Below are positions 1-64,000 of a DNA stretch of 64,000 nt, piece after piece. The stretch is from NCBI RefSeq assembly GCF_921294215.1, contig NZ_CAKLDM010000001.1, positions 496,001 through 560,000 of the forward strand, in the 5' to 3' direction. Within the stretch, counting starts at the first letter, position 1. Each line of letters starts with the position of its first letter. The notes under the pieces are model-generated. The model saw only the letters and a program-made list of their open reading frames with translations, did not search any database and was not told where the DNA came from. A program made the position numbers and the translations under genes. Source of the stretch: Vibrio marisflavi CECT 7928. Its GTDB lineage: Bacteria; Pseudomonadota; Gammaproteobacteria; Enterobacterales; Vibrionaceae.

Positions 1-560
1 ATATGTCAGGTGGTATCTATACGCAAGTCGGGGGCTCTTTAGCTGGGTCTGCTGTGCAGGGTACATTTGCTGGTGAGGCAGCGGCAAAAGCAAGCAAGGA
101 GCTGAAACATGCAAGTATATCTGTTGCTAAGTTAAAGCAGATTGAAAGCGAGATTTTGGCCCCTCTGAAACGCGAAAGAGGCTATAGCCCGGCGTGGGTT
201 ACACAAGTACTACAAGGAGTCATGTTTCCTAACTTTGTGTTATATATTAAAAAGGAACGAATGCTACAAGGTGCATTGGCATATGTGGAGGAGCTGCAAG
301 AACATCACGTCCCTATGTTGCTTGCTGATGATCTGCATAAATTGCGTCTCGCACATGAAACAGAAAATATGATTGCAAATGCACAGATGAAATTGAAAGC
401 ATCTATGATGCGCAAGGAAAGCCGTTGTAGCCATTATCGACTTGATTATCCGAGCATCGACCGCGAAAATTGGCAGGCTTGGATAAATATTCAGAAGGAT
501 GACTCAGGTGAAATGGTGCTAGAAAAACAACCTTTCAACCTTTGGCCGAAGTTTAGCTAA
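1..560 (+). CDS. FAD-dependent oxidoreductase of the fumarate reductase/APS reductase type, C-terminal part
   Basis: This is the end of a longer gene whose start lies left of the window; the Met at position 3 is probably internal. The visible 185 residues open with a glycine-rich stretch (GGSLAGSAVQGTFAGEAAA), as found near the end of the FAD-binding domain of succinate dehydrogenase/fumarate reductase flavoproteins. The tail has the usual C-terminal helical domain, ending in a RKESRCSHYRLDYP motif that resembles the R-x-E-S-R-x-x-H-Y-R signature of that family. The stop codon overlaps the start of the sensor kinase gene (TAATG), so the two are probably co-transcribed. The substrate cannot be told from this fragment. 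The adjoining kinase and response regulator may control this oxidoreductase; that is inferred from position only. Confidence 0.7.
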   Translation, partial: MSGGIYTQVGGSLAGSAVQGTFAGEAAAKASKELKHASISVAKLKQIESEILAPLKRERGYSPAWVTQVLQGVMFPNFVLYIKKERMLQGALAYVEELQEHHVPMLLADDLHKLRLAHETENMIANAQMKLKASMMRKESRCSHYRLDYPSIDRENWQAWINIQKDDSGEMVLEKQPFNLWPKFS

Positions 561-1990
561 TGATACGAATAACAATATTTAAGAAGTTCTTTTTTTCTTT
601 GCTACTGTTAAGTGCGGTTGTGATGTCAGTGATGACAATTCAGATAAACCGCAGCTTCAAGCATGGACTGCAAGACTACCTCAACCAGAATGAACTCAAC
701 AAAGTTAATCAACTGGCAAAGCTGTTAGCGCAGTATTATTCGCCGGACACGGGTTGGCAGGCACTTAAACTTGAGCCTAGATTGTGGGACAAGCTGTTTC
801 GCCAAATTGGAGAGATTCCACCGCCTCCACCACGTCGGGAAGAGCCACTTCGCGACAAACCCTTACGAACACAACACGGTATTGATCCGCTAAGCTTTCG
901 TGTCGCCTTATACAGTGATTCTGGCAAGATTATAGAGGGTAGACCTAGAGGAGAAAGGTTTCCCGAGCGGCCTTTGCAAGAAGTGCAAGTGGATATATTA
1001 GTAGAGAACAAAGTCGTTGGTAGGCTTAGCGTGACACAGAGCCCAGTAATTAACGATGAGTTGGCCAATAGCTTTTATTTACAGCAGCAGTCGAATATCT
1101 ATTGGATCAGCTTTTTTGCGGCGATCTCTTCATTTCTTGTGGCGGCAGCATTATTAGGACGGTTTTTGAAACCGTTGACCTCACTTCAAGATGGAGCAAA
1201 GGCGTTGACAAGTGGTGATTATGATCATCAGGTAGAGGTTGTTGGTAACGATGAGCTCGCTGATCTATCAGAAAAATTTAATCAGCTTGCCTTTGTATTA
1301 AAACAGCAAAAAGAAACTCGTGAGCAATGGATATCGGATATTTCTCATGAATTACGAACACCAATTACTGTGCTAAGAGCAGAGATAGAAGCGGTAGAGG
1401 ATGGCATTCGAAAACCAACGCCAGAAGTTATTCATTCTTTGCATGACCAAGTGCTTAATCTAAGTAAACTTGTTGATGATCTATATCAGCTGTCGTTGTC
1501 CGATACAGGAATATCTCAGGATCTGTCAGATTCAGTAGATTTAAAAAGGGTGATTAATCAACTGCTGACAAGGTATAGACTTAGGTTCGAAGAGAAAAAC
1601 ATTGAGATAGTGAGTGACTTATCTATCAAAGGAGAGTGTATTGTAACGTCAGATGAAAAGTTACTTAACCAATTGTTTTTTAACTTAATGGAAAATAGCT
1701 ATCGCTATACTGATGCTGGTGGTACGGTTAGAGTAACAGTGACAAAAGACTCGAAGTTTTTCGTTGTCGCTGTGGAAGACAGTAGTCCCGGAGTTCCGAA
1801 CGAATCACTAACAAAGCTATTTGATCGATTGTATCGAGTGGATAAGTCTCGAAGTAGAGCGTTTGGTGGCAGCGGTTTGGGATTGTCGATATGCCAAAAC
1901 ATTGTTAAGGCTCACAAAGGCAGTATTATCGCGAAGCATTCCGATCTAGGTGGGCTAAAAATTGAAGTCACTTTTCCAATTCAAAAGTAG
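560..1990 (+). CDS. BaeS-like membrane sensor histidine kinase
   Basis: A 476-residue inner-membrane sensor kinase. One N-terminal membrane segment (about residues 8-26) is followed by a periplasmic domain with an unusual proline/arginine stretch (IPPPPPRREEPLRDKPLR, near residue 90). A second membrane segment lies near 175-200. Then come a HAMP linker, a HisKA domain with the phospho-accepting His in DISHELRTPITVLRAEIEA, and an ATPase domain with an N box (FFNLMENSYRYT), a G1-like motif (VEDSSPGVP) and GGSGLGLSI. The layout and the HisKA motif match BaeS, the envelope-stress kinase. The start codon overlaps the upstream flavoprotein stop, and the response regulator begins 8 bp downstream. 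The signal sensed is unknown and the periplasmic domain is not obviously that of E. coli BaeS, so no symbol is given. Confidence 0.9.
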   Translation: MIRITIFKKFFFSLLLLSAVVMSVMTIQINRSFKHGLQDYLNQNELNKVNQLAKLLAQYYSPDTGWQALKLEPRLWDKLFRQIGEIPPPPPRREEPLRDKPLRTQHGIDPLSFRVALYSDSGKIIEGRPRGERFPERPLQEVQVDILVENKVVGRLSVTQSPVINDELANSFYLQQQSNIYWISFFAAISSFLVAAALLGRFLKPLTSLQDGAKALTSGDYDHQVEVVGNDELADLSEKFNQLAFVLKQQKETREQWISDISHELRTPITVLRAEIEAVEDGIRKPTPEVIHSLHDQVLNLSKLVDDLYQLSLSDTGISQDLSDSVDLKRVINQLLTRYRLRFEEKNIEIVSDLSIKGECIVTSDEKLLNQLFFNLMENSYRYTDAGGTVRVTVTKDSKFFVVAVEDSSPGVPNESLTKLFDRLYRVDKSRSRAFGGSGLGLSICQNIVKAHKGSIIAKHSDLGGLKIEVTFPIQK

Positions 1991-1998
1991 GTGTAACA

Positions 1999-2679
1999 TT
2001 GGCGAGCAAAATACTCATCGTTGAAGACGAACAAACTCTAGCAGCTATCTTAGCCGATTATCTTAAGCATGCTGGTTTTGAATGCCATCTGATATTTAGT
2101 GGTGAGGAGGTTATATCTTGGATTCGCAAAAACCAAACGGATTTAGTGATACTAGATTTGATGTTACCAGAAAGAGATGGACTGGATATCTTTCGAGAGC
2201 TGAGAACATTTAGTGATGTTCCAGTTATGATGGCAACCGCTAAAGTGGATGAAATTGATCGTTTGCTAGGTTTGGAGCTAGGTGCGGATGACTACATATG
2301 TAAGCCCTATAGCCCGAGAGAGGTGGTTGCTAGGGTTAAAAATGTACTTAGACGTACGTTAAAGTCAGGTGTTGACGCGCAGGATAGCGTGAAAGACAAG
2401 TTTTGCATTGATGAGAAAGCAATGATCGCCAAGTTTAACGATCAGTCTTTGCCACTAACGCCAGCCGAGTTTAAGTTGCTAAATCATTTAGTTAGGCTCT
2501 CAGGTAAAGTGCTTAGCCGTGAACAGCTCATGGACAATATCTATAGCGACGGCCGCATCGTGACAGACAGAACCGTCGATAGTCATATTAAAAACCTACG
2601 TAAGAAGATCCAGGTAATTGAACCTGACTGTGATTGCATTAAATCCATCTATGGGGTGGGGTATAGGTTTGAGTTGTAG
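1999..2679 (+). CDS. BaeR-like OmpR-family response regulator
   Basis: A 226-residue response regulator. The receiver domain (about 1-120) has the acidic pair in VEDE, the phospho-acceptor Asp in LVILDLMLPERDG, and the conserved Lys in DDYICKPYSPREVVARV, a stretch typical of BaeR. The C-terminal winged-helix DNA-binding domain (about 130-226) has LTPAEFKLLNHLV and ends in SIYGVGYRFEL. The start appears to be TTG, 8 bp after the kinase stop; no ATG fits the family start as well. It is the cognate partner of the upstream kinase, and the pair forms an operon with the flavoprotein. It converges on the cbb3 oxidase operon across a shared terminator. Its targets are not visible here. Confidence 0.92.
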   Translation: MASKILIVEDEQTLAAILADYLKHAGFECHLIFSGEEVISWIRKNQTDLVILDLMLPERDGLDIFRELRTFSDVPVMMATAKVDEIDRLLGLELGADDYICKPYSPREVVARVKNVLRRTLKSGVDAQDSVKDKFCIDEKAMIAKFNDQSLPLTPAEFKLLNHLVRLSGKVLSREQLMDNIYSDGRIVTDRTVDSHIKNLRKKIQVIEPDCDCIKSIYGVGYRFEL

Positions 2680-2693
2680 TTATTACTAACTTT

Positions 2694-2723
2694 AAAAAGA
2701 AGGCCGAAACTCGGCCTTCTTTT
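2694..2723. terminator. Bidirectional Rho-independent terminator
   Basis: The stem AAGAAGGCCGA / TCGGCCTTCTT has a 3-base loop, an A-run before it and a T-run after it. It lies between the response regulator stop and the convergent end of the CcoP-fusion gene, so it can serve both. Confidence 0.9.
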
Positions 2724-2745
2724 CCACTAACAAAAAATGATAGCT

Positions 2746-4902
2746 CTACTCGATATCAATATCGGGGTCTCGGTTGATGTACATTTGTGGGGTAGTGTGC
2801 AAACCGCCAGTATATCCCGCTTTTTCCAGCAGTTTTCTTACATGAGTGACTTGCTCTGCTGTTACGGCTTCTTTTCTATCGCCTAAATAGTGACGCACGA
2901 AGCTAATTAGGCCTGCTAGCTCTTGATCAGAGAGAATTTCTGCAAAACTAGCCATCGGCATGTAATCTGTCTGCTCGTCTATGTAGCTTGGCGAAAGGCC
3001 ACGAACGGTGACAGCAATAGTATTGAACGGATCACTGTGCATGATAATACCGTTGTGTAAAAGCGTCGGTGCAATGCCTTCTCGTCCTTTACCGTCTTTA
3101 CCATGACAAGCGCCACAGGTGTCACTAAAGAGCTTATAAGTTTCTGATGTCAGCGCTTGCTTAGTAAAACCGGTTGGCGATAACTTGACCGCATCAGGAC
3201 TTATCGTATTTCCCTCATCACCTTTTAATAGGTAGTAGGCGATACTTTCGACATCATCACGAGTCATGTGGCTGAGGCTGTTTTTAACAACGTCGGCCAT
3301 ACCAGCAAATGCGGTTCCTTTAGATGAATCACCAGTGTTGAGAAAATCTGTCAATGATTTCAAATCCCAACCATCAATAAATAACTCGTTTGCGTCAATT
3401 GCAGGCGCATTCCATCCATCAATGAGGTTCCCTTGGAAAATTCGATCTGTTTCCAGTGCTTGGGCAAAGTTACGTGGGGTATGGCATTCGCTACAGTGTC
3501 CTAGTCCCATCACCCAATATTTACCTTTTTGCCATTTCTCTACGTCATCAATAGATGATTTGAGGTTGGCAGGTACTTCATAGCTGAGTGGGGTTTTGTC
3601 CATGAAAACCAGATCCCAACCAAGTAGGCCTAATCGAATGTTGGATGGGAAGATCATCTTGTTTTCATCATTTCTGCGCGGCACCGCGATGATAGATTGC
3701 AAATAGTCCCATAATGCATGCATATCGCTGTCTTTAACGTACTGATAAGATGTGTAAGGCATAGCGGGATACAAGTAGCCGTGTTTGCCTTTACCACTTA
3801 CGAGTACGTCTTTGAACTCTTCGAAATTGTATGACCCAATACCTTCATCAACATGTGGGGTAATATTGGTGGAATAGACGGTACCGAATGGCGTAACGAA
3901 AGGCAGGCCGCCTGCGAAAGGTTCTCCACCGATCGCGCTATGACATGCAATACAATCACCAGCTTGAGCTAGATATTCACCACGTTTGACAGAGGTTTTA
4001 TTGAGCTTGGCTAATTTCGTGTCGTAGCTTAACCGCGAACGAGTAATAAATGCCGCCACCGCAAGAATTTGGTTTTGCGTGAGTTTGTCTTTAAAAGACG
4101 GCATTACACTGTTTAATCCAAACGAAATTGTAGTTTGAATCTCTCCAAGGCTACCGCCATGCAACCATATCGAATTAGAGAGATTTGGTGCACCAATAAG
4201 TGGGTTACCTTGTTTGCCGTCACCATGACAACTTGAACAATATTGCCCAAATAAAGACTCGCCAATTTTGAGTTTAACTGCTGGCGCATCACTGTTTCGG
4301 CCATTAAGGGACGTGATGTGATAGGAAATATCCTGAATTTGTTCTTGAGTTAATATGCCTTTCCATCCGGGCATAACACCATTTCGGCCATCTTTAATTG
4401 AGGTCAGAATAGCTTCGTCGGTACCGCCGTAAAGCCAGTGATTGTCAATTAAATTGGGGAAATTGGTTTGCCCTTGCGCATTACTTCTGTGGCAAGCAGC
4501 ACAATGGGTTTGAAATAAAATTTCACCAGACTGAACCACTTCCTCGTATCCGGCTAAGTTGACCAGCGAATAGTCGCTAATCGTCGACATTTGTTTATCT
4601 AAAGTGGTAACAGGGCTACTGAGTTTGTCGTCACTTTGTTTCCAATCGAGCAGCCCTGACCAATCACCGTATCCCGGATACAGAACCAGATAGATGATAG
4701 ACATGACAAAAGCGATAAAATACGCGGTAAATAGGAACTTAGGAGCTGGTGCATCGCGCTCTTCAATATTATCAAATGTATCAAGAACTTTTTCTTCGTT
4801 GGCTGTCTTATTAGAGCGCCAATACTTGAAAATGACATAAAACATCAGTACGAAGAAAGCTGTGGTAAGTATAAATACCCAAAGGTGCCAGAAAGTATTC
4901 AT
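2746..4902 (-). CDS. CcoP-type cbb3 oxidase subunit fused to a triheme cytochrome c (five CXXCH motifs)
   Basis: 718 residues, over twice the usual CcoP length of about 300. Residues 1-90 match the CcoP/FixP N-terminus: a first membrane helix (about 5-27), the [12 protein letters not shown] linker, and a second helix (about 56-75) ending [10 protein letters not shown]. Two class I haem sites follow, CAACH at 134-138 and CSSCH at 222-226, as in normal dihaem CcoP. The rest carries three more, CIACH at 317-321, CSECH at 470-474 and CGACH at 596-600. These are arranged like the triheme cytochrome subunits of membrane alcohol, aldehyde and gluconate dehydrogenases (AdhB type). Its start overlaps the ccoO stop by 4 bp. 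I infer that electrons from a periplasmic dehydrogenase pass through the triheme part directly to the oxidase. No dehydrogenase gene is visible nearby. The reading frame is open throughout, so this is not an assembly of two genes joined by eye. Confidence 0.88.
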
Positions 4903-5510
4903 TTCAACACCTCCATTGATGTGTCTACACCTAAGCTTTGCAAGTAGCTCACTAAAGCTTCCCCTTTTGTTTTGCCTCTAACTTCGAGCCGTGCGTCGGA
5001 TATTTCAGCTTGGGTATAAGGAACTCCTAAGAATTGTAAGACTTCCATCTTTTTACCTATGTCTTCACCACTAAGTGTTTGTTCAAACAACCATGGGTAA
5101 GAAGGCATTATCGAACTCGGGACAACATTTCTAGGGTTTATAAGGTGATAAATGTGCCATTCATCAGAATACTTCAGACCGACATTGGTAAGATCTGGTC
5201 CTGTTCGTTTAGAACCCCACAAAAACGGGTGCTCGTATATATCATCAGATTCTTTGTTGGCTCTACCGCTGCGCTTTATTTCAGGTTCGAGCGGCCTCAC
5301 TAATTGGGTATGGCATACATGGCAGCCTTCGCTAATGTATACGTCGCGGCCAGCTAGCTGCAAAGGTGTGAGTCGTTTTGCTAAACTGTCCTTCTTTAAA
5401 TCAGAGGATGTAAGCACATTTGGAACAACCCAGACGAGCAGAGACATTGCAGATACAACAACAATCGAAATAATCAGTATGACAACGGAGTGTGTGAAAT
5501 CTTTGCTCAT
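4899..5510 (-). CDS. ccoO: Cytochrome c oxidase cbb3-type subunit II
   Basis: A 203-residue monohaem cytochrome c. One N-terminal membrane anchor (about residues 10-32) is followed by the CcoO hallmark [21 protein letters not shown], quoted here in part, with haem-binding Cys63, Cys66 and His67. Then come [11 protein letters not shown] and the methionine region [11 protein letters not shown]. In cbb3 oxidases this subunit passes electrons from CcoP to the catalytic subunit. Its first base overlaps the last base of ccoN and its end overlaps the CcoP-fusion gene by 4 bp, so translation is probably coupled. No ccoQ gene lies between them; in many proteobacteria ccoQ sits between ccoO and ccoP. 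Confidence 0.95.
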
Positions 5511-6922
5511 TACGCAGCCTCCTTCTCAAGGAGTGGGTTTGGTGTCCGAATAGTTTTGTATAAGTTGGTTACCATAAGCAGCATACCTGCGACAAAAATA
5601 GAGCCGCCAATAAAACGTAACAACAACCATGGAGCCTTGAAGTCGAGTACTTCGATAAAGCTATATTTCAATTCGCCATTTTCGTGTTGTGCGAGCCACA
5701 TATAGCCTTCACCGATGCCAGCCACCCATAGCGATATGGCGTAGAAGGCAATGCCAATGTGAGCCATCCAAAAGTGCCACTTAAGCAGTCGGGTGGACCA
5801 GAGTTTTTCTTTACCCCAAAGTTTGGGGATGAAGTAATAGAATGTCGCTATACCAGACAGGGCAACCCAGCCAAGAGCTCCGGAATGGACGTGCCCGATG
5901 ACCCATTCGGTATTGTGCGCAAGCATGTTAAACCAGCGGATCGCAAGTAAAGGCCCTTCAAATGTAGCTAAGCAGTAATAGATCACGGCGGAAAAGAAAA
6001 ACATCAGAATGTAGTCGGATTTCAACTTCGGCTTATTTTGAAGAAGCGTCATGCCAATGTTGAACGCGCCAGCCCAAGAAGGGAGCCAAAGAATTAAGGA
6101 CATGATCATACCGATATTCTGAACCCAAACTGGTACTGACGAATAGAGTAGATGGTGCGTTCCTGCCCATGTGTAGAATCCGATCAATCCCCAAAAGTTT
6201 ATTATGGATAGCCGATACGAGTAGATAGGGCGGTCAGCAGCTTTCGGAATAAAGTAATAGTTCATGCCTATTACACCTGCGGTTAACATGAAACCAACGG
6301 CATTGTGTCCCCACCACCACTGGACAATCGCATCGTTTGCTCCTGCATATATAGAGTATGATTTGGTCAGTGTCACCGGAATTTCGAGATTGTTAATAAC
6401 AAATATCAGTGCAATGACGATAATAAATGCGGCGAAAAACCAGTTTGCGACAAAAATGTGTTGAACTTTGCGTTTAGCGATAGTGCCAAAAAAGAGTACA
6501 GCGTACAGAACCCAAACAAGAGCAATTAGAATATCGATCGGCCACTCAAGCTCAGCATATTCTTTTGAAGTGGTGTATCCAAGTGGAAGTGTAATCAACG
6601 CTAACCATAGGATCAGCTGCCAACCCCAAAAGACCATCCATGCAAGGCTTTTATTGAATAGCCCACACTGGCACGAGCGTTGTACAATATAGAGAGAAGC
6701 CCCCATTAGCATATTACCGACAAAGCCATAAATGACGCCGGATGTATGAAGTGGACGTAGTCTGCCAAACTGAAAATATTCTGAATCAAAGTTGAGTGCG
6801 GGCCAATACAGTTGTGCAGCGAGTATTGCACCAATAGTCATGCCTGCAACAGCCCAAATAACAGCGGCTACAACAAAATACTTCACCACTTTAAGGCTAT
6901 ATTGCGCGTCGGTGTTGTTCAT
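5510..6922 (-). CDS. ccoN: Cytochrome c oxidase cbb3-type catalytic subunit I
   Basis: A 470-residue polytopic haem-copper oxidase subunit. All catalytic ligands are present: His59 (RLRPLHTSG), His206 ([10 protein letters not shown]), the cross-linked Tyr250 with His256 and His257 ([12 protein letters not shown]), Glu322 ([10 protein letters not shown]), and His344 and His346 ([12 protein letters not shown]). They lie one position below the Pseudomonas stutzeri numbering as I recall it. A usual G-P-H-H is G-T-H-H here. The enzyme reduces oxygen to water with high affinity while pumping protons. The operon order is small cytochrome c, ccoN, ccoO, CcoP fusion. Vibrios usually also carry a standard ccoNOQP elsewhere, so this may be an extra, specialised oxidase; that is an inference. 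Confidence 0.95.
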
Positions 6923-6932
6923 GCTGTATTCC

Positions 6933-7283
6933 TTATTTGTTCGAGTCTTTACCTAAATTTGAGTAGTAGTAGGCGATGTCTTCCATATCCTGATCACTGA
7001 GGTTCTCGGCTTGCTGCTGCATTAAAATTGCTAAGCCACTAGTCCTATCTCTTGCTTTGTAATCCTTGAGTGCTGACACTAGGTAACCGTATTTCTGTCC
7101 ACGAAGGTTAGGGTATGGGTCTAAGGTGGAAATGCCATTCTCACCATGGCATGTCATGCAAACCTTCGCTTTTTGTTTGCCGAGTTCGAATTTGTCAGCA
7201 CTCTCTGCAAAAGTGCTAGAAGAAAGCAACAGAGCTGAAGTAAAGAAAGTAGGGATCCAGTAGAATTTTGCACTCATAGCCAT
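6933..7283 (-). CDS. Small periplasmic class I cytochrome c
   Basis: About 116 residues with a signal peptide (cleavage likely after SSSTFA) and a single haem site, KVCMTCHGENG. Downstream are PNLRGQKYGYLVSALKDYKARDRTS and a methionine in LAILMQQQAENLSDQDMEDIAYYYS, which resembles one half of cytochrome c4 or a c553-type carrier. It is the first gene of the cbb3 operon, 10 bp before ccoN, and probably delivers electrons to the oxidase. The start is uncertain: ATG at 7283 is chosen; ATG at 7277 and TTG at 7289 are in frame, and none has a clear ribosome-binding site. Confidence 0.85.
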   Translation of the reverse strand: MAMSAKFYWIPTFFTSALLLSSSTFAESADKFELGKQKAKVCMTCHGENGISTLDPYPNLRGQKYGYLVSALKDYKARDRTSGLAILMQQQAENLSDQDMEDIAYYYSNLGKDSNK

Positions 7284-7289
7284 GACCAA

Positions 7290-7693
7290 TATAATTTCAC
7301 TTCAATATAGCGTAGTATCAATGTCTTAAAATTGTTATATAAAAAACACCAATTCTTGTATCTTTCATTCGAGCTATGACACTATTTTCTTAGGGGTTGA
7401 ACTGTCATTTTCTCTCTGTTGCTTGAGCGAAAAATGATAGGTCAGCGATCAAAGTGTAGGTATAGAAGGTACAGGCACTAGCCTGTTACTGCGAGTTTGT
7501 ATAATTTTGAAATACTAGAAGAAATGGAATTGAGAATATGGATTAGATAGAATAACTGTTGGCATTTAAGTCTAATCTTTACCTGAATTAAATTTAAAAC
7601 AAAGCGATCTATTTTACGTATATGGACAGTAAGAAATAGCATCCCTGCTAATGTTTGATTTAATCTGATCCCAATTATCTTTACATGTTGATA
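7290..7693. other. Non-coding region between the cbb3 operon and the beta-barrel gene
   Basis: About 400 AT-rich bases. They should hold the cbb3 operon promoter (minus strand, right-hand part below about 7400) and the 3' end region of the beta-barrel gene. I found no clean FNR/ANR-type box (TTGAT-N4-ATCAA), no convincing hairpin terminator and no small gene. Confidence 0.5.
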
Positions 7694-8281
7694 TTATTTA
7701 AAAGTATATCGAGCATTTACTAGGAAGTTAGCGACTGCAGGAGCAGCATGGTCCGCTGAGTCGCCGGTTGGAGCACCCCAATAATATGTTGCTGACGTAC
7801 CCAGGCTAAAGGTATCAGTTACAGCGTAGTTTATTCCTAGTCCTACTAATGGAGAGACATCGTGTGCTGTATTATTTCCAATGATTTCAAAACCATTTAT
7901 GCCTTGTGCTTTCAACATCATATATGCGACACCACCTTTTGCAAACACGGACAACTTATTCGTAATTTGGTAGCTACCTACACCCGATAAGTCAATTGCA
8001 GAAGACTTAAGTACAATCCCTCCTAGGTATTCTGCATTGCCAAAATAGTTGTAGCCTAGCTCACCGCCAAACTTCCAGTTATCATCAATTGCTTGTTCGT
8101 AACCGCCAGCTAGCCTTGCGGACGCAGCTCCTTCAAATAGGCCTGTGTCCTCGCCACCACCGCCAACTTGCTGGATATTGCCACCAGCACCACCTTCTGC
8201 ATAAAAGTTGCCAGCAAAAGCACCTGTAGATGCAAGTAAAGCAGTAAGTGCTATAACATTTTTTAAACTACGTAATTTCAT
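7694..8281 (-). CDS. Small outer-membrane beta-barrel protein (OmpA-like porin fold)
   Basis: 195 residues with a clear signal peptide (MKLRSLKNVIALTALLAS, cleavage after GAFA). The mature part alternates polar and hydrophobic strands with glycine turns (KFGGELGYNYFG, LSVFAKGGVAYMML, PLVGLGINYAVTDTFSLG) and ends in LVNARYTFK, close to the aromatic C-terminus of outer-membrane barrels. Eight strands are likely. The family includes OmpA N-terminal domains and OmpW/opacity-type proteins; there is no peptidoglycan-binding domain. It stands alone, with about 230 bp to the next gene. Its precise function is unknown. Confidence 0.8.
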   Translation of the reverse strand: MKLRSLKNVIALTALLASTGAFAGNFYAEGGAGGNIQQVGGGGEDTGLFEGAASARLAGGYEQAIDDNWKFGGELGYNYFGNAEYLGGIVLKSSAIDLSGVGSYQITNKLSVFAKGGVAYMMLKAQGINGFEIIGNNTAHDVSPLVGLGINYAVTDTFSLGTSATYYWGAPTGDSADHAAPAVANFLVNARYTFK

Positions 8282-8513
8282 ATGATTCTCTATTCAACTC
8301 TATGTTTTTAAAATAAAAATAATCAAAAAATATAACTGATAACATTATAATTTGTGTGAGATTTTATTTTTGTTCTGAATAAAGTAAATGAATAAAGATA
8401 TTACTATTTATAATAATGTATATTGGCTTGTATCTCTGATAGCCTATTACTTAATAAATAAGCTAACAGAATTGACGTACAGTTTATTGATTATATTAGA
8501 AGTGTGTTATTGA

Positions 8514-9704
8514 CTAACTTTTTATATTCTGGTGTTTTTTTGTTTGATGAAAATGGTCACGTTTAACCGAGATGATTTTCTGATAGTCAGCATCTACTAG
8601 CTTTCTCGCTTCCGGTGAAGATTTAGCAAGGTCATAAATTGCCGTGTAAGCGGTCTTGGCTATATTGTAAGGGTCGTTACCCATCACCCCACCGACTAAG
8701 ATAATGTCGTTTCCGGCAAGCACTGCTTTTTGTACTGCTACTCTCATATCATATTTGTTCTCAATGGCTTTTGCATCCATATCGTCAGTGATGATTAGAC
8801 CTTTAAATCCAATCTTGTTCCTCAGCAGCCCAGTAACAATGGGTTTTGATAAGCTTGCCAGTTGACCAGTTTTATCCAGTTTTTTGTTTATTAGGTGCGT
8901 GACCATGATGAATTGACATGGGTCGGGGATATTAATTAATTGTTGATAGGGCTCTAGCTCTTTCGGTGACCAAGTTTTGGTAACGTCGACAGAGTTAAAA
9001 TCAGTATTGCTAGATGCGCTACCCAAGCCCGGGAAGTGCTTTAACGTGCACATAATTCCCGCTTTGTGGTAACCATCAATTTCGGCTCTCGCCATTTTCA
9101 CAACCAGTGGAACATCTTTTCCGAAGCTTCGTTGATATTTTCCGATTGCAGGGTTATCAGGGTTGATATTCAGATCGACAACAGGCGCGAAATCCAAGTT
9201 TACACCTTCCTCGTTCATCAGCTCACCTTGCGTGTATGCTTGGTATTGCGTGTAGGGTGGGAAGTTCATAGTACCGAGCTGCTGTTCACTTAAGTCTGAA
9301 AAGAAACGGAATCCTTTTTTCTCTTTGAGGTTTGAAATCATTCCACCTTCTTGATCGATACCAATTAACAACGGTGGTAATTCGGTTTGTCTAGCGTAAG
9401 TTTGTAGGTCGCTCGTTAGCTGTTTAAGTTGCTTAGGATCCGCGATATTTCTTGTTTTGTCGTCTTGGTGATCGAACAATATAATTCCGCCTATGTCATA
9501 TTCCGACATCTCTTTAACAATTGGCGAATCGGCACTTATCTTGGTTCCGTATAAGCCTACCATTAACATCTGTCCTACTTCTTGTTTTAGAGTTGGAGCC
9601 TGAGTGGAGGAAGCATAGCTGGCAGGGCTGATACTGAACAGCGCAGAACACAATACGCTAAGGCTAAGTTTATTTATTCTCTTATTTACTGTTGAAGGCT
9701 TCAT
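8514..9704 (-). CDS. Secreted glycoside hydrolase family 3 protein (NagZ-like)
   Basis: 396 residues. A signal peptide (about 1-31, ending SPASYASS) precedes a GH3 barrel domain. Family motifs are LKQEVGQMLMVGLYG, LIGIDQEGGMISNL, NLDFAPVVDLNINPDNPAIG, MCTLKHFPGLGS and GFKGLIITDDMDAKAI; the Asp in the last is the expected catalytic nucleophile. NagZ enzymes remove N-acetylglucosamine from muropeptides and use an Asp-His pair in K-H-F-P-G-H-G-x4-D-S-H. Here that stretch reads KHFPGLGSASSNTDFNS, so the general acid/base His is absent. NagZ itself is cytoplasmic, while this protein is exported. It may act on chitin oligomers or peptidoglycan fragments, or may have changed specificity. It is a single gene with no operon partner. 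Confidence 0.85.
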   Translation of the reverse strand: MKPSTVNKRINKLSLSVLCSALFSISPASYASSTQAPTLKQEVGQMLMVGLYGTKISADSPIVKEMSEYDIGGIILFDHQDDKTRNIADPKQLKQLTSDLQTYARQTELPPLLIGIDQEGGMISNLKEKKGFRFFSDLSEQQLGTMNFPPYTQYQAYTQGELMNEEGVNLDFAPVVDLNINPDNPAIGKYQRSFGKDVPLVVKMARAEIDGYHKAGIMCTLKHFPGLGSASSNTDFNSVDVTKTWSPKELEPYQQLINIPDPCQFIMVTHLINKKLDKTGQLASLSKPIVTGLLRNKIGFKGLIITDDMDAKAIENKYDMRVAVQKAVLAGNDIILVGGVMGNDPYNIAKTAYTAIYDLAKSSPEARKLVDADYQKIISVKRDHFHQTKKHQNIKS

Positions 9705-9780
9705 ATAGATATCTCTTAACTCTACATAGAAGCGCGACGATACAGGAATTAAGTGATCCTGCCGTAAGAAAAATGTCAGC

Positions 9781-9826
9781 GTTTTTGTGAAAACGGTTGA
9801 ATGCGAACAAACAACCGTGCAAAAAC
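9781..9826 (-). terminator. Large hairpin downstream of the threonine aldolase gene
   Basis: Two stem blocks pair: GTTTTTG (9781-9787) with CAAAAAC (9820-9826), and ACGGTTG (9793-9799) with CAACCGT (9812-9818), with a small asymmetric bulge between. It starts about 30 bp after the ltaE stop. The T-run on the minus strand is not immediate, so the terminator call is moderate. Confidence 0.55.
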
Positions 9827-9854
9827 GTTCAATAAGATATGGAATGAATGAACG

Positions 9855-10859
9855 CTAGATGTATTTATTTAACTTTTCTATCAATAGTTCGATGTGTTGT
9901 TTTGTGACATCACGATGAGTAACAAGTCTTAGTGGGTTGCTAGCTGTAACCGTAAAGCCATCGTCAGCAAGTTTAGCGGTAATCGTTTTTATATCGACAG
10001 ATTCATCCAGTTTGGCAAAGACGATATTTGTATGCACATATTCAGCTTTTACCGAAAAGCCAGGCAGTTTCGCCAGTTCAGTCGCTAAATATTTCGCATT
10101 TTGGTGGTCGACTTTAAGCTGCTCAACATTCTCCGTTAAAGCAATTTTACCTGCTGCGGCTAAGATACCTGCTTGACGCATACCGCCGCCAACCATTTTG
10201 CGTAGTCGACGAGCTTTCGCTATGTACTCTTTTGAACCAAGCAAAAGTGAGCCAATTGGTGCGCCTAACCCTTTAGATAAGCAGATAGTCATTGAATCGA
10301 AGTATTTTGCTATCTCTCGTACGTCGATATCCAGAGCGACGGCTGCATTGTAAACTCGCGCTCCATCTAAGTGCATGGATAGACCATATTCATCAACAAA
10401 TTGACGGGCGCTTGCTAAGTATTCCAATGGTAGAACTTTGCCATTAATGGTGTTCTCTAAGCTAAGCAATTTAGTGCGAGCAAAATGGCTGTCATCAGGC
10501 TTTACCGCGGCTTTAAGCTTTGCAATATCGAGGCTTCCATCTGGATTGTTCTCAATAGGTTGAGGCTGGATTGAACCAAGTACAGCTGCACCACCAGCTT
10601 CGTAAAGATAGTTGTGTGCTTGTTGACCGCAAAGGTATTCATCACCTCGCTCACAATGAGCCATCAAGCCTAGTAGGTTCGCTTGTGTTCCTGAGCTAGT
10701 GTACAGTGCAGCTTCGAAGCCGTGGCGTTCCGCTGCCCATTGTTCTAGTTCGTTGACTGTCGGGTCATCACCATAAACATCATCACCTACGGCGGCATTG
10801 ATCATGGCATCACGCATTGCTTGGCTGGGTTTAGTTACAGTATCGGATCTAAAGTCCAT
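9855..10859 (-). CDS. ltaE: Low-specificity L-threonine aldolase
   Basis: 334 residues, the usual length. It starts with the family signature MDFRSDTVTKPSQAMRDAM and DDVYGDDPTVNELE. The PLP-binding Lys is in MTICLSKGLGAPIGSLL, and HLDGARVYNAA carries the Asp that contacts the pyridine nitrogen. The enzyme cleaves L-threonine and L-allo-threonine to glycine and acetaldehyde with pyridoxal phosphate in the cytoplasm. It lies 10 bp downstream of the Nudix gene on the same strand and is preceded by AAGGAG, so the two form an operon. Confidence 0.95.
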   Translation of the reverse strand: MDFRSDTVTKPSQAMRDAMINAAVGDDVYGDDPTVNELEQWAAERHGFEAALYTSSGTQANLLGLMAHCERGDEYLCGQQAHNYLYEAGGAAVLGSIQPQPIENNPDGSLDIAKLKAAVKPDDSHFARTKLLSLENTINGKVLPLEYLASARQFVDEYGLSMHLDGARVYNAAVALDIDVREIAKYFDSMTICLSKGLGAPIGSLLLGSKEYIAKARRLRKMVGGGMRQAGILAAAGKIALTENVEQLKVDHQNAKYLATELAKLPGFSVKAEYVHTNIVFAKLDESVDIKTITAKLADDGFTVTASNPLRLVTHRDVTKQHIELLIEKLNKYI

Positions 10860-10869
10860 GAAATTCTCC

Positions 10870-11385
10870 TTAAATATAACCTAAGAGCTTTGCTTTACTT
10901 AGGCACGCAATGGTTTTTGCGTCTGTAATTTTGTCTTCTATTATTGATTGTTCAATTTGTTTAAGTGACATTGTCACAACTTCGATAACTTCATCGTCAT
11001 CGCAAGCTAATTGAGTGGGTTTCGATAACTGGGTGGCAACAAATAAATGCTGTATTTCATCGCAGAGACCAGCCATCGGTGTCAGCTGACCAAGTGCAGT
11101 ATAGTTCCGGGCGCTGTATCCTGTTTCTTCTTTGAGCTCTCGCTTTGCACACTCGATTGAGCTTTCACTGCCTTCGATTGTTCCTGCTGGCAGTTCATAT
11201 AACCACTTACGCAGAGAAGGACGGTATTGATTGACTAAAACAATCTCGCCGCTTTCAGTTATGGGTAAAATGACAGCAGCACCTGGATGATGGATAGTGG
11301 TGTGCGATATCGTCTTGTTGTTTGGGAGAGTGACGGTGTCTTCTACCAACGAGATACGCTTCCATGTGTGTATTAGTATACTCAT
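10870..11385 (-). CDS. Nudix hydrolase, ADP-ribose pyrophosphatase type
   Basis: 171 residues. A complete Nudix box, G-x5-E-x7-R-E-U-x-E-E-x-G-U, is present as GTIEGSE followed by RELKEETGY, with a preceding LVNQYRPSLRKWLYELPAG stretch typical of ADP-ribose and sugar-nucleotide pyrophosphatases. The family hydrolyses nucleoside diphosphates linked to another group, using Mg2+ bound by the box glutamates. The exact substrate is not given by sequence alone. It is the first gene of a two-gene operon with ltaE, divergent from ravA. Confidence 0.9.
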   Translation of the reverse strand: MSILIHTWKRISLVEDTVTLPNNKTISHTTIHHPGAAVILPITESGEIVLVNQYRPSLRKWLYELPAGTIEGSESSIECAKRELKEETGYSARNYTALGQLTPMAGLCDEIQHLFVATQLSKPTQLACDDDEVIEVVTMSLKQIEQSIIEDKITDAKTIACLSKAKLLGYI

Positions 11386-11649
11386 ATATAGTTCTTAGTG
11401 ACGTTAGAGGTTAAATATTGTTCAAACGTTGAAAGGTTCTGCTCAAAGCGTGTTGTAGAGCATACCTTAACGGCTATGACTTTTGATTGAAAGTTGTAAA
11501 ATGAGTTCAAATTCACGGATGTGACTAACTTCAGCTGATATGAGCATTGGGTTGAATAATTCTGCCCACAATCTTGTCCGAAGCAAGTGGTAATAAATGT
11601 ACGAACTAATGGCAGTAACAATCAGTATTCAATTCCAAGGAGTGCAACA

Positions 11650-13302
11650 ATGATTAATCCTTCTAAAGCGTCCCACTCACAAAAAGCGCTTCTTGCCGAA
11701 CGAATTGACAAATTAGCCATCGCATTAGCAGACGGTGTATACGAAAAAGAAAGTACCATAAAACTCTGCTTGCTTGCTGCTCTAACGGGGGAGAGTGTGT
11801 TTTTGCTTGGCCCTCCTGGCATCGCGAAAAGTTTAATTGCGAAAAGGCTGATTCAAGCTTTTGATAGCTCGAGCTATTTTGAATATTTGATGACTCGATT
11901 TTCTACCCCGGAAGAGGTGTTTGGGCCATTGAGTATCCAAGAGCTTAAAGACAACGGCCGTTATGTCCGATTAACTGATGGTTATTTGCCATCGGCTCAG
12001 GTTGTATTTCTCGATGAAATTTGGAAAGCAGGCCCAGCTATCTTGAATACCTTGCTGACTGTTGTAAATGAGAGAACGTTTAAAAATGGTAACGACATAC
12101 TCAAAGTACCAATGCGTTTATTGGTTACCGCTTCGAATGAGTTACCTGACGAAGATAGTGGTTTGGAGGCGTTGTACGACCGAATGTTAGTGCGCGTTTT
12201 CGTCAATCGGATTCAAAATAAACAGAACTTTAAATCCATGCTGACGGTTGGTACTCCGCAAGAGGCGAATATTCCAGAAGGGTTAGCGATAACCGATGAA
12301 GAGTATCATCAGTGGCAAAAAGAATTAGATGAGTTAAAGCTTGCGGACGACATTTTTGAAAAACTCTATCAGCTGAAATCTTTGCTTGAGAAAGAGTCAG
12401 AAAAGCAAGTAGGTATCGAAGATATTTATGTCTCAGACCGACGATGGAAAAAGGCGTCAAAGCTTTTGAAGGCCAGTGCCTATTTTAATGGACGTGACAG
12501 TATCAACCCGTTGGATTTATTGTTACTACAAGACTGTTTATGGAGCAGTCCTGAAACGCGAGATATCGTTAGAGGCGTTATTCGAGATTTCGCATTAACG
12601 TACGCGTTTGATCAGCAAGAAGTGGAGATCAATATAGCGCATGTTCGTGAGGATCTAGAAGAGATTCAACAGCAGCTTGAAGAGCAGTTTGCCATGAGCC
12701 TTTCAAGTGAAACAACATCAGGAATTCTTAAGAAAAATATCTATCATTACAGCCTCACGGATGCCAAGTATCACAATGTTGGTAAGTCATCGAACTTGAT
12801 TAAATTGGTTATTTTGCAAAGCAATATGTCTGTTTCCGAGAAAGAGAAAGGCGATAGCCGTTGGATATACATAGCTAAAGCAGACCTAGAAAAAGTGATC
12901 AAAGATGGTCAAGGTGAAGCTTATGGTTACGTTAATAAAAATAGTAACTTATGCCGCCTTCGTTTCGATAGTGACTCCAAGAATCGGCTAGTGATTAAAG
13001 ATATTGCTAATCGTTCTATTTTGCTGGCTTTAGCTGACAACAAAGGGCTCGATAGCGAAGTGTATAGTGAGTGGCTTGATAAAGGTGAAGCTGCGATTGA
13101 AAAATTGAACAAAGCTGAAGAGCACTTGAAGAGTTCCAGACTTAAATTCCATCAAGCCTTGCCACATAATTTTATTGAGCCAGATTACTTGACGTTGATT
13201 GAGTCGAGTATTCAGGATTTGCAGCAGCAACTAGAATCGATAAAAGCTACGTCAGATAAGACCATTTTCCGATTTAAAAACCTTGAACAGTTTTTCTCAT
13301 AG
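11650..13302 (+). CDS. ravA: MoxR-family AAA+ ATPase RavA
   Basis: 550 residues. The start at 11650 is chosen because AAGGAG lies about 8 bases before it; the frame stays open upstream to 11587 without family resemblance. The AAA+ core has Walker A GPPGIAKSL (about residue 53), Walker B VVFLDEIWKAGPAILNTLL, and the MoxR-type sensor LLVTASNELP. The C-terminal third holds the RavA-specific discoid region and a helical end. In E. coli RavA forms a hexamer that works with ViaA, binds the lysine decarboxylase LdcI/CadA and acts on respiratory complexes. viaA follows 7 bp downstream. The presence of an AdiA-type decarboxylase 18 kb away is worth noting, but a direct link is unproven. Confidence 0.93.
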   Translation: MINPSKASHSQKALLAERIDKLAIALADGVYEKESTIKLCLLAALTGESVFLLGPPGIAKSLIAKRLIQAFDSSSYFEYLMTRFSTPEEVFGPLSIQELKDNGRYVRLTDGYLPSAQVVFLDEIWKAGPAILNTLLTVVNERTFKNGNDILKVPMRLLVTASNELPDEDSGLEALYDRMLVRVFVNRIQNKQNFKSMLTVGTPQEANIPEGLAITDEEYHQWQKELDELKLADDIFEKLYQLKSLLEKESEKQVGIEDIYVSDRRWKKASKLLKASAYFNGRDSINPLDLLLLQDCLWSSPETRDIVRGVIRDFALTYAFDQQEVEINIAHVREDLEEIQQQLEEQFAMSLSSETTSGILKKNIYHYSLTDAKYHNVGKSSNLIKLVILQSNMSVSEKEKGDSRWIYIAKADLEKVIKDGQGEAYGYVNKNSNLCRLRFDSDSKNRLVIKDIANRSILLALADNKGLDSEVYSEWLDKGEAAIEKLNKAEEHLKSSRLKFHQALPHNFIEPDYLTLIESSIQDLQQQLESIKATSDKTIFRFKNLEQFFS

Positions 13303-13309
13303 GTGACGT

Positions 13310-14755
13310 ATGCTGGGAGCAGAAGGTTTAGATTTAATCGTCTCTATTGCGGACTCCGGCATTGTTGAGGCTGCTGTTTACGATCTAATGGGCCGCTCAG
13401 AAGTGTCAATGATGAGTGAGCGGCAGGGAGTAAAGGCCTCAATAAAGAAGCATCTACGACACTGGCAGGTGAGTATTAAGTCTCGTATCACGCATGTGAG
13501 TGAAACCCAAGAATTTCAACAGGAACTAGCGCTTTATCAGGAAGTTATTTATTGGAACGAAGAGCGTTTTTTTCATGATATACACGGTATTGTCAAGCAA
13601 CTTGAAGGGCATTCCGCGTTCCACTCTCAGGCAGTAAAGCTACTGGACGATAGCGCGAGTTTAAACAACCCTATGTTTCCGCGCTATTTTTGCGATCAGT
13701 GGTATAAAACGTTATCAAATGAAGTTAAGGAATCCCAGATTGCTGAGATAGAAGCTAACAAAGAGAAAGTGCTGGAAGATCTTTATCAGCGTATGGAAAC
13801 AATGAAACATATGGATAAGGTCTCTGAATCAGGGGATGAGAAAAGCATTGGTCGACTCTGGGATATGGCATCGGCCAAGTTGAGCAAAACTGACTTAAAA
13901 GTGATGAAACGCCATGCTGAGTTTCTTCGTAAGCATAAAGGGCTACAAGAAATAGCTGAAAAACTTGGCCGAATGGCAAGTGAGGTTAACGACCCTGATT
14001 TAAACCTTGCACCGGCTGAAGAACTCAAAATGGTGGAAGAGAGATCGCAAGAAGCCACTGATGATATAGTGGGTATTCACCCTAGTGACGATCTCAATAA
14101 GCTGTTACCCAATGAAACCATGTTTTTGGCCTATCCTGAACTAGAAGTCATTTTCTACAAGCACTTAGTTGATAAGCGTTTAATGAACTATCGCATGGAA
14201 GGGAAGTCGCGCACTCTGCGCAAAGTGAAATCGAGCAAGCCTGAAAATAAGAAAGCAGACATTGATAAGGGACCATTTATTGTTTGTGTAGATGCTTCGG
14301 GTTCAATGAGTGGCTTCCCCGAGCAATGTGCCAAAGCTATAGCGTATGCATTAATGCAAATTGCCCTTGCCGATGATAGGCATTGCTACGTGGTTTTGTT
14401 TTCAACGGAGCAAATTACTTATGAACTTACCAAGCAAGATGGTCTGCGTGAGGCAGGAGATTTCCTCACCTATAGCTTTCATGGTGGAACAGATTTAGAA
14501 CCGGTGATGATTAAATCTGTTGAGTTGATGCACTCTGCAAAATACCGAAACGCTGATCTTGTCGTTGTATCAGACTTTATTGCTCCTAAGCAACCAGATG
14601 AAATTTTGCAGCAAGTGCACCAATTAAAGCTAAAAAGTAATCGCTTCCATGCGATTAGTCTATCCAAATATGGCAACCCAGAGTTAATTTCAATGTTCGA
14701 TCACTGTTGGTCTTATCACCCAACCTTAATGGGTAGAATCACAAAGAAGTGGTGA
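13310..14755 (+). CDS. viaA: VWA-domain protein ViaA
   Basis: 481 residues, the usual length. The N-terminal two thirds are helical and charged. The C-terminal von Willebrand A domain (from about residue 320) has the MIDAS motif D-x-S-x-S as VCVDASGSMSGFPE, with the supporting Thr in FHGGTDLEPV and Asp in VVVSDFIAPKQ. It is the partner of RavA and enhances its ATPase activity in E. coli, where the pair affects aminoglycoside sensitivity and respiratory enzymes. It starts 7 bp after ravA, so the genes form one operon. Confidence 0.93.
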   Translation: MLGAEGLDLIVSIADSGIVEAAVYDLMGRSEVSMMSERQGVKASIKKHLRHWQVSIKSRITHVSETQEFQQELALYQEVIYWNEERFFHDIHGIVKQLEGHSAFHSQAVKLLDDSASLNNPMFPRYFCDQWYKTLSNEVKESQIAEIEANKEKVLEDLYQRMETMKHMDKVSESGDEKSIGRLWDMASAKLSKTDLKVMKRHAEFLRKHKGLQEIAEKLGRMASEVNDPDLNLAPAEELKMVEERSQEATDDIVGIHPSDDLNKLLPNETMFLAYPELEVIFYKHLVDKRLMNYRMEGKSRTLRKVKSSKPENKKADIDKGPFIVCVDASGSMSGFPEQCAKAIAYALMQIALADDRHCYVVLFSTEQITYELTKQDGLREAGDFLTYSFHGGTDLEPVMIKSVELMHSAKYRNADLVVVSDFIAPKQPDEILQQVHQLKLKSNRFHAISLSKYGNPELISMFDHCWSYHPTLMGRITKKW

Positions 14756-14831
14756 ATGGTGGGTTTTTCGAACATTGATTGATCATATTGGTGTAAATGT
14801 CAGCAAACGAAAGCAATATTTACTTTTTTGT

Positions 14832-14859
14832 TTGACACTGAGTCTCTAATCATTAAAGT
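14832..14859 (+). promoter_or_regulatory. Sigma-70 promoter for the tRNA cluster
   Basis: A perfect -35 (TTGACA, 14832-14837), a 16-bp spacer and a -10-like TAAAGT (14854-14859) lie about 45 bp before the first tRNA-Cys. Confidence 0.7.
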
Positions 14860-14905
14860 ATGCAGCGAACACGGGGGCTGACGAAGCTAACGTGTTGAAA
14901 AAGAA

Positions 14906-14979
14906 GGCGCGTTGGCAGAGTGGCTATGCAGCGGATTGCAAATCCGTGGACCTCGGTTCGACTCCGGGACGCGCCTCCA
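14906..14979 (+). tRNA. tRNA-Cys(GCA), first copy
   Basis: 74 nt with encoded CCA. The acceptor stem GGCGCGT pairs with ACGCGCC, the anticodon loop carries GCA, the T loop is TTCGACT, and the discriminator is U as expected for tRNA-Cys. First gene of a Cys-Leu-Cys-Leu cluster. Confidence 0.97.
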
Positions 14980-15057
14980 TGATTTGAAGTATCGCATTAG
15001 GCGATATTTAGATGGTGTCTAACTCAATCGTTAACAGCATCGCAAAGAAATTTGCGT

Positions 15058-15144
15058 GCCCTGGTGGTGGAATTGGTAGACACAAGGGATTTAAAATCCC
15101 TCGGCGTTCGCGCTGTGCCGGTTCAAGTCCGGCCCGGGGCACCA
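15058..15144 (+). tRNA. tRNA-Leu(UAA), first copy
   Basis: 87 nt with encoded CCA and the long variable arm of class II tRNAs. The acceptor GCCCTGG pairs with CCGGGGC through one G-U. The anticodon is TAA within GGGATTTAAAATCCC. It lies 78 bp after tRNA-Cys. Confidence 0.97.
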
Positions 15145-15178
15145 TCTCATCTTAGCACGATTAAGTGCAAACATTTCT

Positions 15179-15252
15179 GGCGCGTTGGCAGAGTGGCTAT
15201 GCAGCGGATTGCAAATCCGTGGACCTCGGTTCGACTCCGGGACGCGCCTCCA
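15179..15252 (+). tRNA. tRNA-Cys(GCA), second copy
   Basis: Identical over 74 nt to the copy at 14906. It lies 34 bp after the first tRNA-Leu. Confidence 0.97.
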
Positions 15253-15330
15253 CAATTTGAAGTGTCGTTTAAACGATACTTAGATGGTGTCTTAACTCAA
15301 TCGTTAACAGCATCGCAAAGAAATTTGCGT

Positions 15331-15417
15331 GCCCTGGTGGTGGAATTGGTAGACACAAGGGATTTAAAATCCCTCGGCGTTCGCGCTGTGCCGGTTCAAG
15401 TCCGGCCCGGGGCACCA
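15331..15417 (+). tRNA. tRNA-Leu(UAA), second copy
   Basis: Identical over 87 nt to the copy at 15058, again 78 bp after a tRNA-Cys. Last gene of the cluster. Confidence 0.97.
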
Positions 15418-15758
15418 TCTCCATTGACTATCCAGTCATAAAGCAGAATCCGCTCTTATTAAAACCTCTATATTTCAAGGCGCTAGTCACCTTAGCTCTA
15501 TATTAAGTAAAACCACTTAGCAAGCACTGCGTCATACCTAACAATACTGACCTTTGAACTTACCAATCTCTCAATTAAATACTCTAACAATTAGATACTC
15601 TGCCCAATCATGTTTATTTGAATAAATATTATTAATACTGCGCCTTATTGTCTGTGTAAGGTGTTGAATATAAGGTCTTATACAAAACCACCCAAGTTAA
15701 AACGACCTTATGATCTTCACGTCAGTAACCTGAAAAGATTGCAATAAGGGGACAGTAT
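15418..15758. other. Non-coding region after the tRNA cluster
   Basis: About 340 AT-rich bases. No strong terminator hairpin was seen after the last tRNA. The right end carries AAGGGG about 8 bp before the hydrolase start. No integrase, direct repeat of the tRNA 3' end or small gene was found. Confidence 0.45.
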
Positions 15759-17117
15759 ATGAGTGTATTTACAGTATTTTTTTGTGGTACTGCTTCAACT
15801 TCCGATGATTACAAAAACCCAGACTATGTAAAAGGGGAGCTCATCTCGACTTTGGGGAAAAATGCTATTGGTGAAGCTTATATTGACTATCTTGTCGTTG
15901 ATGGTGTTGGTAGTGGAAACAAGAACTCGCTGACGATGCTATCAAATAAAAACAGCCACTCAACATTATCTGGAATCGCTTTCGGTAAAGGTATTAACCA
16001 GAACATAGACCATGTAATGAATGTAATAAAGGGCGACCTTAGTTCTCATAGCGCCATTACCCCAGAGCAGGCCAAGAAGTACGGAAAAGAAAAACTCGCA
16101 GAGACAAAACCAACGGGTAGAAACAAATATCAGGCAAGAAAGCGTACAAAAAACATCTTTGGTTTCTCAGTACCATATGTTGGTAGGGAGAGAACACAAA
16201 AGCGAAGAGATTGGGATGCGAAAGCGAAACATAAAGGCCAAGAAATGGTTAATGAATCATTTCTTGCCTACAAACATTTAGCACAGGCAAGAAGCACTAA
16301 TCCTATTACCAAAGTAAATATGATCGGCTGGAGTCGAGGTGGAGTGACGTGCTTTGAATTGGCAAATCGGATGTTTGCTGATCCAGATCTACGACATATT
16401 CCAGTCAACATCTTTGCATGTGATCCTGTCCCCGGGGCATCGAATAACTTTAAAAACCATCATGCATTAAATCGAAACGTTAATATGGTTGTATGTTTAT
16501 ATGCTCAGCATGAGAGATCTACAGGTTTCAGTGCACGAATGCCACGTCTGCACCACAATACCAAAGTGTTCACGTCTTTAATGCCGGGAAAACATGCGAC
16601 CTTGGTTGGCAATGCCCACCAAAATGGCCAATCTAAAGGTCTGAATATTTATGATGAACCTGGAAGAATTACAAGGGATTTTGCAGAGAAAGTTTTGACT
16701 GGGTGGGGATCAAGGCTTAGAGGCACTCTTAAATATACGACTGATGATGTACTAACACTATATCAAATGATCTTGAAGTTCATGCCAGACTACAAAAAAA
16801 TGAAAAATAGTACCTACACAATCAAAGGTCGTTTCCAAACAACCTCGAATAGAATCCAAATAACAAAGCAGCGAAAAAACGAACATAGTTTTGATTATCA
16901 TGGAAACCCTGCATCTATCCAAGATTTTCCTGGCTTGAGTAAACTTCGCTTTTCAGAACTGGGTTATGTAAATAGACATCACTATGATATTGCTTGTTTG
17001 CACGACAAATTTGCTGCTAAAGGAGTAGGCGAACCTATTGATCATAGGAAGCACCGTATGAATGTATTTGCCGATGCAACTTTAATATATGAAAATAAGC
17101 CGTTTTACGACTATTAG
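15759..17117 (+). CDS. Alpha/beta hydrolase resembling DUF2235/T6SS phospholipase-type effectors
   Basis: 452 residues with no signal peptide and no membrane segment. It opens with a strand and loop VFTVFFCGTASTSDDY. The nucleophile elbow GWSRGG places Ser192. A following strand FACDPVPG gives a candidate acid, Asp222, and MPGKHATLVG gives a candidate His279, so a Ser-Asp-His triad is plausible. The spacing and the G-x-S-R-G elbow recall DUF2235 hydrolases, several of which are type VI secretion phospholipase effectors. No vgrG, hcp, adaptor or immunity gene is adjacent, and it stands alone between a tRNA cluster and a perfect palindrome. That setting is common for acquired cargo. The effector role is an inference; it could also be a housekeeping lipase or a cytoplasmic esterase. 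Confidence 0.65.
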   Translation: MSVFTVFFCGTASTSDDYKNPDYVKGELISTLGKNAIGEAYIDYLVVDGVGSGNKNSLTMLSNKNSHSTLSGIAFGKGINQNIDHVMNVIKGDLSSHSAITPEQAKKYGKEKLAETKPTGRNKYQARKRTKNIFGFSVPYVGRERTQKRRDWDAKAKHKGQEMVNESFLAYKHLAQARSTNPITKVNMIGWSRGGVTCFELANRMFADPDLRHIPVNIFACDPVPGASNNFKNHHALNRNVNMVVCLYAQHERSTGFSARMPRLHHNTKVFTSLMPGKHATLVGNAHQNGQSKGLNIYDEPGRITRDFAEKVLTGWGSRLRGTLKYTTDDVLTLYQMILKFMPDYKKMKNSTYTIKGRFQTTSNRIQITKQRKNEHSFDYHGNPASIQDFPGLSKLRFSELGYVNRHHYDIACLHDKFAAKGVGEPIDHRKHRMNVFADATLIYENKPFYDY

Positions 17118-17151
17118 ATGACTTTCTAGTCTGGCTAGGCTACACCGTTTA

Positions 17152-17177
17152 GTAGGAACGTTTGAAAACGTTCCTAC
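17152..17177 (+). terminator. Perfect 12-bp palindrome after the hydrolase gene
   Basis: GTAGGAACGTTT and its exact complement AAACGTTCCTAC are separated by two bases, 35 bp after the stop. There is no strong T-run after it, so it may be a terminator or an mRNA-stabilising hairpin. Confidence 0.6.
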
Positions 17178-17292
17178 GACTTTAACTGGTAGCATACAGG
17201 TATCGTTTGCATGTTACCAGCATAGAAGAAACGAGTAACTGTTAGATTAATCTGAATTAGTACATGAATACGTAAACAACAGTCGTTATCCA

Positions 17293-20058
17293 CTAACCTA
17301 TGTTTTTGTACGCACTTATATTGTCTTTTTCCGTGATAGTCGACAATGCTTTGGTAAGTTTCTCTCTGTCAATTGGTTTTAAGATCACCTCGCTCACCCC
17401 ACTTAGCATAAATTCTTGTTTAGTCTCTACAGTTGCGTCAGCCGTGCACGCAATGATATCGGCAGAAGGTGAAATTTGATTTTTTATTATTTTTGAGGCT
17501 TCAATGCCTGTCATTACTGGCATATGATTATCCATTAGGATGACGTAGTAAGAATGCTGTTTCGCATAGTTGACTGCCTCCTCACCGTTTTTGGCAACGT
17601 CAATATCTTTAAAACCCATAGACTCTAACAGTTTAGTTATCACTATGAGATTGACGTTGTTGTCTTCTGCAACAAGTATGCGTTTTGTATCAAGTTTGGA
17701 CTGATTTTCTTTTCTGCTGTTTAGGGTGCTGAGCAATCGATGTGTTTGATGGCAATTAACATTCATTAGGTTCACTAGCTTTTGCAATAACTCTGGATCG
17801 GGTATTTGGCCTTTTCTTACGCTCTCTTCGGCGACTTTTGCCAGTGAAGCCATCTCTGTCATTCTAAATTCTACTGTCATTCCAGCGATGGAATGTAAGA
17901 CCTTATGCATTTCAGTTGTATCTGATTGAGCGAATGCTTCTATCAGTCGTACAGACTTTGCTTCCAGTTCTAAACATAGAGATGTGAGCAGGTTATTTTT
18001 CTCGGCTTCAGAAAAGCCCATATCATGGAGTAAAGGGCTTGTTGATACCTCTTCTTCGGTCATACTCAATTTATTTATAGGGAAGCGAACCAATTCAACT
18101 ACGTTATTCATTGTAGTGTCGGTTAATTCAGAGTTTTTGCACTTATCAGAAAACTGTTCGAGCACTTTAATCAAGCTGTTACTTTGTAGAGGTTTGGTTA
18201 GGACAAAGTTGGCACCAGCGTCAAGTAGTCTATCGTGCGCTTCTTTGAATACATCGGATGTACAAGCAAAAATCGTCGTGCTTAGATTCAATTGATTGCG
18301 AATACGCTGAATAGTTTCGATGCCATTTAAACTTGGCATATGATTATCCATAAAAATTAGGTCAAATTGAGTGTCTTCGAGTACTTGCAACGCACTGACA
18401 CCGTCTGGAACCCAGACTAAATTCTTCGCATATGGAGTCAAAAGTTTTTGCATGACAATCGCGTGAACTTGATTGTCTTCGACAATGAGAATATCTATGA
18501 GCTCAATGGCTTCATTGTTTGCTGGTACTGAAGCGTGTATCGGTATTGTAAAACGATCAACGTTGTCGGTTTCAAATGGCAATGACAGTATAAAAGTAGA
18601 GCCGATGCCAGACTCATTAGTGGCAGAAATATTACCTCCCATCTGTTTAACAATCTGGCTTGCAATCGAGAGGCCGAGGCTGGATTCACCAAGTTCTATA
18701 TTTTCCGATAGCGCAATTTCTTCAAGCGGAGTGAATAGGTTTTGCAACTCCTTGGTAGAAATGTCCGAACTATTGTTAGATATGCTTATTTCGAGGATAT
18801 TGCTGGAGCCTTGGAGCTGAAAACTCAACTCGAGACAACCTTGATTGGTACCTTGAATAGCGCCTTTTGTTACATCGAAAACCACTTGCAGCAATCTTTC
18901 ATAGTCACCAATAAATTGGGTGCTGTCTGGCACTAAACTTGTGATGGCAAAGTTTAGATCTTTGTTAGTCGCGAGTGGTTTTAGTGTGAGCTCTGAGTAA
19001 TCTATAACGTCTTGAATGAAAAAGGGGGTGCGTTCTAACACAACGTTGTTTTTACCACTATGTGACAAATACGCCATGTTGTTGATTAACGAAATTAAGT
19101 GTTGACCAGAATCGAGAATGGCTTGCATATTATCTCTAGTTTCAGAATTGCTGCTTTCTTCTTTAGTCACTTGCGCTAACCCCACGACAGTACTCATTTG
19201 TGTTCGAAGTTCGTGGTTTATAGAATCAGAGAAAATCGAATTTGCAAGGTTGGTTTTGTTTAAGCTAGTTATCTCTTTTTTATAGTGAGAATTCTTTCGT
19301 TTGAGGTTTTTCATTTTTATCAAATAGGCAAAAGATAGTCCTCCCGCGACAGCGATGAAAATTGTCGAAAGCAATAGCAGTAGAGTTGATCTTATACTTG
19401 CCGATAGCTGAGCAAGTGTTGCTTCTGAACGGTTGACAAATTTTGTGGTCTGGGGAGATAGAAGAAAGCTAAATAGTTGATGCTTTAATATCTCCACTTC
19501 ATTGAAGGTGCGGATAAGTGGGGCAAGTTTCCCTACGACACTAGACTCAAATTTGCCAGACTTTAGTTCCTGAATGATAATTTGCTGTTCTGCTGATTCA
19601 GAAAGCAATGGCTTGCTTTTAGCGATAGATAGTTGATTTAGCTGCTGAGTTAACGAGGATAGAAGCGACTTTTTCATCACAATGAGACCCACAGAATGAT
19701 CTATTGAGTCTGCAATGTTTAGCGCTTCTTTTCGAAAACTGTTCAGAGCGTTGTAAGTCGCTTTATCTCCCCATCTGAATATATTCAGCCTCGAGGTATG
19801 GTATTCATCGACCATAGCTTCTATTTTGTTTTCCGCTTCGACTGTAGAGAAAGCCAGTTGGTAGGGCTCTAAGTTGGGGTTCAGGGCGTGCTGAGTAACT
19901 TCATCTCTCAACTCAATTAATGTGTGCCCAATACTAACTACGGAAGAGCGGTAGTTGGAAAGTTGAGTGTATTTCATATAGAGAATTGTAGAAAAGGCAG
20001 TTAACAGAGCACTTCCCAATATCACTGAAATCAGCAGAGTTTTATCGATTCGAGTCAT
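17293..20058 (-). CDS. Hybrid sensor histidine kinase with two receiver domains and an HPt domain
   Basis: 921 residues. Membrane segments at about 7-29 and 222-245 flank a helical periplasmic domain. Then come HisKA with His282 (SINHELRTQMSTV), an ATPase-like region, a first receiver (about 521-640, Asp571 in LIFMDNHMP), an HPt domain with His722 (HKVLHSIAGMTVEF), and a second receiver (about 793-910, Asp843 in VILMDNHMPVMTG). The ATPase region is degenerate: the N box reads LLQVVFDVTKGAIQ without its usual Asn, and the G1 box is SISNNSSDIS without D-x-G-x-G; only a G2-like SSLGLSIASQIV remains. The protein may therefore be phosphorylated by a partner or act mainly as a relay. A GGAGGAG ribosome-binding site precedes the ATG, which overlaps the peroxidase gene by 17 bp, so the two products are probably coupled. 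Confidence 0.88.
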   Translation of the reverse strand: MTRIDKTLLISVILGSALLTAFSTILYMKYTQLSNYRSSVVSIGHTLIELRDEVTQHALNPNLEPYQLAFSTVEAENKIEAMVDEYHTSRLNIFRWGDKATYNALNSFRKEALNIADSIDHSVGLIVMKKSLLSSLTQQLNQLSIAKSKPLLSESAEQQIIIQELKSGKFESSVVGKLAPLIRTFNEVEILKHQLFSFLLSPQTTKFVNRSEATLAQLSASIRSTLLLLLSTIFIAVAGGLSFAYLIKMKNLKRKNSHYKKEITSLNKTNLANSIFSDSINHELRTQMSTVVGLAQVTKEESSNSETRDNMQAILDSGQHLISLINNMAYLSHSGKNNVVLERTPFFIQDVIDYSELTLKPLATNKDLNFAITSLVPDSTQFIGDYERLLQVVFDVTKGAIQGTNQGCLELSFQLQGSSNILEISISNNSSDISTKELQNLFTPLEEIALSENIELGESSLGLSIASQIVKQMGGNISATNESGIGSTFILSLPFETDNVDRFTIPIHASVPANNEAIELIDILIVEDNQVHAIVMQKLLTPYAKNLVWVPDGVSALQVLEDTQFDLIFMDNHMPSLNGIETIQRIRNQLNLSTTIFACTSDVFKEAHDRLLDAGANFVLTKPLQSNSLIKVLEQFSDKCKNSELTDTTMNNVVELVRFPINKLSMTEEEVSTSPLLHDMGFSEAEKNNLLTSLCLELEAKSVRLIEAFAQSDTTEMHKVLHSIAGMTVEFRMTEMASLAKVAEESVRKGQIPDPELLQKLVNLMNVNCHQTHRLLSTLNSRKENQSKLDTKRILVAEDNNVNLIVITKLLESMGFKDIDVAKNGEEAVNYAKQHSYYVILMDNHMPVMTGIEASKIIKNQISPSADIIACTADATVETKQEFMLSGVSEVILKPIDREKLTKALSTITEKDNISAYKNIG

Positions 20059-21127
20059 TGGAAAACTCCTCCAATATACTTGGTCGCTTTCCCGATAAAG
20101 TGGTCAAAAAAGCGTAAATATCGTCTGTGGTTTGTTGATCAAATGTTTTACCGAGCTGACTTTCAGCCATGATCTGTATTGCTTCGCGTAATGAATGAGT
20201 TTTGCCATCGTGAAAATATGGGGCGGTTTCAGCAACATTTCTCAAGCTAGCGACCCGGAACAAGTACATATCTTTCGTATTTTGTGTTGAGCTATGCTTT
20301 CCAGTGTCATTTGTACGGTTTTCACCTATTTTATTTTCGCCAAAATAGCCAAAACGCATAACCATTCCGCCACCGATATTGACGCCTCGATGACAGTTTA
20401 TGCAGCCTTCATGTTGAAAGCTTTCCCATCCTCTTTTTTGCCGCTCATTTAACGCAGATTGATTGCCGAGCAAGTATTGATCAAACGGTGAGCTTGGAGT
20501 GGTTAGCCCGAGCATAAACTCGACTAACACGGCCTTGATATTTCGCTCGTTTATGTCTAAATCTACGTGTCCAAACATATTTGGATAGCGCTTAGAACTG
20601 CGAACATAGCGAGTTATCTCCGACCAGTTGGTGTCCATTTCAAGCACATTGTGGACTGGGCCGTCTAGCTGATCGGCTAAACTATTGGCCCTCCCATCCC
20701 AGAAGAAGCGATAGTTAAAGCCAACGTTAAAAACAGTGAGCGAGTTTCGGCTCCCTTGTCCATTAACCCCCACCGATACCTCGGTTGTTTCTGCTCCATT
20801 ACTTCTTAGGTCATGACAGGATTCGCAACTGACACCTCCGCTAGAAGACAAGTTGGGATCTTTGAACAAAAGCCAGCCAATTTTAGCTTTTTCTTTATCG
20901 ATATTAGGTTGTGTTGGAATGGGGCTCACTAACTGTCGAAGTGTTTTTGATGCAGCGTTTTGCTTAGACATGGCATCGTAAGCTTTTCCTGTATTGTGGC
21001 TGTCTGGGTAAGCCTGAATTTTTCCATTTAATGTACTTGGGCTTGCCCAATGCGTGGATAACGCATACCCACCGATAGATAATGCTACAGCAATGCTAAC
21101 GAAGACTAGCCATGTCTTAATATCCAT
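20042..21127 (-). CDS. Membrane-anchored dihaem cytochrome c peroxidase (CcpA/MauG family)
   Basis: 361 residues. An N-terminal membrane anchor (about 5-24) is followed by a periplasmic dihaem domain with CESCH at 101-105 and CINCH at 242-246. Family motifs include LLFKDPNLSSSGGVS, NSLTVFNVGFNYRFFWDGRANSLADQ and TAPYFHDGKTHSLREAI. Such enzymes reduce hydrogen peroxide to water with electrons from cytochromes, or in the MauG branch oxidise protein residues. It is the first gene of a two-gene operon with the hybrid kinase, overlapping it by 17 bp. That pairing suggests the peroxidase and the kinase share a signal such as peroxide or periplasmic redox state; this is inference. Confidence 0.9.
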   Translation of the reverse strand: MDIKTWLVFVSIAVALSIGGYALSTHWASPSTLNGKIQAYPDSHNTGKAYDAMSKQNAASKTLRQLVSPIPTQPNIDKEKAKIGWLLFKDPNLSSSGGVSCESCHDLRSNGAETTEVSVGVNGQGSRNSLTVFNVGFNYRFFWDGRANSLADQLDGPVHNVLEMDTNWSEITRYVRSSKRYPNMFGHVDLDINERNIKAVLVEFMLGLTTPSSPFDQYLLGNQSALNERQKRGWESFQHEGCINCHRGVNIGGGMVMRFGYFGENKIGENRTNDTGKHSSTQNTKDMYLFRVASLRNVAETAPYFHDGKTHSLREAIQIMAESQLGKTFDQQTTDDIYAFLTTLSGKRPSILEEFSNDSNR

Positions 21128-21322
21128 ACTGACGTCCGAGTTGTCATTATTGTTTGTGTGGATTATTTATTTTTATCTTGTAATAGTAGATGCATATTAG
21201 AGTTATTCAACTAATGTCGTATTTACAAATCGGTTTTTAATACATGTGGAGTTGTATTAATGGACTCCGGCATCAATTATTGTTATACAAGCTGCAAGCA
21301 TATTAGATATTTACCAGCAAGA

Positions 21323-21805
21323 ATGAAAAAAGTAGCAATTTTGGTTGATGTACAAAATGTGTACTACACAACCAGAGATAAATACCAATCAGGCTTCGAT
21401 TACAACCAGTTTTGGTATGTAGTGACTCAAGGGCGTGAAGTCGTAGCTGCGAACGCTTACGCTATTTCTAGTAAAGATCCTAAACAGAGACAGTTTCACC
21501 ATATATTGAGAGGTGTCGGCTTCAATGTTCAATTGAAACCTTTTATTCAAAGGATGGATGGCAGCTGTAAAGGAGATTGGGACGTAGGGATTGCACTAGA
21601 TGCAATAGAGCTAGCAGAGGAAGCGGATATCATAGTTCTGGTTTCTGGTGACGGCGATTTTGAGATCTTAGTCGAGCGTATCCAAAATAAGTTTGGCAAT
21701 AAAGTTGAAGTTTATGGTGTACCGAGTCTAACTGCTCAAAACCTAATTGATGCTGCTGATCAATTCACCCCGATTACCGAAGACTTTTTGATAAAGAAGG
21801 GCTAA
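21323..21805 (+). CDS. NYN-domain (LabA/DUF88) putative ribonuclease
   Basis: 160 residues from MKKVAILVDVQNVYYTTRDKY. The acidic PIN-like catalytic residues are visible as LVDVQN near the start, KGDWDVGIALDAIELA in the middle and VLVSGDGDFEILV towards the end. NYN proteins are metal-dependent nucleases of the PIN-like fold. The start at 21323 matches the family N-terminus. An upstream in-frame ATG at 21260 has a better ribosome-binding site (GGAG, 9 bp before) and would add 21 residues, so the start is uncertain. It is a single gene, divergent from the peroxidase operon. The RNA target is unknown. Confidence 0.88.
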   Translation: MKKVAILVDVQNVYYTTRDKYQSGFDYNQFWYVVTQGREVVAANAYAISSKDPKQRQFHHILRGVGFNVQLKPFIQRMDGSCKGDWDVGIALDAIELAEEADIIVLVSGDGDFEILVERIQNKFGNKVEVYGVPSLTAQNLIDAADQFTPITEDFLIKKG

Positions 21806-22248
21806 CACTACCAATACTTGGTTAATTAATCGTCGAACAATGGGGCTCGGTATTAGCAGGCTTGTTTCATTAACAAAACATTAAAGACCGAAAATAATCC
21901 TATTGTAAGACGCATTTTGTGTGTTTCAGCTCTAATTTATTGATATGTATCGTATAAAATCCAAACTGTAATTTTTTATCTTTATATATGGCGAAAGTAT
22001 AGATAAATGATTCAAATTAATCCTTGGCTTTGGTACTAAATACGGTATGCTTTCATTGAATTTTTATTCACTTTTAGTGGGATTTACCATGTCATTTAGA
22101 ACATGCAGTTTTCAAAACTGCTTATTCATGTCTGAGATTTGGAATAAATAGCGCACAGGTTGGCTGAGACCAACGTGTCGCTAACTGCAATTATTCACTT
22201 AGATTTTTAATTATTTGATTTAGTTAAGTTAGTACGGAATTTTATTTT
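21806..22248. other. Non-coding region upstream of the peptide transporter
   Basis: About 440 AT-rich bases. It includes a hairpin GTTGG/CCAAC (22159-22174) and a short palindrome CAGTTTTCAAAACTG near 22110. It presumably holds the transporter promoter and a long 5' leader. A 34-codon open frame from 22047 lacks a ribosome-binding site and is not called. Confidence 0.45.
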
Positions 22249-23703
22249 ATGAGCAACTCATCTCATCCCAAAGGCGTCTTTCACGTCATAAGTGTTCAAA
22301 CTTGGGAGTTTTTTAGCTACTACGGCATGCGTGCCTTATTGATCCTTTATTTAACTCAAAAACTACTGTTTACGGATCAGCATGCTTATGCACTATATGG
22401 TGCATACACTTCATTGGTATACGTTACGCCAATTTTGGGTGGGATAATTGCAGACAGGTATCTTGGTAATTTCTGGTCGGTGGTCATCGGGGCATTGCTC
22501 ATGGTCGCGGGGCATACTGTACTAGCGATCCCGTCTACCGACAACACAACACTTTACTCTGCATTGGCGCTTATTATCGTTGGCTACGGCTTCTTTAAGA
22601 CCAACTCCAGCTGTCTTTTAGGTGAGTTATATAAAAACCATGATTCCATGCGTGAGTCTGGTTTCTCTTTATCTTATGTAGGTAGTAACGTTGGTGCCTT
22701 TATTGCGCCTATTGCTACAGGTTACTTTGCTCAGCAATATGGCTGGCACGCTGGTTTTGGTATTGCAGGTATCGGCATGCTGTTAGGTTTGTTGGTATTC
22801 CTCTCTGGTCGAGGTGCCTTCAAAGAGGTCGCTGGTATCAATAAAGAAGTGATGACTTCTTCTACTGCAGGCTTACCAAACTCAATTGTTCTGCTGCTAG
22901 GTGTTGCTGCAGGTGTTGCCTTTTTTGCGGTAATGCTGGCAAACCTATGGGCTGGATATGTTTTGACTGTTGTTGGAATTGCTGCACTGTTTATGATGAT
23001 TAAAATCTATAAACGTAGTGATTCAGAAGGCCACAAGAACATGTGGGCGATCGTACTATTCATGGCATTTGGTACATTGTTCTGGGCATTTGACCAACAA
23101 GGTGGTAGTTCAATCAACTTGTTTATTGAACGTATCGTAAACAAGCATCTGTTCTCATGGACTATCCCTGCCTCTTTCTATCAGTCGATTAACCCGTTTG
23201 CTGTCATTGTTGGTGGTGTATTTGTTGCTTGGGCATGGAAATTATTGGCACGCTTCAATATCAAGCCTAAGACTCTCTCTAAACTTGGTACTGGTTTCTT
23301 ATTCTTAACTGCTGGCTTTTTATTGATCAACATCTCTTCGCGTTTAGCTATGCAAACAGGCCATACTTCGATGCTTTGGGTGACAATTGGCCTAGGTTTG
23401 ATTGGTGTTGCTGAGCTATTCATCGACCCGGTTGCTTTAGCTGCAATTACTCGATTAAATCCAGCTAACTCAACAGGTACTCTTGCAGGTATTTATATGT
23501 TGGCGAGCGGATCTATAGCAAACTACCTAGCAGCTTGGATTGCTTCAGCGTCCTCGGTTGAGACAGCACACGGGCAAGTTCTGAGCTTGACAGAAGCAGC
23601 AGCGAAATATCACGAGGTGTTCCAAACTATCTTTATGATTGCACTTGCTGGGTTCGTATTATCAATCGTGCTAAATTTCTGTACTCGTAAGACTCTACCT
23701 TAG
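22249..23703 (+). CDS. dtpC: DtpC/YjdL-like proton-dependent peptide transporter (POT family)
   Basis: 484 residues with about 12-14 membrane helices. POT family marks are YVTPILGGIIADRYLGN and, in helix 5, DSMRESGFSLSYVGSNVGAFIAP. The helix 1 motif, E-x-x-E-R in most POT proteins, reads QTWEFFSYYGMRALLILYL here. That matches the variant seen in E. coli DtpC (YjdL), which also has W-E-Y-F-S-F-Y-G-M-R-A. These proteins import di- and tripeptides with protons. In E. coli dtpC is co-transcribed with the lysine decarboxylase genes cadBA. Here an arginine decarboxylase operon lies 7-11 kb away on the other strand, so a link to acid stress is plausible but not shown. The gene ends at a clear terminator. 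Confidence 0.85.
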   Translation: MSNSSHPKGVFHVISVQTWEFFSYYGMRALLILYLTQKLLFTDQHAYALYGAYTSLVYVTPILGGIIADRYLGNFWSVVIGALLMVAGHTVLAIPSTDNTTLYSALALIIVGYGFFKTNSSCLLGELYKNHDSMRESGFSLSYVGSNVGAFIAPIATGYFAQQYGWHAGFGIAGIGMLLGLLVFLSGRGAFKEVAGINKEVMTSSTAGLPNSIVLLLGVAAGVAFFAVMLANLWAGYVLTVVGIAALFMMIKIYKRSDSEGHKNMWAIVLFMAFGTLFWAFDQQGGSSINLFIERIVNKHLFSWTIPASFYQSINPFAVIVGGVFVAWAWKLLARFNIKPKTLSKLGTGFLFLTAGFLLINISSRLAMQTGHTSMLWVTIGLGLIGVAELFIDPVALAAITRLNPANSTGTLAGIYMLASGSIANYLAAWIASASSVETAHGQVLSLTEAAAKYHEVFQTIFMIALAGFVLSIVLNFCTRKTLP

Positions 23704-23733
23704 AGCAGTGTCGTACGGTAAATTAGAATCTTG

Positions 23734-23759
23734 AAAGGGAGGTTTAGCCTCCCTTTTTT
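23734..23759 (+). terminator. Rho-independent terminator after dtpC
   Basis: AAAGGGAGG pairs with CCTCCCTTT across a short TTTAG loop and is followed by a T-run, about 30 bp after the stop. Confidence 0.9.
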
Positions 23760-23897
23760 GTATCTAAAGCCAGCTTAATCAATGCGTTACGCCTATGATT
23801 AATGTAAAGATAAGTAAATGTTATAACCCTAAGCCGAACAATAATCGACATTGTTTTTTCTAGCGTTACAATATGTTTTTTCTTTGTAGTGCTTACC

Positions 23898-25271
23898 ATG
23901 ACTAACAGCAAGAACCCGCTTTTTCTATATATTATTATTCTGGCTCAATTTGCAGCGCCGTTTATGTTTTCTGGCGTTGGTGTCACTCTTCCATCTATTG
24001 GTCATGACTTTAGCGCCGATGCCGTTTCACTGGGTCTAATCGAGACAATTTATCTTGGCAGCAGTGCGGCTTTCCTCTTGCCGATGGGCAAGTTAGGCGA
24101 CATGTTTGATAAAAAGCTGATGTTTAAGCTTGGCTTAGGCTTATTTGCATTTACTACACTACTCATTGGTTTTGTACCAAATATTACTTGGATGCTGATA
24201 GTGCGTTTCTTCCAAGGTATTGCGTCGGCAATGTTTGCTTCTACGAGTATGGCCATTATTACGGAAGTTGTACCTCCACAGCGCCGTGGAAAAGCTTTTG
24301 GCATGTCTATCGGTGCGATTTATGCGGGAATCGCCAGTGGGCCATTTATAGCTGGAATAATTACCGAAGCGCTGAGTTGGCATTGGGTTTATTGGATTAG
24401 TTTTATTCCAATGGCGGCAGCGACATTGCTTAGCTTTGCTTCTATCAATAGTGAGCTGAAAACGAGTGCAGAGAAGTTTGATTACCTTGGTTCTGTTTTA
24501 ATTGTGGCTAGCCTAATGATGGTCATACTTGGTGGTGCTTCTCTAAATCAAGGAAGCATGGGTTATACCTTGATTGGTATTGGTGTGTTAGTTGCACTGC
24601 TTTTTGTCAAGGTAGAGCTCAGTTCTCCATGTCCTTTACTGGATATTAGAGATCTTATTTACAATGTAAAGTTAAGAGAATCTTTATTAATTCAGATGCT
24701 TATATATTCGAGTGCTTTCGGTGCGACTTTCCTGTTTAGTTTGTATTTGCAGGTATTGCGTGGTTATGATGCTGAAATTGCAGGGCGTATCTTGATTGTC
24801 GGCTCCGTCGTTATGGCATGTTGCGCTCCAATTGCGGGAAGGTTATCCGATAAATATTCTCCAAGAGCATTCGCCACAGTGGGAACTGCTAGCATTGCAC
24901 TAAGCTGTATTCTCGCTACTCAAATCAGTAATAACACTAGCCTCGCGTACATCATAACTATACTTTTGCTTCAGGGGATAGGCTTCGCACTATTTTCTTC
25001 ACCAAACATGACCATTATTATGGGCTCTGCAGACAAAAGTAAGACAAGCGTTGTATCGGCATTGTCTGCGAAAACACGTAGCTTAGGCATGGTGATCAGT
25101 ATGCTTGTGGTTACTGTTATTACCTCCATGATTATCGGTGATGGTGAAGTACGTTATCACAAGACCGCTTACCTAAGCGTTATGTCCAACACTTTCACAG
25201 TATTTACTCTGTTTGCTGCATCGGCGGTGGTGTTAGGGTGTTACTCTTTAGTTAAATCGAACTGTCGTTAG
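23898..25271 (+). CDS. MFS transporter, DHA2-like drug efflux type
   Basis: 457 residues from the ATG at 23898; an in-frame GTG at 23889 would add three. About 12-14 membrane helices. The MFS motif A loop appears as GKLGDMFDKK between helices 2 and 3, and motif C-like GMSIGAIYAGIASGPFIAGIIT lies in helix 5. It resembles EmrB/QacA-type proton-driven drug antiporters but is shorter than the usual 14-helix members. The substrate is unknown. There is no adjacent membrane-fusion protein or regulator. It is followed after 130 bp by a binding-protein gene on the same strand. Confidence 0.85.
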   Translation: MTNSKNPLFLYIIILAQFAAPFMFSGVGVTLPSIGHDFSADAVSLGLIETIYLGSSAAFLLPMGKLGDMFDKKLMFKLGLGLFAFTTLLIGFVPNITWMLIVRFFQGIASAMFASTSMAIITEVVPPQRRGKAFGMSIGAIYAGIASGPFIAGIITEALSWHWVYWISFIPMAAATLLSFASINSELKTSAEKFDYLGSVLIVASLMMVILGGASLNQGSMGYTLIGIGVLVALLFVKVELSSPCPLLDIRDLIYNVKLRESLLIQMLIYSSAFGATFLFSLYLQVLRGYDAEIAGRILIVGSVVMACCAPIAGRLSDKYSPRAFATVGTASIALSCILATQISNNTSLAYIITILLLQGIGFALFSSPNMTIIMGSADKSKTSVVSALSAKTRSLGMVISMLVVTVITSMIIGDGEVRYHKTAYLSVMSNTFTVFTLFAASAVVLGCYSLVKSNCR

Positions 25272-25403
25272 GCAAACTCTACCGAACAAATAAGAGAAAA
25301 CCTAGGTATGAATTCAGGCTCGAATAAATTCGAGTCCTTCACCTTGGGGAGTCTCTCTTCAGTACTCTATACTCAATAATTATTAATAGACAATGGACTG
25401 TCT

Positions 25404-26153
25404 ATGAAAAGCCTCTTTGCTTTAATCTTTTTGATTGCTTCTTTTCAATCTGCAGCTGATTCTGACTTGGCAGAAATTCAATTTGTAGGTGGAAAATATG
25501 AAGATAACCCATCTACGGTCTACTTGATAAAGCTATATACAGAAGCCTTCCGTAGAATTGGCTATGATTTCAGTTATAAGCAAGCCCCAAACAAACGTTC
25601 ATCGATCATCTCAGATAGAGGTGTCAAAGCAGCGGGAGAGTTATCCCGTGTCCGCAATTACAACGATAAGCATACCAATTTGATTCGATTATCAATTCCC
25701 CATTATTCTGTGCGTTTTGTTGCTTTGGCAATCAAGCGCCCAAAGTTAGGCTTGAATGGTTGGAATAGTTTAAGCGATACAGATTTAGTCGTCACTTACC
25801 GAATAGGGACGAAAATCATAGAAGAGTTTTTGCCTAAGCATGTTCCAAGTGAGAGCATTCATGGCGTGGTGAAGGTCGAACAAGGTTTAGAATTGTTGTC
25901 TAAGAATAGGGTAGACATTTACATTGAAGGTGATGTAAATGTGTATAAGTTCTTGAAGAAAGACAAATATTCCCAAGCAAATATTTATATCGCAGGAGTT
26001 ATGGAGGAGCTGCCAATTTACATGTTCATCCATAAAAATTATCAAGATGTTATACCAAAGCTTAATTCGGCAATGAAAGACATGCAGGAAGAAGGGCTAT
26101 TTGAAAAATATCGTAAAGAGGCAAACTTTACCCCGCTAAGCATTGGAGAATAA
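25404..26153 (+). CDS. Periplasmic substrate-binding protein, family 3-like
   Basis: 249 residues with a signal peptide (MKSLFALIFLIASFQSAA). The mature part has the two-lobed amino-acid-binding fold pattern: KLYTEAFRRIGYDFSYKQAP near the start, SDTDLVVTYRIGTKIIEEFLP at the hinge, and ELLSKNRVDIYIEGD with the closing MQEEGLFEKYRKEA. No ABC permease or ATPase genes adjoin it. Lone proteins of this type in vibrios may bind amino acids or act as sensory partners; the ligand is unknown. The gene ends at a terminator shared with the convergent permease. Confidence 0.8.
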   Translation: MKSLFALIFLIASFQSAADSDLAEIQFVGGKYEDNPSTVYLIKLYTEAFRRIGYDFSYKQAPNKRSSIISDRGVKAAGELSRVRNYNDKHTNLIRLSIPHYSVRFVALAIKRPKLGLNGWNSLSDTDLVVTYRIGTKIIEEFLPKHVPSESIHGVVKVEQGLELLSKNRVDIYIEGDVNVYKFLKKDKYSQANIYIAGVMEELPIYMFIHKNYQDVIPKLNSAMKDMQEEGLFEKYRKEANFTPLSIGE

Positions 26154-26154
26154 A

Positions 26155-26180
26155 AAAGCAGCCGTTTAAGGCTGCTTTAA
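26155..26180. terminator. Bidirectional terminator
   Basis: AAAGCAGCC pairs with GGCTGCTTT around a GTTTA loop. It is directly after the binding-protein stop and 24 bp from the end of the convergent permease gene. Confidence 0.85.
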
Positions 26181-26203
26181 AGTGAACAAATTGACGTTCA
26201 GGG

Positions 26204-27613
26204 TTAAATACTATTTTCTACAATTCTAGCTTCTACAGCTTCGGATTTTAAGTTACGTCTTCTGTAGATAACGAAGCCAAAGTAGCATAGAGATACAATA
26301 ACTACGCCCGAGATAAACTGCGTCAGATAAGCAGTCAGAGACTCCGATTGTAGGACTTGGCTAGATGGAATGAAGCCAATGATAAATGTTGCGATTACCC
26401 CGATTAAACCAGCAACTGAGATTAAATAAAACATCGTATTGCTTTTTAGCAGCGTACCGTTTTTAGTGCTCGTTTTACGCAGTTTTATACCAGCCATAAA
26501 CATTGCCATGTACATTAGGAGATAGATAGCAGTGCTTAAAGAAATAAGATACCAATAAAAATCGTTCATGTTCTTAAACAAGGTGATAGCAAAGCAGAAT
26601 GCTGTAATGATTACTGCTTGAATAAGAAGAATCGCTGTAGGAACACCATTTTTATTGAATTTTCCTAGTGCTTTGGGCATATAACCATTTCTTGCTGCTT
26701 GGCCCATGCCGATAGCAGGACTGATAGTCCAGCTAATAAGTGCGCCAACAGAACCTAATACCACCATACAAAGAAGAGCTGGCCCCATGTAGCCTAAGCC
26801 AAACTGCCCTAAGATGACTTGGAAGGTTTGCGCTAAACCATTGTACAAGCTTAGATGCTCAGCCGGAATCATCATCGCCATTGCAATAGAACCCACAAAC
26901 ATAAGAGCAACAATTAAAATTGAGGCAACTAGGATAGCAATAGTGAACGTACGCTTTGGATTTGCTACGCGATTAATGTGTACAGAGGTAATTTCTATGC
27001 CTAGGAAAGAAGTAATAATCACCATAAGCGCTGACATATTGCTTGAAGCTGAGCCAAGGTCTAAACCGTGGTGAAAAGTGAAATGAGTTGGCAAGCCATT
27101 GAATACCCAGATACCTGCTGATGCCAATAAAACTACGATTGGCAGGATGACACCCAAAAGTAGGCAAGCATAAGCAACGCGAGCTGACTCTTTTATCCCT
27201 TTTAGGTTTAATAGTGTGATGAACCAGAAAATGCCAACCATTACCGCAATTAAGATTGACTGGTGTGAAGCCACTTTCGGGAAAAATATAGTAAGGAATG
27301 TACTACCAATAAATAGGAGATTGGCTGGAAACCAAATCAGACTATTAATCCAAAGGTTCCAGATAGCAAACATGCCCATATCTTTACCGTAGGCTTGTTT
27401 TACCCAATGGTAGATACCATTGTCTTCGTCCTTAGAGAAAGTAGCACTTAGCTCCGCAGAGATAAATGACACAGGCAGAAGGAAAAATAAAATACCAATT
27501 AAGAAAAAGATTGGGAGGTGATTACCGAAAATAGCAAGGGATGGAATATTCCTAACGCTATCGACTGAGACAACAATCAAGCCGATAAGAACCGGGAGAG
27601 AAAGAGAACCCAT
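26204..27613 (-). CDS. GadC-family amino acid permease, copy 1
   Basis: 469 residues with about 12 membrane helices. It starts with the first helix, after an AGGT ribosome-binding site. APC-superfamily marks include SVDSVRNIPSLAIFG in helix 1, ISAELSATFSKDEDNGIYHWVKQAYG, ITSFLGIEITSVHINRVANPKRTF in helix 6, and SWTISPAIGMGQAARNGYMPKALG. These resemble the glutamate/GABA antiporter branch (TC 2.A.3.7). Proteins of this group exchange an amino acid for its product. No glutamate decarboxylase gene is nearby, so the substrate is open. A close paralogue lies just upstream on the same strand. Confidence 0.85.
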   Translation of the reverse strand: MGSLSLPVLIGLIVVSVDSVRNIPSLAIFGNHLPIFFLIGILFFLLPVSFISAELSATFSKDEDNGIYHWVKQAYGKDMGMFAIWNLWINSLIWFPANLLFIGSTFLTIFFPKVASHQSILIAVMVGIFWFITLLNLKGIKESARVAYACLLLGVILPIVVLLASAGIWVFNGLPTHFTFHHGLDLGSASSNMSALMVIITSFLGIEITSVHINRVANPKRTFTIAILVASILIVALMFVGSIAMAMMIPAEHLSLYNGLAQTFQVILGQFGLGYMGPALLCMVVLGSVGALISWTISPAIGMGQAARNGYMPKALGKFNKNGVPTAILLIQAVIITAFCFAITLFKNMNDFYWYLISLSTAIYLLMYMAMFMAGIKLRKTSTKNGTLLKSNTMFYLISVAGLIGVIATFIIGFIPSSQVLQSESLTAYLTQFISGVVIVSLCYFGFVIYRRRNLKSEAVEARIVENSI

Positions 27614-27950
27614 AAAATACCTGTAAAATTAAGTAGTTGTCAAAACCATTCGGTGAATTCCCTCTCGCCAAACTCTATTAGGTCGCTACTTTAACAGCAT
27701 TAATTAGATATTAAAAGTAAAATGAATAAAAATAACCTTTAACTGAATATTAATGCAGTAAAGTTTGCGTAACTAGTAGCATATAATATTCGCGCTTTGA
27801 TTTGATTATTTTTGATCACAGTATTGCAACAAATTTGCTACGTTAAAATAAAAACTTAAATTGAGCAGGAAATAGGTGACCCGTTCGATAAAAGTAATTT
27901 ATTCTCAACGGGTCACGGTAATCGTGGGGAAAATATATGGATATTGCCGC
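27614..27950. other. Spacer between the two permeases, with a 10-bp inverted repeat
   Basis: About 340 bases holding the copy 1 promoter region. GTGACCCGTT (27876-27885) and AACGGGTCAC (27907-27916) form a perfect 10-bp inverted repeat with a 21-base gap, starting 35 bp after the copy 2 stop. There is no T-run, so it may be a transcript-stabilising hairpin or a protein-binding site. Confidence 0.55.
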
Positions 27951-29345
27951 TTAACTACTTCTATTTTCGGAAACTATACAACACGAACGTTTACGATAAG
28001 CGACAAAAAGGAAGTAACACATCGAAACAATGATGATGCCAGAACCAAATTGAAGCACGTACTGAGACAAGCTCATTCCTGATAAAACTTGTTTAGAAGG
28101 GAAAAAACCGACAATAAATGTTCCAATAACACCGATGAGGCCAGCAAAAGAAACGCCATAGAATAGGGTATTGCTTTTTAATAAAGTACCATGTCCTTTA
28201 TTTTGCCTTCTTAGCTTTATCCCGGCCATAAACATGACGATATACATTAGCAGGTAAATTGCCGTGCTGAGCGAGATTAAGTACCAGTAAAAGTCATTCA
28301 TATTGTCAAATAGGCCAATACTCAAACAAAGTAGCGTAATAATGGCGGCTTGTACGAAAAGTATGTTTCGCGGCACACCATTTTTATTATTCCTACCGAG
28401 AAACTGGGGCATATAGCCATTTCTAGCAGCTTGTGCCATACCGATTGCTGGGCTAATAGTCCAACTTATCAGAGCACCTAAGGAGCCAAAGACCACCATT
28501 CCGAGTAGCGCTGGGGCAAGGTAACCTACACCAAACTGATTAAAAATAACTTTGAACGTCTCAGCAAGTCCGTCATACAAGCTCAGATGGCTTGCGGGGA
28601 TCATCATTGCCATAGCTATAGAACCAATAAACATGATTGCGACGATTAACGCAGCGGCGACCAACATAGCGATGGTAAAGGTACGTTTTGGGTTGGCGAC
28701 GCGATTAATGTGTACCGCTGAGATCTCTACTCCCAAGAATGAAGTAATGATGACAGTTAGAGCAGAAACACTATGAGACACCGAACCAAAGTTAAAGCCG
28801 CCAGAAAAAGCAAAGTGGGAAGGTAAACCATGAAAAAGCCATAACCCGGAAGATATTAACAAAGTGCCGATAGGCAATAGCACGCCCAAAAACATACAGA
28901 CGAAAGCCACTTTCGCTGACTCTTTAATTCCTCTTAGGTTAATCAATGTAATAAACCAAAACGTTGCTATCATCGTAGAGACAACGAGAGGTTTGTGTGA
29001 AGCCATATTGGGAAAGAAAATGGAGAAAAAAGTACTGGTAATGAACAGTAAATTTGCCGGGAACCAAATCAAACTATTGATCCATTGGTTCCATATTGCA
29101 AACATACCCATGTCCATGCCATAGGCTTGTTTAACCCAGTGGTAGACGCCATTTTCACTATCTTTGGAAAACGAAGCGCTAAGCTCTGCAGATATGAAAG
29201 CAACGGGTAGTAGAAATAGGATAATTGCAAATAAGAAAAATATAGGCAATTGATTGCCAAATATTGCTAAAGAAGGAATGTTTCTTACGCTATCGACTGA
29301 GACAACGATCAGACCGATGAGCACGGGTAAAGAGAGATAACCCAT
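27951..29345 (-). CDS. GadC-family amino acid permease, copy 2
   Basis: 464 residues, closely similar to copy 1 across the whole length: both begin MG-LSLPVLIGLIVVSVDS and share SWTISPAIGM-QAARNGYMP. The divergence is greatest in the periplasmic loops and the last 40 residues. Even the start region is alike (AGGTATTTTATGGG in both). This is a tandem gene duplication. The two copies probably transport related amino acids, perhaps under different conditions, as each has its own upstream spacer. The start of this copy is about 150 bp downstream of the antiporter gene. Confidence 0.85.
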   Translation of the reverse strand: MGYLSLPVLIGLIVVSVDSVRNIPSLAIFGNQLPIFFLFAIILFLLPVAFISAELSASFSKDSENGVYHWVKQAYGMDMGMFAIWNQWINSLIWFPANLLFITSTFFSIFFPNMASHKPLVVSTMIATFWFITLINLRGIKESAKVAFVCMFLGVLLPIGTLLISSGLWLFHGLPSHFAFSGGFNFGSVSHSVSALTVIITSFLGVEISAVHINRVANPKRTFTIAMLVAAALIVAIMFIGSIAMAMMIPASHLSLYDGLAETFKVIFNQFGVGYLAPALLGMVVFGSLGALISWTISPAIGMAQAARNGYMPQFLGRNNKNGVPRNILFVQAAIITLLCLSIGLFDNMNDFYWYLISLSTAIYLLMYIVMFMAGIKLRRQNKGHGTLLKSNTLFYGVSFAGLIGVIGTFIVGFFPSKQVLSGMSLSQYVLQFGSGIIIVSMCYFLFVAYRKRSCCIVSENRSS

Positions 29346-29460
29346 AAAATACCTTTATAAAAGTTGTTGTCGCGTACCAAGGCTTAACAGAGCGTTGGAT
29401 AAATAATATTTGTTATTATGAAGGCTATCCATCTCCTATATAAAAAAGACGAACTTTACC

Positions 29461-29486
29461 AGCCCTTTCAATAATATGAAAGGGCT
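29461..29486. terminator. Stem-loop after the antiporter gene
   Basis: AGCCCTTTCA pairs with TGAAAGGGCT around a 6-base loop, 10 bp past the antiporter stop. The T-run lies on the plus-strand side, so for the minus-strand operon it may act as a 3' end hairpin. Confidence 0.65.
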
Positions 29487-29495
29487 GAATCTTTT

Positions 29496-30917
29496 TTAGC
29501 TATGGGTTGCTGAATCTAAGTTATGTCTTAGTTCTGCCATGTTTTTCTCCAATTGAGTTCTGTCTTTGCCTGCGTACAGGATAAACATTGCGTTAATTAG
29601 AAGAACGGCTGTGACTAAGATAGCGAAGCTTGCACCAGTAAGAGCTGTGAAGCACCATGCGATGGCGATTACAGCCATGACAATTGGGAAAATAGCGTGT
29701 TTTGCTGTTTTCGCAGTCATACGCTCGACTTTTATCCATTGAATCATCGAGTAGAAGTAAGGGAACACAGAGAACAGGACTGTTACTGAAGCGATCATAC
29801 CAAACATGTCTTGGCTGTTTTCTTTAGAGATAACGCCAATCAAGCTGACTACAGCCATCAATACTGTAGAAAGGATAGCTTGGATGAAGATACCTTTTAC
29901 AGGGATGTTTTTCTCATTTACTTCACTGAATACTTTTGGAAGTACCCCATCTTTTGCTGAACGAGAAGCTGCTTGCGCAATCATCATGATCCATGTACCA
30001 AGCGAAATCAGACATGCAAATGCTGTTAACGCTGATACGATGTATCCTATCCATAGAGACATGGAATGTTCTGTTGCTGCACTGATACCTGCTGGAGCTA
30101 AGCTATCGAAGATGTGTGATAAAGCAAGCGAGAAAGGAGCGCCACTAGCTGCTACATCTGATGCCGGGAACATACCAGAGATCGCAGTAGATGAGGCGAT
30201 ATAAACCAAAGCAGCAATTGCTGTACCTAACATTGTCGCAAGTGGAATTGTCCGGCGTGGGTTTTTAACTAAGCCAGCGTTTACCGAAGCACTTTCGACA
30301 CCTAAGAATGCCCATATACAAAGAATGACACCAGATAGTACGGCAGAGCTTGAAGAAACGTGTGCATGTATATGCCAGTTTGCAGCGAATGTCGCTGGGT
30401 TGAATGTTAACCAACCAACAGTACCGGTAATTACAACTGGAGTTAAAATTCCAACGATAGCGATGGTGATTAAACGGCTCATCCACGCTGAACCTAATAG
30501 GTTCACAAATGAAAGTAGCCAGATAACGATAACAGTAGCTATACCGCCGTAAAGTGGTTGAGTTAGAGCTGGGAAGAATACCGATAGGTAGTCAACACCA
30601 GCAAGTGCCATTGCTAGGTTACCAACCCAACCAGCATGAAAGTAAAGCAAACCAGATTGGTAGCCAAGGGCAGGGGATAGCTCACTAGAGTAAGCAACTG
30701 GACCACCTTCTTGCGGATCTTTATTGCCTAATACAGAGAAACCGTAAGCCAGTGCCAGAGCACCAATGGTAGTAATGATCCAAGAAATAATAGTGATAGA
30801 ACCAATACTTGCGAGGCTAGAAGGAAGAAGCGCTATCCCTGTACCCATCATGTTACCGGCAACGACCCCTGTTGCACCGATTACGCCAATTTGTTTGGCT
30901 GTTTTAGAGACTGTCAT
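29496..30917 (-). CDS. Basic amino acid/polyamine antiporter (CadB/AdiC/PotE family)
   Basis: 473 residues with about 12 membrane helices. The first helix has the family substrate motif GVVAGNMMGTGIALLPSSLA, closer to CadB than to AdiC. In helix 6, CIWAFLGVESASVNAG holds the Trp and Glu that line the AdiC substrate site. VKNPRRTIPLATMLGT follows. The gene sits 82 bp downstream of the arginine decarboxylase, so it probably exchanges external arginine for agmatine, the role of AdiC, although the sequence looks CadB-like. A lysine/cadaverine role cannot be excluded. A hairpin in the intergenic gap may set the ratio of the two products. Confidence 0.87.
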   Translation of the reverse strand: MTVSKTAKQIGVIGATGVVAGNMMGTGIALLPSSLASIGSITIISWIITTIGALALAYGFSVLGNKDPQEGGPVAYSSELSPALGYQSGLLYFHAGWVGNLAMALAGVDYLSVFFPALTQPLYGGIATVIVIWLLSFVNLLGSAWMSRLITIAIVGILTPVVITGTVGWLTFNPATFAANWHIHAHVSSSSAVLSGVILCIWAFLGVESASVNAGLVKNPRRTIPLATMLGTAIAALVYIASSTAISGMFPASDVAASGAPFSLALSHIFDSLAPAGISAATEHSMSLWIGYIVSALTAFACLISLGTWIMMIAQAASRSAKDGVLPKVFSEVNEKNIPVKGIFIQAILSTVLMAVVSLIGVISKENSQDMFGMIASVTVLFSVFPYFYSMIQWIKVERMTAKTAKHAIFPIVMAVIAIAWCFTALTGASFAILVTAVLLINAMFILYAGKDRTQLEKNMAELRHNLDSATHS

Positions 30918-30957
30918 AATTTGACCTTAATTCTATGAATTTTGTTTTGCTCTTGGA

Positions 30958-30988
30958 AGGCACCCAAAACGATATGTAAAGGGTGCCT
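30958..30988 (-). promoter_or_regulatory. Intercistronic hairpin between decarboxylase and antiporter
   Basis: AGGCACCC and GGGTGCCT form a perfect 8-bp stem with a 15-base loop in the 82-bp gap. It has no T-run, so it more likely shapes processing or partial termination than full termination. Confidence 0.6.
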
Positions 30989-30999
30989 AGCTAGGGCCG

Positions 31000-33291
31000 T
31001 TATGCGTTGTCTAGATCTTTAATACACAATACGTGGTATACACCGTGCTCTTCTTCTGCACCTTCTGTTTCGTGTTCGAAGCCTGGGAACTCTTTATCCC
31101 AAATTTCTAAGCTTTGTAGATACTTGATATGAGGGCTGTTCTCATCACCGAAACTTTCACCAGACATAAGCATTGGGATTCCTGGTGGGTATGGGATAAC
31201 AGCGTTTGCTGCAACGCGACCTACCAATTCAGTTGATGGCACCAACTCCACGTTGTCATCTACAATTGCTTGGAATGCTTTACGAGGTGTGATTACAGCT
31301 TGTGGTAGCATCTCGTACGCTTCATTTAGGTGTTTTGAAGGATCTCTTTCTTTCAAGTAGGCAAACATTTTGTCACCTAAGTCTTTCAAGCCAAGATCGG
31401 CATACACTTCTGGGTGAGCTTCAACAAGGTTAGGCAGCACTTCAGCAAGCGGAGCGTTGGCATCGTAGTGCTGTTTAAATTTAAGCAGTGTATTAACTAG
31501 AGTTGCCCATTTACCTTTGGTGATACCCATTGAGAATAGGAACATCACTTGGAAGTCAGTAGTGCGAGTTGGAACAATACCGAAGCGGCCAAGATAAGCT
31601 GTTACCAAAGACGCAGGGACACCAGAATCTAGGATTTTGCCATCATCGCCCATACCAGGAGAAAGCAAGCTCACTTTAATTGGGTCAAGCATGCACCAGT
31701 CAGCAGGCATATCTTTGAAGCCGTGCCATGAGTCTTCTGGATGCATTTTCCAGAAGTCTTGATGAGTAGCTAGCAATTCAGATGGTGCTTCTTCAAATGG
31801 GTAGACTTTTCCGCTTTCAGGATCGGTGATAGTTTCTGCGTTCCAAGGTTTGAAGAACCAGTCGCACTCTTTGTATAAACGGCCCATCGCTTGTCTAAAG
31901 TCAATTGCTTCACGAATCACTTCGTTAGTTAAAGACAGACCACTTTGTCCATCCATCATTGAAGTCGCAATATCGTTTGATGCGCTGATTGCGTAAAGAG
32001 GCGAAGTTGTCGCATGCATCATATAAGCTTGGCTGAAACGTTCTTGGCTAATAGCTCCTTTACCATTTCTTACGTGCATCCAAGAAGCTTGGGACAATGC
32101 GTTCAGCAGCTTATGAGTTGAGTGTGTAGCAAATACTGTTGGGCCTTCGTAATCTTCTTGCGGCTCGCCGCGCATTGCGTAGTGATTGTTGTAGATAGGA
32201 TTAAAACGAGCATAACCATACCAAGCTTCATCGAAGTGCAAGCGGTCACAACTTTCTTCTAAGATTTTCTCTGCACGTTTTGAGTTGTAGCAAAGGCCAT
32301 CGTAAGTACAGTTGGTTAAGACGCTGTAAACAGGCTTTTTATCTGCAAAGGATTTAGTCAGTGTGCTTGAATCAGCAGCGGCTTGTAGAGATGCTTTTTG
32401 CATTTGCTCTGGGTAGATAGGACCGATGATACCGTAGCGGTTGCGAGTTGGAACCATGTAAACAGGGCGAGCGCCAGTTAGCATCAGACCTTGCTCAATA
32501 GATTTATGGCAGTTACGGTCACAAATGACTAAGTCGTCTTCTTTCATTGATGCTTGCATGATTGTGCGGTTGGCACCTGAAGTGCCGGTCACTAGCGAAT
32601 ATGAGAAATCAGAACCAAAAACACGAGCTGCGTATTTTTCACTTTCACCAAATGCGCCTGTGTGATCAAGTAAAGAGCCAAGTGCACCACGTTCGATGCC
32701 CATATCGCTGCGAAGTAAACCTTCACCATAATGATTGTAGAAGTGGCGGCCTGCTGGTGTTTTAGTGAAACCTACACCACCTTGGTGACCCGGCGCTGCC
32801 CATGAATGTTCATGAACATCGTCATAGGACATCATTGCTTTTACTAGTGGTGGAAGTAATTGTTCTCTGTATCGATGCATTGCAGCAACGATACGGCCAG
32901 CGATAAAGTCTGAGGTATCTTCTAACAGCCAAGCAAATTCATCGATATTTTCCATTAGCTCTTTGTTTACGCTAAGAGTTATTTTTTTACGCTCAGCAAG
33001 CAAGAACACTGGAACATTTTCTTGGCGGTGTTTTAGTTTTTTTATCAGCGTGTAAAAGCGCTGATTCTCTTCTTTTTGTGAACCGCTCATAGAAGAGGTA
33101 AGTAATAAGCTGTCGACAGCAGTGTTTGCGTTGATTATTGAGTAGCAGTCATCAAATGAAGTTGCGACAAGTACTTCAGCACCTTCGTTTTTTAGCTCAT
33201 CGATAAGTCTATTTAGCGAGTTCATTACAACGCCTTCTTCCCGGGATTCGTGAAGGACTAACGCTAAATTTTTATTGCCATTATTGGTCAT
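31000..33291 (-). CDS. adiA: Biodegradative arginine decarboxylase
   Basis: 763 residues, near the 755 of E. coli AdiA. The N-terminal wing domain (about 1-150) includes ATSFDDCYSIINANTAVDSL. The PLP domain has HSWAAPGHQGGVGFTKTPAG, RNCHKSIEQGLMLTGARPVY, RNRYGIIGPIYP and the PLP-Lys in FATHSTHKLLNALSQAS. These match AdiA better than the lysine or ornithine enzymes. It converts arginine to agmatine, consuming a proton, and belongs to the acid-resistance systems. The start at 33291 is chosen because GAGG lies 6 bases before it; the frame remains open to 33336. It forms an operon with the antiporter downstream. A hairpin and a small open frame lie upstream. Confidence 0.93.
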   Translation of the reverse strand: MTNNGNKNLALVLHESREEGVVMNSLNRLIDELKNEGAEVLVATSFDDCYSIINANTAVDSLLLTSSMSGSQKEENQRFYTLIKKLKHRQENVPVFLLAERKKITLSVNKELMENIDEFAWLLEDTSDFIAGRIVAAMHRYREQLLPPLVKAMMSYDDVHEHSWAAPGHQGGVGFTKTPAGRHFYNHYGEGLLRSDMGIERGALGSLLDHTGAFGESEKYAARVFGSDFSYSLVTGTSGANRTIMQASMKEDDLVICDRNCHKSIEQGLMLTGARPVYMVPTRNRYGIIGPIYPEQMQKASLQAAADSSTLTKSFADKKPVYSVLTNCTYDGLCYNSKRAEKILEESCDRLHFDEAWYGYARFNPIYNNHYAMRGEPQEDYEGPTVFATHSTHKLLNALSQASWMHVRNGKGAISQERFSQAYMMHATTSPLYAISASNDIATSMMDGQSGLSLTNEVIREAIDFRQAMGRLYKECDWFFKPWNAETITDPESGKVYPFEEAPSELLATHQDFWKMHPEDSWHGFKDMPADWCMLDPIKVSLLSPGMGDDGKILDSGVPASLVTAYLGRFGIVPTRTTDFQVMFLFSMGITKGKWATLVNTLLKFKQHYDANAPLAEVLPNLVEAHPEVYADLGLKDLGDKMFAYLKERDPSKHLNEAYEMLPQAVITPRKAFQAIVDDNVELVPSTELVGRVAANAVIPYPPGIPMLMSGESFGDENSPHIKYLQSLEIWDKEFPGFEHETEGAEEEHGVYHVLCIKDLDNA

Positions 33292-33332
33292 GTTATGCCT
33301 CATTATATTTTTCGCGAGGATCACAATCCCAG

Positions 33333-33353
33333 CCAAGTGTTACTTGCACTTGG
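33333..33353 (-). promoter_or_regulatory. Leader hairpin upstream of adiA
   Basis: CCAAGTG and CACTTGG form a perfect 7-bp stem with a 7-base loop, about 42 bp before the adiA start and after the small open frame at 33408-33599. It could take part in leader-based control. Confidence 0.45.
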
Positions 33354-33407
33354 GTGTGTAAATCGTGTATCCAAAATTCGTTTATTTAGAAAATGTACAT
33401 ATTTGAA

Positions 33408-33599
33408 CTAGTACGTTTTTGGGGGATCTGGGTCAGCACTATTAGAAATGGCAAGTGGAGACTGCATTTGAATACAGTTCATTAGATCAGAACTCGATAT
33501 CAAGCCTCTTATACAGTGGGTGATATTGATGTTGTGTATGGTTGTAATAAAGTGAAAGCAAGGACCATAAGCAACTTTAGCTTTTGTGAAAATATTCAT
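33408..33599 (-). CDS. Possible 63-residue leader peptide upstream of adiA
   Basis: An ATG at 33599 is preceded by GAGG with 5-base spacing, and the frame ends about 115 bp before adiA on the same strand. The product, beginning MNIFTKAKVAYGPCFHF, resembles no family I know and has no signal peptide. The good ribosome-binding site and the hairpin between it and adiA are the only support. It could be a leader peptide, by analogy with SpeFL upstream of ornithine decarboxylase, or a chance frame. Confidence 0.3.
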   Translation of the reverse strand: MNIFTKAKVAYGPCFHFITTIHNINITHCIRGLISSSDLMNCIQMQSPLAISNSADPDPPKTY

Positions 33600-34159
33600 G
33601 ATGACCTCGCTATTTATATCTCATTTATTTATTAATGAGATTTTATTCACTATAAAAGCATATCCCTTTATTATCTTTTAAATTAAATCCCTTAACCTTT
33701 AAATATATTTTGAAACTATGAATTTTATCAGTAATTGATTTAGATCAATTATCCCAGATTAACGTTTTTTTGTGATGTAAGATATTGTATTTTAAGAGTA
33801 TAAAAAAATATATTTTAGATTTTATATTAAGTATATATATCGTATTTCTGGTATTTACGGCTTTGGTTTAGGAGTGGGTAAACTATAGTTATATAAAGCG
33901 TTGGTTTTTGATTGGTATATTGTCTAGGAAAATGATCATATAAATATTCATATTTATTTTTGGTCAAAAAATACTTACATTATTGATGTGGGTATAATAT
34001 TTGGAATATTATTGTGACTGGAATAACTATATATTCAGTAAATGCGCTTCATAGGGGTTTTTACTGACTAAATTCGCAAAACTAAGCCCTAGAGAAACAT
34101 TGAAATGCAATTCGTCGTATACTAGGTGCAGGTTCAGTTTCAAACACAAAAGGGAATCA
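33600..34159. other. Long AT-rich divergent promoter region
   Basis: About 560 bases between the adiA leader and the ketoacyl synthase gene. Very AT-rich, especially 33620-34000. It should contain divergent promoters for adiA and the synthase. Nothing else could be supported. Confidence 0.45.
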
Positions 34160-35242
34160 ATGAAACAGTACTATGCAGAAATCACAGGCTGGGGTAAGTG
34201 TATCCCACCAACTGTCTTAACTAACGAAGACTTAAGCACTTTTCTGGATACTTCAGATGAGTGGATAAAGACCCGAACAGGAATTGAACAACGCTGTATT
34301 AGCCATGTTGACACCTCTGACTTAGCTACTGTAGCAGCGCAAAATGCCATTGCATGTGCGGGCATATCAGTGAAAGAAATTGATCTTGTTATTGTTGCAA
34401 CCTGCTCTGCAGACTCACAACTTCCTAACGTTGCTTCTCATGTTGCCAAGAACTTGTCGATAGAAGGCGCTGCTGCATTCGATCTAAACGCAGCGTGTAC
34501 GGGCTTTTTATATGGGCTAGAAACGGCAACTCGTCTTATTCAAGCGGGCAATTATCGCAATGTTGTTGTGATCGGTGCAGAAAGGCTTTCCTACTATATA
34601 GACTGGAGTCAACGAGATACCGCGGTACTGTTTGGTGACGGTGCGGGCGCCGCCGTACTTTCAAGAACTGAGAAGCAAGTAGGGTTGCAGCAATCTAAAA
34701 TTGGTTGTGACTCAGAAGCTAGAGAAATACTGGCAGTGAGCAAGCTGGGAACCTCTATGGATAGATTCGCGGCTGATAACGGCTTGTGGGACTTTAACTT
34801 TGTAGGCAAGGAAATATTCAAACGTGCCGTGAAAGGGATGGGAGCAGCTGCAGAAACAGTTTTGACGGAAGCAGGCTTATCTACTGACAACATTGACATT
34901 GTTGTACCGCATCAAGCCAATATTCGCATTATACAAACCTTATGTGATATGTCGGGAATTGAACGTGACAAAGCGTTTGTGAATATTCAAAACTACGGCA
35001 ACACGTCAGCAGCAACTGTTCCTATTGCCTTATGTGAAGCATTGGAGCAAGGAAAGGTAGAGCCGAACAGCAACATGTTGATCGCAGCATTTGGTGCTGG
35101 GCTTACATGGGGAGCTGGAATAGTTAAATGGGGTGAGAGGGTTACGCCGCTTGCTCAACCTACAGCATGCTTGCCTAGTTGTGACAAATCGGCTTTGGAA
35201 TTACTCCAAGTTGCGATAGAGAAGTGTACTTCCGGAAAATAA
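34160..35242 (+). CDS. fabH: 3-oxoacyl-ACP synthase III (second FabH-type enzyme)
   Basis: 360 residues from the ATG at 34160, chosen for its GGGA ribosome-binding site and family start; the frame is open to 34100. The catalytic triad is present: Cys113 in [12 protein letters not shown], His in [12 protein letters not shown] and Asn in [17 protein letters not shown]. FabH enzymes condense acetyl-CoA with malonyl-ACP to start fatty acid synthesis. The protein is longer than the usual 316-320 residues through a C-terminal tail with [19 protein letters not shown]. It stands apart from the fab operon, as the second FabH of vibrios does. It may use other acyl-CoAs, which is unproven. Confidence 0.88.
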
Positions 35243-35254
35243 ACGATGATTCTT

Positions 35255-35277
35255 TAGCCTGTAGAAAATACAGGCTA
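35255..35277 (+). terminator. Rho-independent terminator after fabH
   Basis: TAGCCTGTA pairs with TACAGGCTA across a GAAAA loop and is followed by an AT-rich stretch, 12 bp past the stop. Confidence 0.8.
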
Positions 35278-35362
35278 TATATTATTTTAATTCAATAACA
35301 AAGAGTGAGTTGCGCAAATTACTGGTATCATGCCAAAGTTCGTACTTGCTTAAAGGTTTTCA

Positions 35363-36505
35363 ATGAAGTTTCTTCATACTTCTGATTGGCATTTAGGTCG
35401 CCAATTTCATCATGTTTCTTTGCTTGAAGATCAAGCTAGCCTCCTCGCACAGCTTATAGACTATATAAAAAACCATTCAGTTGATGCCGTTATAATCGCT
35501 GGTGATATATTTGATCGATCTGTTCCGCCCACTAAGGCCATTGAGCTGCTCAATAAAACTCTCAATACTATTTGTGAGGAGCTAAAGACTCCAGTCATTC
35601 TCATTCCTGGTAACCACGACAGTGCGGCTCGCTTAAATTTCGGAGCTAAACAGATGAAAGCTTCTGGTTTACATATTGTGAGCTCATTCGATCAGATGGT
35701 GGAACCTATTACTATTGAAACTAAGCAAGCTGGTTTAGTTTCTTTTTATGGAATGCCTTACAGTGACCCTGAAAGCGTTAAACATCATTTTCAACAACCT
35801 GTGTCGACCCACGACGAAGCCCACCAATTGTTAGCGGATAAAATTAAGGATTGTTTTATAAGCGAGCATAAAAACGTTTTAGTTAGCCATTGCTTTGTGG
35901 ATGGCGCAATTGAGTCAGACTCTGAGCGTCCTTTATCTATTGGTGGTTCAGACAGAGTCAGTCATGAACATTTTGTCGACTTTGATTACGTCGCACTTGG
36001 ACATCTTCATCAACCACAGAAGAAGGGCGCTGAGTATATCCGCTATTCAGGCTCTCTGATGAAGTATAGCTTCTCTGAACAGCACCATAAAAAAGGGATG
36101 ACTCTGGTTGAGTTTGATAAGGATGGCTTTAAAACGTCGGAGCATATTGATTTAAAACCACGACACGATATGAGAGTTATCGAAGGCAATATGGATGAGA
36201 TTCTTCAAGCGGCTAAGAGCGACCCAAACAATGAAGATTATGTTTTGGTTCGATTAATGGATAAGCACGCCATTCTTGAGCCTATGGAAAAATTCAGGAC
36301 TGTCTATCCAAATATTTTGCACTTAGAAAAACCGGGCATGTTAGTCGGAGTAGAGCAGGAACTGGGCGCGGCTTCGCTTAAGCGTAGCGAGATTGATATG
36401 TTTGAAGATTTTTTCCAAGAGGCGCAAAAATCCTCACTCAATGAAGCACAAAAAGAAGTCATTGAACAAGTTATTCAACAGCTAACCTGCCAATCAGAGA
36501 GTTAA
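35363..36505 (+). CDS. sbcD: SbcCD nuclease, SbcD (Mre11-type) subunit
   Basis: 380 residues. The metallophosphoesterase motifs are all visible: LHTSDWHLGRQFH, VIIAGDIFDRSVPP, LIPGNHDSAARLNF, VSHCFVDG and ALGHLHQPQ. With SbcC it forms an ATP-dependent exonuclease and hairpin endonuclease that cuts DNA palindromes and protein-blocked ends. AAAGG lies 7 bp before the start. sbcC follows after one base, so the two are one operon. Confidence 0.95.
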   Translation: MKFLHTSDWHLGRQFHHVSLLEDQASLLAQLIDYIKNHSVDAVIIAGDIFDRSVPPTKAIELLNKTLNTICEELKTPVILIPGNHDSAARLNFGAKQMKASGLHIVSSFDQMVEPITIETKQAGLVSFYGMPYSDPESVKHHFQQPVSTHDEAHQLLADKIKDCFISEHKNVLVSHCFVDGAIESDSERPLSIGGSDRVSHEHFVDFDYVALGHLHQPQKKGAEYIRYSGSLMKYSFSEQHHKKGMTLVEFDKDGFKTSEHIDLKPRHDMRVIEGNMDEILQAAKSDPNNEDYVLVRLMDKHAILEPMEKFRTVYPNILHLEKPGMLVGVEQELGAASLKRSEIDMFEDFFQEAQKSSLNEAQKEVIEQVIQQLTCQSES

Positions 36506-36506
36506 G

Positions 36507-39500
36507 ATGAAGCCGATCTTTTTATCCATTCAGGCGTTTGGCCCTTTTTCTGATAACCAGAACATAGACTTCAAACTGCTAGGGGAATCACCACTATTTT
36601 TAATCAATGGTTCTACTGGAGCTGGAAAAAGCTCTATCTTAGATGCCATTTGTTATGCTCTTTATGGAGAAACAACGGGTAACGAGCGTACGGGTGATCA
36701 AATGCGTTGCGATTACGCGAGCCCAAACCTTGTAACCGAAGTGCGCTTCGAGTTTTCGCTAGGACAGAAAAGATACCAAGTTACTCGTTCTCCTGATCAG
36801 TATTTGCCAAAGAAGCGTGGTGAAGGGTTGACGAAACGCAGCCATAAAGCAGAGTTTGTAGAACTGAGTATAGAGAACCAACAGCTCATAGCTTCTAGAC
36901 CAACCGAAGTAAACAAGTGTGTTCGTGAATTGATTGGCTTGGATGCAAAGCAATTTCGTCAGGTAATGGTTTTACCACAAGGGCGTTTTCGCGAGCTACT
37001 TACAGCCAACTCAAAAGAACGTGAATTGATATTCGGTCAGCTTTTTCAGACACATATCTATAATGCAATCGAACGTGCTTTGTTTGACCAGTCAGCGGGG
37101 ATTCGTAAGCAAAAAGAAGGCTACGACAACCAGATTAAAGGTGTTTTAGATAGTGCCAATGTAGAGAATGAAGACGATCTGAAGAATCAGAAAAAGGCTG
37201 AAGAAGATGCCTTGGCGGACTTTCAACAAACATACGGAACAAGAAAACAACAACTTGAGCAAGCAAAGCTTAATGAAAAGAAAGCTTTGGAAACTGCGGC
37301 TAAATTTACTGAACTTAATGACATAAAAGCGAAGCTTTTGCAGCACAAGTCGTTATCGGATCAGTATCGTGAAAAAGAAAAACGAAGAAATGAAGCTGTT
37401 AGAGCGACTTATTTAAACGAGCATTATCAAAAGGTTCATGATACTAAGCAATTGGTCACGCGCTATCAAAACGACAGTAAGAACCTCTCAAACCAATTAG
37501 TAATTTCCAGCAATGCATTTTCCGTGGCAGAGACCGAGCTAAAAGCTGCCAAGAAACAACAGCAACACATTGCCGACTACGAGCAGCAACTGTTTACGCT
37601 TAAAGCAACGAAAGAGAAGCTGATTAGAGTGGATGAGTGCTCTAATCAGCGGCAGGAAATTGCGAACTCTATTAGTCGAGAAAAAGGAGAGCTAGACTCC
37701 CTAAGAAAATCCATTGAACGTTTAAGCCAGTCCCTTGTGGCAAAACAAGCTGAGTATGACAAAGCGAAACTCGCTGAGACTCAGTTGCCAATTAAAATTC
37801 AGGCTACTGAGCAACTTAAGTCTATCCTGAGTAGTTTGGCTGAAAAGGAATCTCTGAATAGTCAGCTAGAGTCAGCGCAACAAGTAGAGCAAAGGTTAGA
37901 GAGCTCAAGCTTGGCGTTAGTTAAGAAGTCTGAGCAAGTATTGGTTCAAACCAATGAGGTGGAGTATCAATGGCACTCTTCACAAGCAGCGGTATTAGCA
38001 ACGAAATTGCAAATAGGACAGGCATGTCCTGTATGCGGTAGTCTAGAACATCCCGATATAGCGGAATTTTCTGGGGTTGAAGTGACTCTAGAGGTGGTTG
38101 AACAATCTAAAGTTAAGCTTCAAACAGCTGTAGCAGAAGCCAACAAGAGCAAAGAGCAACTGAGCCAGCAGAGAGTTGTTACTGCTACTTTGAAACAGAA
38201 AATGAGCTCTATTGAAGAACAACTAGTCGGTTGTTCCTATAGTACCGAAGAGGTAACTGAAGAACTCAATAACTTGGCTGCAGAAATTCGTTCGATTCAA
38301 TCAGTTTCAGTAACAGATTTGGCTACGCAGCTTGAACAATTGACGGCTCAGCAACAAGTAGAGAATAAGAATGAAGCATCTCAGCTAGAAAAGGTGAAAC
38401 AGCAAGAACAAGAACTAGCGGCTATTGAAGCCAAGTTATTAGAAATTAAAAGAGACGTTCCCGAAGAGTACCAATCCTCTCAAAGTGTCGAAAAGCAGAT
38501 TGCAACGATTGAACTGACAGTCTCTAATATTCAGAAAAATGTGATTGCAGCGGAAGAGAAAGTGCAGAGTGCTTCTTCTCAACTGACAAAAGTTCAAGCG
38601 GAGCAATCACAACTGACTTCGCTTATCCAGCAAGCAGAATCGGATCTGACTTTACACCAATCAACGCTGTCGCAAAAGTTAGCTGAAAGCTCCTTCACAG
38701 ATATACAGCAGTATTTGAATAGCTGTATGACGGAACAGGAAGTCGCAGAAATCGATGCGTGGCTTAATGATTATAATCAGAAAGCCGCGTCTTTGACTGC
38801 TTTAGTCAGCAAATTGAAACATGAACTGTCAGGTTGTGCTCAACCAAACCTTGCTGAGTTGGCAGAATGTACAAAGCAGTGCGAAGAGCAAGAAAAACAA
38901 GCAATGCAACTTGTTACCTCGGCCACTTCTACCTTAGATAGGCTGCAAAAGGCGCAACAAAGTTTATCAGTACTACAAAGCCAAAATATTGAGCTAGAGA
39001 AGCAATATCAAGTAGTGGGAACGTTAAGTGATGTCGCTAATGGAAGAACTGGCGCAAAAGTTAGTTTGCATCGATTTGTACTAGGTGTCTTGTTGGATGA
39101 CGTGCTGATCCTAGCTTCAAAGCGCTTAAATAAAATGACGCAAGGGCGTTATGACTTAAGACGTAAGCTTGGACGCTCAAAGGGTAATGCTGGTTCTGGC
39201 TTAGAGTTGATGGTTGAAGATAGTTATACCGGCAAGTTACGTGATGTGGCGACGTTGTCTGGTGGTGAGTCATTTATGGCGGCATTATCATTGGCGTTAG
39301 GCTTATCCGATGTAGTTCAGTCATACAGCGGTGGTATTCGACTAGACACTTTGTTTATTGATGAAGGCTTTGGTAGCTTAGACCAAGAATCTCTAGATTT
39401 GGCTATCCAAGCCTTGATTGATTTGCAGCAAGGGGGCCGTACAATCGGTATTATATCCCATGTTAGTGAATTAAAAGAGCAGATTTCCCTTAGGGTAGAT

Positions 39501-39545
39501 GTCAGTGCAAGTCGCACTGGGAGCGATATCAAGGTCATGAATTAG
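36507..39545 (+). CDS. sbcC: SbcCD nuclease, SbcC (Rad50-type) ATPase subunit
   Basis: 1,012 residues. The N-terminal ATPase half has Walker A NGSTGAGKSSILDAICYALYG and the Q-loop stretch KQFRQVMVLPQGRFRELL. Two long Gln/Glu/Lys-rich coiled coils flank a zinc-hook CPVCG near residue 507. The C-terminal half has the signature LSGGESFMAALSLALGLSDVV and Walker B LDTLFIDEGFGSLD. It is an SMC-like DNA-binding ATPase that works with SbcD. It is intact and of usual length. Confidence 0.96.
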   Translation: MKPIFLSIQAFGPFSDNQNIDFKLLGESPLFLINGSTGAGKSSILDAICYALYGETTGNERTGDQMRCDYASPNLVTEVRFEFSLGQKRYQVTRSPDQYLPKKRGEGLTKRSHKAEFVELSIENQQLIASRPTEVNKCVRELIGLDAKQFRQVMVLPQGRFRELLTANSKERELIFGQLFQTHIYNAIERALFDQSAGIRKQKEGYDNQIKGVLDSANVENEDDLKNQKKAEEDALADFQQTYGTRKQQLEQAKLNEKKALETAAKFTELNDIKAKLLQHKSLSDQYREKEKRRNEAVRATYLNEHYQKVHDTKQLVTRYQNDSKNLSNQLVISSNAFSVAETELKAAKKQQQHIADYEQQLFTLKATKEKLIRVDECSNQRQEIANSISREKGELDSLRKSIERLSQSLVAKQAEYDKAKLAETQLPIKIQATEQLKSILSSLAEKESLNSQLESAQQVEQRLESSSLALVKKSEQVLVQTNEVEYQWHSSQAAVLATKLQIGQACPVCGSLEHPDIAEFSGVEVTLEVVEQSKVKLQTAVAEANKSKEQLSQQRVVTATLKQKMSSIEEQLVGCSYSTEEVTEELNNLAAEIRSIQSVSVTDLATQLEQLTAQQQVENKNEASQLEKVKQQEQELAAIEAKLLEIKRDVPEEYQSSQSVEKQIATIELTVSNIQKNVIAAEEKVQSASSQLTKVQAEQSQLTSLIQQAESDLTLHQSTLSQKLAESSFTDIQQYLNSCMTEQEVAEIDAWLNDYNQKAASLTALVSKLKHELSGCAQPNLAELAECTKQCEEQEKQAMQLVTSATSTLDRLQKAQQSLSVLQSQNIELEKQYQVVGTLSDVANGRTGAKVSLHRFVLGVLLDDVLILASKRLNKMTQGRYDLRRKLGRSKGNAGSGLELMVEDSYTGKLRDVATLSGGESFMAALSLALGLSDVVQSYSGGIRLDTLFIDEGFGSLDQESLDLAIQALIDLQQGGRTIGIISHVSELKEQISLRVDVSASRTGSDIKVMN

Positions 39546-39738
39546 ATAGAAATCATTAGTTTTATAAATAATTATTGTTCTATTTCTAATATTTTATCAA
39601 TAAATAAGGTGCATAGTAGAAACTATGCTAAAAGTTAATAGGCTGGTATCAGTCGCGGCATAACGATTGCATAAACTATATAAATAAAGGTCGTTGTAGG
39701 TTTGTTGGTTAGTAAAACCATATGTGGTTTAAATAGTT

Positions 39739-41784
39739 ATGGAAGTCATTAAAAAAATATACAAGTACTCCGAGCCCAACTTAACGCTAGTTGGGTGGAT
39801 GGGGTTTGTCGGCTTTCCATTCTACTACTACGTTTGGTGTTATATTTTCCCGCAAACTTATGAAAGCTTATGGCTTAGGATTGTTGGCGCGATTCTGTTC
39901 TCTGGCATCGCTTTTCGTAAGTATTTTCCTAAGTCGTTACAGAAGTACATCCCTGCCTATTACTTAGTAACGGTAGGTCTTTGTTTGCCTTTCTTCTTTT
40001 CATATATGATGTTTATGAACAATTGGTCTACGGTTTGGACCATGTCGTTTATGGCGTCTATATTTCTACATATTTTACTTGTCCACGATACGAGAGTGAT
40101 GGCTGCGCAAGCCATTCTATGTATCGCTGCCGCTTATTTACTAGCGTATGTACTGAACTCTAGTGCGCCGAGCGTATACGTTGTATGGGAATACATCCCC
40201 ATTTTTACCTTTACCTATGTGTTTGGCACATTGTTCTATTTTAGAAATCAGGCTGAACACGAAACCAAGGTCTCTATCGCCAAATCTTTCGGTGCGGGCA
40301 TTGCGCACGAAATGCGAAACCCACTGAGTGCTTTAAAAGCTTCCTTTGAAGTGTTGAACTCCATAATCCCTAGTAAAACAAAAGCGAATGGGGCTTATTA
40401 TCACCTATCCAATCAAGAGCTGGACTTGATTGAAGAGATAGTAACTGATGCTGATGAGACAATACAGAATGCAAACCAAACCATTGATTTACTTCTCACT
40501 TCTATTGATGAAACAAGAGTCTCTACTTCGACTTTTAGAAAACATTCGATGTGTGAAGTGGTTGAAGGAGCGATTAAATCTTTTCCGTATAAAAAAGCTG
40601 CAGATGAGCAGGCGATAAAGTTTATAGTGTTGAAGGACTTTGATTTTCTGGGGAGCGAGACATTACTCAGGTATTCTTTGTATAACCTACTGAAAAACGC
40701 ATTTTACTATCAGTCTTCGTCAGATTTCCATATTACGGTGATGCTCCGCAGTGTTGGAAATTACAATCAGCTTATATTTAGAGATAGTGGCGCTGGGATT
40801 GAGCCTGATGTGATGGAGCATATCTTTAAGGATTTTTACACTGTAGGTAAAAGTAATAGTTACGGGTTGGGTTTACCCTTTTGCAGTAAGGTGATGGGGG
40901 CTGTAGGAGGAGATATTTCTTGTCGGTCCGAATTAGGAATGTGGACCGAGTTTATTTTATCGTTTCCCCGATACGATTCAACTGCTGTAGGAAAGCTTAA
41001 AATGGAATTAATGCGAGATAAGTCAATACTTTATATTGGCAATACTACGGTGTTGGAACGACACCTGTTGGAGCAATCCTTTTACAAAGGCTATCGCTTA
41101 AATAGTATTGATGTGACGGCAGCCCTAGATAAGCAAGAATACGAGTTTGAATTTGATATTGTACTGGTCGATTTAGATAGTTTGTCTGGTCAACGAGATA
41201 AGTTCAAAGTGTTAGAGTCTCGCTTAACGTTTACAGAAGGTCGAATCGTTTATCTCTATGATAAACGCAATACCTATCACAGTGACTTTGATCGACACTT
41301 AACGATATTCCCGATAGAAAAATCGTACTTCTTGAACAACAGTCAGGAAGTCTTTAACGAACTCATGTTTGAATCTCCGTTATCTGACAGAAACTTGGTA
41401 CCAAAAAAAGCAACGGTTTACGGAAAAACCATTATGATTGCAGATGATAACCATTCACTCAGAACCTACACAGCCATATTTCTAGAAAAGCAGGGGTATC
41501 ACGTCATTCAAGCCCAAGATGGGGAGCAGGCGATACAGCAGCTAGAAGAGCACCCTATTGATTTAGTGCTCATGGATATTGAAATGCCCAAAGTAGATGG
41601 GATAGAAGCGACAAATGTAATTCGCCACTCAGAACACGAATATTCAGATATTCCAATTCTTGCGCATACAGGAGATAGTTCGAGAATATCCATAGATAAA
41701 ATACAAAGTGCAGGTATGAATGATTACATTATAAAACCAGCAGAGGGAACGATTTTAATGGATAAAATTTCGGATTGGCTATGA
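39739..41784 (+). CDS. cqsS: CAI-1 autoinducer sensor kinase/phosphatase
   Basis: 681 residues. Six membrane helices fill about residues 15-168, the CAI-1 binding part. Then come HisKA with His190 (FGAGIAHEMRNPLSALKASF), an ATPase domain with N box SLYNLLKNAFYY, DSGAGIEP and SNSYGLGLPFC, and a C-terminal receiver (TIMIADDNHSL, phospho-acceptor Asp in DLVLMDIEMPKVDG, Lys in YIIKPAEG). This layout is that of CqsS, which sends phosphate through LuxU to LuxO at low cell density and reverses it when CAI-1 is bound. The position equivalent to V. cholerae Cys170 appears to be Phe166, as in V. harveyi. cqsA lies 3 kb downstream on the other strand. Confidence 0.96.
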   Translation: MEVIKKIYKYSEPNLTLVGWMGFVGFPFYYYVWCYIFPQTYESLWLRIVGAILFSGIAFRKYFPKSLQKYIPAYYLVTVGLCLPFFFSYMMFMNNWSTVWTMSFMASIFLHILLVHDTRVMAAQAILCIAAAYLLAYVLNSSAPSVYVVWEYIPIFTFTYVFGTLFYFRNQAEHETKVSIAKSFGAGIAHEMRNPLSALKASFEVLNSIIPSKTKANGAYYHLSNQELDLIEEIVTDADETIQNANQTIDLLLTSIDETRVSTSTFRKHSMCEVVEGAIKSFPYKKAADEQAIKFIVLKDFDFLGSETLLRYSLYNLLKNAFYYQSSSDFHITVMLRSVGNYNQLIFRDSGAGIEPDVMEHIFKDFYTVGKSNSYGLGLPFCSKVMGAVGGDISCRSELGMWTEFILSFPRYDSTAVGKLKMELMRDKSILYIGNTTVLERHLLEQSFYKGYRLNSIDVTAALDKQEYEFEFDIVLVDLDSLSGQRDKFKVLESRLTFTEGRIVYLYDKRNTYHSDFDRHLTIFPIEKSYFLNNSQEVFNELMFESPLSDRNLVPKKATVYGKTIMIADDNHSLRTYTAIFLEKQGYHVIQAQDGEQAIQQLEEHPIDLVLMDIEMPKVDGIEATNVIRHSEHEYSDIPILAHTGDSSRISIDKIQSAGMNDYIIKPAEGTILMDKISDWL

Positions 41785-41865
41785 GTGAGTTCCCTAGCTT
41801 AGTACACAGATCACACATCTAGTTCCCCCTCTATTCCCTTGCTATTTGACTATATCTAACCTGGT

Positions 41866-41883
41866 TGTGCGAGATCTCTTACA
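41866..41883 (+). promoter_or_regulatory. VarA/GacA-type upstream activating site of the first CsrB RNA
   Basis: TGTGCGAGATCTCTTACA closely matches the GacA-box consensus TGTAAG-N6-CTTACA and lies about 167 bp before the predicted RNA start. The same box occurs at the same distance in the second copy. Confidence 0.8.
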
Positions 41884-42041
41884 AATATGTAAGTATTTGC
41901 AGTTATGGTTGTATGGTAATTGTTCGTCAGTCTGATTAAGTTACTAATAAATAAAGATTAAAATTAAATGTGACATAGGTTTATTTTAATTTACTGGATA
42001 AAAGGCCTGTTTCGATGCTCCGATTTAGGTAAATTGTAGAT

Positions 42042-42418
42042 GTCGACAGGGAGTTGGCGTTAAGGACAACCTTCAGGAAGAAGGATTGATTATTCAAAGG
42101 GGATGAATAATCGTTAAGGAAAAGAGTTTCAACAGGTATTCACTAGGATGGTGTTACCAAATGAAGTTGAAACAACACAAGGAAAATCGTTATCAGGAAG
42201 ATGACGTGTAGGACTCCACTAGGGAAGGGTGGAACGTTAGTCAGGATGACCAACGGGCAAGGAATGCAAAGGACACCGCTAGGAAGGCGAAGATAAGGAA
42301 AGCGCTTAAGGATAAGCCAATATATCAAGGAATAGATGCAGGGAGCACCTAAACGTAGCTGGATTGCTGCAAGAAAGAAAATGCCCTTATAGTGAAAGCT
42401 GTAAGGGCTCTTTTTTTT
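42042..42418 (+). ncRNA. csrB: CsrB-family CsrA-sequestering RNA, copy 1
   Basis: About 377 nt. It begins GTCGACAGGGAGTTGG, like the E. coli CsrB 5' end, and ends with GCAGGGAGCA, TAGCTGGATTGCTGC and a terminator GCCCTTA/TAAGGGC with eight T, also CsrB-like. About twenty GGA motifs lie in between, many in small hairpin loops such as CACTAGGATGGTG. A -10 element TAAATT (42030-42035) lies 6-7 bp before the start, and a VarA box lies upstream. CsrB RNAs bind and remove the translational regulator CsrA; in vibrios the VarS/VarA-CsrA path affects LuxO and quorum sensing. Open frames read across this interval are chance. Confidence 0.93.
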
Positions 42419-42637
42419 GCAGGTTCTTTGCAATCTATAAGCTCCAACCAACGACGGCACATCACTGCCTAGTCCCTTTAAAACAGACTCAATATATTGC
42501 CCGATTTTCCTATATAGAAACTGACAGTTCTATTGAATTTCTCCCATAGACCTGAGCCCGACATCAAGATTCTTAGTCTTGGGGCTGTGAAGTTGATTTT
42601 GTCAGTTTGTCAGCCTATGCAAGATAAGCCATTTTGC

Positions 42638-42657
42638 TTGTGAGATATCTCTTACAA
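42638..42657 (+). promoter_or_regulatory. VarA/GacA-type upstream activating site of the second CsrB RNA
   Basis: TTGTGAGATATCTCTTACAA is nearly palindromic and matches the GacA box. It lies about 167 bp before the second RNA start. Confidence 0.82.
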
Positions 42658-42814
42658 GTGCGTAAGATTATAAGGTAAGGAATTTGCCTTATTTAACTGT
42701 GTTTCCTTCTAACTATATGAATAAAAAGTATAAAATAAAAGTGTGATGTTGGTCGGTTCTAAATTTGTGAGTATTTATGCTGTCTAATCGTTCTCGTTTC
42801 GGTAAATTAAGGGT

Positions 42815-43191
42815 GTCGACAGGGAGTTGGCATTAAGGACAACCTTCAGGAAGAAGGATTGATTATTCAAAGGGGATGGATAATCGTTAAGGAAGATAGT
42901 TTCAGCAGGTATTCACTAGGATGGTGTTGCCAAGAATGTTGAAACAACACAAGGAAAAATCATTATCAGGACGATGATGACAAGGACTCCACTAGGGAAG
43001 GGTGGAACGCTAGTCAGGAAGATCAGCGAACAAAGGATGCTAAGGACACCGCTAGGAAGGCGAAGACAAGGAAAGCGCTTAAGGATAAGCCGATATATCA
43101 AGGAATAGATGCAGGGAGCACTTTACAGTAGCGGGATTGCTGCAGATAAAGAAAACGCCCTTATAGTGAAAGCTATAGGGGCTCTTTTTTT
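42815..43191 (+). ncRNA. csrB: CsrB-family CsrA-sequestering RNA, copy 2
   Basis: About 377 nt, very similar to copy 1 throughout: GTCGACAGGGAGTTGG at the start, the same GGA spacing, GCAGGGAGCA, and a terminator GCCCTTATAG/CTATAGGGGC with a T-run. Differences are scattered small changes (for example GATGAATAAT against GATGGATAAT), so both copies seem maintained. It has its own -10 element (TAAATT) and VarA box and is therefore transcribed separately. Confidence 0.93.
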
Positions 43192-43541
43192 GCTTTTTTT
43201 GAAAACATTTCAACCATAGTTCAATCAATTCGAGCCCAGACTATACTTAAGAATTACAGCTGAATCTCCTGAGTATCTTACCATCGGCTATAAAGTTATA
43301 ACTTTCAAGATCGATTAATTGTCATTAGTCTTGCCACTGCTTGTAGAGTGCCTAATTGCTGTTATTGCCTATCAGTTTGCCTACTTGTAAAACTCACAAG
43401 CTAATACCTTTCTAAGTTTGGAACTATATAAACCTTATGGACAAGTAATAGACTTTTCGATTTTTCGATAGGTTTATTTCTATATCAGTTAGATAAGGTG
43501 TTAGTTTTTATTAGTTATAAATCAAAATGTAAAGGTTATTT
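43192..43541. other. Non-coding region before the two tiny genes
   Basis: About 350 AT-rich bases. It presumably holds a promoter for the tiny genes. No further GGA-rich RNA, hairpin terminator or VarA box was seen. Confidence 0.45.
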
Positions 43542-43667
43542 ATGAATATCAACAACATAAAAGACAATATGTCTGACAAAGTATGGGGTCTGATAATCCT
43601 CAATGTTATGTTCCAGCTTAGAATGAACAGAAGAGAAGCATGCATATACTTGGCTAATAGACGTTAA
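43542..43667 (+). CDS. Tiny protein A, paralogue of tiny protein B (41 residues)
   Basis: ATG at 43542 has AAAGG 6 bases before it. From residue 11, SDKVWGLIILNVMFQLRMNR aligns without gaps to the protein encoded at 43767, and both continue with [RK]EAC. Shared residues are D, K, W, I, M, L, M, R and EAC over 24 positions. The internal Met10 is an alternative start aligned to that of the paralogue. The middle is hydrophobic, and the M-x-R-x-E-A-C end looks like the first part of a helix-turn-helix (compare the common R-K-E-A-A-x-x-L-G). No function is known. It lies between the CsrB RNAs and the LysR gene. Confidence 0.6.
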   Translation: MNINNIKDNMSDKVWGLIILNVMFQLRMNRREACIYLANRR

Positions 43668-43766
43668 TCTATAAGTCTGGGTAAATTTAAAGATTAAAAA
43701 GTATGAATCGGTTTTGAAAATCTAATAAATTTTCCATAACTAATTGAGATGGTGAGAGGAATTATT

Positions 43767-43868
43767 ATGGATAAGTATTGGGAAACAGCAATTGCTATTT
43801 ATATGATACACCTAAAAATGACTCGCAAGGAAGCCTGTGAAGCACTAGGGATTGTTAATGTAAGATAA
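43767..43868 (+). CDS. Tiny protein B, paralogue of tiny protein A (33 residues)
   Basis: ATG at 43767 is preceded by a strong GAGAGG with 7-base spacing. The product starts MDKYWETAIAIYMIHLKMTR and continues KEACEALGIVNVR. It aligns without gaps to tiny protein A. MTRKEACEALGI resembles the opening of a small helix-turn-helix, but the protein is too short for a full DNA-binding domain. It may bind a partner, a membrane or RNA. Two related frames with good ribosome-binding sites, 100 bp apart, make a chance origin unlikely. Confidence 0.65.
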   Translation: MDKYWETAIAIYMIHLKMTRKEACEALGIVNVR

Positions 43869-43961
43869 TCATGTGTTTTTTCATGGTTTATAATGAAAAG
43901 CACAGAGCTTATATACAGTATCAGCTTTTGCTTAGATACGATTTAGATAAAGTTAGCGTGA

Positions 43962-44906
43962 ATGGATATGGAACGTATACAACAATTAAGCGGTTTAGGG
44001 AATATCAGTATTAATCATGTACGTTATTTTATTAGTTTATATGAATTAGGGAGCTTGTCTAAAGCAGCCAAAGATTGTGGTGTTACACAACCATCTATCT
44101 CAAAGAGTATCAAAAGTTTGGAGAACCAACTGGATATTGTCTTATTTAACAGAGACACGAGAAAGTGTTACCCAACGGCGGCTGCGACCCAGCTTTATCC
44201 AAGGTTTGTCGAGTTATGCACAACTGCACTTGCTGTCAGCAATAGCCTAAATGTAATAAAATCTGGTGATTTTGGAGAAGCAAATCTAGGGTTTGGTCAG
44301 TTAATTGCCCCATTAGCTAGCCGGATTACTGCAAAAATATTGTCAGCAAACTACACGGACCTTAAAACCAAGATCGTACAGGACACTCCAAATAATTTGC
44401 AACGTCGACTGTTGCAGGGCGAATTAGATTTTTTTATTTGCCACGATGAGGCGATTGAACATTCGAGTCTTGTGGAACAGATTGTATTTAAGCCTTTTGC
44501 CGAAATACAGCTAGCCGCTGTAGCAGCACCAACAGCTTACTTCTTAGCTAAAGGAGATGATATCACCACCTATCCTTGGGCTTTTCCAAACATAGAAATG
44601 TTAAAAACTTCAAAAAATAATTTCTACTCCAATTACTATTTAAAAATAAGAGAAAGCAAATCGATATTATTCGAGGTTGATGACGCTGAAGCGAGGTTAG
44701 AACTAGCTATTTCTGGTCGAGCAGCGACTGTTTCCTCCCGGTTATCACTAGGGAAGTATATAGACAGCGGCAGCTTGATTTCTCTTCCAATATCTATCGA
44801 CAGTATAAACTTAGGGGTGTTTTACCTAAGCACAAAACCATTAACACAAAATATGAAATCGCTAATTAATTCCCTGAAATGCTACTTCAAGGCTGTAAGT
44901 AAATGA
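43962..44906 (+). CDS. LysR-family transcriptional regulator
   Basis: 314 residues. The N-terminal winged helix-turn-helix has HVRYFISLYELGSLSKAAKDCG and TQPSISKSIKSLENQL with LFNRDTRKCYPT. The C-terminal two lobes (about 105-310) form the inducer-binding domain, with GEANLGFGQLIAP at its start. It is convergent with cqsA (145 bp apart) and downstream of the tiny genes. LysR proteins usually control a nearby or divergent gene; the tiny genes or cqsA are candidates but there is no direct evidence. The effector is unknown. Confidence 0.9.
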   Translation: MDMERIQQLSGLGNISINHVRYFISLYELGSLSKAAKDCGVTQPSISKSIKSLENQLDIVLFNRDTRKCYPTAAATQLYPRFVELCTTALAVSNSLNVIKSGDFGEANLGFGQLIAPLASRITAKILSANYTDLKTKIVQDTPNNLQRRLLQGELDFFICHDEAIEHSSLVEQIVFKPFAEIQLAAVAAPTAYFLAKGDDITTYPWAFPNIEMLKTSKNNFYSNYYLKIRESKSILFEVDDAEARLELAISGRAATVSSRLSLGKYIDSGSLISLPISIDSINLGVFYLSTKPLTQNMKSLINSLKCYFKAVSK

Positions 44907-45051
44907 TACACAGACTTAAAGGTGATAAGAAATCCTCACAACAATTAAACTGGGGTTTAAAGAGCCCGATAAGCCATTATTGCTTGCAAATATCATAAAA
45001 TCCAACAGTCAATACAATGCTAGGTTAGCAGGCTCTTGTTTATCTACTCAG

Positions 45052-46233
45052 TTAAATAAAGTACAGATCTGGGTGATGATACGCTTTCTCGCAGACCTCT
45101 AAAATTGAGTCAATTTGGTGATCTGTTAGCGAGCTATGCAAGGAAAACCTCAAGATATTTTTATTCGGTGTTGTCGCTGGGCGACAAAATACAGCCCCAA
45201 ACACCCCATTCTCTTCAAAGAAATCACGAACTTTTTCGGTATTGCTCTCTTCGCCTGTTTCCAAGGCAACGATCTGAGATTCACTGCGAATAGTAAAACC
45301 AATCTCGCGCAGAGACTTTTTAAAGTAGTCTGCTTTTTGGAATAGTCTATCTCTCCTATCATCACTTTCTTCGATTACTGATAGCGTTTTTGACAGGCGA
45401 GCTAACTCATAAGGCAACATCGCAGAGCTAAAGATTGCTGGGTAGGCAACGAATGGAATGCATTCATTTGCTTGATTGTTACACCAAATAGCTCCAGCGC
45501 GATAGGCAAATGTTTTAGCTAGACTTGCCGTCATAAAGTCTACTTTCTTTGTTAGGCCTAGCTCGTTAAGAAGTCCTGCGCCTCTATAGCCGTGAGTGCC
45601 AAGTGAGTGCGATTCATCAACTAACACAGCACAACCGAACTCTTTAGCCACACAGATTAATTCCTCAAGAGGCGCTAACGTGCCAATAGTACTGTAGATG
45701 GAATCAACTACAACAATACCCGGACCATTTCTTTTAATGAGCTTAGTAAGGTGGCGTACATTGTTGTGCATGAATGGATGTATGTTTGCACCTGCTATTC
45801 TCGCTCCTTCCCACATAGACATATGAGCAAAAAAATCAATGTATACGTTACTCTGATCATCACAAATTGTCTGTAGAAGGGCAGTATTGGCACTCCAGCC
45901 AGATTGGGATAATAAGCAAGAAGAAAATCCAACGTAGTTTGCTAAAGCGGTTTCGATATCGGGCTTAGAATCTTCATCTTGCAAAAATATGCCTGACATA
46001 AAAGGTGAATCTTGCTTGGCTTTTATAGCTTCCACATGCGCATCGATAATGCCTTCATGATTCGATAAATCTAGATAATCATTACTCTGCAATACGATAT
46101 CATCGAATTTTGGCCTTTTACCTAACACAAGGTGTTTGCCATTTTGGTTCGACTGAATGAGGTCTTCAATGTAGAAGTCGAGCTTGCTTTCAATAAAACT
46201 AGGTAAACGTGGGTAGTGAGTGAGCGTATTCAT
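45052..46233 (-). CDS. cqsA: CAI-1 autoinducer synthase
   Basis: 393 residues, PLP-dependent, alpha-oxoamine synthase family. Family marks are [56 protein letters not shown] and the PLP-Lys in [17 protein letters not shown]. CqsA condenses S-adenosylmethionine with an acyl-CoA to give the amino precursor of CAI-1. The natural chain length is not predictable here, but see CqsS Phe166. The promoter region upstream (46234-46575) is not shared with another start. It is separated from cqsS by the CsrB pair, two tiny genes and a LysR gene. Confidence 0.96.
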
Positions 46234-46575
46234 AAAATACTATCCTTTTTAATTATTTATATACAAAGCCAGCTGACACCTAATATATGAAATAAAATGG
46301 ATAATAGATCGAGGGGTAGATTCTCGTTTTTTGCATTGTATGGCAAAGAGAAATACGGTTACTATTAATTATATTTTTATTAATTACTCTAAAGGGACTC
46401 TATCTTCATTAGTGTAACTTTTTGAAAGGTTATGATTAGATAGTGCTTTTGTATGACAGGTTGCATATTCTTGTCGTCAGGTCCTAATGAAATTTCGTTA
46501 GAAAATGTTAGGTGTTCTATTTTTTTGAGAATATGGAGCTTAGAGAGCCGGTAGTATATCAAGACTATTTATCGG
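46234..46575. other. Non-coding region upstream of cqsA
   Basis: About 340 AT-rich bases between the end of the TehA-type transporter gene and cqsA. It should contain the cqsA promoter. No recognisable operator, hairpin or small gene was found. Confidence 0.45.
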
Positions 46576-47526
46576 CTAATTCCTGCCAAGTTCTGGCCAG
46601 TACATTCTTACATATCCAATTGACACCCATAAGACCAGTACAGATGCGACGGTTAGCTCTATATAACCAAACCTGTGTAGCCAATGCCAGTGTGGGTAGT
46701 AGATTTCAAAGAACGAGGTAAGGCGGTACATTGCAATAGCACTGATAACTGATGGGAAGGTCACGGAAGCAATGGAAGGTTGAAAGTCTAACTTCAACAG
46801 TCGGAAGTAACACAAATAAATCAATAGTGTCATAGTGATAGCAATCCCTGCCAGAGCCCCTGTTAATATTGGGTCAGGATCAGGGAAGTTCACCAAATAG
46901 CTTGCGAGTGTTAAGTTTATCGGCGCGGCCATAATAGCAATTGTTGGCCTAGCATTTTTAGGCAAGCTACCTTCAAATACCAATCGATATAAAACGACAG
47001 GGAGCATGAAGAAGTAAATGGTTATACAAGTATTCACCAGTGATGATGAAAAAACGGTATGACCGAATGTAGTGCCAGCTAGTGAGCTACTAATTAGGCC
47101 TACCGGATATAGAAACCAACTAGGCGCAATATTGGAAATTTTAAAGTGGGTCAGCTGAAAAGTAAAAAACAGCACCATCATTGTCAAATGAAGTAAGACC
47201 GCTATAAACCAAATAGGATAGGCAATATTTGGTGCTATAACCGCAAGATAGTCACAAAGAATAAGTAGAGACATACTCATTGGCGCTAGCAAGCTACCAT
47301 TTAACGGGTGACTAATTTCCGCTAGAAACGTTTTTATACTTGTGAGGTACTTGAGGAGTACAGGGAGCAACATGAGAGCGCCGACAGCGACCATGTATGG
47401 TCGCATCAATATGCCAATCGAGGGGAGATATAGGGCCCACGCATGTCCTAGGCCGATGATACCCAATGCTAATGATGCTTGAGAAGGGGGAACATTTTGA
47501 TATCTGGTAATCCGTCTCCAGTTCAA
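46576..47526 (-). CDS. TehA/SLAC1-type (TDT family) membrane transporter
   Basis: 316 residues with about 10 membrane helices in the TDT pattern: VPPSQASLALGIIGLGHAWAL in helix 1, SWFLYPVGLISSSLAGTTFG, and PTIAIMAAPINLTLASYL, where the Pro-Ala-Pro-like stretch lines the pore in the family. Homologues include TehA and plant SLAC1 anion channels. The start is TTG at 47526 with GGAG 8 bases before it. It lies downstream of the ClC gene on the same strand but behind a terminator. It probably moves small anions or organic acids; the substrate is unknown. Confidence 0.85.
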   Translation of the reverse strand: MNWRRITRYQNVPPSQASLALGIIGLGHAWALYLPSIGILMRPYMVAVGALMLLPVLLKYLTSIKTFLAEISHPLNGSLLAPMSMSLLILCDYLAVIAPNIAYPIWFIAVLLHLTMMVLFFTFQLTHFKISNIAPSWFLYPVGLISSSLAGTTFGHTVFSSSLVNTCITIYFFMLPVVLYRLVFEGSLPKNARPTIAIMAAPINLTLASYLVNFPDPDPILTGALAGIAITMTLLIYLCYFRLLKLDFQPSIASVTFPSVISAIAMYRLTSFFEIYYPHWHWLHRFGYIELTVASVLVLWVSIGYVRMYWPELGRN

Positions 47527-47622
47527 AGGCTTTACTCCATTAATCGGAACTAATTTAGCAACAGAGTGTCTGGGTTGCGCTCCTTCACTCCGAGAAAATT
47601 GTATAAGTCACCAGTTAGAAAA

Positions 47623-47652
47623 CTAGCCAAACATACTCATATGCTTGGCTAG
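47623..47652 (-). terminator. Rho-independent terminator of the ClC gene
   Basis: CTAGCCAA and TTGGCTAG form an 8-bp stem, followed on the minus strand by TTTTCT, 27 bp past the ClC stop. Confidence 0.8.
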
Positions 47653-47678
47653 TGTCGACAACCTAGTACATTGATTGC

Positions 47679-49070
47679 TTAAGGATACTCTTCTTGCCTC
47701 AGCTTTTCTGCTTTTAATGTACGATGTAAGAGCTGGCTATAGATTGGCTGGCCGCCTAACCACTGAGCAAATACAACAGCACCCAAACAGGTAGTAACAA
47801 GTGGCAGAATCAAGTGGTAGTTACTGGTCATTTCAATGACAAGCAGGATACCAGTAATAGGCGCTCTCACTGTTGCTGCAAACAGTGCCCCCATTCCAGC
47901 AATAGCGAACATTCCCGGTGTGATGTCTAAGCCCGGTAGCATTTTTTGAGCGATTAAGCCAAAAGCGTAACCAAATAGAGTACCTAAAGCTAGCATTGGA
48001 GCAAAGATGCCACCCGGAGCACCAGAACCAAAACATAACATAGTGGTTAAGATGCGGCCTAGGAATATCAGTAAGAGTACTGATGCTGCAAACCCGCCGT
48101 CCGTAATTGTACGGATTAACTCCGTGCCGTCACCAGCTAACTGAGGGATGTATAATAGAGTAATACCAAAGCAGCCACCTAGCATCGCGCCAACGAACAA
48201 GAAACGTTTGCGGCCATTCTTATGAATGCGAGCAAACATGTCTTGGAATAAAGTCACTAATCTATTGAAAACGACACCAAAAATACCAAACAACGCACCT
48301 AACAATAAGAATAGGAATAGCGAACTAAGCTCTGGAGCATGATATTGTGGCACAGTGATGACTGCACCTTGCCCCATGATAGAACGAAACACTATTGTCG
48401 CCATTACCGAAGAAATGATTACTGTTCTAATAGAAATAAGTGAGTAGCGAAATTGTGGACGCATTTCTTCAATGACAAACATGATTCCCGCTAACGGAGC
48501 ATTAAACGCTGCGGCTAAACCACCTGCGGCGCCAGCTGCCAGTAAAGAGTGGCGAGTATCATCATCCTTAATTTTAAATATATCGGTAATCATTCGACCG
48601 ATTGCACCACCCATTTGTACAGTTGGCCCTTCACGACCCAACACCATGCCTGCGCCTAAAGTACCTAAGCCACCTAAGAACTTAACAGGGATGACACGCC
48701 ACCAGCGCATAGGACGTATTCCATCCATTGCACCTTCGATTTCTTGAATGCCTGAGCCGGAAGCTTCAGGCGCGAAACGGTGAACTAAGTAATAACCCAC
48801 AGCAGCGAGTAGGGCACTTACCGCAAACGCTATTAACCATAAAGGAACAGCATGGCTGATTTTATCTCGAAGCCATGATGTGCGAGTATCAGAGACAAAG
48901 TGGACACCTAGTTGAAAAAGTGTACCGATAAGTCCAGTAAGAATACCGACAATAAGTGACATGATCATCACTGATATTGGTGTTTTTTCCTTTGAAGAGA
49001 GAAACTGGTTAACCGCATCTTTGGGTACGCGTGCGAGTAACGATTTCATGAACTTCTCTCTTCTTGTCAT
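47679..49070 (-). CDS. clcA: ClC-family chloride/proton antiporter
   Basis: 463 residues from MTRREKFMKSLLARVPKDAV, the start known for V. cholerae ClcA; the frame stays open to 49178, and neither start has a clear ribosome-binding site. About 18 helices. The gating glutamate is in GREGPTVQMGG, the inner proton Glu is in IMFVIEEMRPQ, and GSGAPGGIFAPMLALG and the Tyr region IYSQLL are present. The first anion motif, normally GSGIP, reads GSGIQ here. E. coli ClcA supports extreme acid resistance by exchanging two chloride ions for one proton, so it may work with the arginine decarboxylase system 16 kb away. Confidence 0.92.
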   Translation of the reverse strand: MTRREKFMKSLLARVPKDAVNQFLSSKEKTPISVMIMSLIVGILTGLIGTLFQLGVHFVSDTRTSWLRDKISHAVPLWLIAFAVSALLAAVGYYLVHRFAPEASGSGIQEIEGAMDGIRPMRWWRVIPVKFLGGLGTLGAGMVLGREGPTVQMGGAIGRMITDIFKIKDDDTRHSLLAAGAAGGLAAAFNAPLAGIMFVIEEMRPQFRYSLISIRTVIISSVMATIVFRSIMGQGAVITVPQYHAPELSSLFLFLLLGALFGIFGVVFNRLVTLFQDMFARIHKNGRKRFLFVGAMLGGCFGITLLYIPQLAGDGTELIRTITDGGFAASVLLLIFLGRILTTMLCFGSGAPGGIFAPMLALGTLFGYAFGLIAQKMLPGLDITPGMFAIAGMGALFAATVRAPITGILLVIEMTSNYHLILPLVTTCLGAVVFAQWLGGQPIYSQLLHRTLKAEKLRQEEYP

Positions 49071-49298
49071 TGGGATATGGGCCTTATGGTGGAGTATTGA
49101 ATTTGATGGCGCCATTATACTCGCGAAACGTTGATCTGACAGAGATAAAGTTGAAAATTTGATTTTCAAATTTGACATGAATTCATTTCGTTATTGGTAA
49201 AGGCTAGGTATATACAGGCTTCAAACACCGTACATTTTATGTGCCATTTTGCCGACTTGTTAATGGCGGAGTTAATATGTATATGTTTGGTGAATAAC

Positions 49299-49328
49299 TT
49301 GAGTTTTGCTATCTTTGGTCCATATTTA
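49299..49328 (+). promoter_or_regulatory. Promoter-like sequence before the candidate sRNA
   Basis: TTGAGT (49299-49304), an 18-bp spacer, and TATTTA (49323-49328) precede the first hairpin by a few bases. Confidence 0.45.
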
Positions 49329-49334
49329 AAGAGT

Positions 49335-49507
49335 AGGGAATATCAGAGCCGACTTGGACGGAGGAAATAGCGTCTCCCTACTTACAATTAGGATGATTTT
49401 ATATAGAAAGTTATATCCTCGTATTTTGTTCAGCATATAAAAGCTGATTCGCAAACTCACGATTGAGCAACGAGGTAGAAGGCGCGCCCAGTTGGTGCGC
49501 CTTTTGT
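49335..49507 (+). ncRNA. Candidate structured small RNA between clcA and the CobW gene
   Basis: About 170 nt without coding potential. After a promoter-like sequence come an 8-bp inverted repeat AGTAGGGA (49332-49339)/TCCCTACT (49375-49382), a GGATGAT/ATATCC hairpin, TCAGC/GCTGA (49430-49447), and a terminator AAGGCGC/GCGCCTT (49479-49503) followed by TTT. It does not look like CsrB, Qrr, Spot 42 or a riboswitch class that I recognise. It could instead be a leader of the gene at 49617, but the terminator lies before that gene. Confidence 0.5.
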
Positions 49508-49616
49508 CATTTTTTAGCCGTTCAACAAACAGTATAAGACAAGAAGATTGAGCTTAAACTCGTAAGCCAGTATCTTGTGCAGAATTAGTCAATTGGCAAC
49601 ACTTAAGGTCTTTACA

Positions 49617-50603
49617 ATGTCAAATCGAGTTCCAACCACTATAGTTACAGGCTTTCTAGGGTCAGGTAAAACGACAGCGATACTAAATATGCTAAAGCAG
49701 AAGCCTGAAAACGAAAACTGGGCTGTACTGGTAAATGAATTTGGTGAAATAGGGATCGACGGTGCGTTGATGTCAGAGCAAGGCGCTTTAATTAAAGAAG
49801 TTCCAGGTGGATGCATGTGCTGTACTGCGGGAGTGCCTATGTCTGTAGGTATTAACGCTTTATTAAGGACTAAGCCTGACCGCTTGCTTATTGAACCAAC
49901 GGGATTGGGACATCCAAAACAAGTAATGGCCGTGCTTACTTCAGAACAATACCAACCGTATGTAGATCTCAAGGCAACCATTGCGTTAGTTGACCCTAGA
50001 AATTTTTCGAACGAGAAATATACATCAAACCAAAACTTTAACGACCAGCTTGAAGTTAGTGAAGTGATTATTGGCAACAAGGTGGACCAATGTTCAAGCC
50101 AAGATATTGATGCATTCAACGATTGGGTAACGAATCAGAATCCCGCGAAGGTATTTCATAAGTTGGTGAAGTTTGGTGATATTCCATTAGAAGTTTTCGA
50201 CATAGAAAGAGTGCATGTAGACATGCAGAGTAAGAGCAATGCACATTTCAGCGAGCACGCTGAATCAGAACCGCAATTTGAGCTATCACCCAACCAAAGC
50301 TACGCCAGAAAAGAAAACAAAGGGCAAAAGTACTTCAGCTGTGGTTGGTTAATCGGCGCGGAATATAAGTTCGACTTTGACCAACTTATGTCTATGCTAA
50401 ATGCAATTAGTGCAGAGCGAATTAAAGCAGTGCTGAATACCAATCAAGGCTGCTATGCATTTAACCTAGTCAACGGTGTTCTTTCTGTGAATGAAATGAG
50501 CTTAGAAAATTTTGAATCTCGCATTGAGGTAATAGACTCTCAGCTTTTACCGTGGGATGAACTTGAAGCGGTATTGCTGAAACTCTGTGGCATTTCATCA
50601 TAG
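49617..50603 (+). CDS. CobW/P47K-family metallochaperone GTPase
   Basis: 328 residues from the ATG at 49617, chosen for AAGG 8 bases before it; the frame is open to 49575. Walker A GFLGSGKTT, the metal-binding CxCC-like GGCMCC, Walker B-type LLIEPTGLGHP, and NKVD for guanine are present. The C-terminal CobW_C domain begins near YFSCGWLIG. The family (YjiA, YeiR, ZNG1) delivers zinc or cobalt to target enzymes. A charged His-bearing linker (HFSEHAESEPQ) separates the domains. It is transcribed alone and ends at a terminator shared with the convergent DUF411 gene. Confidence 0.9.
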   Translation: MSNRVPTTIVTGFLGSGKTTAILNMLKQKPENENWAVLVNEFGEIGIDGALMSEQGALIKEVPGGCMCCTAGVPMSVGINALLRTKPDRLLIEPTGLGHPKQVMAVLTSEQYQPYVDLKATIALVDPRNFSNEKYTSNQNFNDQLEVSEVIIGNKVDQCSSQDIDAFNDWVTNQNPAKVFHKLVKFGDIPLEVFDIERVHVDMQSKSNAHFSEHAESEPQFELSPNQSYARKENKGQKYFSCGWLIGAEYKFDFDQLMSMLNAISAERIKAVLNTNQGCYAFNLVNGVLSVNEMSLENFESRIEVIDSQLLPWDELEAVLLKLCGISS

Positions 50604-50620
50604 TCGCTGAAACAGAAAAA

Positions 50621-50643
50621 AGCCCTTTACTGAGTAAAGGGCT
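50621..50643. terminator. Bidirectional terminator
   Basis: AGCCCTTTAC pairs with GTAAAGGGCT across a TGA loop, with an A-run before it. It serves the CobW gene and possibly the convergent DUF411 gene. Confidence 0.85.
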
Positions 50644-50672
50644 TCGATTGTATGTGGTTCAGCTTTACTTAC

Positions 50673-51113
50673 TTAATACTGGCTATAAATGCTGGTATTT
50701 CCTTCTCTATCAAAAGCAATCACCGCGAACCCTTTGTAGTCCTGCCCGGGAGCTGCCATACCAGGTGAGTGCTGAGGCATTCCGGGTGCGGCTAGGCCAA
50801 CGATATTAGTTGGCTTTTCTGACAAGAGTCGAGCAATGTCAGACTCAGGTACGTGCCCTTCAATCATATAGCCTTCAATCACTGCTGTGTGGCATGACAT
50901 AAGCTTAGTCGGCATACCAAACTGCTGTTTCACTTGTTGCCAATGTTGGGTGGGTTGAATATCAACGGTATAACCTTTTTGCTGCATAATTTCTGCCCAT
51001 TCAGTGCAACACCCACACGTAGGAGATTTGTATAGCTCTACCAGTGGGTTAGCTAAAAGTGAAAAGCTTGAAAGAGCAAAAATTGTCGTAATCAGTTTAA
51101 TTGTCCATTTCAT
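50673..51113 (-). CDS. DUF411 periplasmic metal-binding protein
   Basis: 146 residues with a signal peptide (cleavage near SLLANP). The core has YKSPTCGCCTEWAEIM, LMSCHTAVIEGYMIEGHVP and GLAAPGMPQHSPGM, the Cys and Met residues of DUF411. The family is tied to copper and other metal handling and is often encoded beside copper-resistance genes. Here its upstream neighbour is a small Cys/His-rich exported protein. It probably binds copper in the periplasm; the role has not been shown for this protein. Confidence 0.9.
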   Translation of the reverse strand: MKWTIKLITTIFALSSFSLLANPLVELYKSPTCGCCTEWAEIMQQKGYTVDIQPTQHWQQVKQQFGMPTKLMSCHTAVIEGYMIEGHVPESDIARLLSEKPTNIVGLAAPGMPQHSPGMAAPGQDYKGFAVIAFDREGNTSIYSQY

Positions 51114-51222
51114 AATATGTATCCTGTTTGAACGGCATTTAGCATAAATTGCTATGTATAAAGCAACGTTTACTAAATACGGGTAGAAATTTAAAAATAT
51201 AAATGTTTGGCGTGATTAGTGT

Positions 51223-51576
51223 TCAAACAATAGGAGGGCGATAAGGTATGAAGGCGGGAAAATACGGTCTCGCATTGCTTTCTTGGCCAATGAGCAGTAA
51301 GCGGCTCTGCTGATTGTGAAGCCTGAGTGATTGGCTCGAAATATAAAGATTGGCGACACTAACAAAGGAACAGCATGAAAGCTCTATTTGATCGTGAAAG
51401 CTCTGGCAACAGTCTTCTGTATGTGCTCCTGACGTATTGTCTAAGTGGTGCAGAGGTGAGTGATGACTAGAAGTTTGTAGTTGTACTGAAAAAGTCGAGC
51501 TGGAGTTGATACTTGCAGCAAACAGAAAAATCATAGCGAATAAAGCTATGATTACCCATCTATTATGCAATTCCAT
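51223..51576 (-). CDS. Small exported Cys/His-rich protein
   Basis: 117 residues from the ATG at 51576; an in-frame TTG at 51585 is possible. An N-terminal hydrophobic segment (about 10-30) is a signal or anchor. The middle is rich in His and Cys: HHSPLHHLDNTSGAHTEDCCQSFHDQ, given in part, and ELSCCSF. The C-terminus has RPYFPAFIPYRPP. I do not recognise a family. Similar short proteins with paired Cys and His are found next to copper genes. It lies 110 bp upstream of the DUF411 gene on the same strand, so a shared metal role is plausible. Confidence 0.6.
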   Translation of the reverse strand: MELHNRWVIIALFAMIFLFAASINSSSTFSVQLQTSSHHSPLHHLDNTSGAHTEDCCQSFHDQIELSCCSFVSVANLYISSQSLRLHNQQSRLLLIGQESNARPYFPAFIPYRPPIV

Positions 51577-51697
51577 TTGCTGCAAATTATCACCAATACT
51601 TCGTTGGAAATGTCCTCACTAGATAGTTTAGTGAGTTAGATATAAATTGTCTTAGAGAAATATCGAATGATCGACATCCTCTAACAAAGAATACTTT

Positions 51698-52642
51698 CTA
51701 ACGCTTGTTTTTTAAATACCTTTTTCTGCGCTCTTCTTTTTTCTTGGCTTTTTCTTCTGCCTTTCTGGCGGCTTCCAGTTCTACTTCCACGAGCTCTTTC
51801 GTGATCATATCGGGCAGTTCGAGAGTAAGTTGCCCTAGAGTTCCGGAACGTAGCTCATGTAATAGGATCTCTGATGCTTTGTGTAAATCTACTCGGCCAC
51901 CAGCACGGAGCGCGCCACGTTTGGCACCAATAGCCTCCATGAGCTCGACATCACTATCTGGCAGTTCTTCAAGTTGATAGCGTTCAGATAATTTTTCAGG
52001 ATATTGTTTGGCAAGATACTCAACGGTATAGAATGCTACTTCGTCATATTCCATGGCGGTGTCTTTAACTGCCCCTGTCGCTGCCAGACGGAAACCACTG
52101 TGCGGGTTTTCTACTTTCGGCCACAGAATTCCGGGAGTATCAGAAAGGACGATACCATTTTGCAGATTGATACGTTGCTGCCGGCGAGTGACAGCGGGTT
52201 GGTTCCCTGTTACTGCAATGGTGCGGCCTGCCAATACATTTATTATGGTCGATTTACCGACGTTAGGTATGCCCATAATCATTGTGCGTATGTTTTTACC
52301 AATTTCTTCACGATGTGGCGCCAGCTTTCGGCACAATTCAGTGATTTGCTGGACTTCATTTGGATTGTTGGTGGTGATAGCAATGGCTTTTACACCTTTC
52401 TCTTGCTCTAAATGTTCAATCCACAACTTGGTGATCTCAGGGTCTGCTAAATCACGCTTATTCAATACTTTTACGCAAGGCTTATCGTTACGAAGATGAG
52501 AAATAAGAGGGTTTTCACTGCTAAATGGTATCCGTGCGTCGAGCACTTCAATAATAACATCTACTTGAGGAATGACTTCTTCTATCTCTTTTCGAGCCTT
52601 GTGCATATGGCCCGGAAACCATTGAATTGTGTTGTTAACCAT
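51698..52642 (-). CDS. ylqF: Ribosome biogenesis GTPase YlqF (RbgA)
   Basis: 314 residues. The circularly permuted GTPase motifs are in the order G4 KVLNKRDL, G1 MGIPNVGKSTIINVLAG, and G3 SDTPGILWP. It starts IQWFPGHMHKARKEI, a family hallmark. The basic C-terminus (KAEEKAKKKEERRKRYLKNK) fits RNA binding. RbgA acts in late assembly of the 50S subunit in Bacillus subtilis; the gammaproteobacterial protein is less studied. It is a single gene. Confidence 0.93.
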   Translation of the reverse strand: MVNNTIQWFPGHMHKARKEIEEVIPQVDVIIEVLDARIPFSSENPLISHLRNDKPCVKVLNKRDLADPEITKLWIEHLEQEKGVKAIAITTNNPNEVQQITELCRKLAPHREEIGKNIRTMIMGIPNVGKSTIINVLAGRTIAVTGNQPAVTRRQQRINLQNGIVLSDTPGILWPKVENPHSGFRLAATGAVKDTAMEYDEVAFYTVEYLAKQYPEKLSERYQLEELPDSDVELMEAIGAKRGALRAGGRVDLHKASEILLHELRSGTLGQLTLELPDMITKELVEVELEAARKAEEKAKKKEERRKRYLKNKR

Positions 52643-52956
52643 TTGAAAAATTGCTCTTATGTTTTATGGTGTTGCTGGTGGGGTATCAGGTTGGGTGCCC
52701 AATCCATTTAGTCGAATTGTAAGGTATATCTACCTAGCTAAGGTCGAACTTGAATAGCACACTAGCGATCTTTGGCTAATTATAACATCTAATTATTCAG
52801 GCTGGTATGAGTGCATTCTTAGCAGACCAGCTTAGCGTTTATGCTGATATTCACGACCCGAATTATCTCGCTATTACAGTATCTATTTTCTCTCTATCAT
52901 ATTATTTCTTAATCTCTAACTGGAAAGGCCGATGCTAGATGTCATCGGCTTTTCTA
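52643..52956. other. Non-coding region between the DUF2750 and ylqF genes
   Basis: About 310 bases. Near the left end is a terminator for the DUF2750 gene. The rest is AT-rich and should contain the ylqF promoter. Confidence 0.5.
52928..52949 (-). terminator. Rho-independent terminator of the DUF2750 gene
   Basis: GCCGATG pairs with CATCGGC across an 8-base loop, with TTTCC after it on the minus strand and TTTT on the plus strand. Confidence 0.8.
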
Positions 52957-53337
52957 TTAGCGACGCTTAGATTCGCGCTTCTGCAATTCGAATTCAAACT
53001 CATCGGGATAGAGGACAATCCCTTCACCTTGCTGATCAGGGAACACGATGACCGAAAGTTCATCTTCTTCTAGCCCTAAAGTCCAGCGACTTTTCCATTT
53101 TGCTACCGAAATGGGTTCAGCTTTAAATCCTTCCCATTCATCCGTTGCCCATTGCTCTGCGTGCTCTTTCGTTGGCCAAACAGGGACACAATCATCTTCA
53201 TCCGCGGTTAGCAGCACGCTGCCGTGTTCATCGACCAATAGCCATATCGTTTGTTCAAGCGCTACGGTTTTGAAAAGTTGATTCATTCTTTCGGTTGGAT
53301 CTTTTGGCAGTTTGTCTAAAGCTGTATTCGCAGTCAT
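52957..53337 (-). CDS. DUF2750 domain protein
   Basis: 126 residues, cytoplasmic. It shows the DUF2750 pattern: ERMNQLFKTVALEQTIWLLVDE, VPVWPTKEHAEQWAT and LSVIVFPDQQGEGIVLYPDEFEFEL. AAAGG lies 6 bases before the ATG. The family has no known function. It is a single gene. Confidence 0.85.
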   Translation of the reverse strand: MTANTALDKLPKDPTERMNQLFKTVALEQTIWLLVDEHGSVLLTADEDDCVPVWPTKEHAEQWATDEWEGFKAEPISVAKWKSRWTLGLEEDELSVIVFPDQQGEGIVLYPDEFEFELQKRESKRR

Positions 53338-53672
53338 TAAGAGCCTTTTATGATAGCTGACGGTTCGTAAAGTGGACCTATTATATACCTAAGTGATCTC
53401 AAGATGCATTATTCAGTGTTTTCAATTTGAGGAAAGCTGCCGTAGGAAGGGGGCCACTTTCTAGGTGGTTTGACGTAAAAGTGGAAGCTCTATTTCGTTG
53501 AAACAAGCATAGCATCGAATGATTCAGGCTGATATTGGGTTATGTTTAGGTAAAGTGAGTAGATGAGTACATTTATCGTAGGACGTAGGATATTAAAAGC
53601 TCAATATTTTGTATGGTGAAATGGATCTGAAACTATGCTGTTTGTCGCTTCAGATCCATTTAAGCTCATTTC
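53338..53672. other. Non-coding region with a long hairpin
   Basis: About 335 bases. The right part contains AAATGGATCTGA (53619-53630) and its exact complement TCAGATCCATTT (53650-53661), a 12-bp stem with a 19-base loop. This is the likely terminator of the 53673 gene. No gene was found in the remainder. Confidence 0.6.
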
Positions 53673-54389
53673 CTACTCAGTTAGAGTGCCCTCAATCAAC
53701 TTAGTTCGCTCATTTGCGGAACGATTACTGATCTCGTGCATGATGAATGTATTTTTGTCACGAGTCCAAGCTTGACCTGACTGAGCATCATAGTGGTGCG
53801 GTAGCTCAATTTCCTTTGGGGCATATGCTTCAATGCCAAATTCTTTTGAAGTATCTATTGCTCTTAGTGAGTGCTCATAGAAGGCGACAACAATAGTTTT
53901 ACCTAAGTCTCCACCTGACAACTTAACTGCTTCTTCAGCAACACCAATAGTACTGAGGTAAGTAACAGAACCGTCGCTATTAACAACAGGGTTAATATAA
54001 AACAGCTTGTCTGAAGGAATACGTTTGCCGATTGCTGTCGCAATTTCCCACTGCGCGTAAACGGGTTTTCCGGTTTGTTTATATATTTCGACAACCGTAT
54101 TGGCCAACTCTTGATTCATTGGACCCGGGGTTTGATTCCCATTTGGAAGAACGCGATTTCCAAAAGAATAGGCAAGTATGCTGTCTGCTTGATTTACAGA
54201 TAGCTCTTTGCCTTTCCAAGTTAACAATTGATTAAGAATAAACTTAGCGGCGTATTCTGCCGCGGGCTTGTCTTCGAGTTGCACAGTTAGTTTTTCGACC
54301 AAGCCTTGTTCAAGCTGAGTGTCGGTCATGGCAAATGACGGTGCTATGTACAATATTGACAAAAGGGGCACTAAAATTAATTTTTTCAT
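53673..54389 (-). CDS. Exported protein of unknown function
   Basis: 238 residues with a signal peptide (MKKLILVPLLSILYIAPSFA). The mature part is mixed helical and soluble with no Cys. It has no motif I recognise. Stretches such as LLTWKGKELSVNQADSILAY and NPVVNSDGSVTYLSTIGVAE may help a database search. It lies 115 bp downstream of the 1,338-residue secreted protein on the same strand, behind a hairpin, so the two may belong together. Confidence 0.7.
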   Translation of the reverse strand: MKKLILVPLLSILYIAPSFAMTDTQLEQGLVEKLTVQLEDKPAAEYAAKFILNQLLTWKGKELSVNQADSILAYSFGNRVLPNGNQTPGPMNQELANTVVEIYKQTGKPVYAQWEIATAIGKRIPSDKLFYINPVVNSDGSVTYLSTIGVAEEAVKLSGGDLGKTIVVAFYEHSLRAIDTSKEFGIEAYAPKEIELPHHYDAQSGQAWTRDKNTFIMHEISNRSANERTKLIEGTLTE

Positions 54390-54445
54390 TTAACTGTCTC
54401 GTTATCTGTTTTCAAACTGGAGGATTGTCCTGTACTGGTTAAGCC

Positions 54446-54478
54446 ATCGCTAGCAACTCCGTTTGTGTTGCTAGCGAT
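54446..54478 (-). terminator. Perfect 12-bp hairpin after the large secreted protein gene
   Basis: ATCGCTAGCAAC and GTTGCTAGCGAT are exact complements with a 9-base loop, 28 bp past the stop. No T-run follows. Confidence 0.65.
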
Positions 54479-54505
54479 AGCATGAACCGCTTTTACGTTC
54501 GATTA

Positions 54506-57500
54506 TTAGTTACAAGGTACATTCACGTTGATTTTGGCGCTTGCAGCCTTCTCGTCAAAACCTCCCGCATGAATGGTTACAGGAATAACGCCACAACGTT
54601 TTGGTGAAAAGTTGAGTCGTTCTTTGAGTGCTCCAAATGCTTGGATACGTGGGATTATCCGCGTGGCAATCAATTCGTTTTGACCACGTTCATCTTCTGT
54701 TGTCAAATATAGTTTCAACCCATCGACTTGCGACGTAGTATCCATTTGAGCAAATAGGTCTACACCTTGCTCGGTAAGCTGATAGCTTATATCTGATAGA
54801 GAAATATTTTCTTCCGGCGCTTCTATATCAGTCGTCCTAAGTATACCCATACCTGTTGTGTTGACGTTTTTGGGGAGCACGGTAAATCGCTGGGGATACA
54901 TGCCAACGTTGTTCGTAAAACTATACTTACGTTCTGGTACTTCGGGATTGCGCTCTGTTATAATATTTGAATTATATTCAAGAGCGACATCAGCAATATC
55001 TTCATAGGTCCATCCTATTGAGCCCTCAAGACCTTTTCCAACCATTTCTGAAATTTTGTTACCCTTGTCATCTTGAGCCCAAGCAACTACCCAGAAATAA
55101 AAACTTTGACCTGCAAATTTGTCCGTATCCCATGTTACCGAAGCAGTTGTCCAGTTACGTTGGTTTTCATCCATATGATCAGCACCCATAAGGCGGCCAA
55201 CGACGGATTCACCAATCAATATTGCTGATTGGGGTACAAGAGCCATTGTCTCTTCATCATAGTTTTGTCGATAAAAACGAACATGTACTTTGCTCCCTTC
55301 AGGCATATCTTTTAAGCTGTAGTTATAGACACGAGTTGTTAATTTCATCTTCTCACCGGCAGTAGCCTGATAGCGAGTTTCATTGCTACCTAGAGGAGTA
55401 ATAAAGAAACCTCTCATGTTATAGAAGTTGCTACTATATTGTGTATGCCCACCTTGAGGAACGGGATAGGGTATTACACAGTTACCAGTCTTCGCTCCCC
55501 CTACGCAATTTATAGCAGTGTCATCTGTGTTCCCATCAATGGCTGTGTATGGTACATCTGAAGACCACCGGGTTGGGTTATTTAATGATATATCAATGTA
55601 TGTTCTATAGTCATTCTTGAGGTTCCACCACCCACCTTTCAGATCGACCAAATATCCTAGTTTTAGGTAACCCATAGCGATTGATTTGGGGTCTGCTCTT
55701 TCAGCAGCTTCACGAACGGTCTCGGGTGTCAATTTGCCATTTAAGTCTCCGGTTTCTACTTTGTCGCCATAGATGACGGGGGTAACATTATATGAATATT
55801 GGTTGGGGTTTTTAAAGTTTGCCTTTCGGTCAATTGACACATTCATCTCTTGATCGAAAGTCTGGATACTGGTGGCAGTATCATTGGAACTATAGGAGCC
55901 ATCATAGTCTATATTTAGTGTATTCTTTGATGAAAGTCCGGTTAATTTTTCAAACTTTTTGCTACTCCCATAACTAGCTTCAAAGCCAAGGTTCCAAGTC
56001 CCAGTATTTACTAATGTCGTTTTATCGCTGTCCGAAGTAGCATTGTTCCAGATCATCGTCCACGAGCCTTCTTCTTGGTTTGTGCTAAACGCAACGTTTG
56101 CGGGAGTCAGCAGAGCAATACTTGCTCCATAGTCATGTTCCAATTGATCTATTGTGGCCGGATAAGAGAGAATGCTTCCAGGCTCGTGCACTGGTTGGTA
56201 CCAAGGAATAACACTGCCATCTGTATACAGTTTTTCAATCTCTGTCGGTATTGTTAGCTGAAGATAACGTTGCCCCTTTTCACTGTCTGAACAGGTTTCT
56301 TGACCATTGGTACAAACAGTTTCACCGATCACAGGGTAAAGGTAATAGTCTGTATAGGATGTTGATATGCCAATTTTATCGTGACCTCCAGCACTTTCAT
56401 TAATCTTACGTGTAATAGCACTGTTGCTTGTGCTCGTGATACTATCTAGGTTTTGATTGGTATAGCTCCCACCGAGCGATAACTTCATGTCCGCAGCTGC
56501 CACTAACCCATTGTATCCGCCTTCAAATGTGAGCTGAGTTGCTACAGTGTTGGTTAAACTGGTGGTGGCTTGTTCGATAAACGTAGAAGTTTCTTTATTT
56601 TCAATATAAATTCCTGCTTTATAAGCTTCTCCACTCATGCCTCTTGTGAAGCTCAAGTTTAATAAGTCAGGTTTACCATTATAGATACCGCTGTAAGAAT
56701 AAGGTGTTGTATAATCGACGTGCGCTGGTGGGGCACCGACTATGATATATGGTTTATCCCTGCTTTCTGTTCGATAATGTAACGGGCTGCCAAGAGTTAC
56801 CGAAAGCCCCTGTAAATCAGCTGAATAGAGTCTGTTTTTTGAACGGCGCCAGGTTTTGGTCTTTCCTTCTTTCGCTTCGGAAAGAGTCCTAAACGGTCGA
56901 AATTTCTGATCTTCGAGAAAAGAATTGGCACCGTCAAAATATCTACTGGTACCGACAGAAAGCCCCGAACTTTGTTTTTCTGGAGATATATACGTGACTC
57001 TTTTTTCTTCGTTTTCGCTGTCCCAACCATCAGAATATATGATTAGTTTTGGCCACATATCATCTTGTTCGGAAACTTCCTTGAAATTACCAGCTGCAAT
57101 ACCACGCATGAACTTAAGGTCTTCTTTGTTTTCTTTATATACTTTGTCAGAACTTTTTGTAGGTTTAGTGCTTACATTTAGCGAGCCATCAAATGTAAAT
57201 CTCGAAACGTTTATTTGTCCCGGGGTTATAAGATAGCGATAGTCGCTGTCCATAACCAGGATTGCGTAGTTTTGAGCAACTAGCCAAACGTCGTCAATAG
57301 TACTGTACGGGCTTGATGGTGATGTAACCGCAAACACGTAGCCACCCGTGTGTTCAAACCCCCATGCATTCCCTATTTCTATAGTCGGACCGTCTTCGTA
57401 TTTTTTGGCAGTCAAGATATCTAAATCAGACGTAATTTCTTTATAATCCTTTTGTGTTGCGTTCATCTCGTTATCAAAGGTATAGGTAACGCCTTTTACT

Positions 57501-58522
57501 TCCCATTTTTCAGATGATCGTACTTGATATGCTATCGCAACAAAAAGGTCATCACCGCTACCATAGAAATTACCAACGGCGAGATCGAAAGATGCTGTTT
57601 TGTGGTCATATCTATCTTGAAAGCTATATGAAGGCCTTTGTACCATGTCAAACGGTTGACGTCCCTTGCATATTGTCCCTTCAATGTCACCAGCGCATAC
57701 AGTGAAGACATTCAGTTGGTTATAGCCAACATAGACGACTTCTTTGTTTCCATCGGAATCAAAGTCGCCTACAACGGGTCGGCCATAGTAAACCCGATCG
57801 TTACGGGTAGACTTTGTTTTGAAAGAGCCTTCAGTCATAGTTTCTAAAGAGCCTTCACTCGTACTAACTAATAACTCTACTGACGGTGTAATTTCTACAA
57901 TTCCATCAGAAGGCTCATCGGGATCTTTTGCTTTGAAAAACCGAAATACGAGAGGGACTGCATCAGAATCTAAGGTGCTTTGCGCGGCTATGTCTAAGAC
58001 TTGTTCAGTACCATCTGCAACAAAATCAGCTTTAACTAAGTTATGATCGTTTAGGAGTGAGGGGCGTATTGGTAAATTATCAATATCGTCTATAACGGTT
58101 TCACCTACAGTCTGTTCATCTAACGTCGCGACTGCTCGCCAATAAGATCTATTATTTTTAGGATCACGTATGGCACTAGGCTCTATGTATAGAATAGATT
58201 CCTTCTTGGAGTTAAAAAAGTAACCGGGGATCATATCTGGACTAAAGTTAAGCGGAATATTTGAGCTGCTAGGTGTGCCTGGTACGGTTTCCGAATAAAT
58301 TGCTTGGCCTTCAGATGGATTATAGTTGTTCATTAATATAGCCCGTCCCATTGATACAGGGCCTTTATCCACTACAGCGGTTTTATTCACAAGCAAATCA
58401 AGTTTAGGTGAAAACCGGTGATGTCTCTCGAGAGGGTCTTTAATTGGTTCAGAGTGGATCGATCCTATTATTGATAGCGTTGCGACCAATGATATGGAGC
58501 ACAATTTGAATATTTTCTTCAT
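54506..58522 (-). CDS. Very large secreted protein of unknown function with FG-GAP-like repeats
   Basis: 1,338 residues from the ATG at 58522, chosen for AAGGAA just upstream; the frame is open to 58555. A signal peptide (about 1-24) is followed by a domain with an FG-GAP/VCBS-like calcium loop, VVGDFDSDGNKEVVYVG, near residues 250-266, and a second looser one at SFDLAVGNFYGSGDDLFVAIAY, given in part. The middle is rich in Thr/Ser beta strands (SLGGSYTNQNLDSI, TSNSAITRKI), as in pore-forming or surface-exposed proteins. A Cys pair region CTNGQETC is present, and the C-terminal quarter looks like immunoglobulin-type folds. No enzyme motif was recognised. It is divergent from a LysR gene, which is a likely regulator. 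It may be a secreted toxin, adhesin or matrix protein. Confidence 0.75.
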   Translation of the reverse strand: MKKIFKLCSISLVATLSIIGSIHSEPIKDPLERHHRFSPKLDLLVNKTAVVDKGPVSMGRAILMNNYNPSEGQAIYSETVPGTPSSSNIPLNFSPDMIPGYFFNSKKESILYIEPSAIRDPKNNRSYWRAVATLDEQTVGETVIDDIDNLPIRPSLLNDHNLVKADFVADGTEQVLDIAAQSTLDSDAVPLVFRFFKAKDPDEPSDGIVEITPSVELLVSTSEGSLETMTEGSFKTKSTRNDRVYYGRPVVGDFDSDGNKEVVYVGYNQLNVFTVCAGDIEGTICKGRQPFDMVQRPSYSFQDRYDHKTASFDLAVGNFYGSGDDLFVAIAYQVRSSEKWEVKGVTYTFDNEMNATQKDYKEITSDLDILTAKKYEDGPTIEIGNAWGFEHTGGYVFAVTSPSSPYSTIDDVWLVAQNYAILVMDSDYRYLITPGQINVSRFTFDGSLNVSTKPTKSSDKVYKENKEDLKFMRGIAAGNFKEVSEQDDMWPKLIIYSDGWDSENEEKRVTYISPEKQSSGLSVGTSRYFDGANSFLEDQKFRPFRTLSEAKEGKTKTWRRSKNRLYSADLQGLSVTLGSPLHYRTESRDKPYIIVGAPPAHVDYTTPYSYSGIYNGKPDLLNLSFTRGMSGEAYKAGIYIENKETSTFIEQATTSLTNTVATQLTFEGGYNGLVAAADMKLSLGGSYTNQNLDSITSTSNSAITRKINESAGGHDKIGISTSYTDYYLYPVIGETVCTNGQETCSDSEKGQRYLQLTIPTEIEKLYTDGSVIPWYQPVHEPGSILSYPATIDQLEHDYGASIALLTPANVAFSTNQEEGSWTMIWNNATSDSDKTTLVNTGTWNLGFEASYGSSKKFEKLTGLSSKNTLNIDYDGSYSSNDTATSIQTFDQEMNVSIDRKANFKNPNQYSYNVTPVIYGDKVETGDLNGKLTPETVREAAERADPKSIAMGYLKLGYLVDLKGGWWNLKNDYRTYIDISLNNPTRWSSDVPYTAIDGNTDDTAINCVGGAKTGNCVIPYPVPQGGHTQYSSNFYNMRGFFITPLGSNETRYQATAGEKMKLTTRVYNYSLKDMPEGSKVHVRFYRQNYDEETMALVPQSAILIGESVVGRLMGADHMDENQRNWTTASVTWDTDKFAGQSFYFWVVAWAQDDKGNKISEMVGKGLEGSIGWTYEDIADVALEYNSNIITERNPEVPERKYSFTNNVGMYPQRFTVLPKNVNTTGMGILRTTDIEAPEENISLSDISYQLTEQGVDLFAQMDTTSQVDGLKLYLTTEDERGQNELIATRIIPRIQAFGALKERLNFSPKRCGVIPVTIHAGGFDEKAASAKINVNVPCN

Positions 58523-59012
58523 ATTAGTTCCTTTAGTATCAAGATAGCTATACAAAGCTACTTTTGTTCGGTATTAGAACAAAGAAGCACAAATCCTTAG
58601 TTTGATAACAAGCTTTACCTTTTTATATTTTTTATGCGATGAACTTACATACATAACTTATTAATAACAACAGTGCTTATGGAATAGTGCTTTCTATAAA
58701 TGGAATAAATAACTGAACCGAAATCACTTTTTTTCATAATAATGTTTTTTGTTGTTGAAAGTCTTTAATCTATTTTTTAGGATAAAAACCAAGCTAAATC
58801 GAATGTGGGAATATACCATTTTCTGGATGTTAGATTTGTTTTTAGGTGACTTGTTTTTAATCTATTTTAAATAAGTTACTTAATGCTTTTACTTTCTTAA
58901 TGCAGTTCTTGTTTTGTTTTTATTAAATATTCAACATATTAAAATGTTATATATCAAATTTTATTTGATAATATTGTTAGAATTGTAATGGTGTATTAAA
59001 AGGATGTTTATA
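58523..59012. promoter_or_regulatory. Divergent control region of the large secreted protein and LysR genes
   Basis: About 490 very AT-rich bases. A block beginning ATAAATGGAATAAATAA at 58696 recurs upstream of the second LysR gene (61420). No terminator or small gene was found. Confidence 0.6.
58696..58730. repeat. Conserved block upstream of LysR gene 1
   Basis: ATAAATGGAATAAATAA, then CTGAACCGAAATCACTTT. The same block with one inserted base and a few changes occurs at 61420-61455. It lies about 280 bp before the regulator start and may be an autoregulatory operator or a promoter remnant from duplication. Confidence 0.7.
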
Positions 59013-59915
59013 ATGTTTTCAATGGATAGCCTAGAATATTTTGTTTCTGTTGTTCAGTGTGGCAGTTTTACTGCAGCTGCTGAGCAACTAAGCTGTTCAA
59101 CTTCTACTGTTTCCCGACATATACACCAATTAGAGAGTGATTTATTGTCTCCTGTATTTACCCGTCATACAAGGAAGGTTGTACTTACTGATCAAGGTCG
59201 TTTGGCGTATGAGAAAGCGCTTAGAATATGCGAGCAAGTTAAAGAGTTGAAAAATGATATAGCACTTAAAAGTCATGATGTTACTGGTTTGGTACGAGTA
59301 AATGGACCGAATTGGATTATGGAAAATTACCTAGTGCCAATCCTACCAAAACTGCATGAGAAATGGCCATGTTTACAGTTGGCTCTAAGTTACGAAGAAG
59401 GTGCTATTGATCCTTATATCTCAACACATGATGTCTATCTATGTGAAGCCGAACCTATGGATTCATCGTTAGTTGTGAGGTCAATAGCGTCGCCAGAGTT
59501 CTGGGCTTGTGCTTCTCCAAAATATCTTAGCAAAAAACCAGTACTTGAAACTCCTGATGATCTGAAAAAGCATTCCTTATTAAGCATTTCTCGATTCGGT
59601 CAGGTTGCTTATTGGGTTTTCAATTATGCTGCAAGCAACGAAGTCGTTTCTATAGATACGTCCAAAAGTTGGCTTACATTTACCAATTACACTATGGGGC
59701 GTACTGCCTGTTTAAACGATGGTGGAATAACGCTGATGCCAAGAAGTATGGTTGAACGTGATGTTTTAGAAGGGAAGCTATGTAGGGTGTTGTCTCAATA
59801 TAAAATAGATACAATAAAGGAAAAGAAAAAAATACATCTTGTATATACAAATCAAAGCTATAAATATCCCAAAGTTAAGGCAGTGATTGATAATATGATT
59901 GATTGTTGCTTTTGA
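59013..59915 (+). CDS. LysR-family regulator, paralogue 1
   Basis: 300 residues. The start ATG at 59013 has AAGG 9 bases before it; an ATG at 59004 directly abuts the ribosome-binding site. The winged helix-turn-helix is SFTAAAEQLSCSTSTVSRHI with HTRKVVLTDQGRLAYEKAL. The effector domain follows from about residue 90, with ALSYEEGAIDPYISTHDVYLC. It is closely related to the gene at 61907. It is divergent from the large secreted protein and 46 bp upstream of the DUF1566 gene, with which it is probably co-transcribed. Confidence 0.9.
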   Translation: MFSMDSLEYFVSVVQCGSFTAAAEQLSCSTSTVSRHIHQLESDLLSPVFTRHTRKVVLTDQGRLAYEKALRICEQVKELKNDIALKSHDVTGLVRVNGPNWIMENYLVPILPKLHEKWPCLQLALSYEEGAIDPYISTHDVYLCEAEPMDSSLVVRSIASPEFWACASPKYLSKKPVLETPDDLKKHSLLSISRFGQVAYWVFNYAASNEVVSIDTSKSWLTFTNYTMGRTACLNDGGITLMPRSMVERDVLEGKLCRVLSQYKIDTIKEKKKIHLVYTNQSYKYPKVKAVIDNMIDCCF

Positions 59916-59961
59916 TATTAAATAATGTTTTTAGAATGAGCAAATATTAAATGGAGGTAAC

Positions 59962-61179
59962 ATGAAAGCTCTAACAACATTTTTATTAGTCGCTCCATTG
60001 TTAAGTACTGTTCAAGCAGAACCTAAATATAATGTTGTCGATACTAACCAAAATCAGTGTTTTGATTCAAACACCGGTAATGTGTCAGCTTGTAAAGGCA
60101 TTGGATACGACGCTGATCATCACAGAAATGAAATGTCTTATACCCTTAGCGAAAGTGGACTTACTGTGACGGATAATGTTACCGATTTAGTGTGGCTACA
60201 AAGTGTTGATATTAATGGTGACGGTGTAATAGATGTTCGAGACAAACGGAAACAAAAAGCCGCGATAAATTATTGTAACTCACTAAATTTAGATGGGCGT
60301 AGTGATTGGAGGCTGCCAGATATCAAGGAGCTTTATTCCCTTATAGATTTTTCAGGTAGAGATGCTAGTCAATATCTAGGGACGGACACTAGCCAATTGA
60401 AACAGTTTATTGATTCAATTTTTGATTGGGGTTTTGGCGACCAAAATGCGGGCGAAAGAATTATTGACGGGCAGTATGCTACCACGACAAATTACACTAG
60501 TACGACCATGAACGGAGATGCAACAATGTTTGGTGTTAACTTTGCTGATGGAAGGATAAAAGGGTATCCAATTAAAAATCATACTTACTTTGTTAAATGT
60601 GTTGCTGGGAACGAGAGTTACTCTGAAAACAAATTTATAGACAACGGAGATGGAACGGTAAGTGATGCTGCTTCAGGACTAATGTGGCAAAAATCGGACA
60701 AACAAGTGAGTGACTGGGATCAAGCGATCGACTACTGTGAATCCAGTTCTACCGTTGGTTATCAAGACTGGCGCCTACCAAATGCGAAGGAATTACAAAG
60801 CATCGTGGATTACGATATTAGCCCTGACAGTAATTATACCGCATCTATAAACCCAATATTTTCTGCAACGTCAATAATCAATGAAGTTGGCGAAGTTGAT
60901 TGGGGATATTACTGGACAAGTACTACCCATAAAGATAATTCTGCCAATGGAAAAAATGCAGTCTATATCTCTTTTGGAAGAGCGCTTGGCTATCATGAGG
61001 GCAAAATAATGGATGTACATGGAGCAGGCTCACAGCGTAGCAACGACAAACTAAACGTTGAAACGGAGCAAGGATCTCAAAGTGCAGAAGGCGTGAATGG
61101 ACCATTTTATTATAAAGGGCCACAAGGGGACATTCTGCGAACTGATAACTTTGTTCGTTGTGTGAGAACTGAGGAATAG
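59962..61179 (+). CDS. Exported DUF1566 (Lcl C-terminal domain) protein
   Basis: 405 residues with a signal peptide (cleavage near TVQA-EP). Two DUF1566 units are visible. The first has LTVTDNVTDLVWLQSVD, NSLNLDGRSDWRLPDIKELY. The second has GTVSDAASGLMWQKSDKQ and GYQDWRLPNAKELQSIVDY. A calcium-like DINGDGVIDVRD loop lies in the first. The domain is named from a Legionella collagen-like protein and is found in many surface or secreted proteins, but its function is unknown. A strong GGAGG ribosome-binding site lies 7 bp before the ATG. Confidence 0.85.
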   Translation: MKALTTFLLVAPLLSTVQAEPKYNVVDTNQNQCFDSNTGNVSACKGIGYDADHHRNEMSYTLSESGLTVTDNVTDLVWLQSVDINGDGVIDVRDKRKQKAAINYCNSLNLDGRSDWRLPDIKELYSLIDFSGRDASQYLGTDTSQLKQFIDSIFDWGFGDQNAGERIIDGQYATTTNYTSTTMNGDATMFGVNFADGRIKGYPIKNHTYFVKCVAGNESYSENKFIDNGDGTVSDAASGLMWQKSDKQVSDWDQAIDYCESSSTVGYQDWRLPNAKELQSIVDYDISPDSNYTASINPIFSATSIINEVGEVDWGYYWTSTTHKDNSANGKNAVYISFGRALGYHEGKIMDVHGAGSQRSNDKLNVETEQGSQSAEGVNGPFYYKGPQGDILRTDNFVRCVRTEE

Positions 61180-61310
61180 GGAAGTTCGGGAGTCTTTTAA
61201 CTAGGTTGAGTGCAGCATAGAAAATTTAAGTGATTCCCAAGCGCGAGATTTATGTCTTGACTAAAAAGTTCTGTATTTCTCATATCGTTCGTTAGGGCTC
61301 TAATAAATAA

Positions 61311-61334
61311 GAAATAGAAATAGAAATAGAAATA
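61311..61334 (+). repeat. Hexanucleotide tandem repeat (GAAATA)4
   Basis: Four perfect copies of GAAATA and a partial fifth. It lies about 570-600 bp upstream of LysR gene 2. Confidence 0.9.
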
Positions 61335-61419
61335 GTAACTCACAAGTCATATAGATGCTCGAGCCTTCTAAACACATTTTTTAGTGTTTAACTACAGAAA
61401 AATTCGAATAATACATTCG

Positions 61420-61455
61420 ATAAATGGAATAAATAATCTGATCAAAATCAACTTT
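61420..61455. repeat. Conserved block upstream of LysR gene 2
   Basis: ATAAATGGAATAAATAA, then TCTGATCAAAATCAACTTT, matching the block at 58696 with one inserted base. Confidence 0.7.
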
Positions 61456-61906
61456 ACTAAAGCGATAAGTATTAGTAGTTGAAATCATATAGCATCCTTT
61501 TTAGACTAAATATGAATGATTTGAGTGAATGGATATGAGGATAGTTGGTTTTTTGATAAATGCAGGATTTTGAATGTATAATATTTATGGTCAAAGAGTT
61601 AACAGTCCTATCTGACCTTGTTTGGCCTAAATATATTATAGTTGTAATACAAAAAGATTTTGCTTGTCTATATTAATATAGAGTGTTATTCCTATACTAT
61701 TACCACTAGGATAGTTTTATTAGGTTATTAGTTGAATAAGTAACTTGTTTTACATTAATTAATTCCGAAAAATATTACTTCAGTTTTTGTTTGGCCTTAA
61801 TTAGTATTAGTGTTATTTTCTAAGTTAGTCGTCTTATAGGTGATTATTTCCGATTGGATAGTACGTTGAAGGTGAAATTAGTAGATTAAGAAGGGTGTGT
61901 TTTAAA

Positions 61907-62830
61907 GTGTTTTCAATGGATAGTCTACCGTATTTAGTTTCCGTAGTTCAGTGTGGTAGTTTTACGGCAGCTGCTGATCAACTAAATTGCTCAACATCTA
62001 CTGTTTCAAGGCATATACAACAATTAGAGGGCAATTTATCATCTCCCATATTTATTCGTCATACGAGGAAGGTTGTACTTACTGATCAAGGTCGATTAGT
62101 GTACGAACGAGCGCTTAAGATATGCAATCAAGTAAAAGAGTTGCAAAGTGATGTCGCTCTACAAAATCAGGAAATTAACGGTTTAGTACGGATCAATGCA
62201 CCTGCTTGGAGCATGGAACATTACGTAGTACCGGCTTTGCCTAATCTTCATGAAAAATGGCCAAACTTGCAGTTAGCCCTTAGCTATGAAGAGGGGGCTA
62301 TTGATCCTTATATGTCAGCACATGATATTTATCTATGTATAGTCAAACCAGTTGATTCTTCGTTAGTGATGAGGCCAGTAAAACCACCAGAGTTCTGGGC
62401 TTGTGCTTCGCCCGAATATCTTAGTAGGAGCTCAGCACTAGATACTCCCAATGATTTATCAGATCACTCGTTATTAAGTTTTTCTCGATTTGGACAAACA
62501 GCTAATTGGGTTTTTAATCATGTCGACAAAAATGAGGGTATTTGTATGGATATGAACAAAAGTTGGCTTTCATTTACCAATTATGCAATGGGGCGCATTG
62601 CTTGCTTAAATCATGGTGGAGTCACGGTTATACCTAGGAATATGGTTGAGCGTGATGTACTAGAGGGAAGGTTACGCCGGTTGTTAGTTCAATATAAAGT
62701 AGGGACTATGAAGGATGAGCAGAAAATACACCTCGTATATACAAAAGAAAGCTCAAAATCCCCTAAAGTCAAAGCTGTGATTGATAGTATAATGGGTCAT
62801 ATTGAAAAATATCAAAACCTGAACAGTTGA
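61907..62830 (+). CDS. LysR-family regulator, paralogue 2
   Basis: 307 residues. The GTG at 61907 is chosen since it aligns with the ATG of paralogue 1 (both continue TTTTCAATGGATAG); the ATG at 61916 and a GTG at 61895 are alternatives. The helix-turn-helix SFTAAADQLNCSTSTVSRHI and HTRKVVLTDQGRLVYERAL are nearly those of paralogue 1, and similarity runs through the effector domain. The two regulators flank the DUF1566 gene, arisen by duplication. Its targets are unknown; the shared upstream blocks suggest common control. Confidence 0.9.
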   Translation: MFSMDSLPYLVSVVQCGSFTAAADQLNCSTSTVSRHIQQLEGNLSSPIFIRHTRKVVLTDQGRLVYERALKICNQVKELQSDVALQNQEINGLVRINAPAWSMEHYVVPALPNLHEKWPNLQLALSYEEGAIDPYMSAHDIYLCIVKPVDSSLVMRPVKPPEFWACASPEYLSRSSALDTPNDLSDHSLLSFSRFGQTANWVFNHVDKNEGICMDMNKSWLSFTNYAMGRIACLNHGGVTVIPRNMVERDVLEGRLRRLLVQYKVGTMKDEQKIHLVYTKESSKSPKVKAVIDSIMGHIEKYQNLNS

Positions 62831-62887
62831 CCTTAACCTTAGGGAAAGCTTTAAAGTGGTGTCATGTATCTGGTAAAGGAGCAAGTT

Positions 62888-63001
62888 ATGAGCTGCTGCA
62901 ATAAGCCACCACGTGGTGGGACTTTAAACATGGGTCTATTCGTTAAAACCCTCGCCATTACGGCGTTGGTTGTGTTAGTACTGGCGTATTTGTTTGGTTA
63001 A
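62888..63001 (+). CDS. 37-residue single-span membrane protein
   Basis: ATG at 62888 has AAGGAG with 6-base spacing. The product starts MSCCNKPPRGGTLNMGLFVK, then has one hydrophobic helix (LAITALVVLVLAYLF). The paired Cys in a short cytoplasmic head is striking. Its stop overlaps the end of the convergent gene by 4 bp. I believe similar small proteins occur in other vibrios, but could not check. Function unknown. Confidence 0.7.
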   Translation: MSCCNKPPRGGTLNMGLFVKTLAITALVVLVLAYLFG

Positions 63002-63327
63002 TTCACGACAAGGTTATTGTAATACAACTCTTCGTTAAGGTTCTTTAGCAGTAGTATTACGATATCTTCAACTTGTTTTTCGCTTATTGATACGCAGTGG
63101 GACATAACAACTTGAGGGCTGTCTAAGCTTGGTTTTAGGGACTGAAAGAAGGTTTTCTTTTGCTGGGAAGCTTTGCCTTGAATAAGCCGACTATCTGGAA
63201 GTGTGTGGGCAATTAAATACCATCCTTTGAGTTCAAAAAATACGGCTTCGACATTGTCTTGTTGCTTACACCAACCAATAAATGAATACAGGCTTGGCAA
63301 ATCAAGGTCACTGAACGTAAGTTTCAT
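62998..63327 (-). CDS. Hypothetical cytoplasmic protein
   Basis: 109 residues with no signal or membrane segment. It reads LPSLYSFIGWCKQQDNVEAVFF at the start and VEDIVILLLKNLNEELYY near the end, a compact alpha/beta composition. AGGA lies a few bases before the ATG. No family was recognised. It is convergent with the small membrane protein and shares 4 bp with it. Confidence 0.6.
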   Translation of the reverse strand: MKLTFSDLDLPSLYSFIGWCKQQDNVEAVFFELKGWYLIAHTLPDSRLIQGKASQQKKTFFQSLKPSLDSPQVVMSHCVSISEKQVEDIVILLLKNLNEELYYNNLVVN

Positions 63328-63428
63328 AATCCTATCCTAACTGACACTATTTTAGTTATTTGTCAGTAAGGATAGAACATATTAACCAAAGTGCATAATC
63401 ACTAATTGATATATTTGAGCTACTGTTT

Positions 63429-64000
63429 TTAGCTCGAGCTTGTACGGAACTCTGCTACGGCCTTATCCATTTCCAATGACTGCGAAGAAACAGATTCTAC
63501 TTCCTCTAAACAAGATTTCGCTGAACTCATGTTGTTTTCAGAAATGGTATTGAGTTCTGTTATTGAATCAGCAACTTGATTTACTACTACTCCTTGCTCT
63601 TCAATGGCAGCAGCGATGCGTTCGGAATTCTCTTGTATAGAGTTCATGTCCGAGATGATGTTGCTCAGGCTCGCATCTAATTCTGAGGACGCTTCTAAAG
63701 TACTCTTACCCTGTTTATTACATTGCTCCATGTTCACAATGACTTTTGACATTTGGTTCTGGATGGAAGAAACCACATTGGTAATATCTTCAGTCGACTG
63801 ATGAGTTCTGCTTGCTAACGCTCTAACTTCGTCAGCTACAACTGCAAATCCGCGACCTTGTTCACCGGCTCTTGCTGCTTCGATAGCCGCATTGAGTGCG
63901 AGCAAGTTTGTTTGTTCTGCAATACCTTGAATGATAGTAACTGCACTGCCAATTTCTTCAACATGGTGATTGAGCGAAGAAATAGAGTCTTGGCTAGCAT
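63429..64000 (-). CDS. Methyl-accepting chemotaxis protein, C-terminal part
   Basis: The gene runs off the right edge; 190 C-terminal residues are visible. The signalling hairpin tip is clear: [20 protein letters not shown] followed by [22 protein letters not shown]. Flanking heptads carry methylation-type Gln/Glu pairs. The tip binds CheA and CheW. The sensor domain is outside the window, so the ligand cannot be given. There is no C-terminal CheR-tethering pentapeptide. Confidence 0.93.

Follow-up and report, generated by a model that had tools for sequence, protein, structure and literature searches.

Among the described systems close to this locus is the canonical CcoNOQP oxidase (PDB 3mk7, which we take to be from P. 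stutzeri), whose CcoP has two haem sites. A ccoQ gene is usual in cbb3 operons but not essential. Longer forms of CcoP are already known. In Neisseria, fusion to a cytochrome lengthens the C terminus of CcoP by one c5-type domain, and the trihaem protein is believed to belong to a route by which electrons can reach NirK (available part of PMC2924362). The electron path proposed for the R. capsulatus enzyme from cytochrome c2 is cp2, cp1, co, b and b3; the results suggest onward electron transfer by a cytochrome joined to the CcoP end, and the authors consider that membrane-bound cy may deliver its electrons to cp1 instead of cp2 (accessible sections of PMC7876108). The physiological donor cited for the V. 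cholerae cbb3 oxidase is cytochrome c4 (accessible text of PMC5492768). A different group of proteins also bears on the locus, the trihaem cytochrome subunits of molybdenum hydroxylases, ADH, FDH and aldehyde dehydrogenase (8gy2, 7w2j, 8gy3).

We analysed a stretch of 64,000 nucleotides from Vibrio marisflavi CECT 7928 (the window), which carries, in the order small cytochrome c, ccoN, ccoO and ccoP, an operon whose last gene joins these two kinds of protein; we call it ccoP5 (Table 1). The operon shares with the canonical one CcoN, CcoO and residues 1-287 of CcoP. It differs in having no ccoQ, a leading cytochrome of its own and five haem sites in CcoP rather than two. Where the Neisseria protein gains a single c5-type domain, ccoP5 has a dehydrogenase-type unit with three haem sites, and unlike the trihaem dehydrogenase subunits it is fused to CcoP and has no adjacent dehydrogenase gene. 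This pentahaem version appears to be undescribed: among the matches listed from open-licence PMC literature, as far as the available text goes, we found no description of it, and the accessible parts of PMC10732223 and PMC9230427 contain nothing on such a fusion. A literature search on the cryo-EM haem paths of ADH and FDH gave nothing useful.

TABLE 1 Features of the five-haem operon in the window and of two related four-haem operons
Feature	Positions	Strand	Description and basis
ccoP5	2746..4902	-	Predicted pentahaem CcoP, 718 aa; frame plus profile and structure matches
CcoP half of ccoP5	4042..4902	-	Residues 1-287; two hydrophobic helices, haem sites I (C134) and II (C222)
Trihaem half of ccoP5	2836..3996	-	Residues 303-689; haem sites III (C317), IV (C470) and V (C596)
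ccoO	4899..5510	-	Monohaem subunit, 203 aa; NF011055 over cut-off
ccoN	5510..6922	-	Catalytic subunit, 470 aa; TIGR00780 over cut-off
Small cytochrome c	6933..7289	-	c4/c552/c554-type monohaem cytochrome, probable donor; 118 aa with the called TTG start, the real one perhaps further in
Four-haem operon, L099 (G110)	197-4749		ccoP with four haem sites, c4-like dihaem end by eye
Four-haem operon, L101 (G011)	5635-10186		ccoP interrupted

The ccoP5 frame starts with ATG and has no internal stop. Its CcoP half matches CcoP profiles and structures (NCBIfam TIGR00782, 200 bits over a cut-off of 179.95; PF14715, the FixP_N domain, 31.4 over 24.9; 3mk7_C, E 1.3e-49). Residues 288-689 match the trihaem cytochrome subunits of dehydrogenases, with 8gy2_B of ADH at E 4.3e-61 and also 8hdd, 7w2j and 8gy3, and we place the trihaem half itself at about residues 300-690. 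Candidate distal methionines are M177 and M267 in the CcoP half and M381, M535 and M648 or M650 in the trihaem half. The predicted structure is of moderate confidence (mean pLDDT 71, pTM 0.67); a fold search ranked CcoP and trihaem chains first and, below them, chiefly cytochrome c domains from other proteins. A reading of the sequence alone had proposed a single frame with a normal CcoP N terminus followed by three further CXXCH sites, in an operon that lacks ccoQ and begins with a small cytochrome c, and each of these points stood. The ccoO stop and the ccoP5 start overlap as ATGA, leaving no room for ccoQ between them, and a monohaem cytochrome gene does precede ccoN.

We then asked whether the fusion is real. 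Proteins that combine a CcoP N terminus with the trihaem domain form a conserved family, represented here by 164 rows: 120 from a protein database, taken by length alone, and 44 locus ORFs of more than 680 aa, preselected for at least four CXXCH and an FWxxW start. The own protein occurs twice among them, and 155 rows are distinct after trimming of starts. All 164 have five CXXCH, and M177, M267, M381, M535, M648 and M650 are likewise invariant. Because every row carries all five motifs and the fusion occurs in 37 of 121 genomes of the family, relatives are fused rather than split, so a sequencing join or a pair of separate genes is ruled out; the invariance of the motifs and methionines likewise rules out chance CXXCH. 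At the level of sequence, these data confirm ccoP5 as a putative pentahaem CcoP and the fusion as genuine and strongly conserved.

The 121 genomes belong to the own family, which is Vibrionaceae judging by its named kin, and the count of 37 includes the own genome; in one of the 37 (G115), a frame change breaks the gene into two overlapping ORFs. The fusion was present in 9 of 247 genomes drawn at the level of the order, own genome included, and in a class-level draw of 369 it was seen in the own genome only (E up to 1e-75). A protein search with ccoP5 gave 2223 matches, and 118 of the best 120 covered the whole query. Named carriers among the matches listed are Vibrio, Photobacterium, Aliivibrio, Shewanella and Psychromonas, plus one labelled only Pseudomonadota. 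Searching from a distant member gave 170 proteins at E up to 1e-100, the best 120 of which add uncultured Microbulbifer and Sinobacterium. Their database names vary ("c-type cytochrome," "cbb3-type subunit III," "putative diheme cytochrome c-553," "thiosulfate dehydrogenase"), and none shows five haem sites. Mean identity across 13 clades was 79.7% for CcoN, 72.0% for CcoO and 55.6% for the small cytochrome, the least conserved product of the operon. Within CcoP5, conservation is highest in the trihaem half, at 67.7%, against 61.2% for the dihaem CcoP part and 50.5% for the membrane part.

The oxidase core is of the cbb3 family. CcoN scores 591.3 bits with TIGR00780 (cut-off 583.15) and aligns along 3mk7_A (E 4.6e-178), retaining the residues that we take to be the haem and CuB ligands. 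CcoO is recognized by PF02433 (212.8 bits) and NF011055 (236.5 over 218) and falls just below the cut-off of TIGR00781 (197.7 versus 200.65). Since the own genome also holds a canonical set on another contig, in the order ccoN, ccoO, a 59-aa frame at the ccoQ position and ccoP (L025), the operon in the window is an accessory one, predicted to encode a cbb3-type (C-family) oxygen reductase.

Where did the trihaem half come from? In the order, stand-alone trihaem kin adjoin MoCoBD and [2Fe-2S] genes, often with XdhC as well. We typed 16 of them by their flanks, while three more loci (L068, L069 and L118) yielded no ORF that matched: 11 are molybdenum linked, 4 are linked to GMC genes and 1 was not typable, so that 15 of the 16 adjoin a dehydrogenase gene. 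In a tree of trihaem sequences, with several long branches and an arbitrary root, the fusion forms one group (100/100), which clusters with all but one of the 11 molybdenum-linked subunits (97/96), separately from the remaining sequences. Three of the four GMC-linked sequences fall in another set with the eleventh molybdenum-linked one, from the own genome (L056), and L119 lies between. The trihaem half thus plausibly derives from a molybdenum-hydroxylase-type electron-transfer subunit. Earlier, the three sites had been called AdhB-like; this remains apt for the fold, but the closest relatives are cytochromes that serve molybdenum hydroxylases. In the own genome, the molybdenum hydroxylase cluster (L056, 4803-15686) lies among three copies of one 413-aa transposase-like frame.

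The four genes travel as a cassette. Small cytochrome, ccoN, ccoO and ccoP5 were kept together in all 16 further loci, and in 14 clade groups the three oxidase genes were always present; the small cytochrome was counted in 12, because only ORFs of at least 110 aa were considered. The flanks vary. Families seen in 3 of the 14 clade groups are helicase-like, signalling-like and ABC-type ATPase (named by eye) and hcp and hcr (by Pfam), and a sigma-54 activator that we take to resemble NorR recurs in two. No dehydrogenase gene travels with the operon: there is none in the operon itself and, by eye, none among the recurrent flank families across the 14 clade groups. At a distance of about 4 kb or less from the operon, hcp, in some cases with hcr, is present at five loci (L078, L079, L081, L082 and L085) from three clade groups.

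A related system was found in two genomes, G110 and G011, as a ccoN-ccoO-ccoP operon that ends in a TsdA-like gene (Table 1). It shares with the five-haem operon an extended CcoP and a CcoN 63% identical to that of the window, compared with 48 to 55% for canonical CcoN, making it the nearest by identity outside the five-haem family. It differs in that the extension is, by eye, c4-like and dihaem and in the TsdA-like gene itself. This gene matches TsdA structures (4wqc, 2e-38; 5lo9, presumably a TsdBA fusion, 6e-68), and its Pfam SoxA-TsdA domain is under the cut-off (21.6 versus 27). Among ORFs of at least 80 aa, we saw no separate small cytochrome in the operon. CcoN sequences (duplicate L099 dropped) form three groups in an unrooted tree, canonical (100/100), four-haem (100/100) and five-haem (85/80), with the window CcoN outside the canonical group. 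In the absence of an outgroup, and given a warning from the program that long branches adjoin, the branching order of the three is unsupported, and we dropped the label "sister" for the four-haem system in favour of nearness by identity. Four-haem CcoP relatives occur in Moritella and Shewanella psychropiezotolerans, and Marinicella sp. W31 has a 517-aa CcoP (P0135) with four CXXCH that resembles a duplicated dihaem CcoP. The entry subunit of a high-affinity respiratory oxidase is modular, its C terminus having gained, depending on the line, a c5-type (Neisseria), c4-like or trihaem unit.

What feeds the five predicted haems? We favour, with about an even chance of being right, an accessory cbb3 oxidase in which CcoP holds a wire of five haems that receives its electrons mainly from c4-type cytochromes and perhaps also from dehydrogenases. 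The trihaem cytochrome would have been added at the C terminus of CcoP, beside the haem presumed to receive electrons from a soluble cytochrome. Electrons would run from haem V through IV, III, II and I to the CcoO haem, haem b and haem b3-CuB. The general donor would be the co-encoded cytochrome after its reduction by bc1, and the trihaem part would act as an extended docking wire that in some strains may also accept electrons from periplasmic dehydrogenases. The nearest structures to the small cytochrome are c552 (1cno, 1e-22), c554 (2zzs, which we take to be from V. parahaemolyticus, 1e-21) and c4, one matched c4 chain having a sequence common to 8smr and 8snh (titled P. aeruginosa bc1-cbb3 supercomplex). 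A soluble c4-type donor is favoured because the operon cytochrome is c4/c552-like, because c4 is the donor cited for V. cholerae and because the trihaem part directly follows the haem domain proposed as the entry for c2. Since the operon encodes such a cytochrome, the sequence-only proposal of a route without a soluble cytochrome is unlikely. The invariant haem sites and candidate methionines, the higher identity of the trihaem half than of the rest of CcoP, the retained CcoN ligands, the constant four-gene cassette, the R. capsulatus results on a fused cytochrome and the 17 of 37 fusion genomes without any of the trihaem-dehydrogenase markers (see below) also support the favoured explanation. 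Against it, the small cytochrome is the least conserved product, which is odd for a partner of the best-conserved part of CcoP, and the trihaem half is more strongly conserved than a simple conduit for electrons should require. The route proposed from cy to cp1 in R. capsulatus (accessible sections of PMC7876108) also means that electrons could enter elsewhere than at the C-terminal haem.

The main rival to a soluble donor, which we regard as tentative, is that the trihaem half docks a periplasmic dehydrogenase encoded elsewhere (a molybdenum hydroxylase, a flavoprotein or another enzyme) and passes substrate electrons straight to oxygen. If so, this electron route would skip quinone and bc1. 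The conservation of the trihaem half fits a dock, as does the place of its stand-alone kin beside molybdenum-hydroxylase (11) or GMC (4) genes, and the four-haem operon of G110 (and of G011, with its broken ccoP) is the strongest hint, by analogy, that such oxidases can be dehydrogenase wired. Yet neither operon nor recurrent flanks hold a dedicated enzyme, and across the 121 family genomes the distribution of the fusion is not followed by markers of the known dehydrogenases that use trihaem subunits. PF13618 has no match in any of the 121, and the own genome, the only one searched for GMC oxidoreductases (PF05199), has none, so we rejected a GMC/gluconate-type partner. PQQ-ADH scores over the cut-off in 17 of the 121 and in 0 of the 37 fusion genomes, and it was rejected as well. 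PF20256, the molybdenum-hydroxylase marker, occurs in 20/37 fusion genomes versus 47/84 others (p 0.85), and its single frame in the own genome has its own trihaem gene adjoining. A stand-alone trihaem subunit is found in 6/37 versus 5/84 (p 0.09), and 17 of the 37 have none of PF20256, PQQ-ADH over the cut-off, PF13618 or this subunit. TsdA kin are in excess (13/37 versus 11/84, p 0.012 by a statistic that ignores kinship), which mildly favours a dehydrogenase link. In a broader and similarly speculative form of this idea, marine gammaproteobacteria would have substrate-wired cbb3 oxidases, in which CcoP has taken up the cytochrome that accepts electrons from a periplasmic dehydrogenase. One line would combine a c4/TsdB-like unit with a TsdA-like enzyme, and the present one would have the molybdenum-hydroxylase trihaem unit. 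Periplasmic oxidation would then reach oxygen without bc1, the five-haem partner being unlinked and perhaps of an unrecognised family. We consider it improbable that the extension is instead an electron outlet or branch point. The trihaem CcoP of Neisseria is a precedent (available part of PMC2924362), but the operon has no reductase, and NirK was over the cut-off in 1 of the 121 genomes, one without the fusion, and in none of the 37. Prismane is more frequent in fusion genomes (33/37 versus 49/84, p 0.0007, kinship ignored) and hcp or hcr lies nearby in 3 of 14 clade groups, which would suit an outlet; Hcp is cytoplasmic, however, so this nearness hints at conditions rather than electron flow, and we treat it together with the Prismane excess as a lead about conditions, not a mechanism. 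Very improbable is a quinol:oxygen chain without a carrier, in which the trihaem half would take quinol electrons or dock bc1 directly. The trihaem subunits of acetic-acid-bacteria dehydrogenases do react with ubiquinone, and bc1-cbb3 supercomplexes exist (entry titles of 8smr and 6xkw). However, the fusion ends in a polar tail shortly after the haem V domain, and 8gy2_B aligns only up to residue 433 of 478, the remainder, which we take to be its membrane part, having no match in the fusion. Whether a soluble cytochrome or a dehydrogenase feeds it, this is a testable and widespread respiratory enzyme whose database names hide five haem sites.

Regulation was examined upstream of the small cytochrome at 32 loci. 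The exact NorR pattern had no match there, and FNR and sigma-54 patterns with at most two mismatches gave scattered matches at differing positions. The FNR control, upstream of three canonical ccoN genes, gave two-mismatch matches or none; it is a poor control and the scan says little, and we set a shared regulator aside as a candidate. A promoter scan found 6 versus a shuffle mean of 11.8, a terminator scan found 5 versus 4.1 in shuffles, and Rfam gave no match over the gathering score in positions 1-14000 of the window. Between the baeR-like gene and ccoP5, an inverted repeat with T-runs (2692-2724), missing from the terminator scan output, looks by eye like a two-way terminator. The convergent neighbours at 3-2679 are the end of a fumarate-reductase-like flavoprotein gene and then a BaeS/BaeR-like two-component pair; they are absent from the recurrent flank families save for one response-regulator match in L008.
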